From contig JACZJK010000052.1 in assembly GCA_014860575.1 (NCBI GenBank), positions 62,001 to 126,000 on the forward strand: 64,000 nucleotides of DNA, written 5' to 3'. Source of the stretch: Bacteroidales bacterium (GTDB lineage Bacteria; Bacteroidota; Bacteroidia; Bacteroidales; JAAYJT01). Shown here in pieces: positions 1 through 64,000 of the stretch. Both the position numbers and the translations under genes were made by a program. The notes under the pieces are model-generated. The model was not told the DNA's origin, did not search any database, and worked only from the letters and a program-made list of their open reading frames with translations. The stretch's first letter is position 1. Every line of letters starts with the position of its first letter.

Positions 1-297
1 CGGGATTTTTGTGATACAATCATTGGAGTTAATATCAATCACAGCGGACCACTTGAGAAAATTCATGGAATGAAAGAGATCGTTGAAAGATCCCTTCGGC
101 TTGCGATTGAAAGCAACATAAAAGAGAATATGAGAGTTTGCGATATAATGATTCAACCGGAAGAAATGAAAGGAATAAGCACCTTCGAATTTCGCAGGGC
201 CGATGAGATTTACCAGATTGGTTTTGATGCTACCGAGGAAATGATGCCGGAAATTCGTAACAAACTTGGCCAAAGTCATTCAGAGATTTCCATTTAA
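1..297 (+). CDS. Patatin-like phospholipase, C-terminal fragment
   Basis: The reading frame is open from the first base of the window, so this is the 3' end of a longer gene and its start lies outside. The visible 98 residues read GVNINHSG near residue 9, then CDIMIQP near residue 47 and FRRADEIYQIGFDAT near residue 65. This pattern (a predicted 'DI-x-I-x-P' strand followed by a helix with ADEIYxIG) is typical of the C-terminal part of bacterial patatin-like serine lipases of the RssA/YchK type. The catalytic GxSxG and DG motifs would lie upstream and cannot be checked. The gene ends 12 bp before the convergent acyl-CoA reductase gene. The family call is fairly firm; the substrate is unknown. 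Confidence 0.7.
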   Translation, partial: RDFCDTIIGVNINHSGPLEKIHGMKEIVERSLRLAIESNIKENMRVCDIMIQPEEMKGISTFEFRRADEIYQIGFDATEEMMPEIRNKLGQSHSEISI

Positions 298-309
298 TTC
301 CCATGAAGA

Positions 310-1386
310 TCAGCTCTTCAAGTCGGCAATAAATTTAATCGTATCTACTCCATCAGCGTAATCCTCAAGCCCGGGTTGCTGGGTTTGACCAAAAGCAATC
401 GTAGCAAACGGCAGTTTCATCTCACTTACAATACATTGGATCTGATCCTGGCATTCCTCAAGGTTTTGAACCAATTCATCCAGACTTTCATAAAACTCAT
501 AATTGAGCGTGGCCACCGGTGATGCAATTGCAGTTGAGTTTTTCAGGATCAAAAAACCATTATCAAGGAAAACACCCTGTTGCAAGTTGTACAATGCCAT
601 GTTATGCTTATAATTGTTCATATACGGTTCATGCTCCTTAACATAAGAAGATGCTTCAAAAGCCTTGATTAAGTTTGAAAAATTGTACCCTACAGGTACT
701 AACAACTTTGAAATATTCCTGCAACCCAGCCCGAAATACAAAAAAACATCTTTTGCAAGTGCATCAAGCTGGTCTTGGGTTTCGTTTCCGAACAACACCG
801 CCAAACCATTGCGGTTATTCCTGAAAATATGCGGCAAGCTGCTATAGTGATATTCAAAATACCGCAAGGTGTTATTACTGCCGGTGGCGATGATTGCTGT
901 TGCATTTGCAATCGGTTCGCTAGTAAATTCAATTCTATCTTCAAATGAATTATCAATAGCAGACAAGATTTTCGCCAGTGCCGGAAGCAGGTAAGGATCA
1001 TCGGAAGATAACTTTCCTGTAAAATTGGCTCCCGACATCAATACGCACAAAAAATCATGAAATCCCACTGCCGGGATATTTCCAGCCATAATCACACCAA
1101 TTCTGATTCTTCGTTCTTCTGATGGTTCAATAATCTGGTACTGGTTTAACCATAAGTTCAGGTTCTGCTCCGTAAGCATCTGACCAATTGCTTGAATGGC
1201 ATGTTCAATATGCTTTTTGGTGAACCAGGGATTATGCTCCAATGATTGCTCAATGCTGTCATTAAGAATCTTGTGCATGCCTGAATATTTACCCGCCTGT
1301 TTTGGTTCTTCCTGCAATTGAAAATGTTCGGTGATAAATTCACCAAGTAAGGTAAAGGCCTTTATGTTTTGATTGTGGTCTGACAT
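310..1386 (-). CDS. LuxC-type acyl-CoA reductase family protein
   Basis: A 358-residue protein with the LuxC/aldehyde dehydrogenase-like fold signature. It has a nucleotide-binding stretch GVIMAGNIPAVGFHD (about residues 97-111), the ATGSNNT segment (about residue 167) and the likely catalytic cysteine at residue 222 in GLGCRNISKL. LuxC proteins reduce fatty acyl-CoA to the aldehyde with NADPH; in Bacteroidota this single-domain form is common without any lux operon, so luminescence is not implied. The gene is convergent with the patatin-like gene and divergent from serC, with 208 bp between. The ATG is preceded by only a weak purine stretch, as is usual in this phylum. The physiological acyl donor is unknown. 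Confidence 0.8.
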   Translation of the reverse strand: MSDHNQNIKAFTLLGEFITEHFQLQEEPKQAGKYSGMHKILNDSIEQSLEHNPWFTKKHIEHAIQAIGQMLTEQNLNLWLNQYQIIEPSEERRIRIGVIMAGNIPAVGFHDFLCVLMSGANFTGKLSSDDPYLLPALAKILSAIDNSFEDRIEFTSEPIANATAIIATGSNNTLRYFEYHYSSLPHIFRNNRNGLAVLFGNETQDQLDALAKDVFLYFGLGCRNISKLLVPVGYNFSNLIKAFEASSYVKEHEPYMNNYKHNMALYNLQQGVFLDNGFLILKNSTAIASPVATLNYEFYESLDELVQNLEECQDQIQCIVSEMKLPFATIAFGQTQQPGLEDYADGVDTIKFIADLKS

Positions 1387-1594
1387 TGCAATGAACCCGT
1401 TATAATTGTTTTGCTTGCAAAGCTAAGCATCATGAGCCAAAGCGCTTACATTTATTATCCTGGAATATGGCTGGCTGAAAAGAATTATCTTTTGAAGTTC
1501 CAATCGGTATTCACAGAAAACATATATTTTTGCTTATGGTTTGAAACGGCTAAAAAGCTCACATACATTTATAAACCCTTAATTTTTATTAGTC

Positions 1595-2665
1595 ATGAAG
1601 AAACATAATTTTAATGCCGGGCCTTCAATCTTACCGCGCATCGCCATCGAAAACACTGCTAATGCAATTCTTGATCTTAACGGCAGTGGACTTTCCATTC
1701 TTGAGATCTCACATCGCAGTAAGGATTTTCAGGCCATTATTGATGAAGCAGTAGCCTTATTCAAAGAATTGTTGAATATTCCTGAAGGCTATCATGTGCT
1801 TTTCCTGGGTGGTGGTGCAAGCATACAATTCTGCATGCTGCCTTACAACCTGATGAAAACCAAAGCTGCCTACCTCGAAACCGGTGTTTGGGCGAAAAAA
1901 GCAATAAAAGAAGCCAAACTTTTCGGAGAAGTGAAGGTGGTTGGTTCGTCATCTGACAAGAATTTCAACTACATACCAAAGAATTATGAGATCCCGGCTG
2001 ATGCTGATTACTTCCACTTCACATCTAATAATACTATTTACGGAACCGAAATTCATAACGACCCAGATTGCCCGGTTGTGATGGTTGCTGATATGTCGTC
2101 TGATATTCTGAGCCGCCCGATTGATATATCAAAATATGGGATTATTTATGGTGGCGCTCAAAAAAATGCAGGACCTGCCGGCGTTACTTTTGTAATCATC
2201 AGGGAGGATATACTAGGCAAAGTGGAAAGGGCAATCCCGAGCATGCTGGATTATAGAATCCATATTGCTGAAGGTTCAATGTTTAACACACCTCCTTGCA
2301 TTTCAATCTTTACGGTGAAAGAAACCCTGAAATGGGTGAAAGAAATTGGCGGTGTTGCAAAAATGAAAGAAATTAACTGGGACAAAGCCAACCTACTCTA
2401 CGGTGCCATTGATAACAGTAAAATGTTTGTAGGAACCGCCGAAAAAGAAGCACGTTCGGTTATGAATATTTGCTTCGTTATGAAAGAGCAGTACAAGGAC
2501 AAAGAAGCTGATTTTATCAGTTTTGCGCAATCAAAAGGTATGATCGGCCTCAAAGGCCACCGCTCCGTTGGTGGTTTCCGCGCTTCGCTATACAATGCCA
2601 TGCCAAAAGACAGTGTTCAGGCATTGATTGATGTTATGCACGAATTTGAAAAAATGCACTCTTAA
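1595..2665 (+). CDS. serC: Phosphoserine aminotransferase
   Basis: A 356-residue class V PLP-dependent aminotransferase that converts 3-phosphohydroxypyruvate and glutamate to phosphoserine and 2-oxoglutarate in serine synthesis. It begins [10 protein letters not shown], the SerC N-terminal signature, has [10 protein letters not shown] (about residues 70-79) for phosphate/cofactor contact, and the PLP lysine at about residue 190 in [12 protein letters not shown]. The C-terminal [16 protein letters not shown] is also diagnostic. Length matches the family. It lies 199 bp upstream of serA in the same direction, and a perfect 13-bp inverted repeat and a separate serA promoter lie between, so the two genes can be transcribed independently. 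Confidence 0.96.
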
Positions 2666-2680
2666 ACCTCTTTGCCAGAT

Positions 2681-2743
2681 ATTCCGGGTTGTATTTTTTG
2701 GGACAATTTTCAGTTAAAATGCTTCAAGTTTACAACCCGGAAT
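2681..2743. repeat. Perfect 13-bp inverted repeat between serC and serA
   Basis: ATTCCGGGTTGTA at 2681-2693 is matched exactly by TACAACCCGGAAT at 2731-2743, with a 37-base loop. It begins 16 bp after the serC stop. No T-run follows the right arm, so it is not a classical terminator; it may be an mRNA-stabilising or attenuating hairpin or a protein-binding pair of half sites. The repeat is seen directly; any role is inference. Confidence 0.6.
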
Positions 2744-2789
2744 TCTTATTTCATCAATTAAATTATTGATATTCAGCGAATAATACAAA

Positions 2790-2821
2790 TTTGGTTTCAG
2801 CACTCTATTTCCCTATATTTG
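2790..2821 (+). promoter_or_regulatory. Bacteroidota-type promoter for serA
   Basis: TTTG at 2790-2793 and TATATTTG at 2814-2821 are separated by 20 bases, matching the phylum's -33/-7 consensus (TTG, 17-23 bases, TAnnTTTG). Transcription would begin near 2827, giving a leader of roughly 38 bases before the serA ATG at 2865. Confidence 0.65.
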
Positions 2822-2864
2822 AACCATCATTTTTACTCATAAATAACATCTAAAAATACTCGTC

Positions 2865-3785
2865 ATGACAAAAGTTTTAGTTGCTACAGACAAACCTTTT
2901 GCCCCTGTTGCAGTAAAAGGGATCAGAAAAATTATTGAAGTTGCAGGTTTTGAACTCGCCCTGCTCGAAAAATACACCGATCATAATGATCTTATCAACG
3001 CTGTTTCTGATGTTGATGCCCTGATCATCAGGAGCGACAATGTAAATCGCCAGGTAATAGAAGCAGCCAAGAAACTGAAAATCGTGGTTCGTGCCGGTGC
3101 CGGATTTGATAATATTGACCTTGCAGCTGCCACTGAAAACAAGGTGGTTGCCATGAACACTCCCGGACAGAATTCCAATGCAGTTGCCGAACTTGCATTG
3201 GGTATGATGGTATACTTTGCACGCAAACAATTCAACGGCTCGTCGGGAACCGAACTTCTGGGTAAAACCCTGGGCATTCATGCATATGGAAATGTAGGCA
3301 AATGTGTTGCCAGGATTGCCAAAGGCTTCAGTATGAAAGTGTATGCTTTTGATCCTTTTGTTTCCAGGTCTGAAATTGAAAAGGATGATGTAGAGTACAT
3401 TTCAACGGTTGAAGAGCTCTATGCCAGCAGCCAGTATGTTTCATTGAACATCCCGGCCAATGCCAAAACCAAACAATCTATCAATTTTGAGCTTTTGTCA
3501 AAAATGCCCGAAGGTGCAATCCTTGTGAACACTGCCCGCAAAGAGGTGATTGATGAAGACGGATTGCTGAAAATGTTTGCCGAAAGAAAAGACTTTGGAT
3601 ATTTATCGGATATTGCCCCTGATTGCAAAGACAAGATCGAAGCTGAATTCCCAGGCAGGTCTTTTTTCACACCTAAAAAAATGGGCGCTCAAACATCCGA
3701 GGCGAACATCAATGCAGGCCTTGCTGCTGCAACACAAATTGTAAACTTCATATTACAAGGCGACGATACATTTAAGGTAAACTAA
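2865..3785 (+). CDS. serA: D-3-phosphoglycerate dehydrogenase, short type IIIK form
   Basis: A 306-residue D-2-hydroxyacid dehydrogenase that oxidises 3-phosphoglycerate to 3-phosphohydroxypyruvate, the step before SerC. The substrate domain is followed by the NAD site GKTLGIHAYGNVG (about residues 129-141), the conserved Arg225 in NTARKEV, and the acidic catalytic region near residue 250. The usual active-site His is replaced: the segment reads TPKKMGAQT (Lys271/Lys272). A Lys here defines the type IIIK class described for Entamoeba and Bacteroides PGDH. There is no C-terminal ACT domain, so feedback control by serine binding of the E. coli type is not expected. Its promoter is at 2790-2821. 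Confidence 0.93.
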   Translation: MTKVLVATDKPFAPVAVKGIRKIIEVAGFELALLEKYTDHNDLINAVSDVDALIIRSDNVNRQVIEAAKKLKIVVRAGAGFDNIDLAAATENKVVAMNTPGQNSNAVAELALGMMVYFARKQFNGSSGTELLGKTLGIHAYGNVGKCVARIAKGFSMKVYAFDPFVSRSEIEKDDVEYISTVEELYASSQYVSLNIPANAKTKQSINFELLSKMPEGAILVNTARKEVIDEDGLLKMFAERKDFGYLSDIAPDCKDKIEAEFPGRSFFTPKKMGAQTSEANINAGLAAATQIVNFILQGDDTFKVN

Positions 3786-3834
3786 CTTGAACATTACTAT
3801 TCTCCGCTGGTTCATAAATCAATAATCTAAAACT

Positions 3835-4242
3835 ATGGAAGCTGAACTCGACAGACCAATTTCTTTCTTCCGGTTCGAAGACCTAAGGGTCTATCATAAA
3901 GCTCTTGATTACATTGCCTGGGTGCATGAACGTGGAGCGAATTTTTATGATACCGATAAAGGCATTTTATCTACACGATTTTGTCATGCCGCCCAAAGCA
4001 TCGGGCTGAACATCGCCGAAGGTTCCGCCAGAAACAAGAGCCAGTTCATCTACTACCTGAAGATGGGGAAAAGTTCGCTTCGCGATTGTCTGGTTTTTAC
4101 ATCCCTGGCGCGGCAGCTTGGCTATATAAACGAAGAGGAGGAAGAGTATTCGCGTTCGCAGCTCATGGAAATGACAAAAATGCTTGGCGCGTTGATCGGC
4201 TCACTGCAAAAGGCAGGCGGAGTAGACGAAGACCCGGATTAA
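3835..4242 (+). CDS. Four-helix bundle protein (S23/23S rRNA IVS family)
   Basis: A 135-residue helical protein matching the 'four helix bundle protein' family first noted as ORFs within 23S rRNA intervening sequences. Diagnostic stretches are FEDLRVYHKALDY (about residues 17-29), QSIGLNIAEGSARNK (about 55-69) and the C-terminal helix with LIGSLQK. Stand-alone copies such as this one are scattered widely in bacterial genomes and their function is not established. It sits 49 bp after serA, so it is probably co-transcribed with it, and is followed at once by a strong terminator (4251-4276). The N-terminal 11 residues (MEAELDRPISF) precede the usual family start. There is no rRNA nearby, so it is not an IVS here. 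Confidence 0.85.
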   Translation: MEAELDRPISFFRFEDLRVYHKALDYIAWVHERGANFYDTDKGILSTRFCHAAQSIGLNIAEGSARNKSQFIYYLKMGKSSLRDCLVFTSLARQLGYINEEEEEYSRSQLMEMTKMLGALIGSLQKAGGVDEDPD

Positions 4243-4250
4243 TTTTTATG

Positions 4251-4276
4251 AAAGCCGCTGATACGCGGCTTTTTTC
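4251..4276 (+). terminator. Rho-independent terminator after the serA-S23 unit
   Basis: AAAGCCGC (4251-4258) pairs with GCGGCTTT (4265-4272) around a 6-base loop and runs into a T-tract. It closes the transcript just downstream of the four-helix protein gene. Confidence 0.85.
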
Positions 4277-4395
4277 TTGCTTTCCCATGCAATACGCTTG
4301 CTGCCGGGTTTACGGTTTCATTCCTTTTCGTACATTTGAACCCCAAATAATTTGTTGAAACAAATCTCAATCATTAACATCTAAAATCACTCTTT

Positions 4396-5643
4396 ATGGC
4401 TGTATTGAAAGCATTCAAAGGCCTCAGGCCACCAAAGGAAATCGCAAAAGATCTCGCATCACGACCCTACGATGTGCTTAATTCAGTGGAGGCAAGGCAG
4501 GAAGCGGCAGGAAACGAGTACTCCCTGCTTCATATCATAAAACCAGAAATTGATCTGCCGGTTGAATTTGATATACACTCACAACCTGTGTACGACAAGG
4601 CAAAAGAAAATTTTGAGCTGTTCCGATCCAAAGGCTATTTGGTTCCCGACTCTGAAGCATATTTCTATATTTATGCCCAAACCATGAACGGGAAAACGCA
4701 ATATGGTATCGTAGGCTGTGCGTCGGTTGAGGATTATCTGAACAACGTGATCAAAAAACATGAGCTCACCAGGCCCGATAAGGAAGAAGACCGCATGAAG
4801 CATGTTCGCATTACCAATGCCAATATGGAGCCGGTTTTCTTCAGTTATCCTGCACAAGCCGCCATTGACAAGATTGTTTCAGGTATCGTTCAGAACCAAA
4901 AGCCGGAGTATGATTTTGTTGCTGACGATGGTGTTGGACATCATTTTTGGGTGATCCGAGATAAAGCTACCAATGCAGCAATAACAACCCTCTTTGCCGG
5001 CGTGCCTTCCTTTTATGTGGCTGATGGCCATCATCGCACTGCCGCCGCCGCATTGGTGGGCAATGAGAAGAAAAAGAACAACCCCAATCATCAGGGCGAT
5101 GAGGAATATAACTTCTTCCTTGCCGTGCTCTTTCCTGATGATCAACTTACAATTATTGATTACAACAGGGTGGTAACTGACCTGAATGGCCTGGACAGTG
5201 CAACGTTTCTCAAAAAACTGGAAGATGTATTTGTGGTCGAACCCAAAGGCACAACTACATGCGGGCCCGACCGTTTGCATAATTTCGGCATGTACCTCGA
5301 TGGCAATTGGTATTCATTAACAGCAAAGCCAGGCACTTTCAACGATCTGGACCCGATTGGCGTGCTGGATGTAACAATACTCTCGCAAAAGGTGCTGGAT
5401 GAAATCCTGGATATCAAAAACCTGAGAACCAGCAAGCGCGTTGATTTTGTTGGTGGCATCCGTGGCTTGGGCGAACTTGAAAAACGAGTTTACAGTGGCG
5501 AGATGAAAGCCGCTTTTGCCCTTTTCCCGGTTTCCATGCAGCAATTGATTGACATTGCTGACACCGGCAACATCATGCCTCCGAAAACAACCTGGTTCGA
5601 ACCCAAACTGCGCAGCGGGTTGGTGGTGCATCTACTTGATTGA
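4396..5643 (+). CDS. DUF1015 family protein
   Basis: A 415-residue protein of the DUF1015 family. It starts with FKGLRPPKEIAKDLASRPYDVL (about residues 8-29), the family's conserved opening, and contains FYVADGHHRTAAAALVG (about residues 206-222), the most conserved DUF1015 block, with a His-His pair. Proteins of this family are very often encoded beside serA/serC in Bacteroidota and some archaea, as here, which suggests a link to serine or phosphoserine metabolism. An archaeal relative has been described as a serine kinase (SbnI/SerK-like ParB-related group), but I cannot confirm that activity here. The gene is preceded by a possible -7 element TACATTTG at 4331-4338 without a clear -33 box. 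Confidence 0.85.
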   Translation: MAVLKAFKGLRPPKEIAKDLASRPYDVLNSVEARQEAAGNEYSLLHIIKPEIDLPVEFDIHSQPVYDKAKENFELFRSKGYLVPDSEAYFYIYAQTMNGKTQYGIVGCASVEDYLNNVIKKHELTRPDKEEDRMKHVRITNANMEPVFFSYPAQAAIDKIVSGIVQNQKPEYDFVADDGVGHHFWVIRDKATNAAITTLFAGVPSFYVADGHHRTAAAALVGNEKKKNNPNHQGDEEYNFFLAVLFPDDQLTIIDYNRVVTDLNGLDSATFLKKLEDVFVVEPKGTTTCGPDRLHNFGMYLDGNWYSLTAKPGTFNDLDPIGVLDVTILSQKVLDEILDIKNLRTSKRVDFVGGIRGLGELEKRVYSGEMKAAFALFPVSMQQLIDIADTGNIMPPKTTWFEPKLRSGLVVHLLD

Positions 5644-5790
5644 TAAAAAGTTGGCAGTTGGCAATCGGCAGTTGGCAAACTTTCAAATGCTCTATACACC
5701 CTCAACCACTAAACTCTCTAAACTTCTAAACACCCTAAATCTCTAAACCCTCTAAACATTCTAAACCCTCTATAACAGATACTAAACCCT
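5644..5790. repeat. Intergenic word-repeat island (GGCAGTTGGC and CTAAACCCT words)
   Basis: After the DUF1015 stop the sequence consists of two degenerate tandem arrays: copies of (T)TGGCAGTTGGCA at about 5650-5680, then ten or so variants of a CTAAACCCTCT-like word at about 5700-5790, resembling a telomere-type repeat. There is no reading frame of interest. Similar islands with other words occur at 7139-7260, 8235-8380, 12891-12917, 18540-18662 and 25887-25921. Confidence 0.7.
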
Positions 5791-5797
5791 CAAAGAA

Positions 5798-5968
5798 ATG
5801 GAATTCACAGAAATCGTCCTAAAAACCATCAGCGGCAAGCCCATGAAAGCAGGCGAAATAGATGAAAAAGCAGGAGTTGAAAAATCAGACATTGAAAAAG
5901 CGATCAAAAAACTGAAGAAAGAAGAAAAGATCTGGTCGCCCAAGGTTTGTTTCTACGATGTCCGTTAG
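5798..5968 (+). CDS. Small winged-helix-like protein, 56 residues
   Basis: ATG at 5798 opens a 56-residue frame that ends in TAG at 5966-5968. The protein reads as helix (EIVLKTIS), turn with KPMKAGEIDEKAG, helix (EKSDIEKAIKKLKKEEKI) and a short beta hairpin (WSPKVCFYDV). That is the layout of a minimal winged helix-turn-helix, as in MarR/ArsR-like DNA-binding domains. Codon use is coherent and the lysine/glutamate-rich helices are not random sequence. It begins right after a repeat island, and its stop codon overlaps a 24-bp perfect palindrome. Whether it binds DNA is inference from the fold pattern alone. Confidence 0.65.
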   Translation: MEFTEIVLKTISGKPMKAGEIDEKAGVEKSDIEKAIKKLKKEEKIWSPKVCFYDVR

Positions 5969-5990
5969 AGACGCAATGCATTGCGTCTCT
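5967..5990. repeat. 24-bp perfect palindrome (AGAGACGCAATG and its complement)
   Basis: AGAGACGCAATG at 5967-5978 is followed directly by its exact reverse complement to 5990, and one more base pair extends it to 5966-5991. It contains the last two bases of the TAG stop of the 56-residue gene. There is no T-run, so it is not a typical terminator. Palindromes containing GACGCAATGCATTGCGTC are familiar as dispersed REP-like elements in several phyla; I recognise the word from memory only. Confidence 0.75.
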
Positions 5991-6041
5991 ACTTTGAATA
6001 TTGCCCCATTGGCTTTATAGGCGCTACACATTTTGACTAAT

Positions 6042-6077
6042 TAAAAAAAGGCTGCCCAATTCCGGGTGGCCTCTTTT
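6042..6077. terminator. Bidirectional terminator
   Basis: An A-tract, the stem AGGCTGCCC / GGGTGGCCT (nine pairs, two of them G-U type) with a 6-base loop, and a T-tract. Both sides have the U-run needed, so it can end the plus-strand transcript of the 56-residue gene and the minus-strand transcript of the gene at 6106-6420. Confidence 0.75.
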
Positions 6078-6105
6078 TTTGTTTTCATTAAGCCAGGCAT
6101 ATCAA

Positions 6106-6420
6106 TCAGAGCCTGGTCACCAAGAGGTAATACTCTCCATCACGATCAATCCCGTCGTCATCACGGAAGCTACGCCTCAGTGAAGGATAGGTTTCCGAAA
6201 TATACAGGCTTACCTGGAAGCCTTTGAAAACATCTTCGAGTTGAATGTTGTTTTGTTCGGGGCTCAACTGAATAGCACACCGTCTGATTTCACTAAGTAA
6301 AGGCTTTGAAAATTTTATCATAGGTTCAATGATTGAAGGGTTGGTTATTGGATGTTGACAATCTATTTCGATTTCATTTGAAATACCAAATACGCTAGCA
6401 AATATAACACTTGACCACAA
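6106..6420 (-). CDS. Hypothetical exported protein, start uncertain
   Basis: No family recognised. The frame stays open upstream of the TTG at 6420 to a stop at 6445-6447, and the preceding residues (IYSFIAFLWSSVIFASVFG) look like a signal-peptide core. The true start is therefore probably the non-canonical ATT at 6439-6441, or the TTG at 6420 with a shortened leader; no ATG is available. The remainder (about 80 residues) contains two cysteines, in EIDCQHP and IRRCAIQL, and ends in YYLLVTRL. It is divergent from the YggS gene (52 bp) and terminated by the hairpin at 6042-6077, which supports a real gene. It could alternatively be a decayed gene that has lost its start. Confidence 0.45.
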   Translation of the reverse strand: MWSSVIFASVFGISNEIEIDCQHPITNPSIIEPMIKFSKPLLSEIRRCAIQLSPEQNNIQLEDVFKGFQVSLYISETYPSLRRSFRDDDGIDRDGEYYLLVTRL

Positions 6421-6472
6421 AAAAGCAATAAAGCTGTAAATTGGCTAAATTTGCAGGCTAAAAGCGAATAAA

Positions 6473-7138
6473 ATGAATGCCGCCGAAAATCTTAGCATAC
6501 TAAAGAACGAAATAGCTGAGCATGTCAAAATCATCGCCGTTTCCAAAACCCACACCCCATCCGAAATCCTGGAAGTATACAATTCCGGTCACCGTTTATT
6601 TGGTGAAAACCGCGCACAGGAACTGATAGATAAGCAACCGCAACTTCCGGATGATATTCAGTGGCATTTTATAGGGCATTTGCAAACCAACAAAGTAAAA
6701 TACATTGCTCCGTACGTGTCAATGTTTCACAGTATTGACAGCCTGAAATTATTAATAGAAATAAACAAACAAGCCAGCAAAAATCAGCGTGTGATTGATT
6801 GCCTGCTTCAATTCCATATTGCGCAGGAAGAAACTAAATTTGGCCTGAACCAGCAAGAAGCTGCTGAACTCCTGAACTCACAGGAATACAAATCCATGAA
6901 AAACATAAAGCTCAGGGGTGTGATGGGAATGGCTACTTTTACCGATGATATGGAATGGGTGAGGAAAGAGTTCAAAACATTAAAGGAATACTTTGTGTTT
7001 TTAAAAACAAACTACTTTGCTGCTGATGATGATTTCTCGGAAATTTCAATGGGCATGACCAGCGATTATATGGTTGCCATCGAAGAAGGCAGCACCATGG
7101 TTAGGATTGGAAGAGCGATATTTGGGGAAAGAGGTTGA
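6473..7138 (+). CDS. YggS family PLP homeostasis protein (PLPBP)
   Basis: A 221-residue member of the YggS/PROSC family, a PLP-binding TIM-barrel protein without known catalysis that buffers free pyridoxal phosphate and affects amino-acid pools. The PLP lysine is Lys25 in IIAVSKTHTP; other hallmarks are FGENRAQEL (about residues 43-51), WHFIGHLQTNKVK (about 64-76), FHIAQEETKFG and the C-terminal SMGMTSDYMVAIEEGSTMVRIGRAIFG. Full length for the family. A possible -7 box TAAATTTG lies at 6446-6453, only 20 bases before the ATG. It is followed by a word-repeat island. Confidence 0.95.
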   Translation: MNAAENLSILKNEIAEHVKIIAVSKTHTPSEILEVYNSGHRLFGENRAQELIDKQPQLPDDIQWHFIGHLQTNKVKYIAPYVSMFHSIDSLKLLIEINKQASKNQRVIDCLLQFHIAQEETKFGLNQQEAAELLNSQEYKSMKNIKLRGVMGMATFTDDMEWVRKEFKTLKEYFVFLKTNYFAADDDFSEISMGMTSDYMVAIEEGSTMVRIGRAIFGERG

Positions 7139-7260
7139 AAGGGACGGGGGACGAGTGGCGAGGGCCGAATGTAGAATGAGGATTTACGAATGCAGAATGG
7201 AAGAGTGACGATATTACGGGCTGTTCTTTTGAATTTTGAATTTGAATTTTGAATTTTTAA
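7139..7260. repeat. Intergenic word-repeat island ending in TTTTGAAT repeats
   Basis: Between the YggS stop and the exchanger ATG the DNA is made of short near-repeats: GACGGGGGACGAGTGGCGAGG, then GAATGTAGAATG / GAATGCAGAATGG, then four copies of a (T)TTTGAAT(T) word directly before the ATG at 7261. The exchanger gene has no recognisable ribosome site other than this A/T tract. Confidence 0.6.
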
Positions 7261-8223
7261 ATGGGATTGCTTGATATAATATTTTTCGCTGGAGGCTTTG
7301 CTCTGCTTTTATTCGGGGCACATTTTCTTGTTGAGGGTGGCAGCGCTTTTGGCAGGCGCCAGAAGATTCCTGATATTGTCATCGGCCTGACCATTGTTTC
7401 TTTCGGAACTTCCGCACCTGAAATGGTAATAAGCTTATTGGCTAGCGCTGAAGGAGCAACCGATCTGGCCATTTCCAATGTCATAGGCAGCAATATCTTT
7501 AACACATTTGTAATCATAGGTGTTGCAGCGGCCATTTATCCTATTACTGTCCGAAAAAACACACTTTTTAAGGAATTTCCGGGCAGCATGGTTGCATCAT
7601 TGTTGCTGCTTTTATTTGCAACCTATATCACTTTTACCGGTGAACCAAGATCGCTCAGCTTTATTGATGGCTTTATATTTTTAGTGTTCTTTTCCGCATT
7701 TCTTTATTATAATCTACACATCACAAAAAAGAATAAGGAAACAGTTGAAATTCATGCAAAAACACTTAGCCTGGGTAAAAGCATAGCTTTTATTCTTTTG
7801 GGGCTTGTGATGTTGTTTTTTGGTGGACGCCTGGTTGTTGATGGTGCAATTAAAATTGCGCTGGAATTCGGTTTATCTGAACGTATTATCGGCCTTTCAA
7901 TCGTTGCTGTTGCTACTTCGTTGCCGGAGCTGGTTACCTCAGCGGTGGCTGCTTTTAAAAGAAATTCTGATATCGCTATCGGAAATGCACTGGGTTCAAA
8001 TATCTTCAATATTTTCCTGGTGCTTGGTGTTTCAGCCATTATAAGGCCGCTGCCAGCTGCTGATATGGGCCTTGACATCTGGGTTGCCATCCTTTCGAAC
8101 CTGATCATCGTGGCTTTTGTATTGGTTTTCAGCCCAAAACTTAGAGTTATTAAACAATGGCAGGGCGGGGTGTTGATCTTGTTTTATATTGTTTATATGG
8201 TTTATACGTTTGCAGTGATGTAG
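7261..8223 (+). CDS. CaCA family calcium/sodium antiporter (YrbG-like)
   Basis: A 320-residue inner-membrane cation antiporter of the calcium:cation exchanger superfamily. The two inverted alpha repeats are clear: GLTIVSFGTSAPEM (about residues 42-55) followed by NVIGSNIFNTF, and GLSIVAVATSLPEL (about 210-223) followed by NALGSNIFNIF. The conserved Glu of each alpha repeat (in SAPEM and SLPEL) is present, so ion transport should be intact. About ten hydrophobic segments are visible. Likely role is Ca2+ (or other divalent cation) extrusion coupled to Na+ or H+ entry. It stands alone between two repeat islands, so no functional partner is indicated. Confidence 0.92.
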   Translation: MGLLDIIFFAGGFALLLFGAHFLVEGGSAFGRRQKIPDIVIGLTIVSFGTSAPEMVISLLASAEGATDLAISNVIGSNIFNTFVIIGVAAAIYPITVRKNTLFKEFPGSMVASLLLLLFATYITFTGEPRSLSFIDGFIFLVFFSAFLYYNLHITKKNKETVEIHAKTLSLGKSIAFILLGLVMLFFGGRLVVDGAIKIALEFGLSERIIGLSIVAVATSLPELVTSAVAAFKRNSDIAIGNALGSNIFNIFLVLGVSAIIRPLPAADMGLDIWVAILSNLIIVAFVLVFSPKLRVIKQWQGGVLILFYIVYMVYTFAVM

Positions 8224-8234
8224 GAGTTTTTAAA

Positions 8235-8380
8235 GGGTTCAAAGTTCAAGGTTCAAGGTCCGCAGGAAAATAAGACACAAGAATCAAGAGACAAGACACA
8301 AGAATCAAGAAACAAGTCACAAGAAATACGGAACCTGGAACCTTGAACTTTGAACCTGGAACCCGGAACGAGTAACCAGC
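8235..8380. repeat. Word-repeat island with 19-bp inverted arms
   Basis: GGTTCAAAGTTCAAGGTTC at 8236-8254 is perfectly inverted at 8338-8356. Between the arms are about three degenerate copies of a 20-base unit containing ACAAGACACAAGAATCAAG. The whole forms a large imperfect palindrome. It lies between two plus-strand genes and has no coding content. Structure is seen directly; function is unknown. Confidence 0.7.
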
Positions 8381-8411
8381 AACCAGTCATTAATCAACAA
8401 ACTACACTCCC

Positions 8412-9692
8412 GTGTTCAAAAAGATTGCCGGAACCGCATTTGCCAGATTTTTAAATACCCTGTTGGGCTTCGCCGTGGTGGTGGTTGCAGCACGAGCCTT
8501 TGGTGCCGAAGGCTACGGAACAATTGTGCTCGTTATCCTTGGAATAGCATTTATTCAACTGGTCAATAGCTTTGTTGGCGGGCCGGCGCTGGTCTACCTT
8601 GTTCCGCGTCACGATATTTCCAAACTCTTTATCCTTTCTTATGTCTGGGCATTGGTGGTATCAGTCGTTGGTGCAATCCTGCTGTATGTATTTTGCATGA
8701 TACCCCCCGAATACCGTTGGGAAACCATGCTACTTTCCCTGATCTCAAACTGGGCTTCGGTGAACATGATGATACTGATTGGCAAGGAGAAAATAAAGCT
8801 CTACAATATGATCAGTGTGCTGCAAACCGCGCTGATCTATATTTCAATCATGGCTTTTATTTATGTACTCGACCACACTGAGGTAGATTACTACATCTAT
8901 GCTTTATGTCTCGCCTACCTCTCTACTTTTTTTCTGAGCCTTGCCTCCATCAGACGTTATATTGTTTTTTCTGATCTCAATGAGATTGACCGGCCATTAA
9001 AGTCCATACTTCATTATGGCGGATTGATGCAGCTTGCAAGCATATTGCAATTTTTCAACTACCGCCTGAGCTATTATTTGTTGGAACGCTTTTATGATAA
9101 AGCTAGCCTCGGAAAATTTGCAGTCGGTGTACAGTTGGCCGAAGGTATGTGGTTGATCTCTAAAAGCGTTGCACTGGTTCAGTACTCAAGGATATCAAAT
9201 GAACCCGGAAATACAGCTTACGCTAAAAACATCACACTGATCTTTCTTAAATTTACATTCATAGCCACTTCACTGATGCTGTTGGTTCTGATTGCACTTC
9301 CATCAGATGTTTTTGTGTTTATTTTTGGCGAAGGCTTTGCCCAGGTAAAGCCGGTTATTTTTTCTCTTAGTCCTGGAATCCTGACACTTTCCTCCAGCCA
9401 TATTTTCAGTCATTATTTTAGCGGATCCGGTAAACCTCAGCACAATACGAAATCTTCAGCGCTGGGTTTTATTGTCGTGTTGGTATCTGGTTTCTTGTTG
9501 ATCCCAAATCTAGGGCTGATTGGCGCCGGGATTGCGACCTCCCTCTCCTACATCACTATCTTTATCTACCAGTTGTATTGGTTCCGCAGGGAATCAGGCG
9601 CCTGTATAAGAGAAATGCTCATCACAGCAAGTGATTTGGATCGGATAAAAAAGGAGCTGAAAGCGGTTTTCTATCCTGATGTTTCTGAATAA
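8412..9692 (+). CDS. Polysaccharide/oligosaccharide flippase-like membrane protein
   Basis: A 426-residue polytopic protein of the MATE/MOP superfamily (Wzx-like oligosaccharide flippases). The N-terminus (about residues 8-35) with LNTLLGFAVVVVAARAFGAEGYG is the family's typical first helix plus 'GxxxYG' turn; about 12 hydrophobic segments follow. The frame begins with GTG at 8412; no ATG occurs nearby upstream. It may move a lipid-linked sugar across the inner membrane, but there are no glycosyltransferase or polymerase genes around it, so the substrate cannot be inferred. Confidence 0.8.
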   Translation: MFKKIAGTAFARFLNTLLGFAVVVVAARAFGAEGYGTIVLVILGIAFIQLVNSFVGGPALVYLVPRHDISKLFILSYVWALVVSVVGAILLYVFCMIPPEYRWETMLLSLISNWASVNMMILIGKEKIKLYNMISVLQTALIYISIMAFIYVLDHTEVDYYIYALCLAYLSTFFLSLASIRRYIVFSDLNEIDRPLKSILHYGGLMQLASILQFFNYRLSYYLLERFYDKASLGKFAVGVQLAEGMWLISKSVALVQYSRISNEPGNTAYAKNITLIFLKFTFIATSLMLLVLIALPSDVFVFIFGEGFAQVKPVIFSLSPGILTLSSSHIFSHYFSGSGKPQHNTKSSALGFIVVLVSGFLLIPNLGLIGAGIATSLSYITIFIYQLYWFRRESGACIREMLITASDLDRIKKELKAVFYPDVSE

Positions 9693-9760
9693 GTCACACA
9701 GCCAGAACGTTACCGATTTTGCAGGAAATGATTTGTAGGAATATTCAGTTACAATTTCAT

Positions 9761-10639
9761 TTATCCCTGCCTTAGTTCTTCGGGAGTTTCAATTTCAATT
9801 TCAAGCATGATTTCGCCATTTTCCAGGAGCCTGACGTAATACATTGAATCGTCAAAATGAGTAGCGTCGAAATTGTATTCAATGTTATGATGGCCTGGAG
9901 TGCAGGTATTGTTCCGGTATAATTCCCTGACAACAATATTATTGGCATCAAACATGGCAATGAGAATCGCGCTTCTCTCAAAAAGCTGATAGCGGAAACT
10001 ACCCCTGATTGTGTACTTGAACAAAGATTCCGAGAAATAGTAATTCCTTGAATAATCGTCAGACCCGGCCTCAGAGGGTAAATCAACATTAAGTGTTTCG
10101 GCCAGCATTGTGGTGAGTTCTTCTACCAGCAGGGTATCGAATCCAGCGATCTGCTCCAATGTGCGATCACCAAAAAAAGACCACACAGCGCTTTGCGCTT
10201 CAATGTTGTACGAACCGTTTTTCTCAATCAGGCTTGTGAGCCGTTTGAGTTCTTCACTTGCCTCCGGTCCCATCTCATAGTTTATGCTTTCATCTGGTGG
10301 CATCAGGTCCGCATTGATGCACATAGCATAAACCGGCATGGTTCGCTCCTGGTTTGGCAATAAATCTACTAACAGTTCTTGGGTAACCACAAATTCCTGG
10401 TATTCCTTGTCGTCAGGAACCAGGATCTGGCCATTGGCAATTTTAAAAGTCTGTTTCAAATTTGAATCATTCCGGAGGGTAACCTTCAACGGTGTAATAT
10501 AATGTGTGCTGTTTGAATACCCCATGAAAGCAAAATTGACATGCTCTGCCTGGGGAGGTGCGAATAAAGTTGGAACTTTGGAAAATTGAATGCTTGCGTA
10601 GGAAACCAAAACGCCTAACAAAATGAACGTTACTCTCAT
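9761..10639 (-). CDS. Exported protein of unknown function, 292 residues
   Basis: Not recognised. The ATG at 10639 is preferred over an upstream in-frame start at 10672 because it gives a standard signal peptide (MRVTFILLGVLVSYASIQ). The mature part has a beta-rich N-terminal region, a helical middle (PEASEELKRLTSLIEKNG, then TLLVEELTTMLAETLNV) and a C-terminal domain of about 90 residues that ends in a YYVRLLENGEI strand pair. That end resembles FlgD/Ig-like or C-terminal sorting-type beta sandwiches, but it lacks the clear NP signature of a T9SS sorting domain. It is convergent with the flippase gene. A possible minus-strand promoter lies far upstream at 10913-10940. Confidence 0.7.
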   Translation of the reverse strand: MRVTFILLGVLVSYASIQFSKVPTLFAPPQAEHVNFAFMGYSNSTHYITPLKVTLRNDSNLKQTFKIANGQILVPDDKEYQEFVVTQELLVDLLPNQERTMPVYAMCINADLMPPDESINYEMGPEASEELKRLTSLIEKNGSYNIEAQSAVWSFFGDRTLEQIAGFDTLLVEELTTMLAETLNVDLPSEAGSDDYSRNYYFSESLFKYTIRGSFRYQLFERSAILIAMFDANNIVVRELYRNNTCTPGHHNIEYNFDATHFDDSMYYVRLLENGEIMLEIEIETPEELRQG

Positions 10640-10912
10640 GGTAGCTGTATTTAAATGAATATTGATAGCCAAACACGGAGTAAAGTGTTATCTCATGCGG
10701 GAATTCTTCTTAATTTAAAATTGGTCAAAGGATAGCTAATAACGGATAAGGCGCCGTTTAATTGTGAAAATAATTTATGATTTGCCTCTTCTCTTATCAG
10801 TAAAATGCATCTGTATTACTTCCACGCACCCTATTTCCGGTTTCTTCCAAATGCCTCGAAGCTAAATTAGTTATACTACATGTGGAATGATAATACAAAA
10901 TCTCAGAATTTT

Positions 10913-10940
10913 CAAATTTATCAGTAATTAGGTATTGCAA
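10913..10940 (-). promoter_or_regulatory. Possible promoter for the exported protein at 9761-10639
   Basis: Read on the minus strand: TTG (10940-10938), 17 bases, then TAAATTTG (10920-10913). It fits the phylum consensus but would leave a long leader of about 270 bases, so it is tentative. Confidence 0.35.
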
Positions 10941-10964
10941 TACCGTATTATTTATTTACCTTTG
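10935..10964 (+). promoter_or_regulatory. Bacteroidota-type promoter for the cupredoxin protein, overlapping a palindrome
   Basis: TTG at 10935-10937, 19 bases, TACCTTTG at 10957-10964. The -33 box lies inside the perfect 14-bp palindrome GGTATTGCAATACC (10931-10944), a good position for a repressor or activator site. Transcription would start near 10971, leaving about 44 bases of leader. Confidence 0.6.
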
Positions 10965-11014
10965 TCCCTTATTCAATGGTTAAAATAAAGCACATCAAAT
11001 AAAACAATAGTAAT

Positions 11015-12817
11015 ATGAACTTTAAACCACATCAAATACCGATTTTAAGGAAAGTTATGTTGGTTCTCATTCTGACTTTCCTTGCACATACTACAAGCTA
11101 CGCCTGCGAAGCCTGCAATCGTTTATTCTTGTCGAGGTTGTTAAGTGAGCAGCAGGAAGGCAGTTTGGTTTCGAAACAGCTTCTGGCCACCATTACTGCC
11201 CAGGAATTGGCTGTGGGCAACAACCCCGAGTGGGTCTCAAATATACTGGCGGAGAATTTATTAATAGCAAGCGATTACACTGAATCACTGAGCGATCTGG
11301 CAATTAATGCAAATCCGCAGGAAGAAACTGTTAATGCAGCTTCGCCACCGGCAAGACAGGATAGAACAAACGGAGATGCCAATTTTATTGATATAGTCAG
11401 GCGTGATGCCCGTTTATCAATACCGGAAACAAGCTATGTACCTCAAAATACGATACCCGACAAAAAGGTTAGGATCACATTGGAAGAAGGCGATAGTTAT
11501 ATCGGCAACGGGATCATTTACAAAGGTTTCACTATTGATGGCAAGATTCCCGGTCCAACAATTATAGTTGACGAGGGTGATATCGTAGAGTTTACCATAG
11601 TAAATGCCGGCGATATCCCTCACGGGGCATCGATTCATGCTGCTTATACACAAACTTCAAAATACCTTGGCAAAATCAATCCCGACGATAGCGCCACTAT
11701 TGTTTTCAGGGCTACATTGCCCGGTGTATATATGTATCATTGCGCTCCCGGCGGACATTCCATCCCCATGCACATCATCTTCGGTCAGTATGGCATGATG
11801 GTGGTTCAGCCAAAAAAGAAATTTGAGCTCGAAAAAATTCTTAACAAGGAGCCGGATATTGAAATTTATCTTGTACAGCATGAATATTATGCAAGCGGAA
11901 AAGATGCTGTTGACGGACAAGGCAGGCCAATGTACACTGCATTTAACGGAAAACTGTTCCGCTATGTTGAGGAACCAATTGTTGGCAAGCCAGGCGATTA
12001 TGTACGCATTAATTTCCTGAATGCCGGACCCAACCTGCTGTCCACTTTTCATATTGTCGGCATTGTATGGGATTTTGCTTATTGGCAGGGCAATCCGGAT
12101 AATAAATTCGTCGGTGGGCAGTCAGTAACCGCCGGTCCATCCGATTCGTGGGTAGTAGAGTTCAGGCTTCCACCCGACGAAGGCGCTTTCCTGATGCTCT
12201 CACATGCCGTAGGCTCCACTGATCGCGGTGCCCTTGGATTGCTGGTTTGCGATAATAATGCAGAGGTTCAGAAAACAATACTATCGGATGGTATTTTATA
12301 CACCGATGCTGAAATGGATGAATTCCGCGCAAAGTCTATTCGAACCATAACACCTTTTGGCGTTGGTTCGCCCGATGTGGATGTGCCGGTAGTGTATGGC
12401 AGCGAAACCAAAGAGGTGACCGTAAGGATTATTGGCAATTCGTATCATCCTAAAGTTATTCAGGTTGCGCCAGGAACCACTGTTAGATGGATCAATGAAG
12501 ATGTTTTCACTTATATGGATGGGGAATTTTCAGGTGTTCACAATGCGTTGGTGAAAAGCGGCCCTGAGCGTTTTGCTTCTCCCCTGCTTGCTCATGCGGA
12601 GAGCTATTCGCAAGTGGTAACAAAGGAAGGCGAATATATTTACATGTGCACACCACATCCCTATATGGAAGGCCGGATTATTGTTGCCCAGGATGCAAGC
12701 AGTGATATGCGTTATGCTTCGGCAGGACCAGGTGCAAATACAACGTTGGTATGGGTTATTCTTGTTATTGCTGCACTTGCACTCATAGTTGGATTAATAG
12801 CTTTGATAAATAAGTAA
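11015..12817 (+). CDS. NirK-like three-cupredoxin copper protein with C-terminal membrane anchor
   Basis: A 600-residue exported protein. The signal peptide is followed by CEAC (Cys31, Cys34) and a helical linker. Two cupredoxin domains of the copper nitrite reductase type follow. The type-1 ligands His203, Cys243 and His253 are present, but the axial Met of NirK is Gln258. The type-2 His ligands correspond to His208, His242 and His397. The NirK catalytic Asp and His appear as Ser206 and Val351, so nitrite reduction is doubtful. A third cupredoxin (about residues 470-560) has its own type-1 site: His509, Cys545, His548, Met551. A transmembrane helix ends the protein (about 576-598). It likely moves electrons or oxidises a substrate in the periplasm. 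It stands alone with its own promoter. Confidence 0.8.
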   Translation: MNFKPHQIPILRKVMLVLILTFLAHTTSYACEACNRLFLSRLLSEQQEGSLVSKQLLATITAQELAVGNNPEWVSNILAENLLIASDYTESLSDLAINANPQEETVNAASPPARQDRTNGDANFIDIVRRDARLSIPETSYVPQNTIPDKKVRITLEEGDSYIGNGIIYKGFTIDGKIPGPTIIVDEGDIVEFTIVNAGDIPHGASIHAAYTQTSKYLGKINPDDSATIVFRATLPGVYMYHCAPGGHSIPMHIIFGQYGMMVVQPKKKFELEKILNKEPDIEIYLVQHEYYASGKDAVDGQGRPMYTAFNGKLFRYVEEPIVGKPGDYVRINFLNAGPNLLSTFHIVGIVWDFAYWQGNPDNKFVGGQSVTAGPSDSWVVEFRLPPDEGAFLMLSHAVGSTDRGALGLLVCDNNAEVQKTILSDGILYTDAEMDEFRAKSIRTITPFGVGSPDVDVPVVYGSETKEVTVRIIGNSYHPKVIQVAPGTTVRWINEDVFTYMDGEFSGVHNALVKSGPERFASPLLAHAESYSQVVTKEGEYIYMCTPHPYMEGRIIVAQDASSDMRYASAGPGANTTLVWVILVIAALALIVGLIALINK

Positions 12818-12890
12818 AATAGATGCTAGTTTTGTAAAGCTAACTCCAGAGGCATGGATCGCTTTTTATTGTGATGCTGCATAGGGCTTT

Positions 12891-12917
12891 GCCAACTGCC
12901 AACCGCCAACTGTTAAC
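12891..12917. repeat. Short copy of the GCCAACTGCCAA word
   Basis: Three tandem near-copies of GCCAACTG/CC. This is the reverse complement of the word that makes up the island at 5650-5680, showing that the same word occurs in both orientations in the window. Confidence 0.5.
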
Positions 12918-13005
12918 TTTTCATTGTCAAAGGCATTATTAACCGGGCGTTTGAGATTATTAGGTTACTTTTGCAACCGGAAAATTTTTCACTTTTGCAA
13001 TTCAG

Positions 13006-14880
13006 ATGAATATAGTTTCGGTTGAGAACCTCACAAAATCTTTTGGCGAAAAGCTTCTTTTTGAAAACATAAGCTTTGGCATCGAGGCAGGCCAGAAAAT
13101 TGCTTTGATATCGCGAAATGGAGCGGGCAAGAGCAGTCTGATAAGGATATTGACCGGAGAAGACACTCCCGATTCTGGAAGGGTTACTATTGGCAATGAT
13201 GTCAGCATTTCTTATCTCCCACAAAATCCATATATGGATGAAGGTTCCACGATCCTTGATTACATTTTTGATGCTGAAGATGAACTCACAAAGACTGTAA
13301 GAGAGTATGAGCAAATCAGTCTGTCAACTGCTCATGGCCGGGAAATGCCCGATGAGCTGATCAACCGCATGGACGAACTGCAGGCATGGAATTTTGAAGC
13401 CCGGATCAAAGAAATACTTGGCAGGTTCGACCTCAATGATTTGAACCAAAACATCGGTACTCTATCGGGCGGAATGAGAAAAAAGGTTGCCCTGGCCAAG
13501 GCGCTGATAAACAAAGCCAGCCTGATCATCCTTGATGAGCCTACCAATCACCTGGATGTAACCATGATTGAATGGCTCGAAAACTATCTCGACCGCCAGA
13601 ATTTGAGTATTTTCATTGTGACCCACGACCGCTATTTTCTTGATAAAGTGTGTAATGTGATCCTTGAACTGGACAATCAGACCTTGTATCGTTACAAAGG
13701 CAATTATGCCCGTTTTCTTGAGAAAAAAGCCGAACAGGCAGCCATTGAAAAGCTTGGCTTCGAAAAGGCAAAAGCATTGTATAGCACCGAGCTTGAGTGG
13801 ATGAACCGACAGCCGCAGGCCCACGCCACCAAAGCAAAAGCCCGTGAGGAAGCATTCTTTAATCTTGAAGAAAAGGTGAAAGGGCGGCGAAGTGAAGATA
13901 AACCCCGTGAGTTTAATGTGCAGATGCAAAGGCTCGGAGGGAAAATCCTTGAACTGAATTATATCTCAAAAAAGTACGGCGACCAGCAACTACTGAGTGA
14001 TTTTACGTATATTTTCAAGCGCGGCGACCGTATTGGCGTTGTGGGCAAAAACGGTTCAGGAAAATCTACCCTGCTGCGGATAATCATGGGTGAAACCAAA
14101 GCAGACACGGGAAAGGTTGTTATGGGTCAAACCGTGGAAATTGGTTATTTCCAGCAAGATGGGCTGCCCATAACCGGCGACAAACGCATTATTGAGATTG
14201 TTAAAGAAATCGCCGAACAGGTAGTGATGAAAAAAGGAAGCATGACGCCTTCCCAGTTTCTGACCTTCTTCAACTTCCACACCGATATCCAGTATAATTA
14301 CTTCTCGAGCCTGAGCGGAGGCGAAAAGCGCAAACTTTACTTACTAACCGTTTTGCTGCGAAATCCAAACTTTTTAATTCTCGACGAACCCACCAACGAC
14401 CTGGATATTGACACACTGAACAAACTGGAAGAGTTTCTTGAGAATTATGAAGGCTGCCTGATGATTGTTTCGCATGACCGCTACTTCATGGATCGCATGG
14501 TGGATCACATCTTTGCGTTCGAAGGCAATGGAAAGGTAAAGGATTATTACGGCAATTATTCTGAATACTACCGGCTTAAGCAAATCGAAGAAAAATCGCT
14601 AAAGTCGGTTCGGAAAGTAAACCCTGAAAAACTGGAAGCGCGACTGACCAGGTCTTCAAACAAGCCTTCCTACAAACAAACAAAAGAGTATGAAACGCTT
14701 ACCAAAGAAATTGACGACCTTGAAACACAAAAAGCCGCACTTCTCCGCAAGCTGAACAATGGGGAGGGTTCGCCGTCCGAGTTGCAGGAATGGTCGTTAC
14801 AACTTGGAGAACTAATCAGCCGTATTGATGTAAAGGCCGACCGTTGGCTCGAACTGAGTGAGATTGTGAATGAAGGGTAA
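13006..14880 (+). CDS. ABC-F family ATPase (Uup-like)
   Basis: A 624-residue soluble protein with two ABC ATPase domains in tandem and no membrane segment, as in ABC-F translation factors. Domain 1 has ALISRNGAGKSSL (about residues 35-47), signature LSGGMRKKVALAKAL (about 155) and LDEPTNHLD. Domain 2 has GVVGKNGSGKSTL (about 345), LSGGEKRKLYLL (about 437) and LDEPTNDLD. The inter-domain linker (about 240-310) is the ribosome-contacting PtIM type. A C-terminal coiled coil (about 540-610) points to the Uup subgroup. The first Walker A begins with Ser rather than Gly. Role is probably ribosome rescue or translation tuning; Uup is also tied to DNA transposon excision. A possible -7 box TACTTTTG lies at 12966-12973. 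Confidence 0.92.
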   Translation: MNIVSVENLTKSFGEKLLFENISFGIEAGQKIALISRNGAGKSSLIRILTGEDTPDSGRVTIGNDVSISYLPQNPYMDEGSTILDYIFDAEDELTKTVREYEQISLSTAHGREMPDELINRMDELQAWNFEARIKEILGRFDLNDLNQNIGTLSGGMRKKVALAKALINKASLIILDEPTNHLDVTMIEWLENYLDRQNLSIFIVTHDRYFLDKVCNVILELDNQTLYRYKGNYARFLEKKAEQAAIEKLGFEKAKALYSTELEWMNRQPQAHATKAKAREEAFFNLEEKVKGRRSEDKPREFNVQMQRLGGKILELNYISKKYGDQQLLSDFTYIFKRGDRIGVVGKNGSGKSTLLRIIMGETKADTGKVVMGQTVEIGYFQQDGLPITGDKRIIEIVKEIAEQVVMKKGSMTPSQFLTFFNFHTDIQYNYFSSLSGGEKRKLYLLTVLLRNPNFLILDEPTNDLDIDTLNKLEEFLENYEGCLMIVSHDRYFMDRMVDHIFAFEGNGKVKDYYGNYSEYYRLKQIEEKSLKSVRKVNPEKLEARLTRSSNKPSYKQTKEYETLTKEIDDLETQKAALLRKLNNGEGSPSELQEWSLQLGELISRIDVKADRWLELSEIVNEG

Positions 14881-14932
14881 TTGAGAATGTAAAAGGTAGA
14901 ATATTGAATTTGGAATTTTGAATTGATCTGTT

Positions 14933-15388
14933 ATGGAAATCAAATTCTTAGAAATAAAAGAAGAAGACAGCCAGGCAATTTTAGACATGATGGCTGATTT
15001 CAATGCTATTGACAATTATCCGTTCGACCGGCAAAAATGCCTGGAAAACCTTAATATCCTTATCCGGGACAAACAAATAGGCCGAATATGGATGATTCAA
15101 TCCGATGATGCTCCAGCCGGCTATATCGTGCTCACATTTGGCTTCAGCTTTGAGTATAAGGGAAGGATGGCAATGATTGATGAGTTTTACATCATTGAAA
15201 AATACCGCAACCTGGGTATTGGCCTAAAAACAATGGAATTCATCCATGCCACAGCAACAGAACTTGGAGTGAACACCATACTCCTCGAAGTTGAGAACCA
15301 AAACGAAAAAGCCAAACGTCTCTATTTCAAGCAGGGATATTCGGGCAAGGATAGAAGCTTGCTGACGAAATGTTTGAAAAACTCCTGA
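14933..15388 (+). CDS. GNAT family N-acetyltransferase
   Basis: A 151-residue GNAT-fold acetyltransferase. The acetyl-CoA-binding motif is in FYIIEKYRNLGIGLKTMEF (about residues 86-104; the R/Q-x-x-G-x-G/A pattern reads RNLGIG), followed by the strand ILLEVENQNEKAKRLYFKQGY (about 123-143), a standard motif B. The acceptor substrate cannot be told. It is 52 bp downstream of the ABC-F gene and may share its transcript, though a short TTGAATTTGGAATTTTGAATT repeat lies between. It is convergent with the RlmL-like gene. Confidence 0.88.
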   Translation: MEIKFLEIKEEDSQAILDMMADFNAIDNYPFDRQKCLENLNILIRDKQIGRIWMIQSDDAPAGYIVLTFGFSFEYKGRMAMIDEFYIIEKYRNLGIGLKTMEFIHATATELGVNTILLEVENQNEKAKRLYFKQGYSGKDRSLLTKCLKNS

Positions 15389-15457
15389 AATTCTTTTACA
15401 GCCCGGAATTGGTTTGTGCTTCTAATATTCGGAGCTATTCAGTGAGGGTCTGAACCG

Positions 15458-16660
15458 TTACTCCTGATTTCCTGATTCCCGTATCTTCTTATCCTTATGG
15501 GTTCCCGCAAAAATATCGAAGCAAACAAAACGGCATTCCAGTGGCCCGTTAAATACAACCAATTTTTTTGAAGGTTTTAGTCCAATATGCTTCAAAGCAT
15601 AAAAATCGCTGCTGATCACCCATGCCTGATAGCCTTTAAAATTGCGTTTCAGGCTGTCGCCGATTGAAGAATATAAGGCTTTGATGTCGTGCTCTTCCAG
15701 CCTTTCGCCATAAGGCGGGTTGATAATGAGCATTCCAGGCGCTTCAGGCGGGGTGAATTCCTCCATGTGTTTTTTAATCAGCCTGATGTCTTTGTGCAAG
15801 CGCGCATTTTGAATGTTTTGCTTCGCAATTTCAATGGCCCTTGCTGAGCGGTCGGAACCAATGATTTGGAAATCGAAATCCGTCATCAGATCATCTGCCT
15901 TGCGAACCACATCCTTCCAGAGAGTTTCATCGTAGTCTTTCCATTTCATGAAACCATATTTGGTTCTGAAATAACCTGCCGGGATTTTCATGGCATTCAT
16001 GGCTGCTTCAATAGGAATAGTTCCTGAACCACACATGCTGTCAACAAAATGACAATCGGCCTGCCAGCCGCTGAGCATGATCAGCCCGGCAGCAAGCACT
16101 TCATTGATGGGGGCTTTGTCAACAATGTCACGATAGCCACGTTTGTGAAGCGATTCGCCAGAACTGTCGAACAATACACTCACCTGATCATTGTTGATAT
16201 GCACGTTGATGCGCAAGTCAGGATCTTCATTATCAATAGAGGGGCGTGCCCCGAAACGGTCGCGGAACTGGTCAACGATAGCATCTTTAGTTTTGTAAGC
16301 CACATATTGCGAGTGCGTAAAGCGATCTCCACTCACCACGGCATCAATAGCAAATGTTTTTTCAACGTCAAGATGTTCCTGCCAGTGAATCTTATATATC
16401 TGATCGTAGAGTTGTTTGTCATCAGCAGCGGTGAAGCTTGCCTCCGGTTTAAGAATGCGCAATGCGGTGCGCAGACAATAGTTAGCTTTGTACAGCATTT
16501 CCAGGTTGGCATCAAATGCAACGGCTCTTTTAATTGATTCAACATTCATGGCGCCAAGTGCAAGCAATTCAGTGGCGAGTACATTTTCGAGCCCGGAAGT
16601 AGTTTTGGCAATTAACCGGTAGCTTAAGTTTTCTTTTTCCAACAAAATGATTTTTTGCAA
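15458..16660 (-). CDS. THUMP-domain class I SAM-dependent RNA methyltransferase (RlmL/YcbY N-terminal type)
   Basis: A 400-residue enzyme like the N-terminal half of E. coli RlmL, which makes m2G2445 in 23S rRNA. It has a ferredoxin-like/THUMP region (about residues 10-160), the SAM motif FVDSMCGSGTIPIEAA (about 203-218) and the catalytic NPPYGERL (about 312-319). The annotated first codon at 16660 is TTG, and the overlapping TATCTTTG on the minus strand (16665-16658) looks like a -7 box, so the true start may be one of the TTG codons slightly downstream. It is probably not part of the respiratory cluster just downstream, from which it is separated by 49 bp, but it points in the opposite order relative to it. 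Confidence 0.85.
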   Translation of the reverse strand: MQKIILLEKENLSYRLIAKTTSGLENVLATELLALGAMNVESIKRAVAFDANLEMLYKANYCLRTALRILKPEASFTAADDKQLYDQIYKIHWQEHLDVEKTFAIDAVVSGDRFTHSQYVAYKTKDAIVDQFRDRFGARPSIDNEDPDLRINVHINNDQVSVLFDSSGESLHKRGYRDIVDKAPINEVLAAGLIMLSGWQADCHFVDSMCGSGTIPIEAAMNAMKIPAGYFRTKYGFMKWKDYDETLWKDVVRKADDLMTDFDFQIIGSDRSARAIEIAKQNIQNARLHKDIRLIKKHMEEFTPPEAPGMLIINPPYGERLEEHDIKALYSSIGDSLKRNFKGYQAWVISSDFYALKHIGLKPSKKLVVFNGPLECRFVCFDIFAGTHKDKKIRESGNQE

Positions 16661-16709
16661 AGATAGGGCTGAAAAAGTTAATTTGAGTTCGATACAGCCA
16701 GCGTTTGAT

Positions 16710-17582
16710 TTATCGGATCAAGCCTTCCACAATCAACGTCAGCATCACTCCTAGGTAAAACAAGTTAATAGCCAAAAATGCGAGTTTGGGTTTGGGTAGG
16801 TGGCTTACTCCTATCCACGTGCGGAATGAAATCAACAATAGAAACACCATCAGGAATATAATAATTGATATTGTAAGTGATGTGAAAACTCCGAAGAGTA
16901 CAAGCAGTATTGCCGACATAGCGGTAGCTGCAACCCACATCAATGTCAGGTTCACAATCTGATGATTGCTAAACACCTTGCTGATACTCTTTAATCCTGC
17001 CGCTTCGTAATCTTTTCCCAGCAGCATAATAATCATCCAGAAATGTGGTATTTGACCAATGAAAAAGAAAAACGCTACCAGGATTATATGAAAGTCAAAT
17101 ACATAGCCACCGGCAGCCGTCCAGCCTATCACAGGTGGTATTGCTCCTATTACTGATCCGGGAACTACAGCAAAGGCAGTTACTTTCTTTAATGGTGTAT
17201 AAACCAGGCTGTACCATAAAAGGTTGATCACTCCCAGTAACATTGGCATGAAACCATTGGTAAAAAGCAATGCGGCACCGGCTATTCCTAATAGAGCAGC
17301 AACCAAAGAAGCCTTTTTGACACTCACCCTGCCAGTAGGAATCGGCCTGTTGGCGGTTCGGGACATCAAGGCGTCAGTCCGTCGTTCGATGATATGATTT
17401 AATATTGAAGAGGAGCTTGCCATTAACAACACTCCGGCGCATACAATAAAGGTTTCAAAATTAACTGATCCTGAATAAAGCACAAAACCGGTAAACGCGC
17501 TCAACGTTACCGGTAATATAATATTAAGTTTGCAAAGTGTTTTCCAGTCTGCAATCTGGCTGTAGGTTACAGCTTTATTCAT
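16710..17582 (-). CDS. ctaB: Heme O synthase (protoheme IX farnesyltransferase)
   Basis: A 290-residue UbiA-family prenyltransferase that adds a farnesyl group to heme b to give heme o, needed for the oxidase cofactor. The first conserved loop reads NHIIERRTDALMSRTANRPIP (about residues 62-82), with the Asp-rich and RT-NRP elements of CtaB/CyoE. About nine hydrophobic segments follow. The start ATG overlaps the last 8 bases of coxB, so the two are translated together as the end of the respiratory operon. A heme A synthase (CtaA/Cox15) is not in the window, so whether the oxidase carries heme a or heme o is not decided here. Confidence 0.93.
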   Translation of the reverse strand: MNKAVTYSQIADWKTLCKLNIILPVTLSAFTGFVLYSGSVNFETFIVCAGVLLMASSSSILNHIIERRTDALMSRTANRPIPTGRVSVKKASLVAALLGIAGAALLFTNGFMPMLLGVINLLWYSLVYTPLKKVTAFAVVPGSVIGAIPPVIGWTAAGGYVFDFHIILVAFFFFIGQIPHFWMIIMLLGKDYEAAGLKSISKVFSNHQIVNLTLMWVAATAMSAILLVLFGVFTSLTISIIIFLMVFLLLISFRTWIGVSHLPKPKLAFLAINLFYLGVMLTLIVEGLIR

Positions 17583-18516
17583 TCAATGATTTAATAAACT
17601 CAATGATGAGTTTGATTTCGTCTTCACTGATCTCATTCTCGTATGATATCATTTGTCCACGGCGATAACCTTTAACGATATCAACATCCGGTTCGTATAT
17701 TGACTGGCGGATATACTCATCATCAACCACCTGTTCGCGCTCATTTCCATCTGTTATTACTATATGGCTTGCACCATAAATGCCTTTGAATGAGGGTCCC
17801 ACCAATTTTGAACCATCCATAGAATGGCAGGCTATGCATCCCTTACCTGTTACAATCTGCCGGCCCAACAATGCAAGGTCGGTGTCCTCAGTAATTACAG
17901 GAACCAATCCTGTTGTATCAGAATACCATGCGAGGTACTCTTCCTGCGACATCACCACTACATCGGTGAACATAAAAGAATGCTGCAACCCGCAATATTC
18001 GGCACAAAACAGGTTGTAAGTGCCTTCTTTGGTGGCTTCGAACCAGGCGCGGTTGTTTTCGAGTCCGGGAACCATATCTTCTTTCAGCCTGAAGGCCGGG
18101 ATATAAAGCGAATGCAATACATCCATAGCATTGAGGTTTAACCTTACCGGCTCATCAATAGGAACGTAGAGCCTGTCAGTTACACGGCCATTCTCATACT
18201 GGAATGAGAAATTCCACATACGGGCGTTTACTGTCACTTCCATGGCTCCTTCAGGCGGTCTTTTCATATTGATCCACCCTGCCCAACCGTAATAGAACAT
18301 TAACAGCACAAGGAGAATTGGAATAGCCGTCCAGATAATTTCAAGGCTTGTATTTCCCTCAATCTGAACAGCTTTAGGATGTTTCTTTTCATCGTAGCGA
18401 AAGAGAAACAGAATAATCACTGCAGTTATTCCAATTAAAAAGAACAAGGAGATACCGATGGTTATGGCAAAAGCCGTATCAACTCCTTCAACAAATGTAG
18501 ATGCACCTGAAAACAT
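17575..18516 (-). CDS. coxB: Cytochrome c oxidase subunit II with fused cytochrome c domain
   Basis: A 313-residue subunit of a caa3-type oxidase. Two N-terminal transmembrane helices (about residues 12-36 and 55-75) are followed by a cupredoxin domain. The CuA ligands lie in CAEYCGLQHSFM (about residues 169-180), with the upstream His in DVLHSLYIP (about 135). After a linker comes a class I cytochrome c domain with CIACH (about residues 235-239) and a distal Met candidate in the region near residue 285. It accepts electrons directly from alternative complex III or another c-type carrier. It is unusually placed after subunits I, III and IV instead of before subunit I, with a 151-bp gap before it that holds a repeat island. 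Confidence 0.95.
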   Translation of the reverse strand: MFSGASTFVEGVDTAFAITIGISLFFLIGITAVIILFLFRYDEKKHPKAVQIEGNTSLEIIWTAIPILLVLLMFYYGWAGWINMKRPPEGAMEVTVNARMWNFSFQYENGRVTDRLYVPIDEPVRLNLNAMDVLHSLYIPAFRLKEDMVPGLENNRAWFEATKEGTYNLFCAEYCGLQHSFMFTDVVVMSQEEYLAWYSDTTGLVPVITEDTDLALLGRQIVTGKGCIACHSMDGSKLVGPSFKGIYGASHIVITDGNEREQVVDDEYIRQSIYEPDVDIVKGYRRGQMISYENEISEDEIKLIIEFIKSLNE

Positions 18517-18539
18517 ATCTTGTAGAATTAATTTTTAGT

Positions 18540-18662
18540 TTCAACAAACGGTTCAAAACAAGAAATCCAAATATCAAATAACAAAATCCAAAAATCTTTA
18601 CTAATCCTTTGTCCAGAACATCTAATCTCTTTTTTTAGATTTTGGACTTTGAACTTTAACTT
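18540..18662. repeat. Word-repeat island inside the oxidase operon
   Basis: Degenerate copies of an AAATCCAAA(T/A)ATC-type word occupy about 18560-18600, and an inverted counterpart (AGATTTTGGACTTTGAAC) lies at about 18637-18654. It separates coxB from coxD. Because it interrupts a co-directional cluster, it may affect coxB expression. Confidence 0.5.
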
Positions 18663-18667
18663 TCCCC

Positions 18668-18955
18668 CTAGGTTCTGAACCAATAATCAAAGAATGTTAC
18701 GAGTAAGATCAGAAGAAATAAGATAAAAACCAGGGTAACCATAATTTTATAGAAAGCACTTTCAAATTTCAAATGCATAAACCAGGCCAGCACAATAAAG
18801 GCTTTTAAGCCTGCAATAAGCATGGCAGCAGTGGTATTCAAAGGTCCGAGTTCCAAACGGGTGATCCCAACGGTTATTGAAGTAAGAACCAGCAGTGCGG
18901 CAAGCACCATTAAGTGTGTGCGATAGCCTGTTACATGCGATTTATGTTCGCTCAT
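18668..18955 (-). CDS. coxD: Cytochrome c oxidase subunit IV family protein
   Basis: A 95-residue protein with three hydrophobic helices (about residues 13-31, 38-58 and 68-92), including the TAAMLIAGLKAFIVLAWFMHLKFE segment characteristic of bacterial quinol/cytochrome oxidase subunit IV (CyoD/CoxD). It has no cofactor and probably stabilises the complex. The ATG is 11 bp after the coxC stop, consistent with co-translation. The gene name is used by analogy. Confidence 0.88.
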   Translation of the reverse strand: MSEHKSHVTGYRTHLMVLAALLVLTSITVGITRLELGPLNTTAAMLIAGLKAFIVLAWFMHLKFESAFYKIMVTLVFILFLLILLVTFFDYWFRT

Positions 18956-18966
18956 AATTATACGGT

Positions 18967-19584
18967 TTAATGAATGAGATAAAACAATGGAAACAGGAAA
19001 ATCCAGATAAGGTCAACCAGATGCCAGTAAAGACCGCCATTTTCAAGCAGGTAATAATTTCCGCTATGAATTTCACTTTTCTGAACCTTAAAAAGAATAT
19101 ATCCGATAAACACAACTCCAATGATTATATGCAATGCATGCAGGCCGGTCATAACGAAGTATAAGCCAAAAAACAGAATGGTGCCCTGGCCTAATTCGTG
19201 TAGAGAAGTTGTGTCGGGGAAAAAGCCATAGCTGATTTTTTCGCCCCATTCAAAATACTTGTTCACCATAAAAACTACTGCCAGGAAAATCGTTGTTCCC
19301 AGAAAAATCAGCGCCATCCGCCTGTCGTTCTTTTGAATGGCTGTAATAGACATAGCCATAGTCATACTGCTAATGAGCAGGATTACAGTATTTACAGTGC
19401 CTATCATTACATCAAGTTCTTCTCCGGCCAATTGAAAAGCAGCCGGGTTTCTGTAACGATACACTGCATACACAATTAATAGTCCACCAAAGAGCAATAG
19501 TTCGGTAAAAATGAACAGCCACATTCCAAATTTGGACGCTTCGTGCTCATCGTGACCATGCGCATGGGAAATGTTTGAATTCAT
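18967..19584 (-). CDS. coxC: Cytochrome c oxidase subunit III
   Basis: A 205-residue subunit with about five transmembrane helices. The short N-terminal HAHGHDEHEASKFGMWLFIFTE is the common start in Bacteroidota (His-rich, then the first helix). The conserved FVMTGLHALHIIIGV (about residues 141-155) and LENGGLYWHLVDLIWIFLFPLFYL (about 180-203) are diagnostic of CoxC/CyoC. It has five helices, so it belongs to the short form that lacks the two N-terminal helices of mitochondrial subunit III. It is 12 bp downstream of coxA. Confidence 0.95.
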   Translation of the reverse strand: MNSNISHAHGHDEHEASKFGMWLFIFTELLLFGGLLIVYAVYRYRNPAAFQLAGEELDVMIGTVNTVILLISSMTMAMSITAIQKNDRRMALIFLGTTIFLAVVFMVNKYFEWGEKISYGFFPDTTSLHELGQGTILFFGLYFVMTGLHALHIIIGVVFIGYILFKVQKSEIHSGNYYLLENGGLYWHLVDLIWIFLFPLFYLIH

Positions 19585-19596
19585 ATTTGAACGCGT

Positions 19597-21210
19597 TTAG
19601 TTATAATCATAGGGGCCTTTAGTAACTATTGGAATTTCATCAAAATTCTCAAGTGGTGGTGGTGTAGGAACAGTCCATTCCAGGGTTTTACCACCCCAGG
19701 TATTCATTACACTTGTTTTCTCACCATGACGGGCACTACGAATAAGATTCGTAATAATAATCAAAATACCGCTGATGAGAACTATGGCTCCAAAAGAGGA
19801 AATGATATTTCCGGAATGAAACTCAGCCAGATAATCGTAGTAACGGCGAGGCATACCCTGGATTCCAAGAATAAACATAGGAAGGTACAACGTGTTGAAT
19901 CCAATAAAGAAAGTTAGCCAGCCAATGTTTGCCCAGGAGGCATCGTACCTTCTACCAAACATTTTTGGGAACCAATAATGAATTGCACCAAAAAAGGCAA
20001 AGCCGGTGCCACCAAATACAATATAATGAAAGTGTGCAACCACAAAATGTGTATCATGCACATGCACATTGATAGCCAATGAACCTAGCATAAGGCCGGA
20101 TAAACCGCCGATCATAAATACCCAGAGGAATGATACCGCCCAAAAGAATGGCGTTCGCATGAGCAATGAGCCTTTGTGCATGGTACTGACCCAATTAAAC
20201 ACTTTTATAGCACTCGGAATGGCAACCAGGAAAGTGAGGAACGAAAAGGCAAATAAAGATACGCCGCTCATACCACTTGTAAACATGTGATGCCCCCAAA
20301 CAAATGAGCCGATAAAAGCTATTGCCAGGGATGATATTACAATAACCTTGTAGCCAAAAATTGATTTACGGGAAAAGGTGGGAATAATCTCAGAGATCAC
20401 ACCCATGGCCGGCAAAATCATGATATAAACAGCCGGGTGGGAATATGTCCAGAAAAGATGCTGATAAAGAATGGGGTCGCCACCCAGGGCGGGATCAAAA
20501 ATTCCAATACCCATCGTACGTTCAGCAATTATGAGCAAGAGTGTGATGCCAATGATTGGTGTTGCAAGCAATTGTATCCAAGCGGTTGCATAAAGCGTCC
20601 AGGGAAACAAAGGCATTTTAAACCAGGTCATTCCCGGTGCACGCATCCTGTGAATGGTTACGATGAAGTTAATACCTGTTGCAATGGATGAGAATCCCAT
20701 AATGAAAGCCCCTGTTATTGCAGGCAATACATTGGCCTGGGTTTTGAAACTGTAGGGTGCGTAAAAAGTCCATCCTGTATCAGGAGCGCCATCTCCCATA
20801 AATTGTGAAAACAATACCACGATGATACCAATGATATAAAAATACCAGGAAGCAAGGTTCAGCTTCGGGAAAGCCACATCTTTAGCGCCCAACATCAATG
20901 GCAGGAAGAAGTTGCCAAACACTGCAGGCAATCCTGGTATTACAATCACAAAGATCATAATGATACCATGCAGTGTAAAAAAGCTGTTATAAGCTTGTGG
21001 TCCCATAATTGTTTTTCCGGGAGCGAAGAGTTCGATTTTCATCATGAGCCCAAGTATGGCTCCAACCACAAAAAAGGCCATTATGGTATATAGGTAAAGC
21101 AAACCTATGCGCTTGTGGTCGGTGGATAATATCCAGGCAAATATTCCCTTGTATTTGCCCCGATAATCCAGATAACTCACATCGTGATGTGTTGCAATTT
21201 GTTCATTCAT
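19597..21210 (-). CDS. coxA: Cytochrome c oxidase subunit I, A2-type heme-copper oxidase
   Basis: A 537-residue catalytic subunit with twelve transmembrane helices that reduces O2 to water and pumps protons. It has the low-spin heme His in FFTLHGIIMIF, the CuB site with the His-Tyr pair in TYSHPAVYIMILP (about residues 258-270), the HHMFTSG double His (about 308) and the VVAHFHYIVFG heme ligands (about 392). The Glu of the D-channel (HPEVY in A1 enzymes) is replaced by Ala, and the YS motif (TYSHPAVY) is present, which places it in the A2 group, as in Rhodothermus caa3. It lies 6 bp after the SCO gene. Electron donors are coxB and, upstream, the Act complex. Confidence 0.96.
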   Translation of the reverse strand: MNEQIATHHDVSYLDYRGKYKGIFAWILSTDHKRIGLLYLYTIMAFFVVGAILGLMMKIELFAPGKTIMGPQAYNSFFTLHGIIMIFVIVIPGLPAVFGNFFLPLMLGAKDVAFPKLNLASWYFYIIGIIVVLFSQFMGDGAPDTGWTFYAPYSFKTQANVLPAITGAFIMGFSSIATGINFIVTIHRMRAPGMTWFKMPLFPWTLYATAWIQLLATPIIGITLLLIIAERTMGIGIFDPALGGDPILYQHLFWTYSHPAVYIMILPAMGVISEIIPTFSRKSIFGYKVIVISSLAIAFIGSFVWGHHMFTSGMSGVSLFAFSFLTFLVAIPSAIKVFNWVSTMHKGSLLMRTPFFWAVSFLWVFMIGGLSGLMLGSLAINVHVHDTHFVVAHFHYIVFGGTGFAFFGAIHYWFPKMFGRRYDASWANIGWLTFFIGFNTLYLPMFILGIQGMPRRYYDYLAEFHSGNIISSFGAIVLISGILIIITNLIRSARHGEKTSVMNTWGGKTLEWTVPTPPPLENFDEIPIVTKGPYDYN

Positions 21211-21216
21211 AATTTA

Positions 21217-22008
21217 TTATACTTTAGGTATGGGTTTTTTGGTTTTGTAACGGATTAAAAGAAACAGAAAAATAACTGCACTAAAAAACAGGATCAGTGT
21301 TCCTGCAATTTTAGTAATATCAAAAACATAGCGCTGGCCTGCGGGATCAAACGCATAACAATATGCCAGTACGCGTGAGATGGATGGCCCTGATTTGCCT
21401 TCTGCTGCTTCTACAACCGCCATTTTTACATCAAACGGTAAATAAAACACTCCTTGCAGGTAGCGTGTTATTTTCCCCTGCGGGCTCAGAACTATAATAG
21501 AAGCCGTGTGAATATAATCGAAGCCAACTTTTTTATATTTAAAACCAACTTGTTCGGTAAGGTTTATAGCATTGGTGCTGTCGGCAGTGAAGAAGCGCCA
21601 GCCATTGGGATCGAATTCCCTTTTTATCAGATAGAAATAATTGTTGCGTTTTTGTTGTGCCAGTTCGGTTGACTCGGTAGGATCGAAACTTATGGTCAGA
21701 ACCTGGAAGTCCTTTCCGGGTATCATATCAGTTTTATCAACAACGTTGGCAATTGATTCCATAATCGGACTGCAAATTCCTGGACAACGATAGTATACAA
21801 GGTTGAGGACGGTTGGTTTATCAATGAGTGAGCGCAATGATACAGCCTGATTATTTTCATCAATAACCATAATATCTTCTGAAATATAAGTGTCGAGTTT
21901 TTCAACAACGCCTATTTCCGGTTGGCGCAGGTCTTCGTAAAGCTTTTGTTCCTGGGCTTTTGCACTCAGGATTATGATTGTTAAAAGAAAGAATAAAAGT
22001 TTAACCAT
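21217..22008 (-). CDS. SCO1/SenC family copper chaperone
   Basis: A 263-residue thioredoxin-fold protein that delivers copper to the CuA centre of subunit II. The copper-binding cysteines are in YYRCPGICSP (about residues 73-82, CxxxC), and the third ligand His is in FDYIHTASI (about residue 166). It has an N-terminal signal (about 1-18) and, less commonly, a C-terminal transmembrane helix (about 233-255) followed by a basic tail, so it is probably tethered at both ends or cleaved at the N-terminus. It lies between actF and coxA, which matches a role in assembly of this oxidase. Confidence 0.92.
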   Translation of the reverse strand: MVKLLFFLLTIIILSAKAQEQKLYEDLRQPEIGVVEKLDTYISEDIMVIDENNQAVSLRSLIDKPTVLNLVYYRCPGICSPIMESIANVVDKTDMIPGKDFQVLTISFDPTESTELAQQKRNNYFYLIKREFDPNGWRFFTADSTNAINLTEQVGFKYKKVGFDYIHTASIIVLSPQGKITRYLQGVFYLPFDVKMAVVEAAEGKSGPSISRVLAYCYAFDPAGQRYVFDITKIAGTLILFFSAVIFLFLLIRYKTKKPIPKV

Positions 22009-22110
22009 TTTATTAAGTGTTTGTTTGTCAGTTAATTATTGGGGTTTATTTTACATCAACTTAATTCCTGTCATCTTTATCTCATGAGTCGTTAGATTCT
22101 TCTTTCTTAT

Positions 22111-22139
22111 CCGTCAGACCGCTCAAAGCGGTCAGACGG
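22111..22139. repeat. Strong GC-rich hairpin between sco and actF
   Basis: CCGTCAGACCGCT at 22111-22123 pairs with AGCGGTCAGACGG at 22127-22139 (12 of 13 positions; one A-A mismatch) around a 3-base loop. There is no T-run on either side, so it is more likely an mRNA-processing or stability hairpin or a REP-like element than a terminator. A pyrimidine-rich word-repeat stretch follows (about 22150-22205). Confidence 0.65.
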
Positions 22140-22212
22140 GTATTGCACCAACCTCCACTTCTCCTTTTCTCCCCTTCTCTATGTCTCCCATTCTCAATTT
22201 CTCCTATTCTTC

Positions 22213-23370
22213 CTAAAAATGCCTGTGCTTGCTTTCCTCAAGGTAAGGGTGGTTCACCGGTATGAGTGGAATTTTGCTCAGATGGCTGAACACAAAGTAC
22301 AGGTACAAGCCGATGAAACCTACAGTGCCTGAAATTTCAATTATCCCAAATTGCAGGATTCCAATACTACCCGGCATGATCTGAAGAAACAGGCTTATCC
22401 ACATTCCAACAAGCAACAGCAAACTTATCGCAATCATCACAATCTTTGTACGGGCGAACTTATCATTCATAAGTGCCAAAAAAGGTATGGCAAAGTTCAA
22501 AGCAAAATCAAGGTAGAACAAGGTGCTCCATTCTCCCTGCGCCCTTGGAACGTAATACATGGTGGCTTCTGGTATATTGGCATACCATATCACAAGGTAT
22601 TGTACGAACCATAAATAACCCCACACAATACTTAACCTGAACAGGTAGCGTGCGAAGTCGTTGCGGTGTGCTTCGTTCATTTGGGTAAGGTAACCCTGCT
22701 TCTGAAGCCATAACATTAACAGGATTATAAATGCGACTGCATAATAGATTGTTGCAAGCAGGTTTTTCAATCCAAACAAAGTGCTAAACCAATGTGCATC
22801 AATGCTCATAATCCAATCAATTGAAGCCATCGTAAAAGTGAATACGATAGCAAATAAAAAAGCACCAGCAGCTTTAACATGCTTATCAATGTGCAAGGTT
22901 CCTTCAATATCTTCGCGCAATGTGAGTTTACGCATCCACCATGCAATCCCAATCCAAAGGATAAAATATATGACTACCCTGATATAGAAGAAAGGTATGT
23001 TGAGATAAGGCGATTTATGTTGCAAAAGTTTATCATAAGCCAGAGCTTCCGGGTGGGTCCACTCATAAATGTAATGCATTCCAAAATAAAACAGGAACAT
23101 TACAATCGCGCCTATTGGCAGCCAAACGCCTGCAGCCAGCGGGATACGCTGAAACATAGCAGACCACCCTGAATGGGTAACATACTGAACAGCATAGAAA
23201 AACAGTGCACCAATGGAGAGCATTATAAATAGGTAATTGTTGAGCAAGATGTTTGCCCATGCCCTTGCCGGGTTTGTTAAAAGACCGAAAATAATGCCTG
23301 CGAGGCCAATTACAATTAAAACTGCGAATAAAATTCGCCACCCGCGTTTAAAGTCAAATTTCAACTCCAT
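22213..23370 (-). CDS. actF: Alternative complex III subunit ActF (quinol:cytochrome c oxidoreductase membrane subunit)
   Basis: A 385-residue membrane protein with about ten hydrophobic segments and no cofactor motif. It matches the ActF subunit, a paralogue of ActC that forms a second membrane arm of alternative complex III. Characteristic features are the amphipathic start KFDFKRGWRILFAVLIVIG and the FFYIRVVIYFILWIGIAWWMRK region (about residues 127-148). It is 11 bp downstream of actE. The gene order actABCDEF is complete and matches Rhodothermus marinus and Flavobacterium. Confidence 0.93.
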   Translation of the reverse strand: MELKFDFKRGWRILFAVLIVIGLAGIIFGLLTNPARAWANILLNNYLFIMLSIGALFFYAVQYVTHSGWSAMFQRIPLAAGVWLPIGAIVMFLFYFGMHYIYEWTHPEALAYDKLLQHKSPYLNIPFFYIRVVIYFILWIGIAWWMRKLTLREDIEGTLHIDKHVKAAGAFLFAIVFTFTMASIDWIMSIDAHWFSTLFGLKNLLATIYYAVAFIILLMLWLQKQGYLTQMNEAHRNDFARYLFRLSIVWGYLWFVQYLVIWYANIPEATMYYVPRAQGEWSTLFYLDFALNFAIPFLALMNDKFARTKIVMIAISLLLLVGMWISLFLQIMPGSIGILQFGIIEISGTVGFIGLYLYFVFSHLSKIPLIPVNHPYLEESKHRHF

Positions 23371-23381
23371 GGATAATGCAT

Positions 23382-23978
23382 TTATTTTTGTTGCTGAAGC
23401 ACTTCTTCTACAAACATTACAATTTTCCAGCGATCATCGGGTCTGATCATTGATTCATGTGCACCCATTACACCCCAGCCTTTTGTGATCACATGATAAA
23501 TCTCGCCTGAAGGTTTTGATAGTATGTCGCCTTCAACCAGGGTTGCTGGTCTGATTGGATATTTCCCGGAAGTATGCAGGAATCCATCGCCTGTTCCGCC
23601 AGCGCCATGACAATTCATGCAAAATATCGCATATAGTTCCTTGCCCTGCCCTAGCAATTGCTCATTCGGTGTGAATGGGTTTTCGAGTTCCAATCCTGCC
23701 AGTTCACGAGACTCAAATGAGGTATCATAAGGATAGGGTGTAAACCCGCGGGGAATGGAACCTTCGGGAGGTTCAAGCATCGTTTTATCATCAGGAAGTG
23801 CTGGATTATCGCTGAAGGTTTTGTAAGCCGGTGAGTGGAACATATCAGGAAAATATTCGTAACCTTTATCGTTTCGGCTACGATCGCAAGCAGATATGAT
23901 CAGGGCAACAAACATTAGCGTTAGGATTGTGCGACCATTCATGGGTATGAGTCTTCGTAAAATTATAATTGATTTCAT
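23382..23978 (-). CDS. actE: Alternative complex III subunit ActE, monoheme cytochrome c lipoprotein
   Basis: A 198-residue lipoprotein: the signal ends in VALIISAC (Cys31), the lipobox. A single c-type heme site CMNCHG (about residues 119-124) lies in a class I cytochrome fold, with a possible axial Met in the GVMGAHESMIRPDDRW segment (about 170-185). In the complex it delivers electrons from ActA/ActB to the caa3 oxidase. An alternative ATG at 23942 would give a shorter, more typical signal peptide. The gene is 8 bp from actD. Confidence 0.93.
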   Translation of the reverse strand: MKSIIILRRLIPMNGRTILTLMFVALIISACDRSRNDKGYEYFPDMFHSPAYKTFSDNPALPDDKTMLEPPEGSIPRGFTPYPYDTSFESRELAGLELENPFTPNEQLLGQGKELYAIFCMNCHGAGGTGDGFLHTSGKYPIRPATLVEGDILSKPSGEIYHVITKGWGVMGAHESMIRPDDRWKIVMFVEEVLQQQK

Positions 23979-23986
23979 TTTTTAAT

Positions 23987-24490
23987 CTATTCATACTTTA
24001 TTTCAAGAGCACCATGCTGCATTAAAAGTGCCTCAGCCGAGGTAGCGTTTGCATCATTTTCATCTATCACAAGGAAAAATTTGTCGTCCATTGTACCAAT
24101 ACCTGGCATCTGGGCTTTTTTGCCTGGATACATTCCTGATATTCCAAGGAAAGTGAAAACCGATAAGGTTCCCGTAACCAGAATAGTAGCAAGATACATA
24201 ATCACCACCATAGGCGGAAAGGAAAAAACTGGTTTTCCGCCATAAATGTGTGGGTAATCCACTACTGATGTATAATAAAGGAATGCGAAGGTTCCAAAAA
24301 CAGTTCCAGCACCAAACAGAAATGACAGATGAGGAAGCCGAGAAGGCTTTGCGATCGCTGAAATTATATCATGGCTTGCAAATGGACCATAAACATCCCT
24401 GATCCTTACTTTCTTCTCGTTAAGCTTTCGTATGGTGTTTACAACCAGGTTTTCATCATCAAAAACGCCAATTATTGTTTTACTGCTCAT
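23987..24490 (-). CDS. actD: Alternative complex III subunit ActD (DUF3341)
   Basis: A 167-residue protein with a cytoplasmic ferredoxin-like N-terminal domain (VFDDENLVVNTIRKLNEKKVRIRDVYGPF, beginning about residue 9) and two transmembrane helices (about 60-82 and 96-120). This is the DUF3341 pattern found only in alternative complex III. Its start overlaps the actC stop by 4 bp, so translation is probably coupled. It has no cofactor; structural role. Confidence 0.93.
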   Translation of the reverse strand: MSSKTIIGVFDDENLVVNTIRKLNEKKVRIRDVYGPFASHDIISAIAKPSRLPHLSFLFGAGTVFGTFAFLYYTSVVDYPHIYGGKPVFSFPPMVVIMYLATILVTGTLSVFTFLGISGMYPGKKAQMPGIGTMDDKFFLVIDENDANATSAEALLMQHGALEIKYE

Positions 24491-25863
24491 AAAACCCCCT
24501 CGTTTTTTCGATTTTCATAACCAACCTTACTGATTCCTTTTACTTCATTGATAGCTATAATTGGTATAAACCTAACAAACATAAGCAATCCTGCAGAGAA
24601 CAGTCCAAAAGTTCCCACATACAATCCAATATCTACAAGCGTAGGTGAATAACTTACCCAACTGGAAGGTAAATAGTCCTCTGAGAGTGATGAAACCAAA
24701 ATCACAAAACGTTCGAACCACATGCCAATGTTGATAAATATGGAAATGATAAAAAGCCATACAATGCTGGTTCGCACTTTTTTAAACCAGAAAAACTGTG
24801 GCAGCACTGCGTTACAAATTACCATGATCCAGAATTCAAAAGCGAATGACCCGGTAGCCCGCGCGTTCAGAAAAGTATACATTTCATAGTTCACACCAGA
24901 ATACCATGCAATAAACATTTCCATCAGGTAAGCCGATCCTATAATCAAACTTCCGTATTTCAGCACCTGTGAAATAAATTCCAGGTGCTTGTCCGTGACG
25001 AAGTCTTTCAGCTTAAACGCTCTACGAAGGAATATCATAATGGTTAGCACCATAGCAAAACCCGAGAAAATGGCTCCCACGAAAAAGTATGGTGGGAATA
25101 TTGTTGTGTACCATCCTGGTATCACTGATACGGCAAAGTCGAGCGCTACAATTGAGTGAACCGAGATAACCAGAGGCGCAGCAAGTCCACCTAAAATCCT
25201 TGAAACTGTTTCGTAACGATTATATTGAAATACTGAGCCGCTCCAGCCCATCGAAAAGAATCCATAAATAGCTTTTTTTATTCTACTCGTGGTGCGATCA
25301 CGGATGGTAGCTAAATCAGGAATCATCCCCAGGTACCATAGCGTAATTGACATAAGAAGATACGTGCTGATTGCCAGGAAGTCCCAGAAAAGTGGCGAGT
25401 TAAAATTTACCCATAAAGGACCGCGTGTGTTTGGATACGGTGCAATGAAAAATGCAAGCCAGGGTCGTCCCATATGCAATAATGGGAATAATGCTGCACA
25501 CAACACGGCAAAAACCGTCATGGCCTCGGCAGTGCGGTTGATGGAAGCTGCCCACTTCTGCCTGAAAATGAGCAGGAAAATGGTGAATGCCGTTCCGGCA
25601 TGCCCAATTCCAATCCACCACACAAAGTTTATAATATCCCAACCCCATGCAACAGAATTATTAATACCCCAGGTTCCCAATCCAAATGCTAACGTATTAT
25701 ACAATGCCCACGCACCGAAAAGCAGCGCCAGCGTGGCAAGGGTCATAGCAGCATACCACCATTTTGCTGGTTTTGATTCAATGGGAGCTGTAATTTCACG
25801 GGTAACATCAGCATAGGATTTATTTCCCGTTATCAAAACCCCTTTGAAATGACTTCTTATCAT
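24487..25863 (-). CDS. actC: Alternative complex III subunit ActC (NrfD/PsrC-like quinol-binding subunit)
   Basis: A 458-residue polytopic protein of the NrfD family with about ten transmembrane helices. The AWGWDIINFVWWIGIGHAGTAFTIFLL stretch (about residues 72-98) with its conserved His is the predicted quinol site near the periplasmic face. It oxidises menaquinol and hands electrons to the iron-sulfur clusters of ActB. It lies between actB (76-bp gap holding an inverted word repeat) and actD (4-bp overlap). Confidence 0.94.
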   Translation of the reverse strand: MIRSHFKGVLITGNKSYADVTREITAPIESKPAKWWYAAMTLATLALLFGAWALYNTLAFGLGTWGINNSVAWGWDIINFVWWIGIGHAGTAFTIFLLIFRQKWAASINRTAEAMTVFAVLCAALFPLLHMGRPWLAFFIAPYPNTRGPLWVNFNSPLFWDFLAISTYLLMSITLWYLGMIPDLATIRDRTTSRIKKAIYGFFSMGWSGSVFQYNRYETVSRILGGLAAPLVISVHSIVALDFAVSVIPGWYTTIFPPYFFVGAIFSGFAMVLTIMIFLRRAFKLKDFVTDKHLEFISQVLKYGSLIIGSAYLMEMFIAWYSGVNYEMYTFLNARATGSFAFEFWIMVICNAVLPQFFWFKKVRTSIVWLFIISIFINIGMWFERFVILVSSLSEDYLPSSWVSYSPTLVDIGLYVGTFGLFSAGLLMFVRFIPIIAINEVKGISKVGYENRKNEGVL

Positions 25864-25886
25864 AAATTACTTTGTTTCAGATTTAT

Positions 25887-25921
25887 GATTTACGAAGTAC
25901 GATTTTAAAAATTCGTAAATC
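25887..25921. repeat. Inverted word repeat between actB and actC
   Basis: GATTTACGAA at 25887-25896 is inverted as TTCGTAAATC at 25912-25921, and GTACGATTT / AAATCGTAC form a second, offset inverted pair nearby. It is the same style as the other islands. Confidence 0.55.
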
Positions 25922-25939
25922 GTACATCGTAGCTTGTAA

Positions 25940-28861
25940 TTATAGTTTGTTTCTAATCTTTGTTAAATATCCTACTGAAGGCAACGTATGCAACTCCTCA
26001 AGTACATGATAGTTCCTTTCGTCGCGGAATAGTTTCGACACTTCACTTTCAGGATTGTTGAGATCGCCAAAAACAAGCGCCTTGGTTGGACAGGATTGCA
26101 TGCAGGCAGTTTTGATATCGCCATCACGTAATTGCCTGTTTTCAAGCTTTGCTATTAATTTCTTTTCCTGAATACGCTGTACGCAGAACGAGCACTTTTC
26201 AACCACTCCCCTTTCACGAACAGTCACATCCGGGTTTAACACCAGTCTGCCAAAAGCATCATTCATATTGTAATCAAAAGCTTTATTCCGGGCATACTCG
26301 AACCAATTGAAGCGCCGAACCTTGTAAGGGCAGTTTGTGATACAGTACTTTGTGCCCACGCAACGATTATAAGTAACCTGGCTGATTCCTTCATCACTGT
26401 GGGTGAGTGCTCCAACCGGGCAAACATTTTCGCAGGGTGCATTATCGCAATGTTGGCACATCATCGGCTGGTATACAACGCCTGGATTATCTGATTTGCC
26501 CGTATAATAGCGGTCAATTCGAATCCAATGCATGATACGGCGACGTGTAACCTCTTTTTTACCAACTACCGGAATATTGTTTTCAGCCTGGCATGCTACA
26601 ACACAATTGTTGCAGCCGATGCAACTGTTCAGATCCACAGCCATAGCCCAGTGATGGGCTTCAAATTCTACTTCAGGATATAGCGTAGTTTTGTGCTTTT
26701 CATGATATTCATGAAGTTCATTTCCGGCCGTAGGATCAATAATCCAGTCGGGCAAGGTTGATTCCCTGACAATGGCCCGCCCTTCCATGTTGTGATGTGT
26801 TTGAGTAAGCGCTAAGGTGGTGATACTTCTGGCTTTTTCCGGTGCATCTATGGTTTTCGTAAAGGACTTGAAGCCATCAATATAATCTGCAAAACGATAA
26901 GCATTCAAGCCAACTCCCTCGGCAACCTTACCGGCATGGGTGCGTCCATAACCCACAGCTATTGATAAAGTTTGTGGAGCCTGACCGGGTTGCACTAACA
27001 CTGCGATTTCTTCATCATTACCAATTCGGATAATGTCACCATTGAGAACACCGAGGTTTTCAGAATCTACCGGTGAGATGGCAGCAAAATTATCCCAGCA
27101 GACTTTTGTGATTGGATCGGGTAATTCCTGCAGCCACGGGTTGTTTGCATGGCGTCCATCGCCAATACCTGTTGATTCATATAATAATAGGTTCCAGCCA
27201 TCACTATCTGCAATTTTTTCCAGAGCACCGGCATTCTGCATTGCTGAGGTGTTAAAAGTGGGGCTTCCACCTTGATCTGCAATAATTGTAAAAAATCCTT
27301 GTTGCAGTGAATCCTGCCAGAAAGCATTGAAGGAGGAATGCTTACTTTGGAGCTGGAATAATTTATTTTCCCAATTTTCTTTAAGAAAATCCTTGTAACT
27401 GGTTGAATTCCCTGACCACTGCAATAATGAATCCTGCATTTGCCTAGTATCAAATAAAGGAGTTATAACAGGTTGGATCACACCATAGACACCTTTAGCC
27501 GGAGCTACATCATCCCATGATTCAAGATAATGCGGTGAGGGTAGAACATAATCTGAGACTTCTGCGGTTTCATTGAGGGTAGAGGAAAGAGAGATTTTCA
27601 GCGAAACCTTTTCAAGAGCCTTTCTGAAAGTATCACCCGGAAAATCGTACATAGGATTCGCATCATGTACGATCAGAGTACTAACTTTTCCCTCTTCCAT
27701 ATCACGAACCAATTGCAGTAATTCGCTGTCTTTTCCCTGATAAAGATTAAGTGAGTTGGTAAAATCAATAGTGGTACCGTAACTGCCTGCCAAATGGTTT
27801 ATGGCATTTACCAGGGATTGAATTTTCAGATCGTTGGTTCCCGAAACAATTAATGTTTTATTTCCATGTTTCTGAATTTGCTCACCTAATAATTTGGCGT
27901 GTGGATGAAGCTCAGAAGATTGATTTCCATTGAGGAAATTATAAACGTCCTGCAAAATCTGCAGTTCTTCCTGGGGTTTTATCGTAAACCGTTCGTCGGC
28001 ATTTGAACCGGTAACTGACATACCGCTTTCAAATTGCAGGTGTAACGACATCGTTTTCTTTTCTTTACCAATTCGTCTGGTTTCAGAATACTGCCGGGCA
28101 AACACGATTGGCAATAACCAATTGGCAAGGAAATCGGCATTGAAACCCACAATAAGTTGCGCATTATCAAATCTGTAGAATGGTATTTCTTTGAGTCCAA
28201 AAGCCATATTATTGGCTTCACGCATTGCTGAATAGGAAATTGCATCATAGGCAATATGCTTTGCGTTCGGATAGCGTTCTATGAACCTTGAAATTACCTC
28301 CTTGCTTGAAGGGCTGATGATTGTTGAAGTAAGAATGACAATGTCGCCGTCATTTTCAGAAAGTTTTGCAATGATTTCCGCATCCGCATTTTCCCAGCTA
28401 ATCTTGTTTCCTTTTGATAATGGATGCTGATATCGTCCGGCCGTATCGTAAAGGCCCAGCACTAATGCCTGCACTCGGGCGTGCGTTCCGCCACCGGAAA
28501 ATGTTGAAAGTTCATTGCCTTCTATTTTAATTGGCCTGCCATCGCGAACCTTTACAAGTACAGGACAATAATCTTTACCATCGTAAAACGAGGAAGCATA
28601 CCATGAAGCCATTCCAGGTGTAACTTCTTCGGGTTGATTCAGATATGGGATTGCTTTTTTTACAGGGCTTTCACAGCTAGAAAGAACGGCTGCGCTCATA
28701 AAGCTAAAACCGCACCATTTCAGGAAATCGCGGCGCGATGCTTTGTTCTCCGGGCTATCACCACCCAGCAATTCAAGTGCAGATATATTTTTGGTTTCAT
28801 CTTGCCGAAGTGCTTCTGGCTTGCCGTTGTATTCATCAAGACTTTTCCAGTATTTCTTCAT
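25940..28861 (-). CDS. actB: Alternative complex III subunit ActB (molybdopterin oxidoreductase-like iron-sulfur subunit)
   Basis: A 973-residue fusion. An N-terminal twin-arginine stretch (SRRDFLKWCG, about residues 42-51) is followed by a lipobox-like AAVLSSC (about 57-63), so Tat export and lipid attachment are likely. The middle (to about 740) is a molybdopterin oxidoreductase fold that in this family carries no molybdenum cofactor. The C-terminal third is a four-cluster ferredoxin domain with CIGCNNCVVAC, CQHCDNAPCENVC, CVGTKYCITNC and CSFC...CMQSC (about 755-935). It relays electrons from ActC to ActA/ActE. Length is normal for ActB. It follows actA by 44 bp. Confidence 0.95.
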   Translation of the reverse strand: MKKYWKSLDEYNGKPEALRQDETKNISALELLGGDSPENKASRRDFLKWCGFSFMSAAVLSSCESPVKKAIPYLNQPEEVTPGMASWYASSFYDGKDYCPVLVKVRDGRPIKIEGNELSTFSGGGTHARVQALVLGLYDTAGRYQHPLSKGNKISWENADAEIIAKLSENDGDIVILTSTIISPSSKEVISRFIERYPNAKHIAYDAISYSAMREANNMAFGLKEIPFYRFDNAQLIVGFNADFLANWLLPIVFARQYSETRRIGKEKKTMSLHLQFESGMSVTGSNADERFTIKPQEELQILQDVYNFLNGNQSSELHPHAKLLGEQIQKHGNKTLIVSGTNDLKIQSLVNAINHLAGSYGTTIDFTNSLNLYQGKDSELLQLVRDMEEGKVSTLIVHDANPMYDFPGDTFRKALEKVSLKISLSSTLNETAEVSDYVLPSPHYLESWDDVAPAKGVYGVIQPVITPLFDTRQMQDSLLQWSGNSTSYKDFLKENWENKLFQLQSKHSSFNAFWQDSLQQGFFTIIADQGGSPTFNTSAMQNAGALEKIADSDGWNLLLYESTGIGDGRHANNPWLQELPDPITKVCWDNFAAISPVDSENLGVLNGDIIRIGNDEEIAVLVQPGQAPQTLSIAVGYGRTHAGKVAEGVGLNAYRFADYIDGFKSFTKTIDAPEKARSITTLALTQTHHNMEGRAIVRESTLPDWIIDPTAGNELHEYHEKHKTTLYPEVEFEAHHWAMAVDLNSCIGCNNCVVACQAENNIPVVGKKEVTRRRIMHWIRIDRYYTGKSDNPGVVYQPMMCQHCDNAPCENVCPVGALTHSDEGISQVTYNRCVGTKYCITNCPYKVRRFNWFEYARNKAFDYNMNDAFGRLVLNPDVTVRERGVVEKCSFCVQRIQEKKLIAKLENRQLRDGDIKTACMQSCPTKALVFGDLNNPESEVSKLFRDERNYHVLEELHTLPSVGYLTKIRNKL

Positions 28862-28905
28862 ATAATTCAGGTTTCGGACTACTATATAAATTTGTTAAGT
28901 AGAGA

Positions 28906-30060
28906 TTAATAATGACACTTCATACAATTAGTGCCTCCAACACGTGAAACGGTGACTGAATCAACTGATCCGGCTTTCAACTGTTCATGAAGTGCGTGAA
29001 ACGATTTGTAATACTCGTTTTCAAAAAATGGGACTTTAGAATCGCGATGGCATTCAATACACCATCCCATGCTCAAATCTTCAACCTGCCTCACAATATG
29101 CATTTCTTCGATCGCGCCATGACATTCCGCGCAATCGAGCCCTGCAACATTAACATGCTGGGCATGACTGAAGAAAGTATGATCAGGCAACTTATGAATG
29201 CGAATCCAGCGAACAGGTTCGCCGGTTTTCTCAGCCCGGTGTATCTTATTAATTTCAAATGTTCCGCTGTTTGTGCCGTTTCGGATCACCACGTGGCAAT
29301 TAAGACATACATTATTGGATGGGATACCGCCCGACACGCTGAAATCAGCGGTATAATGGCAATAGCGGCAATCAATCTGATTATCTCCGGCATGAATCTT
29401 ATGAGAAAATTTAATCGGCTGATCGGGGGCATAATCTTGTGAACGGCCAATGCTTGTTGCTTCATCATAAACAAAACTACCGTGTACGCCAATACCTATA
29501 ATGAGGATCACAATATGGATTATGCGGTTGCGTATTTTGCGTGTGATAACAAGATCCACAAAGGCCAGCAACATGAGCAAGCCAACAATCCAGAATGTGA
29601 AAGCGCGTATGGGATAAGGTTTTAATTCGCCTTTGCCTGTTTCAGCAACATAGGTGAAATAAGCCTGCAACAAGCGTTCCTCCTCTTCGGTTATACGCAT
29701 ACCTTTATGGTCTTCGAGCAAACGCATTGAAACCGGACTGTTCATCACATTGAGTATATCTGTTCCATCTTCTTCTAGCCATGCCTTAGCTAAATCATAA
29801 ACGGAAGGATTCCAGTCAATTTCCAAGGGCATAGTTGTATAATGGCATGAAGAGCAATCGAAAGTGCCGCTCTCAAATGGAACCAATCCCATAAAAAGCC
29901 GCTGGCCAAGCCGCAGGTCTTTTTTGCTAAACTGTCCTTCTTCCTCTGCTGAATATCCAACTGTGCTGATTAAACACATCAAAAAGAAAAGATATAAGAA
30001 TGTCTTGGGAATGCTAGTGTAATAGGGCTTTTGCTTTTTAGTTTTGTCTGCTTTGATCAT
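28906..30060 (-). CDS. actA: Alternative complex III subunit ActA, multiheme cytochrome c
   Basis: A 384-residue protein from the ATG at 30060, chosen because it gives a signal/anchor of normal length; an in-frame upstream codon at 30120 adds 20 unlikely residues. Six CxxCH heme sites are visible: CSSCH, CRYCH, CLNCH, CAECH, CIECH and CMKCH. The first lies in a separate N-terminal periplasmic domain, followed by two hydrophobic helices (about residues 150-195) and the five-heme ActA core. Characterised ActA is described as pentaheme, so one extra heme is predicted. It is the first gene of the operon, with its own promoter at 30143-30172 and a leader of about 75 bases. Confidence 0.93.
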   Translation of the reverse strand: MIKADKTKKQKPYYTSIPKTFLYLFFLMCLISTVGYSAEEEGQFSKKDLRLGQRLFMGLVPFESGTFDCSSCHYTTMPLEIDWNPSVYDLAKAWLEEDGTDILNVMNSPVSMRLLEDHKGMRITEEEERLLQAYFTYVAETGKGELKPYPIRAFTFWIVGLLMLLAFVDLVITRKIRNRIIHIVILIIGIGVHGSFVYDEATSIGRSQDYAPDQPIKFSHKIHAGDNQIDCRYCHYTADFSVSGGIPSNNVCLNCHVVIRNGTNSGTFEINKIHRAEKTGEPVRWIRIHKLPDHTFFSHAQHVNVAGLDCAECHGAIEEMHIVRQVEDLSMGWCIECHRDSKVPFFENEYYKSFHALHEQLKAGSVDSVTVSRVGGTNCMKCHY

Positions 30061-30142
30061 ACATCTATCTGTTACAATTAATGCAGGGCTAAAGTAAATA
30101 AAAAACCAATATCGCAACAATGAATGTTTAATTCAATTTAGG

Positions 30143-30172
30143 CAAATATAAAAAACGGATGCTTCGTTTCAA
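30143..30172 (-). promoter_or_regulatory. Promoter of the act-cox respiratory operon
   Basis: On the minus strand TTG (30172-30170), 19 bases, TATATTTG (30150-30143): a close match to the phylum's promoter consensus. It is the only good match upstream of actA, so the roughly 13-kb cluster may be driven mainly from here. Confidence 0.65.
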
Positions 30173-30348
30173 GTTTTTGTCATCCAGTGAGTTTTGAAAT
30201 TTAGAATTTCAATGCTAATGCATATTTACATAACTTGATAAAAAATTGCTCTAATATTTTCATCTTAACAGCATCACATGGCCCATTTTGGTATTTACAA
30301 TGGTTCGAAAAAGGGCGTAACCTTTGCTTTGATTAGCCATTAAACCGA

Positions 30349-30382
30349 TTGTGTTTTATTATTTCCGAAAATCTTATTTTTG
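30349..30382 (+). promoter_or_regulatory. Promoter for the AbgT-family gene
   Basis: TTG at 30349-30351, 23 bases, TATTTTTG at 30375-30382, about 50 bases before the ATG at 30432. The 371 bases between actA and this gene hold only the two divergent promoters and AT-rich sequence. Confidence 0.55.
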
Positions 30383-30431
30383 GCGCTCAAATAACGATTA
30401 CATAAAACTTTCCTGAATTAAAACCTGACTG

Positions 30432-31949
30432 ATGACGAAACCCCGCCGCTCTTTGTTGACCCGTTTTCTGAATCTTGTTGAAAAAGGAGGCAATGCCCTG
30501 CCCCACCCTGCAAGTTTGTTCGGGATACTGGCTTTGTTGGCCCTGCTGCTCTCTCTTATCGGCCACTGGCTCGACTGGACTGCCATTCACCCTGCTACTG
30601 GTGAGCAGGTTCACATTATTAATTTGCTTTCGAAAGAGGGTGTTCATCGCATCATCCTTGAAATGGTTCATAATTACACCAGCTTTGCCCCCTTGGGCAT
30701 TGTAATGGTAGCGTTACTGGGGATCGGAATAGCGGAAAGCAGTGGGTTGATCAGTGCTGCCATCAGGTTATTGGTATTAAGGTCGCCAGGATACATGCTC
30801 ACTTTTGTGATCGTACTTGCGGGCATTATTAGCAACATGGCTTCCGACCTGGGCTATGTACTTATTATTCCATTAGGTGGGATAATTTTTCATTCTGTTG
30901 GCAGGCATCCAATTGCTGGAATGGCTGCTGCTTTTGCAGGCGTTTCGGGTGGCTTCAGTGCGAACCTTTTTATCGGAACCATTGACCCACTGCTTGCAGG
31001 ATTATCAACCGAAGCAGCCCATATTCTTGATCCGGAATACTATGTGCTTCCAACCGCGAATTATTATTTTATGGCGGTTTCTACTATTCTGATAGCGTTT
31101 CTTTGCACATGGGTTTCTGATAAAATTGTTGAACCAAGATTGGGAGCCTACGGCGGCGATGTGCCGTCTGAGCCACTTGAGCAGCTAAACCCAAAGGAGA
31201 AAAAGGCTTTAAGATACGTTCTGTTTGCTATTGCAATCTGGACAATTCTCTTGATTGCAGGTATTGCCCCGGAAAACGGATTACTTCGCGGCCCAAATAA
31301 CTCTATACTGCACTCACCCATCCTGAAGGGATTTATTGCTTTCTTGTTTGTGATTGCCGCAAGCCTTGGAATTGTTTATGGATTCATAACCGGGAAGTTC
31401 AAAAGCGATGCTGATGTGGTGAAAGGAATGGTAGTCAGTTTTAAGACCCTGGCAGCTTTCCTTGTGTTGGTATTTTTTGCAGCTCAGTTTGTTGCCTATT
31501 TTCGATGGAGCAATCTAGGGCTGATCATTGCTATTGAAGGAGCCAGTTTTCTTCAACGCATTGATATCGGCATGATTCCATTGTTAATATTATTTATCCT
31601 ACTCTCAGGTTTTATTAATTTGTTTATGGGAAGCGCCTCAGCCAAATGGGCTATTCTTGGGCCGGTTTTTATCCCCATGTTTATGTTGCTGGGATATTCA
31701 CCTGAATTATCCCAGGCCGTTTTCCGTATTGGCGACAGTGTCACCAACATCATCTCTCCTATGATGAGTTTCTTCGCACTAATTATCGTATATTTTGAAA
31801 AGTACGAACCACGTTCAGGTATCGGTACACTTATTTCTACTATGCTGCCTTATTCGGTTGTGCTGTTTGTTGGATGGACCTTGTTGTTAATTGCCTGGAC
31901 CTTGCTTAATATTCCTTTAGGTCCGGGCGCTGGAATTTATTATCCTTAA
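30432..31949 (+). CDS. AbgT family transporter
   Basis: A 505-residue membrane protein of the AbgT family, whose members import p-aminobenzoyl-glutamate or export sulfonamide-like compounds using the proton or sodium gradient. It starts FLNLVEKGGNALPHPASLFGIL (about residues 14-35), the family's hallmark. Other conserved blocks are FAGVSGGFSANLFIGTIDPLLAGLSTEAA (about 171-199), the re-entrant hairpin, and the C-terminal ASAKWAILGPVFIPMFMLLGYSPELSQ with RIGDSVTNIISPMM. About 13 hydrophobic segments are visible and the length is typical. No folate genes are nearby, so the direction and substrate are open. Confidence 0.93.
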   Translation: MTKPRRSLLTRFLNLVEKGGNALPHPASLFGILALLALLLSLIGHWLDWTAIHPATGEQVHIINLLSKEGVHRIILEMVHNYTSFAPLGIVMVALLGIGIAESSGLISAAIRLLVLRSPGYMLTFVIVLAGIISNMASDLGYVLIIPLGGIIFHSVGRHPIAGMAAAFAGVSGGFSANLFIGTIDPLLAGLSTEAAHILDPEYYVLPTANYYFMAVSTILIAFLCTWVSDKIVEPRLGAYGGDVPSEPLEQLNPKEKKALRYVLFAIAIWTILLIAGIAPENGLLRGPNNSILHSPILKGFIAFLFVIAASLGIVYGFITGKFKSDADVVKGMVVSFKTLAAFLVLVFFAAQFVAYFRWSNLGLIIAIEGASFLQRIDIGMIPLLILFILLSGFINLFMGSASAKWAILGPVFIPMFMLLGYSPELSQAVFRIGDSVTNIISPMMSFFALIIVYFEKYEPRSGIGTLISTMLPYSVVLFVGWTLLLIAWTLLNIPLGPGAGIYYP

Positions 31950-32180
31950 TCCTGCCCAGCGGTTTGCCTGAATTGGCTTATTAGGATCAAATCCATATTA
32001 GCATTATGATGCCAAAACTTGCTCACTTCCATTCAAAATACATAGCGACTTGCGATTATTCTCTTTATTTTTGACACTTACAACAGCCAATCTTTAGAAA
32101 GCAGCAACCTGATATCCAACCCGGGATGTGACACCAGTATAAATCAATCTATCAATTAATAATAACTAAAAAAACACAAA

Positions 32181-32759
32181 ATGGAAAAGAGCATCAAAGG
32201 AACCCGAACCGAACAAAACCTGCTAAAAGCTTTCGCAGGAGAATCACAGGCAAAAAACCGCTACACCTTTTTTGCCAAAGTAGCAAAAACAGAAGGTTAT
32301 GAGCAAATTTCAGCATTGTTTCTTGAAACAGCCTCTCATGAAGAGATGCATGCAAAGCGATTTTTTGAGTTCCTCGAAGGTGGCATGGTTGAGATAACCG
32401 CATCCTACCCTGCCGGAAAAATCAGCACAACAGTTGAGAACCTCAGAGCTGCTGCCGAAGGGGAAAATGAAGAATGGACGCTCTTATACCCGGAATTTGC
32501 CGATATAGCTCAGGGAGAAGGTTTCACAAAAATTGCCACCTTATTCCGGTCAATTGCCAAAGTTGAAGTTGAACATGAAAAAAGGTTTCTGAAACTACTT
32601 AGCAATGTTGTAACCGGAAGAGTATTCGCACGTGAAGAAAAAGTGAAATGGTTCTGTCGCAAATGTGGTTTTGTTTATGAAGGAACCAAGGCGCTGGCTA
32701 ACTGCCCGGCTTGCGCACACCCAAGAGCACACTTTGAGCTGCTTGTCGAGAATTATTGA
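32181..32759 (+). CDS. Rubrerythrin
   Basis: A 192-residue cytoplasmic peroxidase of anaerobes and microaerophiles. The N-terminal ferritin-like domain supplies diiron ligands in FAGESQAKNRY (about residues 15-25), ASHEEMHAKRF and SIAKVEVEHEKRF (the ExxH motifs); the C-terminal rubredoxin domain has CRKCGFVY and CPACAHP (about 156 and 172). It reduces H2O2 with electrons from rubredoxin or NADH. Its presence next to an aerobic respiratory chain suggests the host meets fluctuating oxygen. A possible -7 box TATTTTTG is at 32066-32073, far upstream of the ATG. Confidence 0.97.
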   Translation: MEKSIKGTRTEQNLLKAFAGESQAKNRYTFFAKVAKTEGYEQISALFLETASHEEMHAKRFFEFLEGGMVEITASYPAGKISTTVENLRAAAEGENEEWTLLYPEFADIAQGEGFTKIATLFRSIAKVEVEHEKRFLKLLSNVVTGRVFAREEKVKWFCRKCGFVYEGTKALANCPACAHPRAHFELLVENY

Positions 32760-32958
32760 TGACCATTTCAGCAGGGCCATGGTATAAATGATAGGTTCAT
32801 AAAGAGCAGATAGTACTAATCAGATTTCATTCTGAACTTCTGGCTCAATCATTATGGATCGGAAACAAATAATATAAATAGAGGTTAGAAAACCATTTAA
32901 GCTACTGTAGTGTTCATCTAGTGTTCATTTTTGTTAATATTGCACAAACACTGCAATA

Positions 32959-35900
32959 ATGAGTTTAAAAGGAAATAAGTTCGGTGCCTTCAAAGGGGTT
33001 TTTACCCCTTCTATTCTCACTATTCTGGGTGTGATTATGTACCTAAGGCTACCCTGGATTGTTGGGGAAGCCGGCCTACTGGCAACCATCGGTATAATCC
33101 TGGTGGCACATCTCATCTCAGTAACTACGGGTTTAAGTGTTGCCAGCATTGCCACTAACAAACGGGTTGAAACCGGTGGCACCTATTTTATGATTTCCCG
33201 TAGCCTTGGCCTTCCCATCGGTGGAACACTTGGCCTGGCTCTCTTTGTTGGCCTTTCGTTCAGCGTAAGTCTTTATCTTATTGGTTTTTCAGAGACCTTC
33301 CTCACCGCATTAGGTCTTGAACCGAGCCTTTATAATATAAGGATTACTGGCACGCTGACGCTGCTGGCTGTAACCATCCTGACTTTCTTAAGTACTAGTC
33401 TGGCGCTGAAAACGCAGTTTATTATCCTCGCCGTAATGGCCCTTTCGCTGGTCTCTATCTTTTTCGGCAGGCATGAGTTTGCGCCTTCCGAACCCTTAAT
33501 AGAATCTGCAACACGCACCTTGCCCTGGATCGCACTTTTTGCAGTTTTTTTCCCGGCTGTAACCGGTTTTGAAGCCGGTGTTTCAATGTCGGGTGATTTA
33601 CGCGATCCCAAATCGTCAATACCAAAAGGAACGATATCTGCTATTTTTGTGGGCTTGATTGTCTATCTCGGACTAGCTTTTTTCTTTTCCTACACTGTTA
33701 ATGGTGAATTGCTAAAAGACTCAACCGTACTTTACCAGATCTCTCTGTTTTCTCCCCTCGTTATTGCCGGAGTTTGGGGTGCAACACTTTCCTCAGCACT
33801 GGGAAGCATTTTAGGCGCCCCACGAATTCTCCAGGCAACGGCTATTGACAGGATCACACCCAAATTTTTCGCAAAAGGTTTTGGAGCCGGCAACGAACCA
33901 AGAAACGCGCTTTACCTGACTTTTCTCATCGCTTTTGGCGGGATCATGATCGGCGATTTGAACGTAATTGCCCGGATTGTTACTATATTCTTTATTATCA
34001 CCTATGGTTTCCTGAACCTGACCTGCGCCATCGAAAATATTGCCGGATCCGATTTCAGGCCAAGTTTTAAAGTTCCGGCATGGGTGGGTTTTCTTGGAGC
34101 TTTTGCTTCATTTATAGTTATGATTCAGCTTGATGTAATAGCAATGCTGGGTGCAACTGTAATTCTTGGGGCATTATTTCTCATTTTGAAGCGGCGCGAA
34201 CTTACCCTCCAATCAGGCGATACTTGGGGCGGCATTTGGTCCTCCCTAGTTAAAATGGGGCTTTACAAGCTTTCTGATCAAAAAGCTATTGAGAAGCACA
34301 ACTGGAGGCCAAACATCATTTTATTCAGTGGCAGTGCCAGTTCAAGGCCTTATTTAATAAGCCTTGCAAGGTCTGTAGTGGGCAGGCTGGGTGTTTTCAC
34401 AAATTTCGAACTCGTTGAAGAAAAGTCGGATCAGAAACATGTAACAAAATCGGGAGCAACCATAGCTACAATTGACAGCGAGGGGAAAAAGGTTTTTACC
34501 CGTCAACTTATTTGCAAAGATATCTATGAAGGAATGAACACCATAAGCAGCGTTTATGGTTTTACAGGTTTTGAACCGAATACAATATTGTTGGGCTGGG
34601 GTAAAACTACAAATGAACCTGAAAAATTTATTGACCTCATTGAGCACTTTTCGAGGACCGATTACAGCCTTGCATTGCTTGGCTTTGATAAAGAGAAAGG
34701 ATTTGGAAATAAAAAGCGAATAGATCTGTGGTGGAATGAAGGCAGCAATAACCTTTATTTTGGCATAACCCTGTTAAAGTTCTTAACATCCGATTCTCAA
34801 TGGCGGCGCGCAAAATTGAGGGTGCTCCTTATCAGCCATGACAGCAGCATCAGTGAGAAAGCTCACTATATTATTAGGCAGATTCTTGATGACAATCGCA
34901 TTGACGGAAATATCAAAATCATTGAAAACAACATCGAAAAGAAACCTTATGATGAAATCATTCATTTCCATAGCGTGGAAGCTGACTTGACAATCCTTGA
35001 TTTCGGTTTGGGCGGCGATGAACCTGACATGAAATCTTTCAATAACCTGAATAAAATTATTAAAGCTTCAGGCACATCGCTGATTATTAAGGCAGGAAAT
35101 GAGTTTGATAGCCTCAGCATTCCGGTAATAAAAGGTATGATTTCCGCAAACGGGCCTATCCAGACTAAAGAACTAACAGTTCCATTGCCTGAACTCCTGC
35201 CTTATCCCAATAAAGAAATTTTGGCCAATGAGTTATATGTTGTGGCTGAAAGCTTTGAAGAAATGCACAGGCAATATGTTCTTCGCCCGCTGGCAGAAGT
35301 TGATGCCGCATTTAAAAATGCATTAAAATCGCTTGCAGACCTCAATGAATGGGCTATGTCCTCGATGGAGAAAGTCCTGAAACAAGAAGATCCTTTGACC
35401 CGTTCAAAAAGCTTTTCAAAGTTATATGGCGATTATCTTTTTAAAGCCGACCGGCTAATTATCTCATTGGAGAAAGAATTGCTACCCGCAATTCGTAATC
35501 ATTTTACTACGGCCACTGCTGATTATCTAAGCCATGCTACCAAGCGACTTGAAAAAGTTCCCGAAAAGATTTCTGTAAGCTACAACCGGGCTGAATTTAA
35601 GATTAACAAATCTGATTTATTCCTGACCCGGTTAAGAAAATTCCGTTTACTGGCGATATCGAGACTTTCCAACCAAAAAGTGACCCACAAAACCCAGCTC
35701 AGACGAATTGAGTCTTTGTTTCTGGTTTCTAAAAGAAAAGAAACCAATTATGAGATTATTCGGGAGCTTGGTATTGCATCATTTTTATTTCTTAGTTCCC
35801 TGAGGCAGAACCTCACAGAAACCAATCAGATTATTCAAAACATAAATAATCACACCAATGATATTGTTTCGGCTTCTCTTGCTATGCAGGAAGCCAAAGA

Positions 35901-38100
35901 TAAACAAACAGAACTTCTCAGACAGATTGGCGATCAAACAGGAAATGCTATAAGTTCATTATCACAGCATATAAGTTCAGAGCTTCAGCTAAGCCTTGAA
36001 AACATCAGCATTATGCTAGGTGATCCATTGTCAGTCAAAGGAATCAGGGCTCAGGAAAAGGATCTTGATAAATGGATTGCAACAAATAGTTTTTCTGCTG
36101 AATCGCATGAAGTGCTTGAAAAAAATCTGCTTTTCTATGTAAATAAAATTCATACTGAGTTTATTCTTCATTCCCTTAAAGCAAGGCTTAAGGCAAAGCT
36201 CTCGAAATACTTCGTGGATCTTGAAATTATGCTCGAAAACAAATTAGGAAAACCATTGCAGGGGATAAAAGATATCATCAGCGATTTTCAACATGAGTTT
36301 AATGAAAATCAGGCGAAGGAATTCTTCGATGTGCTAAAAGATCAGGAACCGATTAACCTTCATCTCTTTTTTGAGCTCTTCTTCAGGGACTTGCAATTAA
36401 TGATTGCAGAACTGCCTTCTGAAATTATCATCACGCATCCGGATTTTATTTCAAGGATCGAAAAAAGAAACTTTGATGAGCACGAAGGTGAACTTGTTGA
36501 ATTACGAAAGCAAACGAACCTTTACATTGGCCGTGATATGATCAATAAGCTCAGGATTGAGCTTGGCAACACAGAATCCAGCCTAGCTGAAATCCACGGA
36601 AACATCAGCGATATATTCCGGCTTGCAATTTTTAATATCGAAAATGTTGAAAAAAACAGCCACGGTGAGATCAGCAGTATTGAAAATAAGCGCATCAATG
36701 ACCTCAATGCTGAGTTGCTTGAGCGTATAGATCAGCAACAAACCAAAGTAAATCAAACCTATTGGCAAACTATAGCAAATATTAACGCCCTGGCTGATTC
36801 ATCATTTGAACCATTGGCTAATCAATTGTTAACCCATGAAGGAAAGGTCATAAAATCGCCGGTGCAAAAAAGCCGAAGCGAAGCAAAGATTTCTGAGCTT
36901 ATGCTTAAGTTCAGGCGAAGTTTTCAAAAGCATTGGGTAAATATTCTCTATACCCAGAGCGAGGGATTGCTCTTTTTCAAAAAGATATCCAAAACCGAAC
37001 CGGATCATAAATTTGTAAACCAGGTAGTTCATGAAATAATTGATACGCTGGTTCCGAACCCGGAAGTAGCGAGGGAAATCCCATACTATTATGCGAACCT
37101 TTTTGCAGGCAATTCAACAGTTAACAAAGAACTATGGGTAGGCATGAACAAACAACGCAACGAAGCAAAATCAGCCGTTGGAAGGTTTCGTAAAGGGTAT
37201 GGAGGTGCGATCCTTATCACAGGTGAAAGGAACTCCGGAAAATCGAGCCTATCCAGGTTCATAGCTCGTGAAGTTTCGGTTGATAACAGGGTTTATGTGA
37301 TCAGGGCGCCCAAAGCTGGTTCAGCAAAGCTTGAAGACTTGCATACTGCAATTCTGTCTGCCATAAACATCAACATGGAGCTCGATTATCTTCTTGATAT
37401 CCAGCAAAGAGACATGATTTTTGTGTTCAACGACCTGGAATTATGGTGGCAAAGAACAACAGACGGACTTGAAGCAATTGAAGAATTGTTCAGGATAATC
37501 GAGAAATTCGGTAAAAAGCATTTATTCATTGTCAACTGCCGTAATTGGACCTATTATTTCCTGAACCGTTTTTATGGCCTCGAAAAGTATTTTCTTGCCC
37601 ACATTGAATGCGAACCATTTGATGCACGTGAGTTAAAAGAAATGATTATGATTAGACATAAGGCTGGTGGCTTGATCTTTAAGATTAACAAAAAAGAAGA
37701 AAGCAATTACAGTCAGTATGATTATGCACAACTTTTTAATCGTTATTTTACACTTAGTGACGGAAATCCAGGATATGCTATCAGGGCATGGATCAACAAT
37801 ATTACCGGCATTAACGGTAAAACTATTGAATTGCGAAAGCCTGTTGTTCCTGATTCGAGCAGCCTGGCAAACCTGAGCCATGAAATGATGCTGGTAGTCC
37901 TTCAGTTTGTTTTGCATCGTAGGTTCACACCTGCAAAGCTTGCAGATGTATTGCACAAAACTGAGCAATATGCATCTATGATGATAGGCGATATGCATCG
38001 TGTTGGCCTTCTGGAAGAAAAATTTCCTGGGGTATTTGCGCTCAACATCGTATTAGAGCCATTTCTGGTGGAAGAGCTAAAACAAAAGAAGTTGCTCTGA
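32959..38100 (+). CDS. Giant fusion: SLC12-like cation-chloride cotransporter plus C-terminal P-loop ATPase
   Basis: A 1713-residue protein. Residues 1-430 form an APC-superfamily transporter of the cation-chloride type: TPSILTILGVIMYLRLPWIV (about 17-36) closely mirrors TM1 of eukaryotic NKCC/KCC. The next 300 residues resemble the SLC12 C-terminal domain (HNWRPNIILFSG near 450, RIDLWW near 592, KLRVLLISHD near 617). Residues about 770-1380 are long helices with coiled-coil character. The last 330 residues are an AAA/STAND-like ATPase with Walker A GERNSGKSS (1422-1430), Walker B IFVFND (about 1487-1492), an RHKAGG segment and a winged-helix-like end. It is the first gene of a probable operon with the MscS-like and CPBP genes. 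The function of the ATPase part is unknown. Confidence 0.85.
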   Translation: MSLKGNKFGAFKGVFTPSILTILGVIMYLRLPWIVGEAGLLATIGIILVAHLISVTTGLSVASIATNKRVETGGTYFMISRSLGLPIGGTLGLALFVGLSFSVSLYLIGFSETFLTALGLEPSLYNIRITGTLTLLAVTILTFLSTSLALKTQFIILAVMALSLVSIFFGRHEFAPSEPLIESATRTLPWIALFAVFFPAVTGFEAGVSMSGDLRDPKSSIPKGTISAIFVGLIVYLGLAFFFSYTVNGELLKDSTVLYQISLFSPLVIAGVWGATLSSALGSILGAPRILQATAIDRITPKFFAKGFGAGNEPRNALYLTFLIAFGGIMIGDLNVIARIVTIFFIITYGFLNLTCAIENIAGSDFRPSFKVPAWVGFLGAFASFIVMIQLDVIAMLGATVILGALFLILKRRELTLQSGDTWGGIWSSLVKMGLYKLSDQKAIEKHNWRPNIILFSGSASSRPYLISLARSVVGRLGVFTNFELVEEKSDQKHVTKSGATIATIDSEGKKVFTRQLICKDIYEGMNTISSVYGFTGFEPNTILLGWGKTTNEPEKFIDLIEHFSRTDYSLALLGFDKEKGFGNKKRIDLWWNEGSNNLYFGITLLKFLTSDSQWRRAKLRVLLISHDSSISEKAHYIIRQILDDNRIDGNIKIIENNIEKKPYDEIIHFHSVEADLTILDFGLGGDEPDMKSFNNLNKIIKASGTSLIIKAGNEFDSLSIPVIKGMISANGPIQTKELTVPLPELLPYPNKEILANELYVVAESFEEMHRQYVLRPLAEVDAAFKNALKSLADLNEWAMSSMEKVLKQEDPLTRSKSFSKLYGDYLFKADRLIISLEKELLPAIRNHFTTATADYLSHATKRLEKVPEKISVSYNRAEFKINKSDLFLTRLRKFRLLAISRLSNQKVTHKTQLRRIESLFLVSKRKETNYEIIRELGIASFLFLSSLRQNLTETNQIIQNINNHTNDIVSASLAMQEAKDKQTELLRQIGDQTGNAISSLSQHISSELQLSLENISIMLGDPLSVKGIRAQEKDLDKWIATNSFSAESHEVLEKNLLFYVNKIHTEFILHSLKARLKAKLSKYFVDLEIMLENKLGKPLQGIKDIISDFQHEFNENQAKEFFDVLKDQEPINLHLFFELFFRDLQLMIAELPSEIIITHPDFISRIEKRNFDEHEGELVELRKQTNLYIGRDMINKLRIELGNTESSLAEIHGNISDIFRLAIFNIENVEKNSHGEISSIENKRINDLNAELLERIDQQQTKVNQTYWQTIANINALADSSFEPLANQLLTHEGKVIKSPVQKSRSEAKISELMLKFRRSFQKHWVNILYTQSEGLLFFKKISKTEPDHKFVNQVVHEIIDTLVPNPEVAREIPYYYANLFAGNSTVNKELWVGMNKQRNEAKSAVGRFRKGYGGAILITGERNSGKSSLSRFIAREVSVDNRVYVIRAPKAGSAKLEDLHTAILSAININMELDYLLDIQQRDMIFVFNDLELWWQRTTDGLEAIEELFRIIEKFGKKHLFIVNCRNWTYYFLNRFYGLEKYFLAHIECEPFDARELKEMIMIRHKAGGLIFKINKKEESNYSQYDYAQLFNRYFTLSDGNPGYAIRAWINNITGINGKTIELRKPVVPDSSSLANLSHEMMLVVLQFVLHRRFTPAKLADVLHKTEQYASMMIGDMHRVGLLEEKFPGVFALNIVLEPFLVEELKQKKLL

Positions 38101-38142
38101 TACACAATGATACATTAATTTGATACAGACAAAATTATTGTT

Positions 38143-38847
38143 ATGAAAAGCATTTTATACCTGGTTGCCGGCGTGGGGCTGTTTATTCTTTTTAACTTAA
38201 GCTTCATGTTATTGCAAAAACTGGCTTATAACAAAAAATCAGTCAGGCTTTTTCTGAGGGTTTTTCCAGTCATTGAGCTTGTTGCCTGGTTAGTTTTTGC
38301 CGTTTTTACGCTTAAAGGTCTGTTGAGTGAAATGGAAGGTTATCAGGAAATCATTATCGTTGTGGTTTCGATAATACTGATAACAATTGGCTGGTACTTT
38401 CTACGCGACTACATTGCCGGCACAATACTTAAAGTTGAAAATGCTTTTGCGGTGAACCAGCAGATTATTACTCCTGAAATTCATGGAACAATCAAGAAGG
38501 TGGGATACCGCAGTCTTGAAGTGGAAAGTGAGTCCGGGCAGTTTTCGAAATTACCCTACAGCCGCTTGTCAGGCCAGATTTTTAGCTTGCAGGCTCCCGC
38601 TGAATCAATTCTCAGTCACGAGCTCACTATGGAAATTCCTTCAACACAGAAGATTGAGAGCATCAAGGAGCAAATTGTAAAGGAACTGTTATTATTACCT
38701 TGGGTTTCGGTAAATCATACACCTGAAATAAAAACAATAAGTGAAACGAACGAAGTAATTACCCTGCGGATAATTTATAGCACATCAAATGAAAATCAAA
38801 CCTCTGTCATCAATCAATACATAAGAAAACGATTCGAAGAAAAATGA
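38143..38847 (+). CDS. Small MscS-like mechanosensitive channel family protein
   Basis: A 234-residue protein with three hydrophobic helices (about residues 3-25, 43-62 and 70-90), then the MscS-type beta domain beginning LRDYIAGTILKVENAFAVNQQI (about 87-108) and GTIKKVGYRSLEVESESG (about 114-131), and a C-terminal alpha/beta domain. The pore helix is shorter and less Gly/Ala-rich than in E. coli MscS, so it may gate differently or act as a regulator. It is 42 bp after the cotransporter-ATPase gene and overlaps the next gene by 4 bp, which links ion transport, tension sensing and the CPBP protein in one transcript. Confidence 0.8.
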   Translation: MKSILYLVAGVGLFILFNLSFMLLQKLAYNKKSVRLFLRVFPVIELVAWLVFAVFTLKGLLSEMEGYQEIIIVVVSIILITIGWYFLRDYIAGTILKVENAFAVNQQIITPEIHGTIKKVGYRSLEVESESGQFSKLPYSRLSGQIFSLQAPAESILSHELTMEIPSTQKIESIKEQIVKELLLLPWVSVNHTPEIKTISETNEVITLRIIYSTSNENQTSVINQYIRKRFEEK

Positions 38848-39467
38848 GAAGGTTCTTACTTGTATCTGAACTTATTGTACTTTTTATCGGCGTGCCATTG
38901 CTGTTTTATTTTGATTGGATCCCCGGGCCAAAGTCCATTCCGTTGCTGCTTGCATTTGTTTATTGTTTGGCCGTTCTTCTCTTGGATAAGAATTTCGATC
39001 GCAAAAAACTCGGCGCTAATCGTTTTCGTGGTTTCAGATGTATCATGGTACGATTTTTCTTCACTGCCGCTTTGCTTACCGTTTACCTGTTGATCTTCGA
39101 ACCCCAAAACCTCTTTGTTATTCCGAAGGAAAAACCCTGGCTTTGGGTGGCCATCATGGTTTTCTATCCTTTGTGGTCGGCCTTGCCGCAGGAACTTATT
39201 TTCCGTGTTTTCTATTTTCACCGATATCAGCAAATCATTCCGAACAAAAAACTGCTCTTGTTTCTGAATGCTTTTCTCTTTGCCTTCATGCATATTATTT
39301 TCAATAACTGGATTGCTTTATTCGGAGGTTTCATTGTTGGTATTTTTTGGGCACAAACCTATTTACGAAACCAATCTCTGCTCACTGTAAGCATTGAGCA
39401 CGCCATTTATGGCAACTTTATTTATACCATTGGCCTAGGGCATTATTTTTATGTGCCTGATTTTTGA
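38844..39467 (+). CDS. CPBP family (CAAX-like) intramembrane protein
   Basis: A 207-residue membrane protein with six or seven hydrophobic segments, of the CPBP/Abi family. The usual first motif EExxxR reads QELIFR (about residues 117-122), keeping the second Glu and the Arg. The second motif is FLFAFMHIIFNNW (about 143-155) with its His, and the third has IEHAIYGN (about 185-192). Two of the three metal/catalytic elements are thus intact and the first Glu is Gln, so protease activity is uncertain. Such proteins often act in envelope maintenance or self-immunity to bacteriocins. Translation is coupled to the MscS-like gene by an ATGA overlap. Confidence 0.82.
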   Translation: MRRFLLVSELIVLFIGVPLLFYFDWIPGPKSIPLLLAFVYCLAVLLLDKNFDRKKLGANRFRGFRCIMVRFFFTAALLTVYLLIFEPQNLFVIPKEKPWLWVAIMVFYPLWSALPQELIFRVFYFHRYQQIIPNKKLLLFLNAFLFAFMHIIFNNWIALFGGFIVGIFWAQTYLRNQSLLTVSIEHAIYGNFIYTIGLGHYFYVPDF

Positions 39468-39628
39468 TGATTTATCAGGATGCGAAAATTTTTCGATCCC
39501 AGTCAAAAACTAAGGCTGAACCATTGCCTCATTTGCCATAATACCAAAGCAGTTTTCAAACAAAACGCTACCAATTACTTTCAAAATATTTCACCTGAAG
39601 TTGTGATTATTTGCAATAAGGATTAATA

Positions 39629-39642
39629 CCTTAACGTTAAGG
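39629..39642. promoter_or_regulatory. 14-bp perfect palindrome upstream of the LRR operon
   Basis: CCTTAACGTTAAGG at 39629-39642 lies 83 bp before the ATG of the first operon gene, in a 258-bp gene-free stretch. It is a good size for a dimeric regulator site; nothing else supports this. Confidence 0.4.
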
Positions 39643-39725
39643 ATGCAATGACTGAGAGGGCAAAGGATTTTAGGGTTTTGACTTCATCGAACAAGCAAGA
39701 CCATTAATATTTAATAATTATAACA

Positions 39726-40448
39726 ATGAACCGGGAAAAAATCAGATTTATGAAAAGCTTATACCAAAACAAACTGGCAGCATGGCTGCCTGTAAACAGA
39801 ATGCTTGTATTTGTACTTGCAGGGTTGTTGGCATTTGGCGGCACTTCCTGTTCGAGCCAGAAACGGCTTGCAAAAAAACATGCTAAGGAAGCACGATTGG
39901 CACAAATCGAACAGGCCAAAGCCGAACTGTTTGAAATTATCAACGACGATGGCTTTTTAGCGCTCGAAGTGAAAGAACGAAAACTACAGGCTGTTAAAGA
40001 CATGAACCTTGATGATAAAGAAATAAACGATCTGATTATCAGGGCTGAAGAGAAACTTGCCCGCGACAGGGTTGAATACCTGAAGAAACAGGAAGAAGAA
40101 GCAAAACGTGCTGAAGAGGAACGTCTGGAGAGAATTCGTCTAGAACAGGAAAAAGCCACAAAATTTAGCCCGCTTCAGAATGCACTTGTTGGAGTTGCTG
40201 CGGCTTCCAACCTCCGTGATGCCAATAGCAGAATAAGTGATGCATTAAAATTGTTTGCCTCACCCGATGTTCCTGTACTGATTCTGATCAGTGAAGAAGG
40301 AGTTGTAAAAGATTACGACCGGCCAACTACAATCCAGAAATACCTGGAACTGTTAAAAGATCAGAAGCGATACAACAACGACATTGAAAGCGTCAAATAC
40401 GATGCTGCCGGAAAAGTCACAGAACTTGAATTAAGAACAAGATATTAA
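39726..40448 (+). CDS. Lipoprotein with coiled-coil, first gene of the exported LRR operon
   Basis: A 240-residue lipoprotein: the hydrophobic core VFVLAGLLAFGGTSC ends in a lipobox (Cys at about residue 42), after an unusually long N-region, so the true start may be the internal ATG of MKSLYQ (residue 9). A charged coiled coil rich in K/E/R/A (about residues 47-150, with KKQEEEAKRAEEERLERIRLEQE in the middle) is followed by a globular end of about 90 residues (DALKLFASPDVPVLILIS..., KYLELLKDQKRYNNDIESVKYDAAGKVTELEL). That tail resembles parts of the next two proteins. No family recognised. Probably at the outer or inner membrane facing the periplasm. Confidence 0.8.
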   Translation: MNREKIRFMKSLYQNKLAAWLPVNRMLVFVLAGLLAFGGTSCSSQKRLAKKHAKEARLAQIEQAKAELFEIINDDGFLALEVKERKLQAVKDMNLDDKEINDLIIRAEEKLARDRVEYLKKQEEEAKRAEEERLERIRLEQEKATKFSPLQNALVGVAAASNLRDANSRISDALKLFASPDVPVLILISEEGVVKDYDRPTTIQKYLELLKDQKRYNNDIESVKYDAAGKVTELELRTRY

Positions 40449-40462
40449 AAACCCGAATAAAG

Positions 40463-41038
40463 ATGAAAACAAGAATATTGCTGATTATCTTCATGTTGGC
40501 CTCACTACCGGTGGTACTGAAAGCCCAGGCTAATGATCTGAGCCCTGCACGCAAACAGGCGATTGATTCACTGGCGCTCGAAAAAGTCAGGGATCTGAGT
40601 AAGTATATTTCAATTGTTGGTAATAAAAACACTCCCTGGGCTGAGGCTAACCGGGTAATTGAACGCACCCTTGAATTGTTCGCCGATGGAAGCCAGATGG
40701 GTGTTTCATCATTGTACCGTCCCGAGATTGCATTCTATAGCGTTCGCGAATACCTTGAAAGGCTCATGGCCTTGAATTACGATAATGTTAAAATTGAATG
40801 GTATGATATTCATTATATCAGCGATCTTGAACGCCAACCCGATGGACGTTATGTTGGTGTGATAACCATTTACCAGATATTTGAAGGTACCGTTGGCGAT
40901 AAAATGGTGTACCGCGATACAACCAAGAAAGACATCACAATTTATGTTGAACGCAAACAAACACAAATTGGTGGGCGGCTCATTGATTTCTGGGATGTAC
41001 TTTTAGGCGATATCAGGGTCACTGAAACAACTCCATGA
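40463..41038 (+). CDS. Exported protein of unknown function, second gene of the LRR operon
   Basis: A 191-residue protein with a signal peptide (about residues 1-22, ending LKAQA). The mature part has ERTLELFADGSQMGVSSLYRP, then REYLERLMALNYDNVKIEWYDIHYI, then a beta stretch with GRYVGVITIYQIFEG and DITIYVERK. The helix-then-curved-sheet pattern suggests an NTF2-like (cystatin/SnoaL-like) fold, by eye only. It begins 14 bp after the lipoprotein gene and its stop overlaps the next ATG (ATGA), so it is firmly part of the operon. Confidence 0.78.
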   Translation: MKTRILLIIFMLASLPVVLKAQANDLSPARKQAIDSLALEKVRDLSKYISIVGNKNTPWAEANRVIERTLELFADGSQMGVSSLYRPEIAFYSVREYLERLMALNYDNVKIEWYDIHYISDLERQPDGRYVGVITIYQIFEGTVGDKMVYRDTTKKDITIYVERKQTQIGGRLIDFWDVLLGDIRVTETTP

Positions 41039-41862
41039 TAAGGTTCGTTTTTTTTGCTTTCTTCTTGCTGCAATGCTTTGTGCTCTCAATGGCACAAAGC
41101 ATTGATAGTTATTTGGGCGATGAAGCCACGCTTTATGCCCAGACCAAACAAGTAAACCAGTTTTTCAGACGCTTTAATGGCGAGGAAGGCTCAAACGGTC
41201 AACGCTATCAACTGAATGATCCCGATTATCGTGATGCTGCAGTGCGGAAAAAGTATCTCCAAATGATCTTTGACCTTGAGAGTCCTTATATTGATAAGAC
41301 CCAGCGCCGCGATTTTATTGAGCAGGTTACAGCCAAATCTGATCCGCTGCTGTTAAACTTTCATACAGGCGATTGGTTTGCTGAAGTCACAACCAGGTTT
41401 ATGTACTATGGCAGAGAAGAAAAAGTAACGCTGTTTCTAAAACTGGAAGAAGAAAACCACGGCTATAAATGGGTCATCACAAATTTATTCTTCAAACCTT
41501 TCCATGAATTATTTATTAATGAAGACGATGGCAAATTGCACTTTCTTCATCCGCTCAGTCATGAGCTTGATTTTATGAACCTGATCAAAGTGTTTAAGGA
41601 AACCCAAAAAGTGGCTAATTATGCAGCAAGTGGTTTTAAACCTGATTATCTCAGTGTGTTTCTTTATGAATTGAAAAGAAACAATTTAACTTTTCAAACT
41701 GTTTTAAACGTGAAATTCCATTTTTTCCAGGTTCCGGGATGGTATTTTGAGCTGTCGGATACACAGCGCAGCGGCCCGAACTCTGGATGGTTAATAAGTA
41801 GCTTGGTTGATATCAGTGAAATAAATAAAGACGATTTGTTGAAATACATATACTATGAATAG
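41035..41862 (+). CDS. Exported protein of unknown function, third gene of the LRR operon
   Basis: A 275-residue protein with a signal peptide (about residues 1-20, ending SMAQ). The mature chain includes a helical start (TKQVNQFFRRFNG), a segment GDWFAEVTTRFMYYGREEKVTLFLKLEEE (about 114-142) that looks like antiparallel strands, and a C-terminal beta part with FHFFQVPGWYFELSD. No family recognised. Both ends overlap neighbours: 4 bp with the previous gene and 8 bp with the LRR gene. Such tight packing implies that the products are made together and probably act together. Confidence 0.78.
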   Translation: MIRFVFFAFFLLQCFVLSMAQSIDSYLGDEATLYAQTKQVNQFFRRFNGEEGSNGQRYQLNDPDYRDAAVRKKYLQMIFDLESPYIDKTQRRDFIEQVTAKSDPLLLNFHTGDWFAEVTTRFMYYGREEKVTLFLKLEEENHGYKWVITNLFFKPFHELFINEDDGKLHFLHPLSHELDFMNLIKVFKETQKVANYAASGFKPDYLSVFLYELKRNNLTFQTVLNVKFHFFQVPGWYFELSDTQRSGPNSGWLISSLVDISEINKDDLLKYIYYE

Positions 41863-44512
41863 GGCATATTCTACCCTGTTATTTTCCTGCATCGTCCTGA
41901 TGCTTTCTGCATATCCTGTTGAAATTTTCGGACAAGAAAAGACCTCAAAACCAACTTTGTCACAGGAAGATATGCTTGAATTCACCCGCCAGTCAGAGCA
42001 ATTGGTGAGGTTTATGGAATATGCATTTAACTCAATTGGCGACCCCAACGTGAGCGCCAGGGAAAAAGATATTATAATCAATCAAAGTTACCTGAAGTTT
42101 TTTACCTCCAGCAAGGTTCAAATTGAAGACGATCTTGTTGAAGGTCGCTTTACAGTCACCAACAAGGAGGTGCAGGCCTACCTGAAAGATCTGGATTTTT
42201 TCTTTCAGAATGTTGAATTCACCTTTACGATTGAAGACATTTCCTATAATGTAAATGATAAAGGCCAGGTTTTCTTCATCGTTACCTCAACCCGAAACCT
42301 GAGTGGGAAAACAGTCGAAGGCGACTCCATTTATAACAACCAGGCCCGCTTCATCGAAATCAATCTTGATCGCGATAAACGCGATTTAAAAATAGCCAGC
42401 ATATACACAACCAAGCTAAGCGAAAAAGAAGACATGCGTAACTGGTGGGCAAGCCTGGATTCCGATTGGCGGTTGTATTTTGCAAAAGGAACTATGATTA
42501 ACGAAAACCTGCCACTGAAAGACATTGTCAGCTTTGAAGATGGCAAAATCCTGATCGAACGCTTCCATTCAACTGTAATTGAAGGTTATGTTATGGAAAC
42601 ACGTCGTGCTGATACGATGTTTTTGAATACCGGTGAAATCTATCGCGAAATAGGTCGGATATGGAAGATGGAAAGCATTGATATATCTGATTTTTCTTTT
42701 ATTTCTGATCTCTCACCTCTTGCTAAATTATCCGAACTCAAAACCATCAATATCAGTGGTTCTCATGTTGATGATCTCACACCAATACGTAACCTTACCC
42801 GTCTTGAGAACCTGATAATTTCAAAAACCTTTGTTCAGCGTCTCGATCCATTGCGTCACGCGATCAACATGAAGTCATTGGATATCAGCAATACTACCAT
42901 TAACGATCTGTCACCTGTAAGCGCGTTCCCATCTCTTGAACGCATCAATTTTGCCAATACGCTGGTTGAGGATCTCACAGCACTTACCGATTTGAGCTTA
43001 TTGCGCGATATCCGGCTTACCAACACACCTGTGATGGATCTTAATCCCTTAGGTGGATTAATTAGCTGCATTGTACTTGATATTTCGAACACAAACATCA
43101 GCAGTATTGATGCACTCGGCGATTTACAATCCCTTGAAAGATTGCATGCCGATAATACTAAAATTACAGATCTTGAGGCGCTTACAAGCTTGTCTAACCT
43201 TCAGTACCTTTTAATTGAGGGAACCGGGATAAGCACTATTCAGGTACTTTCCGGTTTGCCATCACTTCAGCGTATTTATTGTGATCGAACTCCAATTACA
43301 AGAGAGGAAGCCAATAAATTTATGCAGGAAAATCCAAAGGTCCTGGTTATACATGAGTCAGAAGCACTTTCAACATGGTGGAATGGAGTTCCTCAATCCT
43401 GGAGAAATGTTTTCGGAAAATATGTTCCCTTATCCGAACCACCCACCCGCGAAGAACTGCACGAAGTTGCAAATCTTACTCTTATTGATATTAGCGGCAA
43501 CAAGGAAATACTCAGCCTTTCACCACTTCAGAAGTTACTCGGGCTTAGGTCGTTGCTAGCGCGCGAAACGAATATCTTCACTATTGAAACCCTAAAGGAG
43601 AATATTGATTTAGTTGAACTTGATGTTTCTTCCACGCATATTCAAGACATTAAAGTGTTGGCGAACCTTCGGATTCTGGAAACAGTAAAGTTTGCTTATA
43701 CCCCTGTGGATGATTTATCACCATTACAATCAAATTATCAACTAAAGCATCTTGATCTGGAATTTACCAATGTAGTTTCACTTTTACCAATCACTACCCA
43801 CACTAATCTGGAAATGGTAATTTGTGATGGAATTCAGGTAAACGCGGAAGAATTGTCATTGATTTACGATGCGAACCCGCTTGTAACCGTGATCCACCAA
43901 ACCGAATTTTTAACTGAGTGGTGGCAGAATTTACCTGAAGCCTGGGTAAATATTTTAAAGTCGCAGCTTACTATTGATAATCCACCAACAAAGTATGATC
44001 TGCATCGCATGATTGACCAGCATGAACTTGACATCAGCAATACCCGCGAACTTCAGGGTCTTAAGCACATTGAGTTATTCCACCGTTTACGGGTTCTTAA
44101 AATGACGGATTTACAGGTAACAGACCTTGCCTCACTCGGGTCACTCAGGAATCTTGAGGAATTGTATTGTTCAAATAATCCTATAAGCAGTCTTCAACCC
44201 TTAGGCCAAATGAATAAGCTCACGGTTTTGGATTGTTCAAATACAATGGTACGAAACCTGAATGATTTAAGAAACCTGCCAAATCTTAGAGTTCTAAATA
44301 TTTCAGGAACTCAGGTTAGGAGCCTGAGGCCACTAAGCAATTTGCACTCATTACGTCAACTTGATTGCTACAATACAAAGATAATCAGCCTGATCCCACT
44401 CGAGAGCCTCAAAGGATTGGAACTTCTCAGATGCTATAATACCAATGTATGGCAATACTTTATTAACCGTTTTAAGAGAGCTGTTCCAGACTGCGAAGTT
44501 GTGTATTATTAG
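41855..44512 (+). CDS. Exported leucine-rich-repeat protein with three WW-x-x-LP-type modules
   Basis: An 885-residue exported protein (signal about residues 1-28, ending IFGQ). After an N-terminal domain (about 35-195) come three blocks, each introduced by a repeated motif: WWASLDSDWRLYF at residue 197, WWNGVPQSWRNVF at 508 and WWQNLPEAWVNIL at 689. Each is followed by SDS22-like leucine-rich repeats of about 22 residues with an LxxLxxLxIxxTxIxDLxPL pattern (about 270-495, 545-680 and 715-870). LRR arrays bind protein partners, so this may be a surface or periplasmic recognition protein. It is the last gene of the four-gene operon. Internalin-like folding is likely, but no virulence role is implied. 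Confidence 0.85.
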   Translation: MNRAYSTLLFSCIVLMLSAYPVEIFGQEKTSKPTLSQEDMLEFTRQSEQLVRFMEYAFNSIGDPNVSAREKDIIINQSYLKFFTSSKVQIEDDLVEGRFTVTNKEVQAYLKDLDFFFQNVEFTFTIEDISYNVNDKGQVFFIVTSTRNLSGKTVEGDSIYNNQARFIEINLDRDKRDLKIASIYTTKLSEKEDMRNWWASLDSDWRLYFAKGTMINENLPLKDIVSFEDGKILIERFHSTVIEGYVMETRRADTMFLNTGEIYREIGRIWKMESIDISDFSFISDLSPLAKLSELKTINISGSHVDDLTPIRNLTRLENLIISKTFVQRLDPLRHAINMKSLDISNTTINDLSPVSAFPSLERINFANTLVEDLTALTDLSLLRDIRLTNTPVMDLNPLGGLISCIVLDISNTNISSIDALGDLQSLERLHADNTKITDLEALTSLSNLQYLLIEGTGISTIQVLSGLPSLQRIYCDRTPITREEANKFMQENPKVLVIHESEALSTWWNGVPQSWRNVFGKYVPLSEPPTREELHEVANLTLIDISGNKEILSLSPLQKLLGLRSLLARETNIFTIETLKENIDLVELDVSSTHIQDIKVLANLRILETVKFAYTPVDDLSPLQSNYQLKHLDLEFTNVVSLLPITTHTNLEMVICDGIQVNAEELSLIYDANPLVTVIHQTEFLTEWWQNLPEAWVNILKSQLTIDNPPTKYDLHRMIDQHELDISNTRELQGLKHIELFHRLRVLKMTDLQVTDLASLGSLRNLEELYCSNNPISSLQPLGQMNKLTVLDCSNTMVRNLNDLRNLPNLRVLNISGTQVRSLRPLSNLHSLRQLDCYNTKIISLIPLESLKGLELLRCYNTNVWQYFINRFKRAVPDCEVVYY

Positions 44513-44707
44513 CATATTTCCTCAACCCGTTTCCTCAATACGGGGAATTTTTCCACGCTGCTTTTTTTCTCCTATTCTCAACACTTTGGTTCATTAACTA
44601 TAAAGCCCTTATAAATAGTAGAGTAAAATAATAAATCTTGTCAAAAGGCAGGTTTGGCAAGGTTTTTATAATGATGATAGCATCGCACATTTCTAAAAAA
44701 TACGGCC

Positions 44708-44914
44708 ATGTTTGAATTATCAAAATACATTTTACTACAGTACAGTTTCGACGAATCACTATTCGGTAAGGAACTAAGAAAAATCCTTCTTTGGATGGGT
44801 GAAGAAAAAGATGAAGAAAAAATGAAGTTACGCGACTGGTGTGTTAACAATTATGGAAATACATACGGAAGAACAATTCGCCGTATTTTCAGAAGTGCAA
44901 ATGCCAGCGCTTAA
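44708..44914 (+). CDS. Small conserved-looking protein, 68 residues
   Basis: The frame codes for a 68-residue soluble protein, MFELSKYILLQYSFDESLF at the start, then helices with ELRKILLWMGEEKDEEKMKLRDWC and a basic end (TYGRTIRRIFRSANAS). No family recognised. It is preceded by 195 bp without genes and followed after 44 bp by a perfect terminator, which suggests a discrete single-gene transcript. Codon use is coherent. The positively charged tail could bind nucleic acid, but that is a guess. Confidence 0.6.
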   Translation: MFELSKYILLQYSFDESLFGKELRKILLWMGEEKDEEKMKLRDWCVNNYGNTYGRTIRRIFRSANASA

Positions 44915-44958
44915 TTAAAGATAGTAAGAATTGCTTTTTTCTGTTTTGTTCTCCTTTT

Positions 44959-44995
44959 GCAGCAGATAATGGGGTGATTATCTGCTGCTTTTTTT
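44959..44995 (+). terminator. Strong Rho-independent terminator
   Basis: GCAGCAGATAAT (44959-44970) pairs perfectly with ATTATCTGCTGC (44977-44988) around a 6-base loop and runs into a T-tract. It serves the 68-residue gene. Confidence 0.9.
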
Positions 44996-45010
44996 GTGCC
45001 GATTTGTAAA

Positions 45011-45841
45011 TTATTGCTCAGGAAAAGGAAGTTTTGATGGCTGGGCGTTTATTTCTCGTTTTATCATATCCACATCTCTTTTTAGCTGTACAATGGTTTG
45101 CGTAAGTTCTTCCCGCGGAAGGTTTGGTTCAGGTACCTCTGAACTGATATAATGCACGAAGCGCCACATTTCCCGAATCTCTTTTCCATCAATCTCATAA
45201 GGTTCGTACAATGAGTTCAGTGAGTAAGCCCGTAGTTTACCTTCCGTTTTCAATAAATTCTGAACAATCTTAAAAACAAGTCCATCAGCAATTGTCAGGA
45301 TGATATATGCCTGCCCGTCGCGAACCAGGTTCCAGTTTTGAATAAATTCACCTGTCACCATTGAGCCGTCGGGAATAGGCAGCATGGAATCACCAGTTAT
45401 CTGAAAAGTCCGGTATTTCTTTTCCTTTGAAAGAAAAGGCAACTGAAAAGCTGGCAAGATCTTTATGTACTCAGGATCGGCAAAACCTGTAGCATAGCCT
45501 GCCGAAGCCTTTTCATTTACCAGTTCAATATTCTCTTCGTTGCCGGGATCAACCGTTGTTGTTAGAACCCTCAGGTTGCTTCCCGAATAAAATATATCAT
45601 ACCCCATTTCTATTTGCGACAGCTCACTTTCTCTCAACGCCGACAGGTTAACCTTCAATAAGGTGTCAACAGAGACTTTATAATACTTTGAAAATTCAAT
45701 GAGGACATCAATTCCTGGCTCGGCAACCTCATTTTCGTAACCGCTCAGGGTGGAGCGTTTCATTTCCAGCGAAAAGGCTACATCTTCCTGGGTGCGGCCG
45801 CGGCGTTTGCGTAGTAATTTGATGTTATTGGCGAATTGCAT
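45011..45841 (-). CDS. LexA-like repressor: XRE helix-turn-helix plus S24 autopeptidase
   Basis: A 276-residue protein from the ATG at 45841 (MQFANNIKLLRKRRG), chosen over an in-frame start 7 codons upstream because family members begin at this point. An XRE-type helix-turn-helix (about residues 5-58) is followed by a linker and a LexA/UmuD-like S24 domain. The likely self-cleavage bond is Ala114-Gly115 (KASAGYATG). The catalytic pair is Ser152 (TGDSMLP) and Lys191 (LVFKIVQN), with spacing close to LexA. RecA-stimulated cleavage would relieve repression. It is divergent from dinB, so it probably controls that gene and itself, making a small damage-response unit. A coiled coil ends the protein. 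Confidence 0.85.
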   Translation of the reverse strand: MQFANNIKLLRKRRGRTQEDVAFSLEMKRSTLSGYENEVAEPGIDVLIEFSKYYKVSVDTLLKVNLSALRESELSQIEMGYDIFYSGSNLRVLTTTVDPGNEENIELVNEKASAGYATGFADPEYIKILPAFQLPFLSKEKKYRTFQITGDSMLPIPDGSMVTGEFIQNWNLVRDGQAYIILTIADGLVFKIVQNLLKTEGKLRAYSLNSLYEPYEIDGKEIREMWRFVHYISSEVPEPNLPREELTQTIVQLKRDVDMIKREINAQPSKLPFPEQ

Positions 45842-45926
45842 GGCTTTAATGTATTTTACCAAGGTGATTAAAATTTTTAGGATCCGGTTGCTTTTAAGAA
45901 ATAATGATTATATTGTCGTCAATAAA

Positions 45927-45966
45927 TTGATTAAATACTGATCAAAGGTAATACATTGTTTAAACA
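45927..45966. promoter_or_regulatory. Candidate operators between the LexA-like gene and dinB
   Basis: Two inverted repeats lie in the 159-bp divergent region: TTGATTAAATACTGATCAA (45927-45945; arms TTGAT/ATCAA) and TGTTTAAACA (45957-45966, a perfect 10-bp palindrome). A minus-strand -7 box TACCTTTG at 45950-45943 overlaps the first, a fit for autorepression. Confidence 0.4.
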
Positions 45967-46000
45967 TTTATAAAAAAATCATAATTTTTTTTTCAAAAAA

Positions 46001-47167
46001 ATGATGAATACAACATCCGGCAATACACTGCGTACCATTGTTCACATGGATCTTGACACATTTTTCGTGTCGGTTGAGCGACTGCAAAACAGCCGGTTGA
46101 ATGGTTTGCCTGTAATTATAGGTGGAATGTCCGACCGCGGTGTGGTGGCAGGTTGCAGCTATGAAGCCCGTCATTTTGGTGTGCACTCGGCCATGCCTAT
46201 GAAAATGGCACGCATTCTTTGTCCTGATGCCGTGTACATACGCGGCGACCTTGAAACCTACTCGCGTTATTCGCGCATGGTTACTGAAGTTATTGCCGAA
46301 AAAGCGCCAGTGTTTGAAAAAGCATCAATTGATGAGCACTATCTGGACATTACCGGAATAGATCGTTTTTTTGGATCCATGAAATGGACACACGAACTCC
46401 GGCAAAGCATCATGCGTAACACCGGCTTACCAATATCGGTGGGATTATCGGTTAATAAAACTGTTTCGAAGATTGCCACAGGCATGGCCAAGCCCAATGG
46501 TGAGTTACAGGTGCCCTTGCTACAGGTGAAGCCTTTCCTTGATCCGCTGTCAATCAGAAAAATACCGATGATAGGCGATAAAACTTATCATTTACTGCGT
46601 TCTATGGGCATTGCCACCATCCGCACATTAAGTTGTATGCCTCCTGAAATGGTTGAAAGAGTGCTCGGGCAAAATGGAATCGTAATCTGGAAAAAAGCAA
46701 ATGGCATTGATCCAACGCCTGTTCAATCCTACTCCGAACGCAAATCAATCAGTACAGAAACTACCTTTGAAACCGATACTACCGATATTGCCATGCTTAA
46801 CAGCCTGGTTACCGGGATGACTGAAAAGATTGCTTTTCAGTTGCGAAAAAAGCAAAAACTTACTTCCTGTGTTACTGTTAAAATCAGGTATTCAAATTTT
46901 GACACCCATACCATGCAGCAACGTATTCCATACACGGCGCTTGATCATATGCTTATACCGGTGGCAAAATCTTTGTTTGCCCGCGTTTATCAGCGTCGTA
47001 TGCTTGTCAGGTTGATTGGGGTAAGGTTCAGTCATCTGGTATCGGGAATGCAACAGATCAATATGTTCGACGATACGCCGGAAATGGTAAACCTTTACCA
47101 GGCCTTGGATCGCATCCGCTTGAAATACGGAAAGCAGGCCATTGGAAGGGCCGTTTTTAGTTTGTAG
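46001..47167 (+). CDS. dinB: DNA polymerase IV (Y-family translesion polymerase)
   Basis: A 388-residue Y-family polymerase that copies past damaged bases with low fidelity. The catalytic residues are Asp17 in HMDLDTFFVSVE, and Asp111-Glu112 in SIDEHYLD. The SVGLSVNKTVSKIATGMAKPNG stretch (about residues 146-167) is the usual palm/thumb signature, and the little-finger domain closes the protein. The C-terminal clamp-binding motif is represented by QQINMFDD (about residues 351-358). The start is ATG at 46001, or the next codon. It is divergent from the LexA-like repressor. The usual SIDEAYLD is SIDEHYLD here, a mild change. Confidence 0.93.
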   Translation: MMNTTSGNTLRTIVHMDLDTFFVSVERLQNSRLNGLPVIIGGMSDRGVVAGCSYEARHFGVHSAMPMKMARILCPDAVYIRGDLETYSRYSRMVTEVIAEKAPVFEKASIDEHYLDITGIDRFFGSMKWTHELRQSIMRNTGLPISVGLSVNKTVSKIATGMAKPNGELQVPLLQVKPFLDPLSIRKIPMIGDKTYHLLRSMGIATIRTLSCMPPEMVERVLGQNGIVIWKKANGIDPTPVQSYSERKSISTETTFETDTTDIAMLNSLVTGMTEKIAFQLRKKQKLTSCVTVKIRYSNFDTHTMQQRIPYTALDHMLIPVAKSLFARVYQRRMLVRLIGVRFSHLVSGMQQINMFDDTPEMVNLYQALDRIRLKYGKQAIGRAVFSL

Positions 47168-47216
47168 CGTGCAGCAATGGAGTTTTACAAGCGATAGGTT
47201 TGTGGAACCGGTATTA

Positions 47217-47597
47217 TCAATCAATCCGGCTTAAATACCTTACCGTTACCATTGATGGGTTATTGTGTTCTATCACCATGTTCGTTCCGGTAAACTCAAC
47301 AATATACCAGGTTGAACTTTTACAGAACTCAGTTGCGAGAACCAGTTCATCTTCATTAACAACATAACTAAATGGCATTTCAGCTGTTGGATAAATCAAT
47401 GAACCTGTTCCAGTGTTGTTTAATTGCATATAGGAATCGCATAGTTCCGTCATCGTTTCGCTTGTTTTTTCAAGACCGGAATACCTGGCATTTAGCTGTT
47501 TATCTATTTGCCAATGACCCACCACATCAACAGATGGAGTTTTACGGCATGCTGTAGAAAATGCAATCAGCATTAAGGCTAGTATTGTATATTTCAC
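47217..47597 (-). CDS. Small lipoprotein, possibly lipocalin-like
   Basis: A 126-residue lipoprotein read from the GTG at 47597, which puts the lipobox LIAFSTAC at about residue 17; a TTG 6 codons upstream is also in frame. The mature part has GHWQIDKQL near its start and then several predicted strands (GSLIYPTAEMPFSYVV, TWYIVEF, MVTVRYL). This resembles the 'lipocalin-like' small lipoproteins common in Bacteroidota, which often begin with a VGxW motif as here (VVGHWQ). Function unknown. It is convergent with dinB, 49 bp apart. Confidence 0.65.
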   Translation of the reverse strand: MKYTILALMLIAFSTACRKTPSVDVVGHWQIDKQLNARYSGLEKTSETMTELCDSYMQLNNTGTGSLIYPTAEMPFSYVVNEDELVLATEFCKSSTWYIVEFTGTNMVIEHNNPSMVTVRYLSRID

Positions 47598-48133
47598 TAT
47601 TTGATCCCCCGCCAACAGGCATTATAAAGGTGATTGGCTATGCGCCAATACACTAATGCAATCAGTATTTTATGAAGATTTTGCCCTCACAAACAGTCAT
47701 CAGAAATTACAAATCTGATAACTGCATCCTAAAATTGCAATGGTTCGTAATAATAAAAGATTCTTCTGATTAATCTTAAACACTTTTTCAAGTGCTCAAA
47801 CGAAGAATTCTCAAACTTTATACCAAATAACTTACATGCTGAATGTAAGCAACCTAGAATGGATTGAGGTTGTTTATCAGCACCAGAATGGGACAAAGTG
47901 CTTGAATTGAGGACAGGACAAGACAATGATCATTATTGGAAATACCAAAAACAAATAATCAATAGAAACAAAAGCAGTATAGGCAATTAGCTCTACTGTA
48001 TGAAAAGTTATTAATGGTTTACCAATGTTATGGCTGTTTTGATCTAATGGTTAGAGTTTGGAACTACTATCAATCATGATTTCGCAGAGCACACTGGTAC
48101 TATTCGATAGGCATTTGCTTTGCGAGGTAGCAG
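47598..48133. other. 536-bp stretch without a convincing gene
   Basis: AT-rich sequence between two minus-strand genes. A 65-codon minus-strand frame from a TTG (47729-47926) contains HLKKCLRLIRR but lacks a family match, a proper start and any regulatory element. The stretch could hold a decayed gene or the far upstream control region of the lipoprotein. No repeats or strong hairpins were noticed. Confidence 0.4.
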
Positions 48134-48871
48134 TTATCTCAAAAGTAACCGGACATCATCACCGGGTTGATATTCCTTTGGTTCATGCCCATATTTAAAA
48201 ACCCGCATTGGACGTGCTCCAACCAGTTTTATAGAATCATCTTCGACCCAAAGTGCAGTAGCTTCGCGCAATCCGGCAACAATGATTTGCCTGTTGATTG
48301 CCATGAATTCATTAATGCGTTGTTCACGCGTTTCGCCACCGTGTCCCTGAGGATTAGCATCAAGATAGTGCGGGTTGATCTGGAATGGAACCAGGTTTAG
48401 GCAATCAAAGCTTTTGGGTTGAATGATAGGCATGTCATTGGTGGTTCGCAATGTAGGGCAGGCAACATTAGCTCCTGCGCTCCATCCCATAAAGGGAAGT
48501 CCGTCTTCAACGCGCTGCCTCAGGGATTCCATAATCCCTGATTGATGCATCATATAAACCAGATGGAAAGTATTGCCTCCTCCAATTGCAATGGCCCTGG
48601 CTTCTTTAACGGCATGAATTGGGTCTTTTTCTTTGTGAATTGAATAAATTTCCAATCCGAGAAGTTTGAAAACATTGTTGACCCTTTCTTCATAGATATC
48701 ATAGGAAGCTGTCAGGCTTTCGGCAGAGAGGTTAACACCAGCCCATGGTATGAACAATATCCTGTTCACGTCAGTATTTGCCATAAAGTCAATGATGTGT
48801 TGCCGTGGCCATCCCAGGTATTCTTCACCGGCATTGGTTGAATTGCTAATGAGCAGAAGTTTCTTTTTCAT
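48134..48871 (-). CDS. pepE: Dipeptidase E (peptidase S51 family)
   Basis: A 245-residue cytoplasmic serine peptidase that hydrolyses Asp-X dipeptides. Family hallmarks are GGGNTFHLVYMM (about residues 98-109), the nucleophile Ser in GWSAGANVACPT (about 129-140) and FQINPHYLDANPQGHGGETREQRINEF (about 162-188) with the His/Glu of the triad. N-terminal KKLLLISNSTNAGEEYLGW is also typical. Length is slightly above the E. coli enzyme (229). The gene is alone, with a 133-bp gap to the next minus-strand gene. Confidence 0.93.
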   Translation of the reverse strand: MKKKLLLISNSTNAGEEYLGWPRQHIIDFMANTDVNRILFIPWAGVNLSAESLTASYDIYEERVNNVFKLLGLEIYSIHKEKDPIHAVKEARAIAIGGGNTFHLVYMMHQSGIMESLRQRVEDGLPFMGWSAGANVACPTLRTTNDMPIIQPKSFDCLNLVPFQINPHYLDANPQGHGGETREQRINEFMAINRQIIVAGLREATALWVEDDSIKLVGARPMRVFKYGHEPKEYQPGDDVRLLLR

Positions 48872-49004
48872 GAATGTTGAATTTTATGAATAAACTAAAC
48901 CATCGGTAATTGACTGCAGGTCTAAATGCCCGGCTAAGTTAATAAATTTTCAATGAAATTGGATCAACAATCTGGTTTTTTAGAAAACAAGCCCGGTACA
49001 ATGT

Positions 49005-51695
49005 TTAGAACAGCCAGGGGAATCTGAATCCCAATCCTTTGCGATATGCCTTATTGAATGGTTTATACCACGGGTTACCGCCTGTGTATTGTTTTGGACT
49101 GGAAAAGGACTTAAAAAAACCTACTTCTGTTTTGTCTCTTGAACCTATTAAGAAGCCGACTTCTTGTAGTATTGCTTCTGTTTCAACAGATGACACGCCG
49201 GCTTCCCTGAGTAGCTCAAGCACTGCAAGTGCTTCATCAGATTTTTGTAGTTGAACGAAACGCCCCGCAACATACCAATTGAGGGCTGGATTAGCTTTTT
49301 TTACTGCATACCCGAGTATCGAAAACTGCTCCAGACCGAAATCTTTGAGGTTATCGTGTGTGGATATTTTTTCAGCGAGTTCTATGTATCGCAAACATGC
49401 TACGAAGTCATTCATTGCCAGTGTCCTGTTCGCTAATTGCAAGGATCGTTGAAACTCATAAGGTTGTTGATACTTGCTCAATAAAGTTTCAGCAGATGAA
49501 ATTGACAATTTGCATGGCTTAAAACTGCCCACCTCTTTTAGCGCCGCGTTCAAAGTATCAGTCAATTGTATAAACATTTGTGACTTTGCCAACCTTTCGG
49601 CATGTTGCAAAACCTGGTCGAGGCGGGTTTGATGTTGAATACACTTAATGGCGAGGTAAGCATCGTAAATATCATTCAGACGAATTTGAGTAACTGTATC
49701 AGTAGTTAATCCATATTCCTCACTTCGTTGCAATGCCTTACTGTAAAGTTCAAAACCCTCATCGGTTTTTCCCTGGTTTATCAATACTACGGTTTCTCTG
49801 AGAATTCTGTTTATCACTTCCCGACCCGCAATAAGCGTAAGGCTGTCAACTTCGGGACTAGAATCTGTGACCTGTTTGCCTATAATACTCCGGATTAAGA
49901 GCAGTTTACGCATTGCTTCCTCAAAATACGCCACATCCATGTCCGATCTTGCTGCGCTAATCAGTTGCTTAACAAATCTTTGCTGGATTGTATGAAATGA
50001 ATCACTATTGTCATCAGTTAAGCCTATTCCATACATATCGCTGCTGATAAATTGCACAAGATTGTGATACATGTTTTCGGTAACAGCCAATGGTAATGTA
50101 TCCAGAGCCGAGGAAAATCCAATTAGCCTGCCTGCAAGCAACCCGTTCATTGTAACTGCTTTTTGCGAATGCCATGCAGCTGATGGAGTTATATTTATAT
50201 CAGGTAGCATAACCCTGTTAAGGATTATCAGTGCTGAATCATAGCGTTTAGCCTCATTATATTTGACAGCTTCTACTACATAAGCATCAAATAGTTTCAC
50301 CAGCATAATCATTACTTCGCCGTCGTGTATGATAAGATGCTTATTTTTGCGCTGATATTCACGGGCAAGAAAAACATATGAAGATCCAATGTCAGGTCTT
50401 TGCATCTCAATAGCCCGGTTCGCAACTGAAAGGTAAAACCCATATAACCCATGCTTGGCTTTTGACAATTCGAAATATGCATTGTCGTTGCACTCTATTT
50501 CTTCGAACGCTTCACAAAAACGTCCTGCATTTTCATGCAACACAACAGCTTTATTGAATTCTACTGCCTGAACATAATCGCTGGCCTTACGAAGCATTGC
50601 GTCATAAATTAACGAAAGCAATTGTGCGGACGCGTTCTCCTGCGAAAGTTCCGGGTAAATCTGCTGAGCCAATTGCCTGAAAATTTTTGCCTGCTGCTCA
50701 AATTCCTTTCCGGAATATTCTATAACTGTTAATTGGTTTATAAAGGGCGCTGCCGCAAAACCGGGCTCAGGATTGTCGTCAATATACCTGAGAATACCAT
50801 TTATATATTGGAGAACGAGTGCATCTTCAGTTAAAGTGAGATAGATGCGATTATTTTTATTCAGCAATCCGTTGAATTCACGCATCAGATACGTATGGGT
50901 ATTTGCTGCAAGTTCAAATCTTCGTTGCAATGCTACCGGATCGGCAATTCCGAGTGAAAGTTGTTCTGAGAAGTTTGCTTTACCAATATGCTTTAAAACA
51001 CGGTCCACTTCAATGAGTGCCAGGAAGCATTGTGGAAGGAAGTCGTATTGCGTGCATTTAACTGATGCAAGCTGCTCTTGCACAATCTTTAAGAGGTAAT
51101 CAGCTGCATAGTAATCGGCAATTTTCTGAACCCTGGATATGAGTTTTTGAACATCGGGTCTTTCATGGAAAAAGAACAAATTCTGCACTTCGAACCAGAC
51201 TGTATCAACCTCCGGTGGAATCTGTACCTGGAACCTGATATGCGCAGAACTCCCTTTGCTTAACCTCAGCGACTGCTGCTTCTCATACAGCAAGGTATCA
51301 TCGTTTGATGTTGTAAGCAGCACATCGGCATTGAAGAGGGCCGGTGCCAGAGCATCTGATATATCAAAACCTCTTAATGTAGCATCACCCCTTACGGTAG
51401 CATTGACAATCCTTAGCCTGGCCGTAACTTCATTATTTGCAGCGATAGTTGCATCACGGCTTATTTCGCACTGGAAAACCGAATTCAGATTGGCCGGGTT
51501 TGTTGCAAGTGCAGTTGCGTATTCTTTAAGAATTACTTGACCCAGGGGGTTTAACTTTTTATGCTCATCTGTTCCAATCTTTTGCAGATAATGACGGCCT
51601 CCCTTGTTGATTATTACGGGTTGTGAGTAAGCTGAACCGCATAGTGCCAGTTGAATACAAAGAAGGCAAAATGCACTAAAGGATTTCAAGGACAT
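49005..51695 (-). CDS. Large exported helical repeat protein of unknown function
   Basis: An 896-residue protein. The ATG at 51695 is used because it gives a clean signal peptide (MSLKSFSAFCLLCIQLALC...SAYSQ); an in-frame upstream start at 51749 adds 18 residues. After a beta-rich N-terminal domain (about residues 25-170; TVWFEVQNLFFFHERP near its end) the rest is a long series of antiparallel helices of TPR or HEAT character, for example DEALAVLELLREAGVSS near the C-terminus. It ends in an aromatic tail, GFRFPWLF. No family recognised. It may be a scaffold or a lipid- or peptide-binding protein in the periplasm. There are no obvious partners nearby; the neighbours are pepE and two tRNA genes. 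Confidence 0.7.
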   Translation of the reverse strand: MSLKSFSAFCLLCIQLALCGSAYSQPVIINKGGRHYLQKIGTDEHKKLNPLGQVILKEYATALATNPANLNSVFQCEISRDATIAANNEVTARLRIVNATVRGDATLRGFDISDALAPALFNADVLLTTSNDDTLLYEKQQSLRLSKGSSAHIRFQVQIPPEVDTVWFEVQNLFFFHERPDVQKLISRVQKIADYYAADYLLKIVQEQLASVKCTQYDFLPQCFLALIEVDRVLKHIGKANFSEQLSLGIADPVALQRRFELAANTHTYLMREFNGLLNKNNRIYLTLTEDALVLQYINGILRYIDDNPEPGFAAAPFINQLTVIEYSGKEFEQQAKIFRQLAQQIYPELSQENASAQLLSLIYDAMLRKASDYVQAVEFNKAVVLHENAGRFCEAFEEIECNDNAYFELSKAKHGLYGFYLSVANRAIEMQRPDIGSSYVFLAREYQRKNKHLIIHDGEVMIMLVKLFDAYVVEAVKYNEAKRYDSALIILNRVMLPDINITPSAAWHSQKAVTMNGLLAGRLIGFSSALDTLPLAVTENMYHNLVQFISSDMYGIGLTDDNSDSFHTIQQRFVKQLISAARSDMDVAYFEEAMRKLLLIRSIIGKQVTDSSPEVDSLTLIAGREVINRILRETVVLINQGKTDEGFELYSKALQRSEEYGLTTDTVTQIRLNDIYDAYLAIKCIQHQTRLDQVLQHAERLAKSQMFIQLTDTLNAALKEVGSFKPCKLSISSAETLLSKYQQPYEFQRSLQLANRTLAMNDFVACLRYIELAEKISTHDNLKDFGLEQFSILGYAVKKANPALNWYVAGRFVQLQKSDEALAVLELLREAGVSSVETEAILQEVGFLIGSRDKTEVGFFKSFSSPKQYTGGNPWYKPFNKAYRKGLGFRFPWLF

Positions 51696-51827
51696 CGAAA
51701 AAACAAGGGTTAGTTTTGTACTATAATGTTTTAGCATAAAGGTTTGCAATCATAGCAGTAACGTCCAACCGGTTATTAAATTTTCAATGACACGAAATTA
51801 CGTTACAGATTCTGGCAGGTATAAATT

Positions 51828-51861
51828 AAAAAAGTCTTGCAACCTTTGAGCTACAAGACTT
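51828..51861 (-). terminator. Terminator for the tRNA-Leu genes
   Basis: On the minus strand AAGTCTTG (51861-51854) pairs with CAAGACTT (51839-51832) with a 14-base loop and then a T-run. It is placed just beyond the tRNA-Leu(CAG) 3' end. Confidence 0.75.
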
Positions 51862-51871
51862 ATATGGCTTT

Positions 51872-51958
51872 TGGTGCCCGGAACAGGACTCGAACCTGCA
51901 CATCCTTACGAATACTAGTCCCTGAAACTAGCGCGTCTACCAATTCCGCCATCCGGGC
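51872..51958 (-). tRNA. tRNA-Leu (anticodon CAG), CCA encoded
   Basis: On the minus strand the acceptor GCCCGGA (51958-51952) pairs with TCCGGGC, followed by A and an encoded CCA. The D-arm has TGGTAGACGCG; the anticodon stem CTAGT/ACTAG encloses TTCAGGG, giving anticodon CAG (reads CUG). A long variable arm (ATTCGTAAGGATG) marks a class II tRNA, and the T-loop is GTTCGAGTC. It is the downstream member of a tandem tRNA-Leu pair. Confidence 0.95.
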
Positions 51959-52033
51959 TTCTTAAACAAAAATAAACAGACTGAAACAAATAGTATATTG
52001 CTCACTGTTCATTTTGTATGAGTAATAGTAATG

Positions 52034-52117
52034 TGCCCAGGACAAGACTCGAACTTGCACGTCCTTGCGAACACCAGCCCCTCAAGCTGGCGTGTCTACC
52101 AATTTCACCACCTGGGC
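52034..52117 (-). tRNA. tRNA-Leu (anticodon GAG), CCA not encoded
   Basis: On the minus strand the acceptor GCCCAGG (52117-52111) pairs with CCTGGGC. Anticodon stem CCAGC/GCTGG encloses TTGAGGG, anticodon GAG (reads CUC/CUU). A long variable arm and the GTTCGAGTC T-loop are present. The bases after the discriminator A read CAT, so the CCA end must be added by the nucleotidyltransferase, unlike its neighbour 76 bp downstream. The two are probably one transcript. Confidence 0.95.
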
Positions 52118-52253
52118 AGAACATCACAAAACAGACTGCTGTAGTATTTCCGTTTTGGGGTTGCAAAAATAAACTTTTTTATGCAATCTCCATACCTGCT
52201 ATAAATTATTTTGATATTTTTGGGTGCTTCCAAACCTCACTAAACAACCTGCT

Positions 52254-53807
52254 ATGTTTTCAGAAAAAGATCTTATCTCAATGCATTCCAAAGGCATCAA
52301 TACATCGATTGTTGAGGCACAAATTGAAAACTACAAAACCGGTTTTCCTTTCATGCAACTTGTTGCGCCGGCAACCCCAAGCCATGGCATTTTCCAGCTT
52401 GATGAAAACCGGGTTCAGCAACTTGCCACGGGCTATCAGAATGCAATAAAAGGCCGTGAGATCATCAAATTTGTTCCTGCTTCTGGCGCTGCAAGCAGGA
52501 TGTTCAAAGTTCTTTTTGAATTCAGGGATCAACTTTTAGCCAACTCCAATGCTCAAGTATTATTCATTGATAAGAGTTTTAACTCTGCCTATTATTTTTT
52601 CAACTACATTAGAAAATTTGCCTTTTACGATGATCTTGACGAAAGAATGCGTGCTGAAGGATTAAAGCTTACTGATGCGTTAAATGAAAATGGTTACATA
52701 GACATCCTCAATTATTTTTTAGATGAAGCTGGCCTTAACTATGCAAACATGCCCAAAGGCTTGCTAAAATTTCATGCTTACCATAACGAGCCCTCCCGCA
52801 CCGCAATGGAAGAACATCTGGTGGAGGCAGCGCATTACACCTGCGATAGCAACGACGTTGCAACGGTTCATTTTACTGTTTCACCCGAACATCAGGAAGG
52901 CTTTGAATCATTGGTACAAGCTGTCAGGGAACGGTACGAACGCAGGTTTGGCATTCGCTATAACATTGGATTTTCTGCTCAGAAAACATCCACTGATATT
53001 ATTGCAGTAGACATGAATAATAATCCTTTCCGGGAAAGCGATGGAAGTATTCTGTTCAGGCCCGGAGGGCATGGCGCGCTGATTGAAAACCTGAATGACC
53101 TGAAAGCCGATATTGTTTTTATTAAGAATATTGATAATGTAGTTCCCGATCGTCTCAAAGCCACTACTTATTTATATAAGGAAGTTATTGGAGCGTTGCT
53201 TGTTGAGTTACAGGAAGAGGTGTTCCGGATGTTGATATCGCTTGAAAATGATGACATCCGCGAAGAACGATTGATTGATATGGCGAAGTATTGTAACGAA
53301 AAGCTCAGCATCAGGTTGCCAGAAAACTTCCGGCTGCTGGATCGCAATAATAAAATAGAATTATTAAGGCGTAAATTGAACAGGCCCATACGGGTTTGCG
53401 GAATGGTGAAAAATGAAGGCGAACCCGGAGGCGGGCCTTTTTGGGTTTCGGACAAGGATGGAAACATTTCACTTCAAATTGTTGAGTCATCGCAGATTGA
53501 TCTTGCTGATGAAGGTCAAAAACAAATATTCAGTAAATCCACACATTTTAACCCGGTTGACCTGGTTTGTAGCCTGAAAAACTACAAAGGCGAATCATTC
53601 AACCTTCCCGACTTTGTGGACCCGGCAACGGGGTTTATCTCAGAGAAATCAAAAGATGGCAAAAGACTTAAAGCACAGGAACTGCCTGGATTATGGAACG
53701 GCGCAATGGCCGATTGGATCACATTATTTGTGGAGGTTCCTGTGATAACTTTTAACCCGGTGAAGGTGATCAACGACTTGCTCAGAAAAGAGCATCTCGC
53801 TATTTAA
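52254..53807 (+). CDS. DUF4301 family protein
   Basis: A 517-residue cytoplasmic protein of the DUF4301 family, known mainly from Bacteroidota. The ATG at 52254 (MFSEKDLISMHSKGI) is chosen; a GTG 10 codons upstream is in frame but less likely. A conserved KFVPASGAASRMFK block (about residues 70-83) and FRPGGHGALIENLNDL (about 265-280) have a sugar-phosphate nucleotidyltransferase flavour (GGxGxRL-like and GGHG loops), so a nucleotide-sugar or kinase-like activity is possible, but I cannot confirm it. C-terminal VSDKDGNISLQIVESSQI is also typical. It has a possible -7 box TATTTTTG at 52215-52222. Confidence 0.85.
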   Translation: MFSEKDLISMHSKGINTSIVEAQIENYKTGFPFMQLVAPATPSHGIFQLDENRVQQLATGYQNAIKGREIIKFVPASGAASRMFKVLFEFRDQLLANSNAQVLFIDKSFNSAYYFFNYIRKFAFYDDLDERMRAEGLKLTDALNENGYIDILNYFLDEAGLNYANMPKGLLKFHAYHNEPSRTAMEEHLVEAAHYTCDSNDVATVHFTVSPEHQEGFESLVQAVRERYERRFGIRYNIGFSAQKTSTDIIAVDMNNNPFRESDGSILFRPGGHGALIENLNDLKADIVFIKNIDNVVPDRLKATTYLYKEVIGALLVELQEEVFRMLISLENDDIREERLIDMAKYCNEKLSIRLPENFRLLDRNNKIELLRRKLNRPIRVCGMVKNEGEPGGGPFWVSDKDGNISLQIVESSQIDLADEGQKQIFSKSTHFNPVDLVCSLKNYKGESFNLPDFVDPATGFISEKSKDGKRLKAQELPGLWNGAMADWITLFVEVPVITFNPVKVINDLLRKEHLAI

Positions 53808-53889
53808 TTGAATAAGGCAAACGCTCTAAAGTTTTTCACAAGAATTTACAATGAAGGAATCTGTTATCCCTGAATTTGCAGGTAGTTAA

Positions 53890-54117
53890 ATGCCTATGTT
53901 AATTCAAAGAGAAATAACCATTGAGGAATTAGTGGATCGTTTTCCAGGAACAATTCAATTTCTTTCTGATCATGGAATCCGCTGCATCCGTTGTGGGGAA
54001 CCTATTTGGGGAACGCTCGAAGAAGCAGCCCTGGAAAAAGGGTTTAGTACAGAGAAAATTGATGAAATGCTTTTTCTCCTGAATGATTTTATTTCAAATG
54101 TAGATCGCCGGGATTAA
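53890..54117 (+). CDS. DUF1858 domain protein
   Basis: A 75-residue protein. It begins with an ITIEELVDRFPGTIQFLSDHG helix pair and CIRCGEPIWGTLEEAALEKG (about residues 30-49), the standard DUF1858 pattern with a CxxC pair. These small helical proteins bind or relate to iron-sulfur or methyl-accepting partners in anaerobes; the exact role is not established. The stop TAA overlaps the convergent pdxH stop by 4 bp (54114-54117), so both genes end in the same TTAA. Confidence 0.85.
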   Translation: MPMLIQREITIEELVDRFPGTIQFLSDHGIRCIRCGEPIWGTLEEAALEKGFSTEKIDEMLFLLNDFISNVDRRD

Positions 54118-54752
54118 GGAGCCAATCGTTCTTTTAGCCAAACTGAATCTTTCAGTCTATACTGAACACGATCGTGCAAACGATGCTCACGGCCCTGCCA
54201 GAATTCGAACAACACTGGCTTCAGGATGAAACCGCCCCAATACTCAGGCCGGGCAAGCGTTTGATTTTCATCTTCAATCATTCTTTTAAAATCTTCTTCT
54301 AACTTTTCCCGTGAGTTCAGTTTCGCGCTCTGGTGCGAAATAATAGCCCCTACCCTGCTTTCGAAAGGCCGGTTCAGGAAGTATTCATCCGAATATTCTT
54401 CTGTGGTTCTTGCAACCTTGCCTTCTATTCTTACCTGGCGCTGCAATTCATTCCAAAAAAACAGCATTCCGCCTTTGGCATTATTTGATAAGTGGATTCC
54501 TTTTCGACTGTAATAGTTTGTGAAAAATACAAAACCATCTGCTTCAATTGCTTTTAAAAGCATCATCCTTATTGAAGGCATTCCGTCCGGACTGGCTGTT
54601 GCAAAGGCCATCGCGTTTGGTTCCTGAATGCCGCTGTCAATCGCTTCGTTGAACCATAGACTGAATTGATCAAAAGGATCGGATGAAGTATTTGGTTCGG
54701 AAAGACTGAGAAGGCTGTATTCCTTGCGGAATTGTTCCATATCTTGATTCAT
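54114..54752 (-). CDS. pdxH: Pyridoxamine 5'-phosphate oxidase
   Basis: A 212-residue FMN-dependent oxidase that makes pyridoxal phosphate from pyridoxine or pyridoxamine phosphate. The start ATG at 54752 (MNQDMEQFRKEY) is chosen because family members begin there; TTG and ATG codons further upstream are in frame. Motifs: AMAFATASPDGMPSIRMMLLKAIEADGFVFFTNYYSRKG (about residues 48-86), the FMN site; SRVGAIISHQSAKL (about 136-149); and the C-terminal EFWQGREHRLHDRVQY. The latter is the PdxH signature. With YggS earlier in the window it gives two PLP-metabolism genes, but they are 47 kb apart. Confidence 0.95.
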   Translation of the reverse strand: MNQDMEQFRKEYSLLSLSEPNTSSDPFDQFSLWFNEAIDSGIQEPNAMAFATASPDGMPSIRMMLLKAIEADGFVFFTNYYSRKGIHLSNNAKGGMLFFWNELQRQVRIEGKVARTTEEYSDEYFLNRPFESRVGAIISHQSAKLNSREKLEEDFKRMIEDENQTLARPEYWGGFILKPVLFEFWQGREHRLHDRVQYRLKDSVWLKERLAP

Positions 54753-54798
54753 AAAATGGTGCTGAATTTTAAACATCAACAATTTTAAGGGCTAAAGG

Positions 54799-54981
54799 TT
54801 GAGTCCACTCCGAAAAGTCGAAAATTGCTGATTTTTATCGTTTTTAACCCTTGATCCGCCGCGGCGGAGAAACGCTAAAAATCAGCAATTTGTGGAAGTC
54901 CCCTTTAGGGAACTTAGCGAAGCGATCTCACGAACGAAGTGAGTAATTTAGGGGCTTATTGACTTTTCAGAAGGGACTCAA
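54799..54981. mobile_element. MITE-like palindromic element, 183 bp
   Basis: Terminal inverted repeats of 21 bp (TTGAGTCC... at 54799 and its complement ending at 54981; 18 of 21 identical) enclose a nested 22-bp inverted repeat (54822-54843 / 54870-54891, one mismatch). At its centre is a perfect GC-rich palindrome, TCCGCCGCGGCGGA (54855-54868). The right half adds smaller hairpins (CTCAC...GTGAG and TCCCCTTTAGGG...TTTAGGGG). There is no coding capacity. A clear target-site duplication was not found. Confidence 0.6.
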
Positions 54982-55001
54982 GGTTGCCGCTTGCAACCAA
55001 T

Positions 55002-55031
55002 AAAAAAGGCTACCGGTATACGATAGCCTTT
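55002..55031 (-). terminator. Terminator of the thrS-infC-rpmI-rplT operon
   Basis: On the minus strand AAAGGCTA (55031-55024) pairs with TAGCCTTT (55012-55005) and is followed by a T-run. It is 20 bp after the rplT stop. Confidence 0.85.
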
Positions 55032-55051
55032 AAATAGAAATTGTGGTAAAA

Positions 55052-55399
55052 CTATTCCTTTACCTGCTCAACAATCACCTTGAATGCATCGGGATTGTTC
55101 ATGGCTAAATCAGCCAGCACTTTGCGGTTGATATCAATATTCTTAGCTTTCATCCCTCCCATAAACTCTGAATAGCTCATACCGTGAGAACGCACTGCGG
55201 CGTTGATGCGGTTAATCCAAAGACTTCTGAAAGTCCTTTTCTTGTTCCGCCTGTCACGATAGGCATATTTCAAACCCTTTTCAAGAGAGTTTTTTGCAAC
55301 TGTGTGAACGTTTTTACGTCGGCCAAACTGTCCTTTTGTTTGGTTTAGAACCTTTTTTCTGCGTGCCCTCGAGGCAACATGATTTACTGATCTTGGCAT
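55052..55399 (-). CDS. rplT: 50S ribosomal protein L20
   Basis: A 115-residue basic protein needed early in 50S assembly. It starts [29 protein letters not shown], the L20 signature of an extended basic N-terminus, followed by [24 protein letters not shown] (about residues 47-70). Full length. In several bacteria L20 also represses its own operon by binding leader mRNA; no leader structure can be assigned here. Last gene of the operon. Confidence 0.97.
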
Positions 55400-55476
55400 T
55401 TTTTCATTTTTTCACTTGAGCGCCCTCAATATTAATGAGGAACTTTACTGGCTGCAAGTAAGGTTAAACATAATTG

Positions 55477-55671
55477 TTATTTACAAAGCATGAGCTTTAC
55501 ATTTTTCTCATCTGCCGAATGAACGGTGGCTGAATAAGTAAGATTTCTCTTCCTCTTCGTCGTTTTCTTGGTCAGAATGTGACTTTTGTATGCATGCTTC
55601 CTCTTCACTTTACCGCTTCCTGTAAGGGTGAACCTCTTTTTGGCAGCGGATTTTGTCTTCATCTTCGGCAT
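55477..55671 (-). CDS. rpmI: 50S ribosomal protein L35
   Basis: A 64-residue basic protein beginning [20 protein letters not shown] (residues 2-21), the L35 hallmark, followed by [22 protein letters not shown]. It lies between infC and rplT, as in most bacteria, with gaps of 50 and 77 bp. Confidence 0.97.
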
Positions 55672-55721
55672 TACAAATCAATTGTTAAGTTACTATAAAC
55701 GATATAATTATCAGAAGTTTA

Positions 55722-56279
55722 TTATTTTTTTGGAGTCACAATCATTATCATGCGCTTTCCTTCAAGTTTTGGCAATTGTTCAACTTTTCCAATTTCTTCC
55801 AGTTCCTGTGCGAACCGCAACAACATCAGCTCTCCTTTATCCTTGTAAACGATTGTCCTGCCTTTGAAGAACACTTCAACCTTTACCTTGGCGCCTTCTT
55901 TTAAAAAGTTGGAGGCATGTTTGAGCTTGAAATCAAAGTCATGCTCGTCAGTATTGGGCCCCAAACGTATTTCCTTTACAACGATCTTGGCCGATTTGGC
56001 CTTCATTTCCTTTTGTTTCTTTTTGAGGTCGTAAAGAAATTTCCTGTAATCAATCACTTTGCATACAGGTGGATTGGCTGTAGGTGAAATCTCAACAAGA
56101 TCAAGATCCTGGCTTCTTGCGATATCCAACGCTTCACGCAGGTTAAAAATTCCTGGTTCAACATTCTCGCCAACAACCCTCACCACTGGTGCAGTAATAT
56201 ACTGATTGATTTTGTGCGGGTCTTCCTGTCTTTTTCTTGGGGCAAATCCCCCTCTGGGGCGCTTAAACGGTGTTGCTAT
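55722..56279 (-). CDS. infC: Translation initiation factor IF-3 with apparent AUA start
   Basis: A 185-residue protein. IF-3 N- and C-domains are clear: INQYITAPVVRVVGENVEPG, LDLVEISPTANPPVCKVIDYRKFLY and KEIRLGPNTDEHDFDFKLKHA. The first ATG/GTG-type codon in frame (GTG at 56186) would cut off the conserved INQYITAP segment, so the true start is upstream. The only codon at a proper distance (8 bases) from the strong GGAGG site at 56292-56288 is ATA at 56279-56277, giving (M)ATPFKRPRGGFAP. E. coli infC starts with AUU, which IF-3 itself discriminates against; an AUA start would allow the same autoregulation. It overlaps no gene and follows thrS by 32 bp. Confidence 0.85.
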   Translation of the reverse strand: MATPFKRPRGGFAPRKRQEDPHKINQYITAPVVRVVGENVEPGIFNLREALDIARSQDLDLVEISPTANPPVCKVIDYRKFLYDLKKKQKEMKAKSAKIVVKEIRLGPNTDEHDFDFKLKHASNFLKEGAKVKVEVFFKGRTIVYKDKGELMLLRFAQELEEIGKVEQLPKLEGKRMIMIVTPKK

Positions 56280-56287
56280 AACTTGGT

Positions 56288-56292
56288 CCTCC
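56288..56292 (-). promoter_or_regulatory. Strong Shine-Dalgarno site deciding the infC start
   Basis: GGAGG on the minus strand, 8 bases before the ATA codon at 56279. Such a strong site is rare in this phylum, where translation mostly does without it, and it supports the non-canonical start. Confidence 0.6.
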
Positions 56293-56311
56293 GTGTTAGT
56301 GAAACATATTT

Positions 56312-58258
56312 TTAAGAATTCATTGCAATATCAATTTCTTCCTGAACCATTGTAACAAAATCCTGAATTGAAAAAGTTCCCACATCGCCTTGTCCATGTT
56401 TACGTAACGACAATGACTGAGTGCTTTCTTCTTTTTCACCTACAATGATCATGTATGGAATTTTCTTTAACTCTGCGTCCCTGATCTTCTTACCGGTTTT
56501 CTCATTCCGGTCGTCAATTTGGGCGCGAATTTCGGAAATATTCAGTAATTCTAAAACTTTTTCAGCATAATTCTGATATTTTTCGCTGATTGGCAGAATG
56601 ATAGCCTGTTCAGGTGCGAGCCACAACGGGAATCTACCTCCACAATGTTCAATTAAAACAGCAACAAAACGCTCCATGCTGCCAAATGGCGCCCGATGGA
56701 TCATTACTGGCCGGTGTTTCTCGTTGTCACTTCCGGTGTATTCCATTTCGAACCGCTCAGGAAGATTATAGTCAACCTGAATTGTACCCAATTGCCAGCT
56801 TCTGCCCAGTGCATCTTTCACCATAAAGTCCATTTTTGGACCATAAAAAGCGGCTTCACCGTATTTTATAACAGTGTTGGCAAGTGCGCGCTCTTCGGCA
56901 ACTTCAATAATGGCTCTTTCGGCTTTTTCCCAATTCTCTTCGCTGCCAATGTATTTTTCATGATTGTTAGGATCGCGCAATGAAATCTGAACAGTGAAAT
57001 TTTCAAAGTCCAGCGCCTTGAAAATAATCATCACAATATCCATCACTCCTTTAAACTCATCTTTTACCTGGTCGGGACGGCAGAAGATGTGGGCATCATC
57101 CTGTGTGAACCCACGTACACGGGTAAGACCATGAAGTTCTCCACTTTGTTCGTAACGGTAAACGGTTCCAAACTCGGCATAGCGTATGGGCAAATCCTTG
57201 TATGAATGTGGCTTGCTCTTGTATATTTCGCAATGGTGGGGGCAGTTCATGGGTTTCAGAAAGAACTCTTCGCCAGGAATTGGAGTTTTGATTGGCTGAA
57301 ATGAATCCTGTCCGTATTTTTCATAATGCCCCGAAGTTTTGTAAAGATCAATGTGGCCGATATGCGGTGTTATTACCTGTTCATAGCCGGCTTTGCGCTG
57401 CACTTTTTTGAGGAATTGTTCAAGTTTTTCCCGAAGGATAGCACCTTTGGGAAGCCAGAGCGGCAGCCCCTGCCCTACTTTCTGGGAGAAGGCAAACAAT
57501 TCAAGTTCTTTCCCAACTTTTCTGTGATCGCGCTTTTTTGCTTCTTCAAGTAACTCAAGATATTCAGTGAGTTCTTTTTGTTTTGGGAATGTGATCCCGT
57601 AGATGCGTGTAAGTTGCTTACGGTTGATATCACCACGCCAGTAGGCTCCTGCAATATTGAGGAGTTTTACAGCTTTAATCGGGCTGGTGTCGGGCATATG
57701 AGGGCCACGGCACAAATCAGTGAAATGACCAGATTCATAAAAAGTAATCTCACCATCCTGTAATTCAGTGATCAGCTCTACTTTATACTCATCCTTTTTG
57801 GTTGTGAAATATTCAAGGGCTTCTGATTTTGAAACTTCGCGACGTTTATAAGTTTGCTTTTCTTTGGCCAACTCTAGCATTTTTTGCTCAATCTTTTCGA
57901 GATCATCGGCTGAAATGGTATAGTCCATGAAATCAATATCATAGTAGAAGCCATTTTCAATATCAGGCCCGATCCCAAACTTTACGCCAGGATAAAGCAG
58001 TTCAACTGCTTCAGCCAGGAGATGCGCTGATGAATGCCACATGGTTGCTTTACCTTCAGCATCATTCCACGTAAGGAGTTGCAGGGTAGCATTGGTATTG
58101 ATGGGGCGTGTGGCATCCTGTACATCACCATTAACTTTGGCAGATAAAACATTGCGTGCCAGTCCTTCGCTGATGCTGGATGCAATTTCAAGGGCAGTGG
58201 TTCCTGAAGGATATTGCCTTACAGAATTATCGGGCAATGTTATATTAATTGTACTCAT
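56312..58258 (-). CDS. thrS: Threonine-tRNA ligase
   Basis: A 648-residue class II aminoacyl-tRNA synthetase. The ATG at 58258 ([19 protein letters not shown]) gives the standard TGS domain start; an in-frame codon 23 residues upstream is ignored. The editing domain has [12 protein letters not shown] (about residues 76-87). The catalytic core shows [11 protein letters not shown] (about 337-347, zinc Cys) and [11 protein letters not shown] (about 517-527), then the anticodon-binding domain. It is the first gene of thrS-infC-rpmI-rplT. A possible -7 box TACTTTTG lies at 58291-58284 on the minus strand. No T-box or threonine-leader hairpin was recognised upstream. Confidence 0.96.
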
Positions 58259-58405
58259 GAGATAGCTTTTCAAAAAGAGTTTGCAAAAGTAAGTAAATTT
58301 TTGCCAGGTATATCCCTGAACACTCAATTTTTACAATAGTTTTAGGTTAAATCACCACTTCAAAGGTTCACACTGCCTGACCATTGAATAATAATCACGC
58401 AAGAA

Positions 58406-59767
58406 TTATTGCGAATGAGATTTGGATGAAAAGGAATAAGTTTCTACAATTCCGTCAAGTTGGTTCTTTAATTCATTAAATATCTGTTGTTTAAAAAGTT
58501 GCAAAGTGATAACTTTTAGTTTGACACAACAACTATAGAAAATTCTACGCCAGCGATATACAACGGCTAAACTCACAACCAAACTTACAAAGTAAATCAC
58601 TGCATTTATATTGAATCCGAAAACAATACAGAAGCCAAGGGTTTGCAACAGGAAAAGTAACGGAAATGCTACAAGTCCAACCACCAGCCGTACAGAAGCG
58701 TGAAAGTCGCGGTCTTTGAACCGGGAACCCATATATTTTGACAAGCTAATGGGCAACGCCAGGTTAACAAAAGAGTAAACAAATAAAGGCAATGTCAGGA
58801 ATAAGAAAAAGCTCTGAACCATGGTGAGGAATACGTTGGCATCAAGCTGTTCAATGTTTTTATGGCTGAGATTATTCTGATGTAACAGAACCTTCAGTTT
58901 CCTGGTCTTTTCAATCAAATCAAAATAGATTGGCAATTGATCTTCCCAAAGTTTATTAAGCTTAGTAATCAATGCTTTCTTCTTTTCGAAAATGTTGTAT
59001 GCGTTGGAATGTCTTGTTGGTTTTCCTGTTTGATAGAAAGAGATAATGTCAGCAAGCAATAATACTTCATCATGATTTGCTTCATCCTTGAAATTAAGCA
59101 TTACTGAATCAAGGCCTTCAGCAATATCATTCATAAGTGCATTATAAGCCAACGCAGGGTTTTCGCGGTATAATGCAAGATATGGTTCAACCGGTACAGG
59201 TTTTCCAAAACTCACCAACAGATTGCTACCAATGATTTTATAGTCTTCATAATCCAAACCAACGGGTACAATTTTGATTCCCAGATTATAGCCTGAAGCT
59301 TCTTCGGCCTGGAATGCGATCCGGGCAATACCTTTCTTTAATGGCCGCAAACGTTTTTTAGCCAAATGGCTACCTTCCGGAAGAATTACAAGGCCATTGC
59401 GATTATTAATAACATCCATGGTTTGCCTAAAGGTAGCGTCGTTCTGCTGGAGCGTTGAGAATCCATCGCGCATCCTGTAAACTGGAAGCATCTTTATAAA
59501 ATTCAGTGCTTTGACCAGAAGCCTCCCGTTGAAGATATCACTTCGGGCAAGGAAAACTGGCTGCCAGTTCCAACTGCAAAGCACTGCCAATGCATCCATC
59601 AGGGCGTTTTGATGGTTCGGGGCAAATATCAACGGTTCTATAAGGTTTATACGTTCTTTCTCTATAAACCTGACCCGGTAATAGCACTTAAACGCGCAGT
59701 CAACATAATATTTTAAAAGGTGGTAAGCCAGCGACCACTTTTCAATCTTTTCTCTGTTAGCAGGCAT
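58406..59767 (-). CDS. Membrane acyltransferase of the PlsC/GPAT-like group
   Basis: A 453-residue protein. The N-terminal 240 residues are a lysophospholipid acyltransferase domain with FAPNHQNALMDALAV (about residues 48-62) and LPEGSHLAKKRLRPLKKGIARIAF (about 132-155). The catalytic box has five residues between His and Asp (HQNALMD) rather than the usual four, a form also seen in yeast Gpt2/Sct1-type glycerol-3-phosphate acyltransferases. After a helical linker, three or four transmembrane helices lie at about 310-420. It probably acylates glycerol-3-phosphate or a lysophospholipid at the inner membrane. It precedes no lipid genes; 19 bp separate it from the BASS-fusion gene upstream, so they are likely co-transcribed. 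Confidence 0.85.
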   Translation of the reverse strand: MPANREKIEKWSLAYHLLKYYVDCAFKCYYRVRFIEKERINLIEPLIFAPNHQNALMDALAVLCSWNWQPVFLARSDIFNGRLLVKALNFIKMLPVYRMRDGFSTLQQNDATFRQTMDVINNRNGLVILPEGSHLAKKRLRPLKKGIARIAFQAEEASGYNLGIKIVPVGLDYEDYKIIGSNLLVSFGKPVPVEPYLALYRENPALAYNALMNDIAEGLDSVMLNFKDEANHDEVLLLADIISFYQTGKPTRHSNAYNIFEKKKALITKLNKLWEDQLPIYFDLIEKTRKLKVLLHQNNLSHKNIEQLDANVFLTMVQSFFLFLTLPLFVYSFVNLALPISLSKYMGSRFKDRDFHASVRLVVGLVAFPLLFLLQTLGFCIVFGFNINAVIYFVSLVVSLAVVYRWRRIFYSCCVKLKVITLQLFKQQIFNELKNQLDGIVETYSFSSKSHSQ

Positions 59768-59786
59768 AGCGGAGTCAGATCAGCGG

Positions 59787-61193
59787 TTAAATTGTTTCCA
59801 ACTCCGGCAACGGTTTTTTCGACCAGAAATAGGCTATCAGCAAGCCTGATAAGATATGCCATATTCCCCACCACGCAGCAATAAATGCCATTCCTCCGAG
59901 TCCATCGAACAATCGCGGATTAAAGATCAGTACCAATGCGATCCCTGAATTCTGAATACCAGTTTCTATGGATAATGTTCGGCGGTCCTTTCGAGCAACT
60001 TTCCCTAATGAGGCAATTGAAAAACCAGTGAGCAACGCAAGTGCATTATGCAAGAGCACAATGAGCAAAATTAAATGAATGTACTTGAGAAAATAGCTGA
60101 AATTGGATGAAAATGCTGCCACAATAAAACCAAGAAACAGTAAAAGGGAAATTGTCCTGAAAGGTTTCATTATTTTCAGGGTTATCATCGGAAAACGATT
60201 TGCAAAGGCAATTCCGAGAACCACAGGAATCCCAAGCAGGATCACCACGGTTCGCAACATTTCAAGAGGATCAATACTGATGGGGATCACTAGGGTTGAT
60301 GCTTCGGCGTACAGCCGACCCCATAGAGCAAAGTTAAAAGGGGTCATAAAAATTGCTGTAATAGTTGCAAATGCAGTTAATGTAATTGACAAGGCAACGT
60401 TTCCTTTGGCCATTGATGAAATAAAGTTTGAAATGTTGCCCCCCGGACAGGCTGCAACCAGTATCATTCCCATTGCAACGCTTGGAGTAGGCCTGATAAG
60501 AATAACCAGCAGAAAAGTGAGCGCTGGCAGTGCAATAAACTGAGAGAAAATACCCAACAGAACAGGTTTGGGTTTCGAAAAGAGAAGTTTAAAATGTTCA
60601 AGTTTGATGCCCAATGCTACACCAAACATGATAAAGGCTAAAGTAATGTTCATAAACAAGAGGCCTCCGGAACTGAAGTTTAGCCTCACCCAATCAAGGG
60701 TTTCAAGGCTTGCTTTAAGATGAAGTTCTGCGACCCGAAAACGACCTTCAACCATCTCAACACGTTGCCGTGAACTATAAACCCAGTCCTCGCCTGGCAA
60801 TATTTCGACTGGTTGCCCTGAAATCTCAATTGCTTCCGAAGCCGGCATGCCAATTCGTAACATTCTGATTGCCTCATCGGGAAGGTGGATATGCTGCTCG
60901 TTCCGGAAACTGATCCTTCTGTCGCGGATTTCAGGATTGAGACGGATATCCGAAATTCTTTCTTCCACCACTACAACCTGATTATTGTTTGGGTAGAGCC
61001 ACCTGCTAACGGATATAATCTCTTCAGGGTTACCGGCAACCGAAACGACTTCCTCGTTGCTCATTCCGGGCGTAAGTTTCTTTAAGCGCTGGTTCAGGTT
61101 ATCGGCCTTAAGTAATTGAGGCATGAACACAAACAATGCTGCCATGATCACCAGCAATTGACCGGAGATCATCAATTTTCTGTTTTGCTTCAT
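59787..61193 (-). CDS. Fusion: tandem BamE-like repeats plus bile acid:sodium symporter (BASS) family transporter
   Basis: A 468-residue protein. A signal anchor (residues 8-29) is followed by two repeats that resemble the SmpA/OmlA (BamE) fold: LTPGMSNEEVVSVAGNPEEI with WLY at 65-67, and LRIGMPASEAIEISGQPVEI with WVY at 137-139, spaced 72 residues apart. From about 170 to the end are nine or ten transmembrane helices of the BASS family, including AACPGGNISNFISSMAKGNVALSITLTAFATI (about 257-288). BASS members carry bile acids or small organic acids with sodium. The BamE-like part would lie in the periplasm and may act as a substrate-capture or regulatory domain. I do not know this fusion from described proteins. 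Confidence 0.85.
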   Translation of the reverse strand: MKQNRKLMISGQLLVIMAALFVFMPQLLKADNLNQRLKKLTPGMSNEEVVSVAGNPEEIISVSRWLYPNNNQVVVVEERISDIRLNPEIRDRRISFRNEQHIHLPDEAIRMLRIGMPASEAIEISGQPVEILPGEDWVYSSRQRVEMVEGRFRVAELHLKASLETLDWVRLNFSSGGLLFMNITLAFIMFGVALGIKLEHFKLLFSKPKPVLLGIFSQFIALPALTFLLVILIRPTPSVAMGMILVAACPGGNISNFISSMAKGNVALSITLTAFATITAIFMTPFNFALWGRLYAEASTLVIPISIDPLEMLRTVVILLGIPVVLGIAFANRFPMITLKIMKPFRTISLLLFLGFIVAAFSSNFSYFLKYIHLILLIVLLHNALALLTGFSIASLGKVARKDRRTLSIETGIQNSGIALVLIFNPRLFDGLGGMAFIAAWWGIWHILSGLLIAYFWSKKPLPELETI

Positions 61194-61382
61194 AAAGGGG
61201 TGATTTAATGAAGGCGTGAAAATATAAAAAATCCATCAGGTAATGTTCAAAAAAAGATTTTGATCGTATGCGAATAATTCCCGGGAAGGTCATACATTTG
61301 AACCGCTGAATCTGAAAGTTCATGATCCTGGATATTCGCCCGCATATTTCTGTTTCCATAACAACCTTCAAACCCCTTTTGT

Positions 61383-62978
61383 ATGAACCACAGTATGGAT
61401 TTCAAGTTTTTAAACATTTTTGTGCTACTTTTTTTTCTTTCCCCGTTATTCATTGATGCATCAACAGCATCAGAAATCCGCACTATGGGCGATACACTTT
61501 ACATTGAAAGTGATATTCTGATCCCTGAAAATGATTCGTTGATTATTGACCCCGGAAAAATCGTTTTGTTTATGGGGCATTATTCTATTCATGTACAAGG
61601 TAAGCTGGTAGCGAGTGGAACCCAGTCCGATACTATTGTTTTCACTGTAGCAGATACCACGGGATTTTCGGACATACATAGTAATGCCGGCGGATGGAAT
61701 GGAATAAGGTTCGAAGATACGCCTGCGACAAATGATAGTTCGTTGTTCGACTTTTGCCGGTTCGAATACGGGAAGGCTGTAGGCGATTCTGCCAACCGTT
61801 ATGGCGGCGCTATCAGGCTGATCAATTTCAACAATGTCAGAATATCAAACTCTGAATTTTCAAATAACTATTCTTTTTTCTGGGGCGGAAGCGTTTACGC
61901 GCAAAAGGCAGATATAATAATTGATCATTGCCTGTTTACAAACAATTACAGCGGCAACGATAGCCTCGTTTATGGCTATGGTGGTGCCGTTTGTTTTGTG
62001 AGTTCTAACCCATTTATCAGCCATAGCAGGTTTAACAACAATACTTCAACTGGGATTGGAGGAGGAATTTCGTTTGAGTTTTCGAATCCCCGGATGATCA
62101 ATTGCATTTTTGACCAGAATTACAGCGGCCTTGGTGGTGGGATAGGTTTCCTGCGTTGCAGCCCCGACCGTGGTATTGCCAATATTCTTGTTTATGATAA
62201 TTTTGCGCAATTCTTTGGTGGGGGCATTGCTGTGGTTGCAGCTTCACCACTAATGACTAACCTTACTGTTTTCGGAAACTACGCTTCCATGGGTGGAGGG
62301 TATTATTGCAACGATTACTCCGATCCTAAGCTTTATAATAGCATACTGTGGGGCAATCTGAGTGCCGATGGTGTTTTTGGTTCTCAAGTCTGGATATGGG
62401 ATGTTAATTCCGAGCCAGGATTTTATCACTGTAATATTGAATATGGACCCAGTCAATTTGGAGGAAGCACATTTATTGGGCAATACATAAACAATATCAG
62501 CAGCATCCCAGGATTGAGTAACCCACAGGACAACGATTTTTCACTGCTTCAATCAAGTCCGTGTATCAATTCGGGAACACCGGATACCGCAGGTTTGCTC
62601 CTACCTGATTTTGATCTTGCCATGAACCAGCGAATTATGCATACCATTATAGATATGGGCGCTTATGAGTATGATGGCCCATTGGGGAGTCCAATTCTAA
62701 AGATGTTGGTTTCTAAGGTAGAAGTCAGCCCAAATCCGGTGACTGATCATTCAAGGATAATTTTTCATACAGACCTGCCTGGAATAGTATCCATTTCAAT
62801 TCGCTCAGCAAAAGGAGATGTAATTGAAACTTTCAATTTTCGTGCGAACCATTCTGGAAATCATCAGGTAGAACTAGGATCACTTATGAAGAATCAGGAA
62901 AACGTACCAGCAGGTATTTACTTCGTGGAAATCAGGACTAAAACCCAATCCGGATCAGCAAAAGTTCTGATCCAATAG
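61383..62978 (+). CDS. T9SS-secreted right-handed beta-helix protein
   Basis: A 531-residue exported protein. The signal peptide (about residues 1-28) precedes a region with ILIPENDSLIIDPGKIVLF and GKLVASGT (about 50-80), as in many secreted beta-helix proteins. Parallel beta-helix turns follow with repeated GGxI/GGGI and NN..F..N motifs (about 130-330; for example GGAIRLINFNNVRISNSEFSNN). The C-terminal 85 residues (VEVSPNPVTD..., then GIYFVEIRTKT...KVLIQ) form a type A sorting domain of the type IX (Por) secretion system, so the protein is exported across the outer membrane and processed. It may be a polysaccharide-binding or lyase-like protein; no catalytic residues were recognised. Confidence 0.9.
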   Translation: MNHSMDFKFLNIFVLLFFLSPLFIDASTASEIRTMGDTLYIESDILIPENDSLIIDPGKIVLFMGHYSIHVQGKLVASGTQSDTIVFTVADTTGFSDIHSNAGGWNGIRFEDTPATNDSSLFDFCRFEYGKAVGDSANRYGGAIRLINFNNVRISNSEFSNNYSFFWGGSVYAQKADIIIDHCLFTNNYSGNDSLVYGYGGAVCFVSSNPFISHSRFNNNTSTGIGGGISFEFSNPRMINCIFDQNYSGLGGGIGFLRCSPDRGIANILVYDNFAQFFGGGIAVVAASPLMTNLTVFGNYASMGGGYYCNDYSDPKLYNSILWGNLSADGVFGSQVWIWDVNSEPGFYHCNIEYGPSQFGGSTFIGQYINNISSIPGLSNPQDNDFSLLQSSPCINSGTPDTAGLLLPDFDLAMNQRIMHTIIDMGAYEYDGPLGSPILKMLVSKVEVSPNPVTDHSRIIFHTDLPGIVSISIRSAKGDVIETFNFRANHSGNHQVELGSLMKNQENVPAGIYFVEIRTKTQSGSAKVLIQ

Positions 62979-63119
62979 GTTAGTTTAGAACCCAAAAACT
63001 AAGGCCAATCAGTGCAACTCCTGATAGGATCATAAATGACTTGGTCTGATTTGAAAATTCATTTTACGCTTTAACAAATCGGTTTTATATTTGTTGTCCA
63101 GATCAAAACCACCAGAAGC

Positions 63120-64000
63120 ATGCTAACACAGAACAACATCATCATCATTCTCTATTCACTTCCAATTTATCAACTGCTTTTTTACACCATACAGCTCATA
63201 TCATTTAAGAAGTCAAATCCTTCGCGAAAGTATCTTGGGTTATTATTGTTGACCATGACGCTGTTTTTATTGGTAAACGCTATCTACCATCTTGGCTACA
63301 TTAACATGATGACGAAATTGTATTATCTGTATATACCGTTAATCATGGCCTTGCTACCGGTTTTTTATCTTTACATAAACTCACTCACAAATAAGAATTA
63401 CGAGATACTTTGGTTCTCAAGATTTGTTTTATTTATCCCGCCTTTATTCGTCTTAGTGCTGAACCTTCTAACCTATGGCTTGCTTACTTCCCACCGACGG
63501 CAAATGTTTTTTAATGACGACCACACTATTTTCGGAGCTTCATTGGGTTCAGCAGGATTGCCATTGCTAGTTCTTTGGTTGAGCTTGCTGGTGTTGCTGG
63601 CTTTACAAATAATCCTTGCAGTTTCGAAATTCAGGTCGCTCATTGATACCGAAAAAGCGCTGATTAAGCAACAGCCTGGCTATCTTGCTCATTTGCAGTT
63701 TAAATGGTTAAATATAATTACAGCAAGCTTGCTGGTTTTTATTGTCGCCGGTGCATTGCAAATACTCCTTTCAGGTCCAAAGGATCTTCCATCTTCAGTT
63801 GCCTTTAACATACTCATGCTCATCAGTGGCGGTCTTGCCGGTTATTATGGCATGAAGCAGGATATTTTACTCACCGAGGTTGCCGGAGTTGGTTCAGTTG
63901 GCAGGCCAATCGTTCTCACAGCATCTAACAGCGAAAATATAAATGATACGCTGAACACCAATGAAAGGTCAGTTTCTGACGAAGAAGCAGAAGAAGTGAT
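63120..64000 (+). CDS. N-terminal part of a membrane sensor/regulator with seven hydrophobic helices, truncated by the window end
   Basis: ATG at 63120 opens a frame that stays open to base 64000 (293 complete codons). Six or seven hydrophobic helices are visible (about residues 6-25, 37-60, 66-88, 98-120, 145-170, 200-222 and 232-250), followed by a polar stretch. Membrane proteins with seven helices and a C-terminal AraC-type helix-turn-helix are common in Bacteroidota, and the start (LYSLPIYQLLFYTIQLISFKKS) fits. The DNA-binding part, if present, lies beyond the window, so this is inference. A possible -7 box TATATTTG lies at 63086-63093, 27 bases before the ATG. Confidence 0.65.
   Translation, partial: MLTQNNIIIILYSLPIYQLLFYTIQLISFKKSNPSRKYLGLLLLTMTLFLLVNAIYHLGYINMMTKLYYLYIPLIMALLPVFYLYINSLTNKNYEILWFSRFVLFIPPLFVLVLNLLTYGLLTSHRRQMFFNDDHTIFGASLGSAGLPLLVLWLSLLVLLALQIILAVSKFRSLIDTEKALIKQQPGYLAHLQFKWLNIITASLLVFIVAGALQILLSGPKDLPSSVAFNILMLISGGLAGYYGMKQDILLTEVAGVGSVGRPIVLTASNSENINDTLNTNERSVSDEEAEEV

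Follow-up and report, generated by a model that had tools for sequence, protein, structure and literature searches.

The window analysed here, a 64,000-nucleotide stretch of a Bacteroidales genome, carries on its forward strand a single 1713-aa frame with an ATG start (32959..38100), in which a cation-chloride cotransporter (CCC), a long helical domain and a predicted AAA+ ATPase are joined. An MscS-like gene begins 42 bp past this frame (38143..38847, forward strand; 234 aa) and is overlapped by 4 bp by a CPBP/Rce1-like gene (38844-39467; Pfam, 7.9e-11).

Architecture of the fusion protein

The CCC (SLC12) part comprises a transmembrane domain (32977..34203, forward strand; residues ~7-415) and a cytoplasmic C-terminal domain (34297..35028, forward strand; residues ~447-690), both placed by phmmer matches to NKCC1 and KCC structures, and residues 1-700 together align to the solved structures at 5.9e-78. 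Pfam assigns AA_permease (PF00324) to residues 14-411 (7.8e-44, 150.6 bits) and SLC12 (PF03522) to residues 584-671 (29.0 bits against a cut-off of 27), and the NCBIfam K-Cl cotransporter model TIGR00930 matches at 2.6e-110, yet with 370 bits falls short of its 953-bit cut-off. The KCC subgroup is marked by the absence of the Na+-site serines; both are retained here, which rules out a KCC-type identity. With the ion-ligand residues as listed in a portion of PMC7889885, NKCC1 Y383, T499, S613, S614 and Y686 correspond to Y106, T202, S278, S279 and Y349, and the R307-E389 gate is retained as R30 and E112. With P199, these residues make up the ligand positions of the window protein, so that comparison with SLC12 structures, as suggested in a first-pass annotation, found the Na+, K+ and Cl- positions present. 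Among the 64 distinct fusions described below, Y106 is kept in 61, T202 in 58, S278 in 62, S279 in 61, Y349 in 63, R30 in 63 and E112 in all 64. In L024, L025 and L158, CCC ligand residues are missing. The cotransporter named by the first annotation thus stands as a CCC and, given its Na+-site serines, can be refined to an NKCC-like one on residue identity. We know of no other CCC that, like this one, bears such a stalk or an AAA+ ATPase, and when 395 Bacteroidota genomes were searched with PF03522 the matched frames were 575-818 aa long save for three fusions, the window's own included, although the search missed a fourth (L080).

The helical domain that follows (35188..36858, forward strand; residues ~744-1300) had been described as a linker of about 600 residues. 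It is helical, and closer to 550 residues; the AlphaFold2 model and hhalign indicate two related repeats, and it is homologous to the corresponding domain of transporter-free and antiporter-fused relatives (hhalign cross-type matches of 9e-17, 2e-14 and 4e-8, against 0.04-0.6 for reversed-sequence controls). The helical part of four proteins with a neighbouring antiporter gene did not match that of the CCC-fused protein (E 0.12).

The C-terminal part is, by its modelled fold, an AAA+ ATPase with the order core, lid, winged helix and an ORC/Cdc6-like fold. Core and lid occupy 37072..37860 (forward strand; residues ~1372-1634, from Foldseek and VIA-align) and the winged-helix-like unit 37861..38097 (forward strand; residues 1635-1713, from the secondary structure of the AlphaFold2 model). 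No Pfam AAA model exceeds its cut-off (AAA_16 and AAA_22 match residues 1393-1471 below theirs), and no common unrelated domain matches above cut-off either; such a match is what the first annotation had named as fatal to its reading. A sequence search of the PDB with residues 1348-1713 gave a best E of 0.23, and the fold assignment comes from structure: the best Foldseek match of the model is Cdc6p (1fnn, 2.9e-7), and VIA-align, whose matches cover mainly the ATPase portion of the model, ranks ORC2 first (1w5t, Z 15.7, 322 residues, rmsd 5.3, covering model residues 684-1024), with other AAA+ groups such as NSF D2 and the clamp loaders within 2 Z of the top.

Walker A (GERNSGKS, 37222..37245, forward strand; residues 1422-1429) and Walker B (37417..37434, forward strand; residues 1487-1492, ending at D1492 and followed by Leu) are intact, as first annotated, and are conserved in the fusions: G1422, G1427 and K1428 are invariant in 69 aligned fusions and D1492 is present in 68, while among the CCC-fused rows of the family the Walker A Lys is found in 71/71 and the Walker B Asp in 70/71. 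The residue after this Asp is Leu, Ile or Met in 69/69 fusions, and the Glu of many AAA+ proteins, a mark of the hydrolysing ones, is missing. The module shares its core, lid and winged-helix order with ORC1/Cdc6 and STAND/NACHT proteins by fold, but differs in its fusion to a transporter, in lacking that Glu and in an identity of only ~10-14%.

Conservation of the fusion and its MscS-family partner

The fusion is real and conserved. Sixty-four distinct, near full-length homologues of 1600-1800 aa were found, mostly in Bacteroidota (the 69 fusions of the conservation alignment contain these 64), and the ORF, Pfam and homologues together bear out the uninterrupted SLC12-like, helical and ATPase frame of the first annotation. 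That annotation had also allowed that the fusion might be absent from close relatives; an open frame of 1654-1750 aa is present at this protein in 10 of 60 relatives' genomes, its own included, and a further four carry a fragment or a CCC-free relative and one a chance-level match. Ten fusions compared with the window protein inside one order are 22-39% identical to it. Two other genomes of the same genus are divided, one having the fusion (at a contig end) and one lacking it. An assembly artefact is ruled out by the relatives' genomes and the 64 distinct homologues.

A contig scan retained 80 loci, in 63 of which CCC and ATPase lie on one ORF (six cut at the contig start and two with the CCC split across two frames); at L102 they form two ORFs separated by 51 nt. 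Some fusion-scan records carry titles from other phyla, taken as given (Ignavibacteriae, L114 and L140; Delongbacteria, L125; SAR324, L157), and isolate records titled Perlabentimonas gracilis (L101) and Plebeiobacterium sediminum (L164) are among the loci. A tblastn search of plasmids with residues 771-1713 returned no match, and viral contigs searched with the ATPase yielded no relative.

The 234-aa neighbour belongs to the MscS family. PF00924 matches it at 1.6e-5 (25.3 bits, cut-off 20.2), and its AlphaFold2 model (pLDDT 90, pTM 0.56) has three TM helices, a beta domain and an alpha-beta domain, as in the superfamily that includes MscS, YnaI, YbiO and MscK. YbiO is the best Foldseek match (1.1e-12, probability 1.00, TM-score 0.34), and 46 of the best 50 are titled MscS-type channels, the other four 'membrane protein'; the likeness is local, with TM-scores of 0.29-0.41 and rmsd of 11-15 among the matches listed. 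An MscS-like gene lies within 200 bp of the CCC fusion in 59 of the 62 loci that show this flank and in three is not found, against a background of 13/817 among non-adjacent ORFs of the same loci; the window's own genome has seven PF00924 genes in all. This linkage is what stands of the three-gene co-conservation first suggested. Searched for with phmmer across L005, L017-L028 and L059-L178, though not L187-L223, the CPBP gene, put forward as a proteolysis component, turned up at no locus besides the window's, which excludes it from the module.

What sets the linked proteins apart from the rest of the MscS superfamily is the pore. With a regular expression composed after some of the sequences had been viewed, the canonical Gly/Ala-rich pore helix (TM3a) was found in 58 of 59 partners of transporter-free ATPases and in 0 of 74 where a transporter is fused or adjacent (0/66 CCC-linked, the window's divergent helix included; 0/6; 0/2). 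Lacking this helix, the CCC-linked protein is unlikely to be an ordinary tension channel, which modifies the first description of the gene while leaving its family assignment in place. A 187-aa gene beside L088 and L089, considered as a possible shrunken MscS, matches weakly and in its last part only (E 0.0017, probability 16%).

The wider ATPase family

The ATPase belongs to a family widespread in Bacteroidota, and its pairing with MscS reaches far beyond the CCC fusion: a same-strand MscS-family neighbour is present in 69 of 77 strong phylum matches (three of the eight without one are contig-edge pieces), while CCC fusions are a minority of three. In six loci a CPA-type antiporter is fused to the same module, with a TrkH homologue beside each, and in four more a separate PF00999-type antiporter gene lies next to the ATPase. 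No CCC was found within three ORFs of three Flavobacteriales ATPases that bear the same helical domain (L166, L171 and L178, with IPP transferase the upstream gene at the last two).

Antiporter-fused and CCC-fused ATPases fall on opposite sides of a branch with 100/100 support, in a tree whose rows were thinned at random (CCC-fused from 71 to 26; 'standalone' from 71 to 45, including contig-cut members of the CCC clade) and whose program warned of long branches for L024, L025 and the antiporter-neighbour rows. All 26 CCC rows lie in a 40-row group that also holds CCC-free and contig-cut rows, with support of 94/82, below the starred level.

Amidase and uridine-kinase neighbours are common to 37 of the 77 loci, which are therefore not independent of one another; the shared neighbourhood fits a stably inherited gene. 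Nucleotide motifs vary: transporter-free relatives keep the Walker A Lys in 39/65 and the Walker B Asp in 3/65, and the antiporter-fused ATPases have Asn in the Walker B column in 6/6, so ATP use is not uniform in the family.

A proposed regulator of ion and volume homeostasis

We propose, as the reading with the better part of the probability, that the module is a nucleotide-dependent regulator of ion and volume homeostasis, acting with an MscS-family partner or a fused transporter. The cytoplasmic AAA+ domain on its two-repeat stalk would switch membrane ion flux according to nucleotide. Its target in most of the family would be the canonical-pore MscS channel encoded next door; on two branches the stalk and ATPase are joined instead to an NKCC-like CCC or a CPA-type cation/proton antiporter, and there the MscS protein would most likely be a non-conducting subunit, a membrane scaffold or a reporter of tension that communicates with the ATPase, transporter activity then depending on both ATP/ADP state and membrane state. 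Regulation would thus run from ATPase to transporter, through physical contact, with tension or ionic strength sensed and osmotic adaptation served. This agrees with the volume- or osmotic-control unit of the first annotation, still the best reading given the conserved linkage of CCC-ATPase and MscS, and makes its idea of an ATPase regulating the cotransporter plausible. Trk/Ktr K+ uptake offers a parallel, as there too a cytoplasmic nucleotide-binding regulator (TrkA or KtrA) sets an ion transporter, and TrkH adjoins the antiporter-fused type; however, TrkA is an RCK/Rossmann protein rather than AAA+, and Trk/Ktr is not known to have an MscS partner. Also in favour of a nucleotide-regulated module is the binding of ATP/ADP by KCC C-terminal domains, proposed in a section of PMC8280820 as an ancient trait of osmoregulatory transporters. 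Counting against it are the uneven nucleotide motifs of the family, the missing Glu, the loci that have no MscS gene alongside, the small share of CCC fusions, the merely local structural likeness of the partner to MscS and the loss of ligand residues in L024, L025 and L158.

A bolder version, which we hold tentatively, is a general nucleotide gate across Bacteroidota whose common form gates MscS and in which the pore was swapped for a transporter on at least two branches, MscS now being a non-conducting tension or volume sensor.

It is also conceivable, if unlikely, that the AAA+ stalk is an assembly or targeting factor that remodels or inserts MscS and transporter complexes without setting their activity; the closeness of remodelling AAA+ proteins (NSF D2, clamp loaders) in the structural ranking and the tight gene linkage would suit this, but an ATPase covalently joined to transporters of two kinds looks more like a permanent subunit, and the degenerate motifs of many relatives are unsuited to a motor. 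We give still less credence to an anti-phage or self-killing system, in which the ATPase, being STAND-like, would detect an invader and provoke an ion leak through MscS or the transporter. An ORC/STAND-like AAA+ protein beside a membrane-pore gene, the strong divergence within one order, the patchy presence (15/60 relatives) and weak PADLOC matches of two relatives' ATPases to mad8 (1.9e-4, 3.2e-4) and AbiLi (8.6e-4) could be so explained. Against it, no PADLOC model scored better than 1e-4 on six proteins scanned or 1e-3 on ten window neighbours, chromosomal neighbours are shared by the 37 loci, ion-ligand residues are strongly conserved, and TrkH and antiporter genes occur among the family's neighbours.

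That AAA+ hydrolysis energises the CCC or antiporter as a primary active pump seems very doubtful: the invariant Walker A Lys of the CCC-fused rows would allow it and KdpFABC, where an ATPase was added to a channel-like subunit, is a precedent, but Leu/Ile/Met follows the Walker B Asp throughout, ~550 helical residues separate transporter from ATPase, and relatives with degenerate motifs retain the stalk-ATPase layout. A meaningless read-through join in a neighbourhood inherited by descent can be practically dismissed, for despite the two-ORF locus and adjacency largely inherited within clades (37/77 in one neighbourhood), one frame persists in 64 distinct fusions, ten of them as little as 22-39% identical to the window's, and the module also occurs fused to another transporter that is unrelated to the CCC.

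Returning to the regulatory reading, isolate names of the CSSed, T3Sed or B1Sed series are carried by 26 of the 80 loci; CSSed10, CSSed11, T3Sed10 and B1Sed10 are hypersaline soda-lake sediments according to a portion of PMC6146748, and CSSed16 names are taken to belong to the same series. This fits salt physiology, although such sites are possibly over-sampled.

In the open-access literature searched we found no description of a CCC-ATPase fusion or an MscS-ATPase pair. Whether SLC12 C-terminal domains hydrolyse ATP is left to future work in the part of PMC8280820 that discusses them, and a natural CCC with its own AAA+ ATPase, isolates included, makes the action of ATP on CCCs directly testable. 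If the proposed role is correct, the module would be a new class of ion-homeostasis regulator over much of a phylum, and a case of a channel fold seemingly turned transporter subunit; if the general gate is also correct, it would be a bacterial counterpart, coupled directly to ATP and tension, of the volume control that kinases exercise over NKCC and KCC in animals.

Conservation of the cotransporter-ATPase fusion

The fusion occupies window positions 32959-38100 (+ strand) as a single frame of 1713 codons, as the first-pass annotation had claimed, and is followed at the positions it gave by an MscS-like gene (38143-38847, +, 234-aa product) and a CPBP-like gene (38844-39467). The SLC12-like N-terminus read from the sequence is borne out: the first 690 residues are a cation-chloride cotransporter (CCC), matched above cut-off by the Pfam models AA_permease (residues 14-411) and SLC12 (584-671), with NKCC1/KCC structures as top PDB matches to residues 1-700 (5.9e-78). 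The C-terminal Walker A (GERNSGKS, residues 1422-1429) and Walker B (last residue D1492) are likewise present. Downstream of the CPBP-like gene lies a four-gene run (39726-44512, +), whose products are a lipoprotein-like 240-aa protein, an 885-aa leucine-rich-repeat protein and a pair, of 191 and 275 aa, that look secreted and have no Pfam match above cut-off.

Such a join could be an assembly artefact or an isolated event. Among 60 genomes of relatives, including the window's own, residues 771-1713 were matched in 15 (E <= 1e-3), comprising ten open frames of 1654-1750 aa, three fragments (genomes G002, G050 and G011), one CCC-free relative (locus L027) and one chance-level match (3e-4); of the two other genomes in the genus, one carries the fusion and it is missing from the other. 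Scanning genome_contigs with ATPase alignment A4 yielded 97 relatives. The best 80 of these 97, for the most part from Bacteroidales MAGs, include 63 with CCC and ATPase within one ORF (six cut at the contig start; two, L131 and L161, with the CCC split over two frames), while in L102 they form two ORFs 51 nt apart. Pooling both sources at 1600-1800 aa gave 69 rows, including the start-cut L153, of which 64 are distinct below 99% identity. With ten open frames among the 60 genomes and this many distinct sequences, the join is a conserved fusion rather than an artefact or isolated event.

Ion-ligand positions were transferred by alignment to NKCC1, using the residue list in PMC7889885, and counted over the 64 distinct fusions. 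The comparison with SLC12 proposed at first pass found the side-chain ligands of NKCC1 kept in 58-64 of them: the Na+ site (S278 in 62, S279 in 61), the K+ site (Y106 in 61; T202 in 58, with Q in L099, L100, L113 and L121), the Cl-2 site (Y349 in 63) and the outer gate (E112 in all 64; R30 in 63, with one gap), the other exceptions being L024, L025 and L158. With these residues kept, the CCC part looks able to transport. KCCs are not known to carry the Na+-site serines; since both are present here, the ligand set is NKCC-like.

The ATPase and its helical stalk

An AlphaFold2 model of residues 690-1713 (48 rows; mean pLDDT 80.8, pTM 0.54) places about 550 residues of long helices, the stalk, before an AAA+ domain and a C-terminal winged-helix-like unit. 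Within the helical domain, one half is related to the other (hhalign 2e-7 versus 0.03 for the reversed control). Foldseek matched the model best to Cdc6/Orc1 proteins (2.9e-7) and further to NLRP3 NACHT, the P. abyssi Walker ATPase 2qen and TnsC, and VIA-align ranked A. pernix ORC2 first (Z 15.7, 322 residues). Because NSF D2 and clamp loaders follow ORC2 within 2 Z, the modelled match points to an AAA+ fold with ORC-like order and to no single function. The family has no name in the library models: Pfam AAA models matched the window protein below cut-off only, NCBIfam had no model for its ATPase and PADLOC matches were weak (best 1.9e-4); generic PF13401 was just reached by two relatives, L067 and L071.

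Motif conservation differs by family type. The Walker A Lys is present in 71/71 CCC-fused, 6/6 antiporter-fused, 2/4 antiporter-neighbour and 39/65 transporter-free rows, and the Walker B Asp in 70/71, 0/6 (Asn), 4/4 and 3/65 respectively; printed examples of the antiporter-fused and transporter-free types have a Glu one position before the Asp column. The 26 transporter-free domains not showing the lysine (13 Arg, 3 gap; e.g. L027) suggest that part of this type may be pseudo-ATPases. As no Glu follows the Walker B Asp, the AAA+ part seems closer to a nucleotide switch than to a motor.

MscS-family partners and the wider family

In its model (pLDDT 90, pTM 0.56) the 234-aa partner combines three TM helices with a beta and an alpha-beta domain. 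Its best Foldseek matches are YbiO, YnaI, MscK and MscS (from 1.1e-12), and of the 50 matches listed 46 are titled MscS-type channels and four merely 'membrane protein'; TM-scores to MscS structures are low (0.29-0.41; rmsd 11-15), and the match is therefore local, not a whole-chain superposition. Of the proposed three-gene linkage, the MscS part stood, this gene lying no more than 200 bp from the CCC fusion at 59 of the 62 loci, drawn from the best 80 of 97, whose contig does not end before its position (L160 is truncated by the contig end; L112, L165 and L169 lack it). The CPBP part did not, as that gene was not found at any other locus searched (L005, L017-L028, L059-L178). A second, larger MscS (547-621 aa), divergently transcribed, lies just upstream of the CCC-ATPase gene in L017, L120, L126, L135, L143, L145 and L154, and a second MscS in upstream tandem in L111, L122 and L133.

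Searched against 395 genomes from the phylum, a C-terminal-domain profile (A3) found matches at 1e-3 in 97. Among the 77 loci comprising every non-own match with E <= 4.1e-18 (75 genomes), 69, in 17 family codes, have a same-strand MscS-labelled gene that overlaps or lies at most 60 bp away (59 downstream, 10 upstream). The other eight are L065, L085, L088, L089, L221 and the start-cut pieces L091, L098 and L223. One neighbourhood (amidase and uridine kinase) is common to 37 of the 77, which are therefore not independent. As background, MscS-like proteins make up 5/368 and 8/449 of non-adjacent ORFs >= 150 aa at similar loci, and the window's own genome has seven PF00924 genes. CCC fusions account for only three of the 77; the remaining members are mostly of about 1000 aa, with helical domain and ATPase, and eight are ATPase alone (298-433 aa). 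Three Flavobacteriales proteins of about 1120 aa (L166, L171, L178) have the CCC-type helical domain and ATPase, with no CCC or MscS found adjoining; the upstream gene in L171 and L178 is an IPP transferase.

By a definition written after part of the partner sequences had been seen, a canonical-like pore motif precedes the partner's conserved glycine in 58/59 transporter-free partners and in 0/66 CCC-linked, 0/6 antiporter-fused and 0/2 antiporter-neighbour partners. Gly+Ala averages 6.7 per 22 residues in the transporter-free type versus 2.9, 2.3 and 3.0, respectively. The trend of the ATPase motifs across types is the opposite.

Antiporter-linked types and proposed function

Six fusions of about 1500 aa (L059-L062, L081, L082) carry an antiporter domain first, identified in L059 by PF00999 (7.2e-19; NCBIfam CPA2 4e-9, below its cut-off) and assigned in the other five by phmmer to L059. 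Each of the six loci has a TrkH homologue downstream (by PF02386 in L059 and L062) and, upstream, a membrane gene of 414-422 aa with no Pfam match above cut-off, giving the order membrane gene, antiporter-stalk-ATPase fusion, MscS-like gene, TrkH homologue; this has the appearance of a complete operon for K+/Na+ control. One copy of the membrane gene weakly resembles the antiporter domain (7.5e-6). At L075, L076, L088 and L089, where the protein is shorter, the antiporter is encoded by a gene of its own within the run (identified by PF00999 in L075 and L088 and by phmmer in L076 and L089). Between ATPase and antiporter gene, L088 (4172-4735) and L089 (4172-4729) encode a 185-187-aa protein whose end part is weakly like the MscS alpha-beta domain (E 0.0017).

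The CCC-type helical domain is homologous to those of the transporter-free (9e-17), antiporter-fused (2e-14) and MscS-upstream (4e-8) types (reversed controls 0.04-0.6), with no match to the four shorter antiporter-neighbour proteins (0.12). In a 92-row ATPase-domain tree, the antiporter fusions form a single group (100/99) within a 48-row group (100/100) without any CCC fusion, and the 26 CCC fusions, together with CCC-free and contig-cut rows, lie within a 40-row group (94/82, under the program's star). Because the two kinds of fusion fall in different groups, the stalk-ATPase module has acquired two unrelated transporters, each on its own branch.

The components are members of known superfamilies. 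No library model names the ATPase family, and searches of open-access papers, which also covered CCCs in Bacteroidetes, listed no CCC fused to an ATPase and no MscS-ATPase pair; as far as could be tested, the module as a whole is thus of no known kind. KCC C-terminal domains bind ATP/ADP, a capacity for which an ancient origin among osmoregulatory transporters has been proposed (PMC8280820). In transporter-free members, the ATPase switch would set the MscS channel. Where a transporter is attached, channel function was apparently given up and the protein retained, which suggests that what MscS still provides to the ATPase is a membrane sensor or anchor. Since one module adjoins MscS, CCC, antiporter and TrkH, the simplest account is that it most likely controls monovalent ions, and hence turgor or volume.
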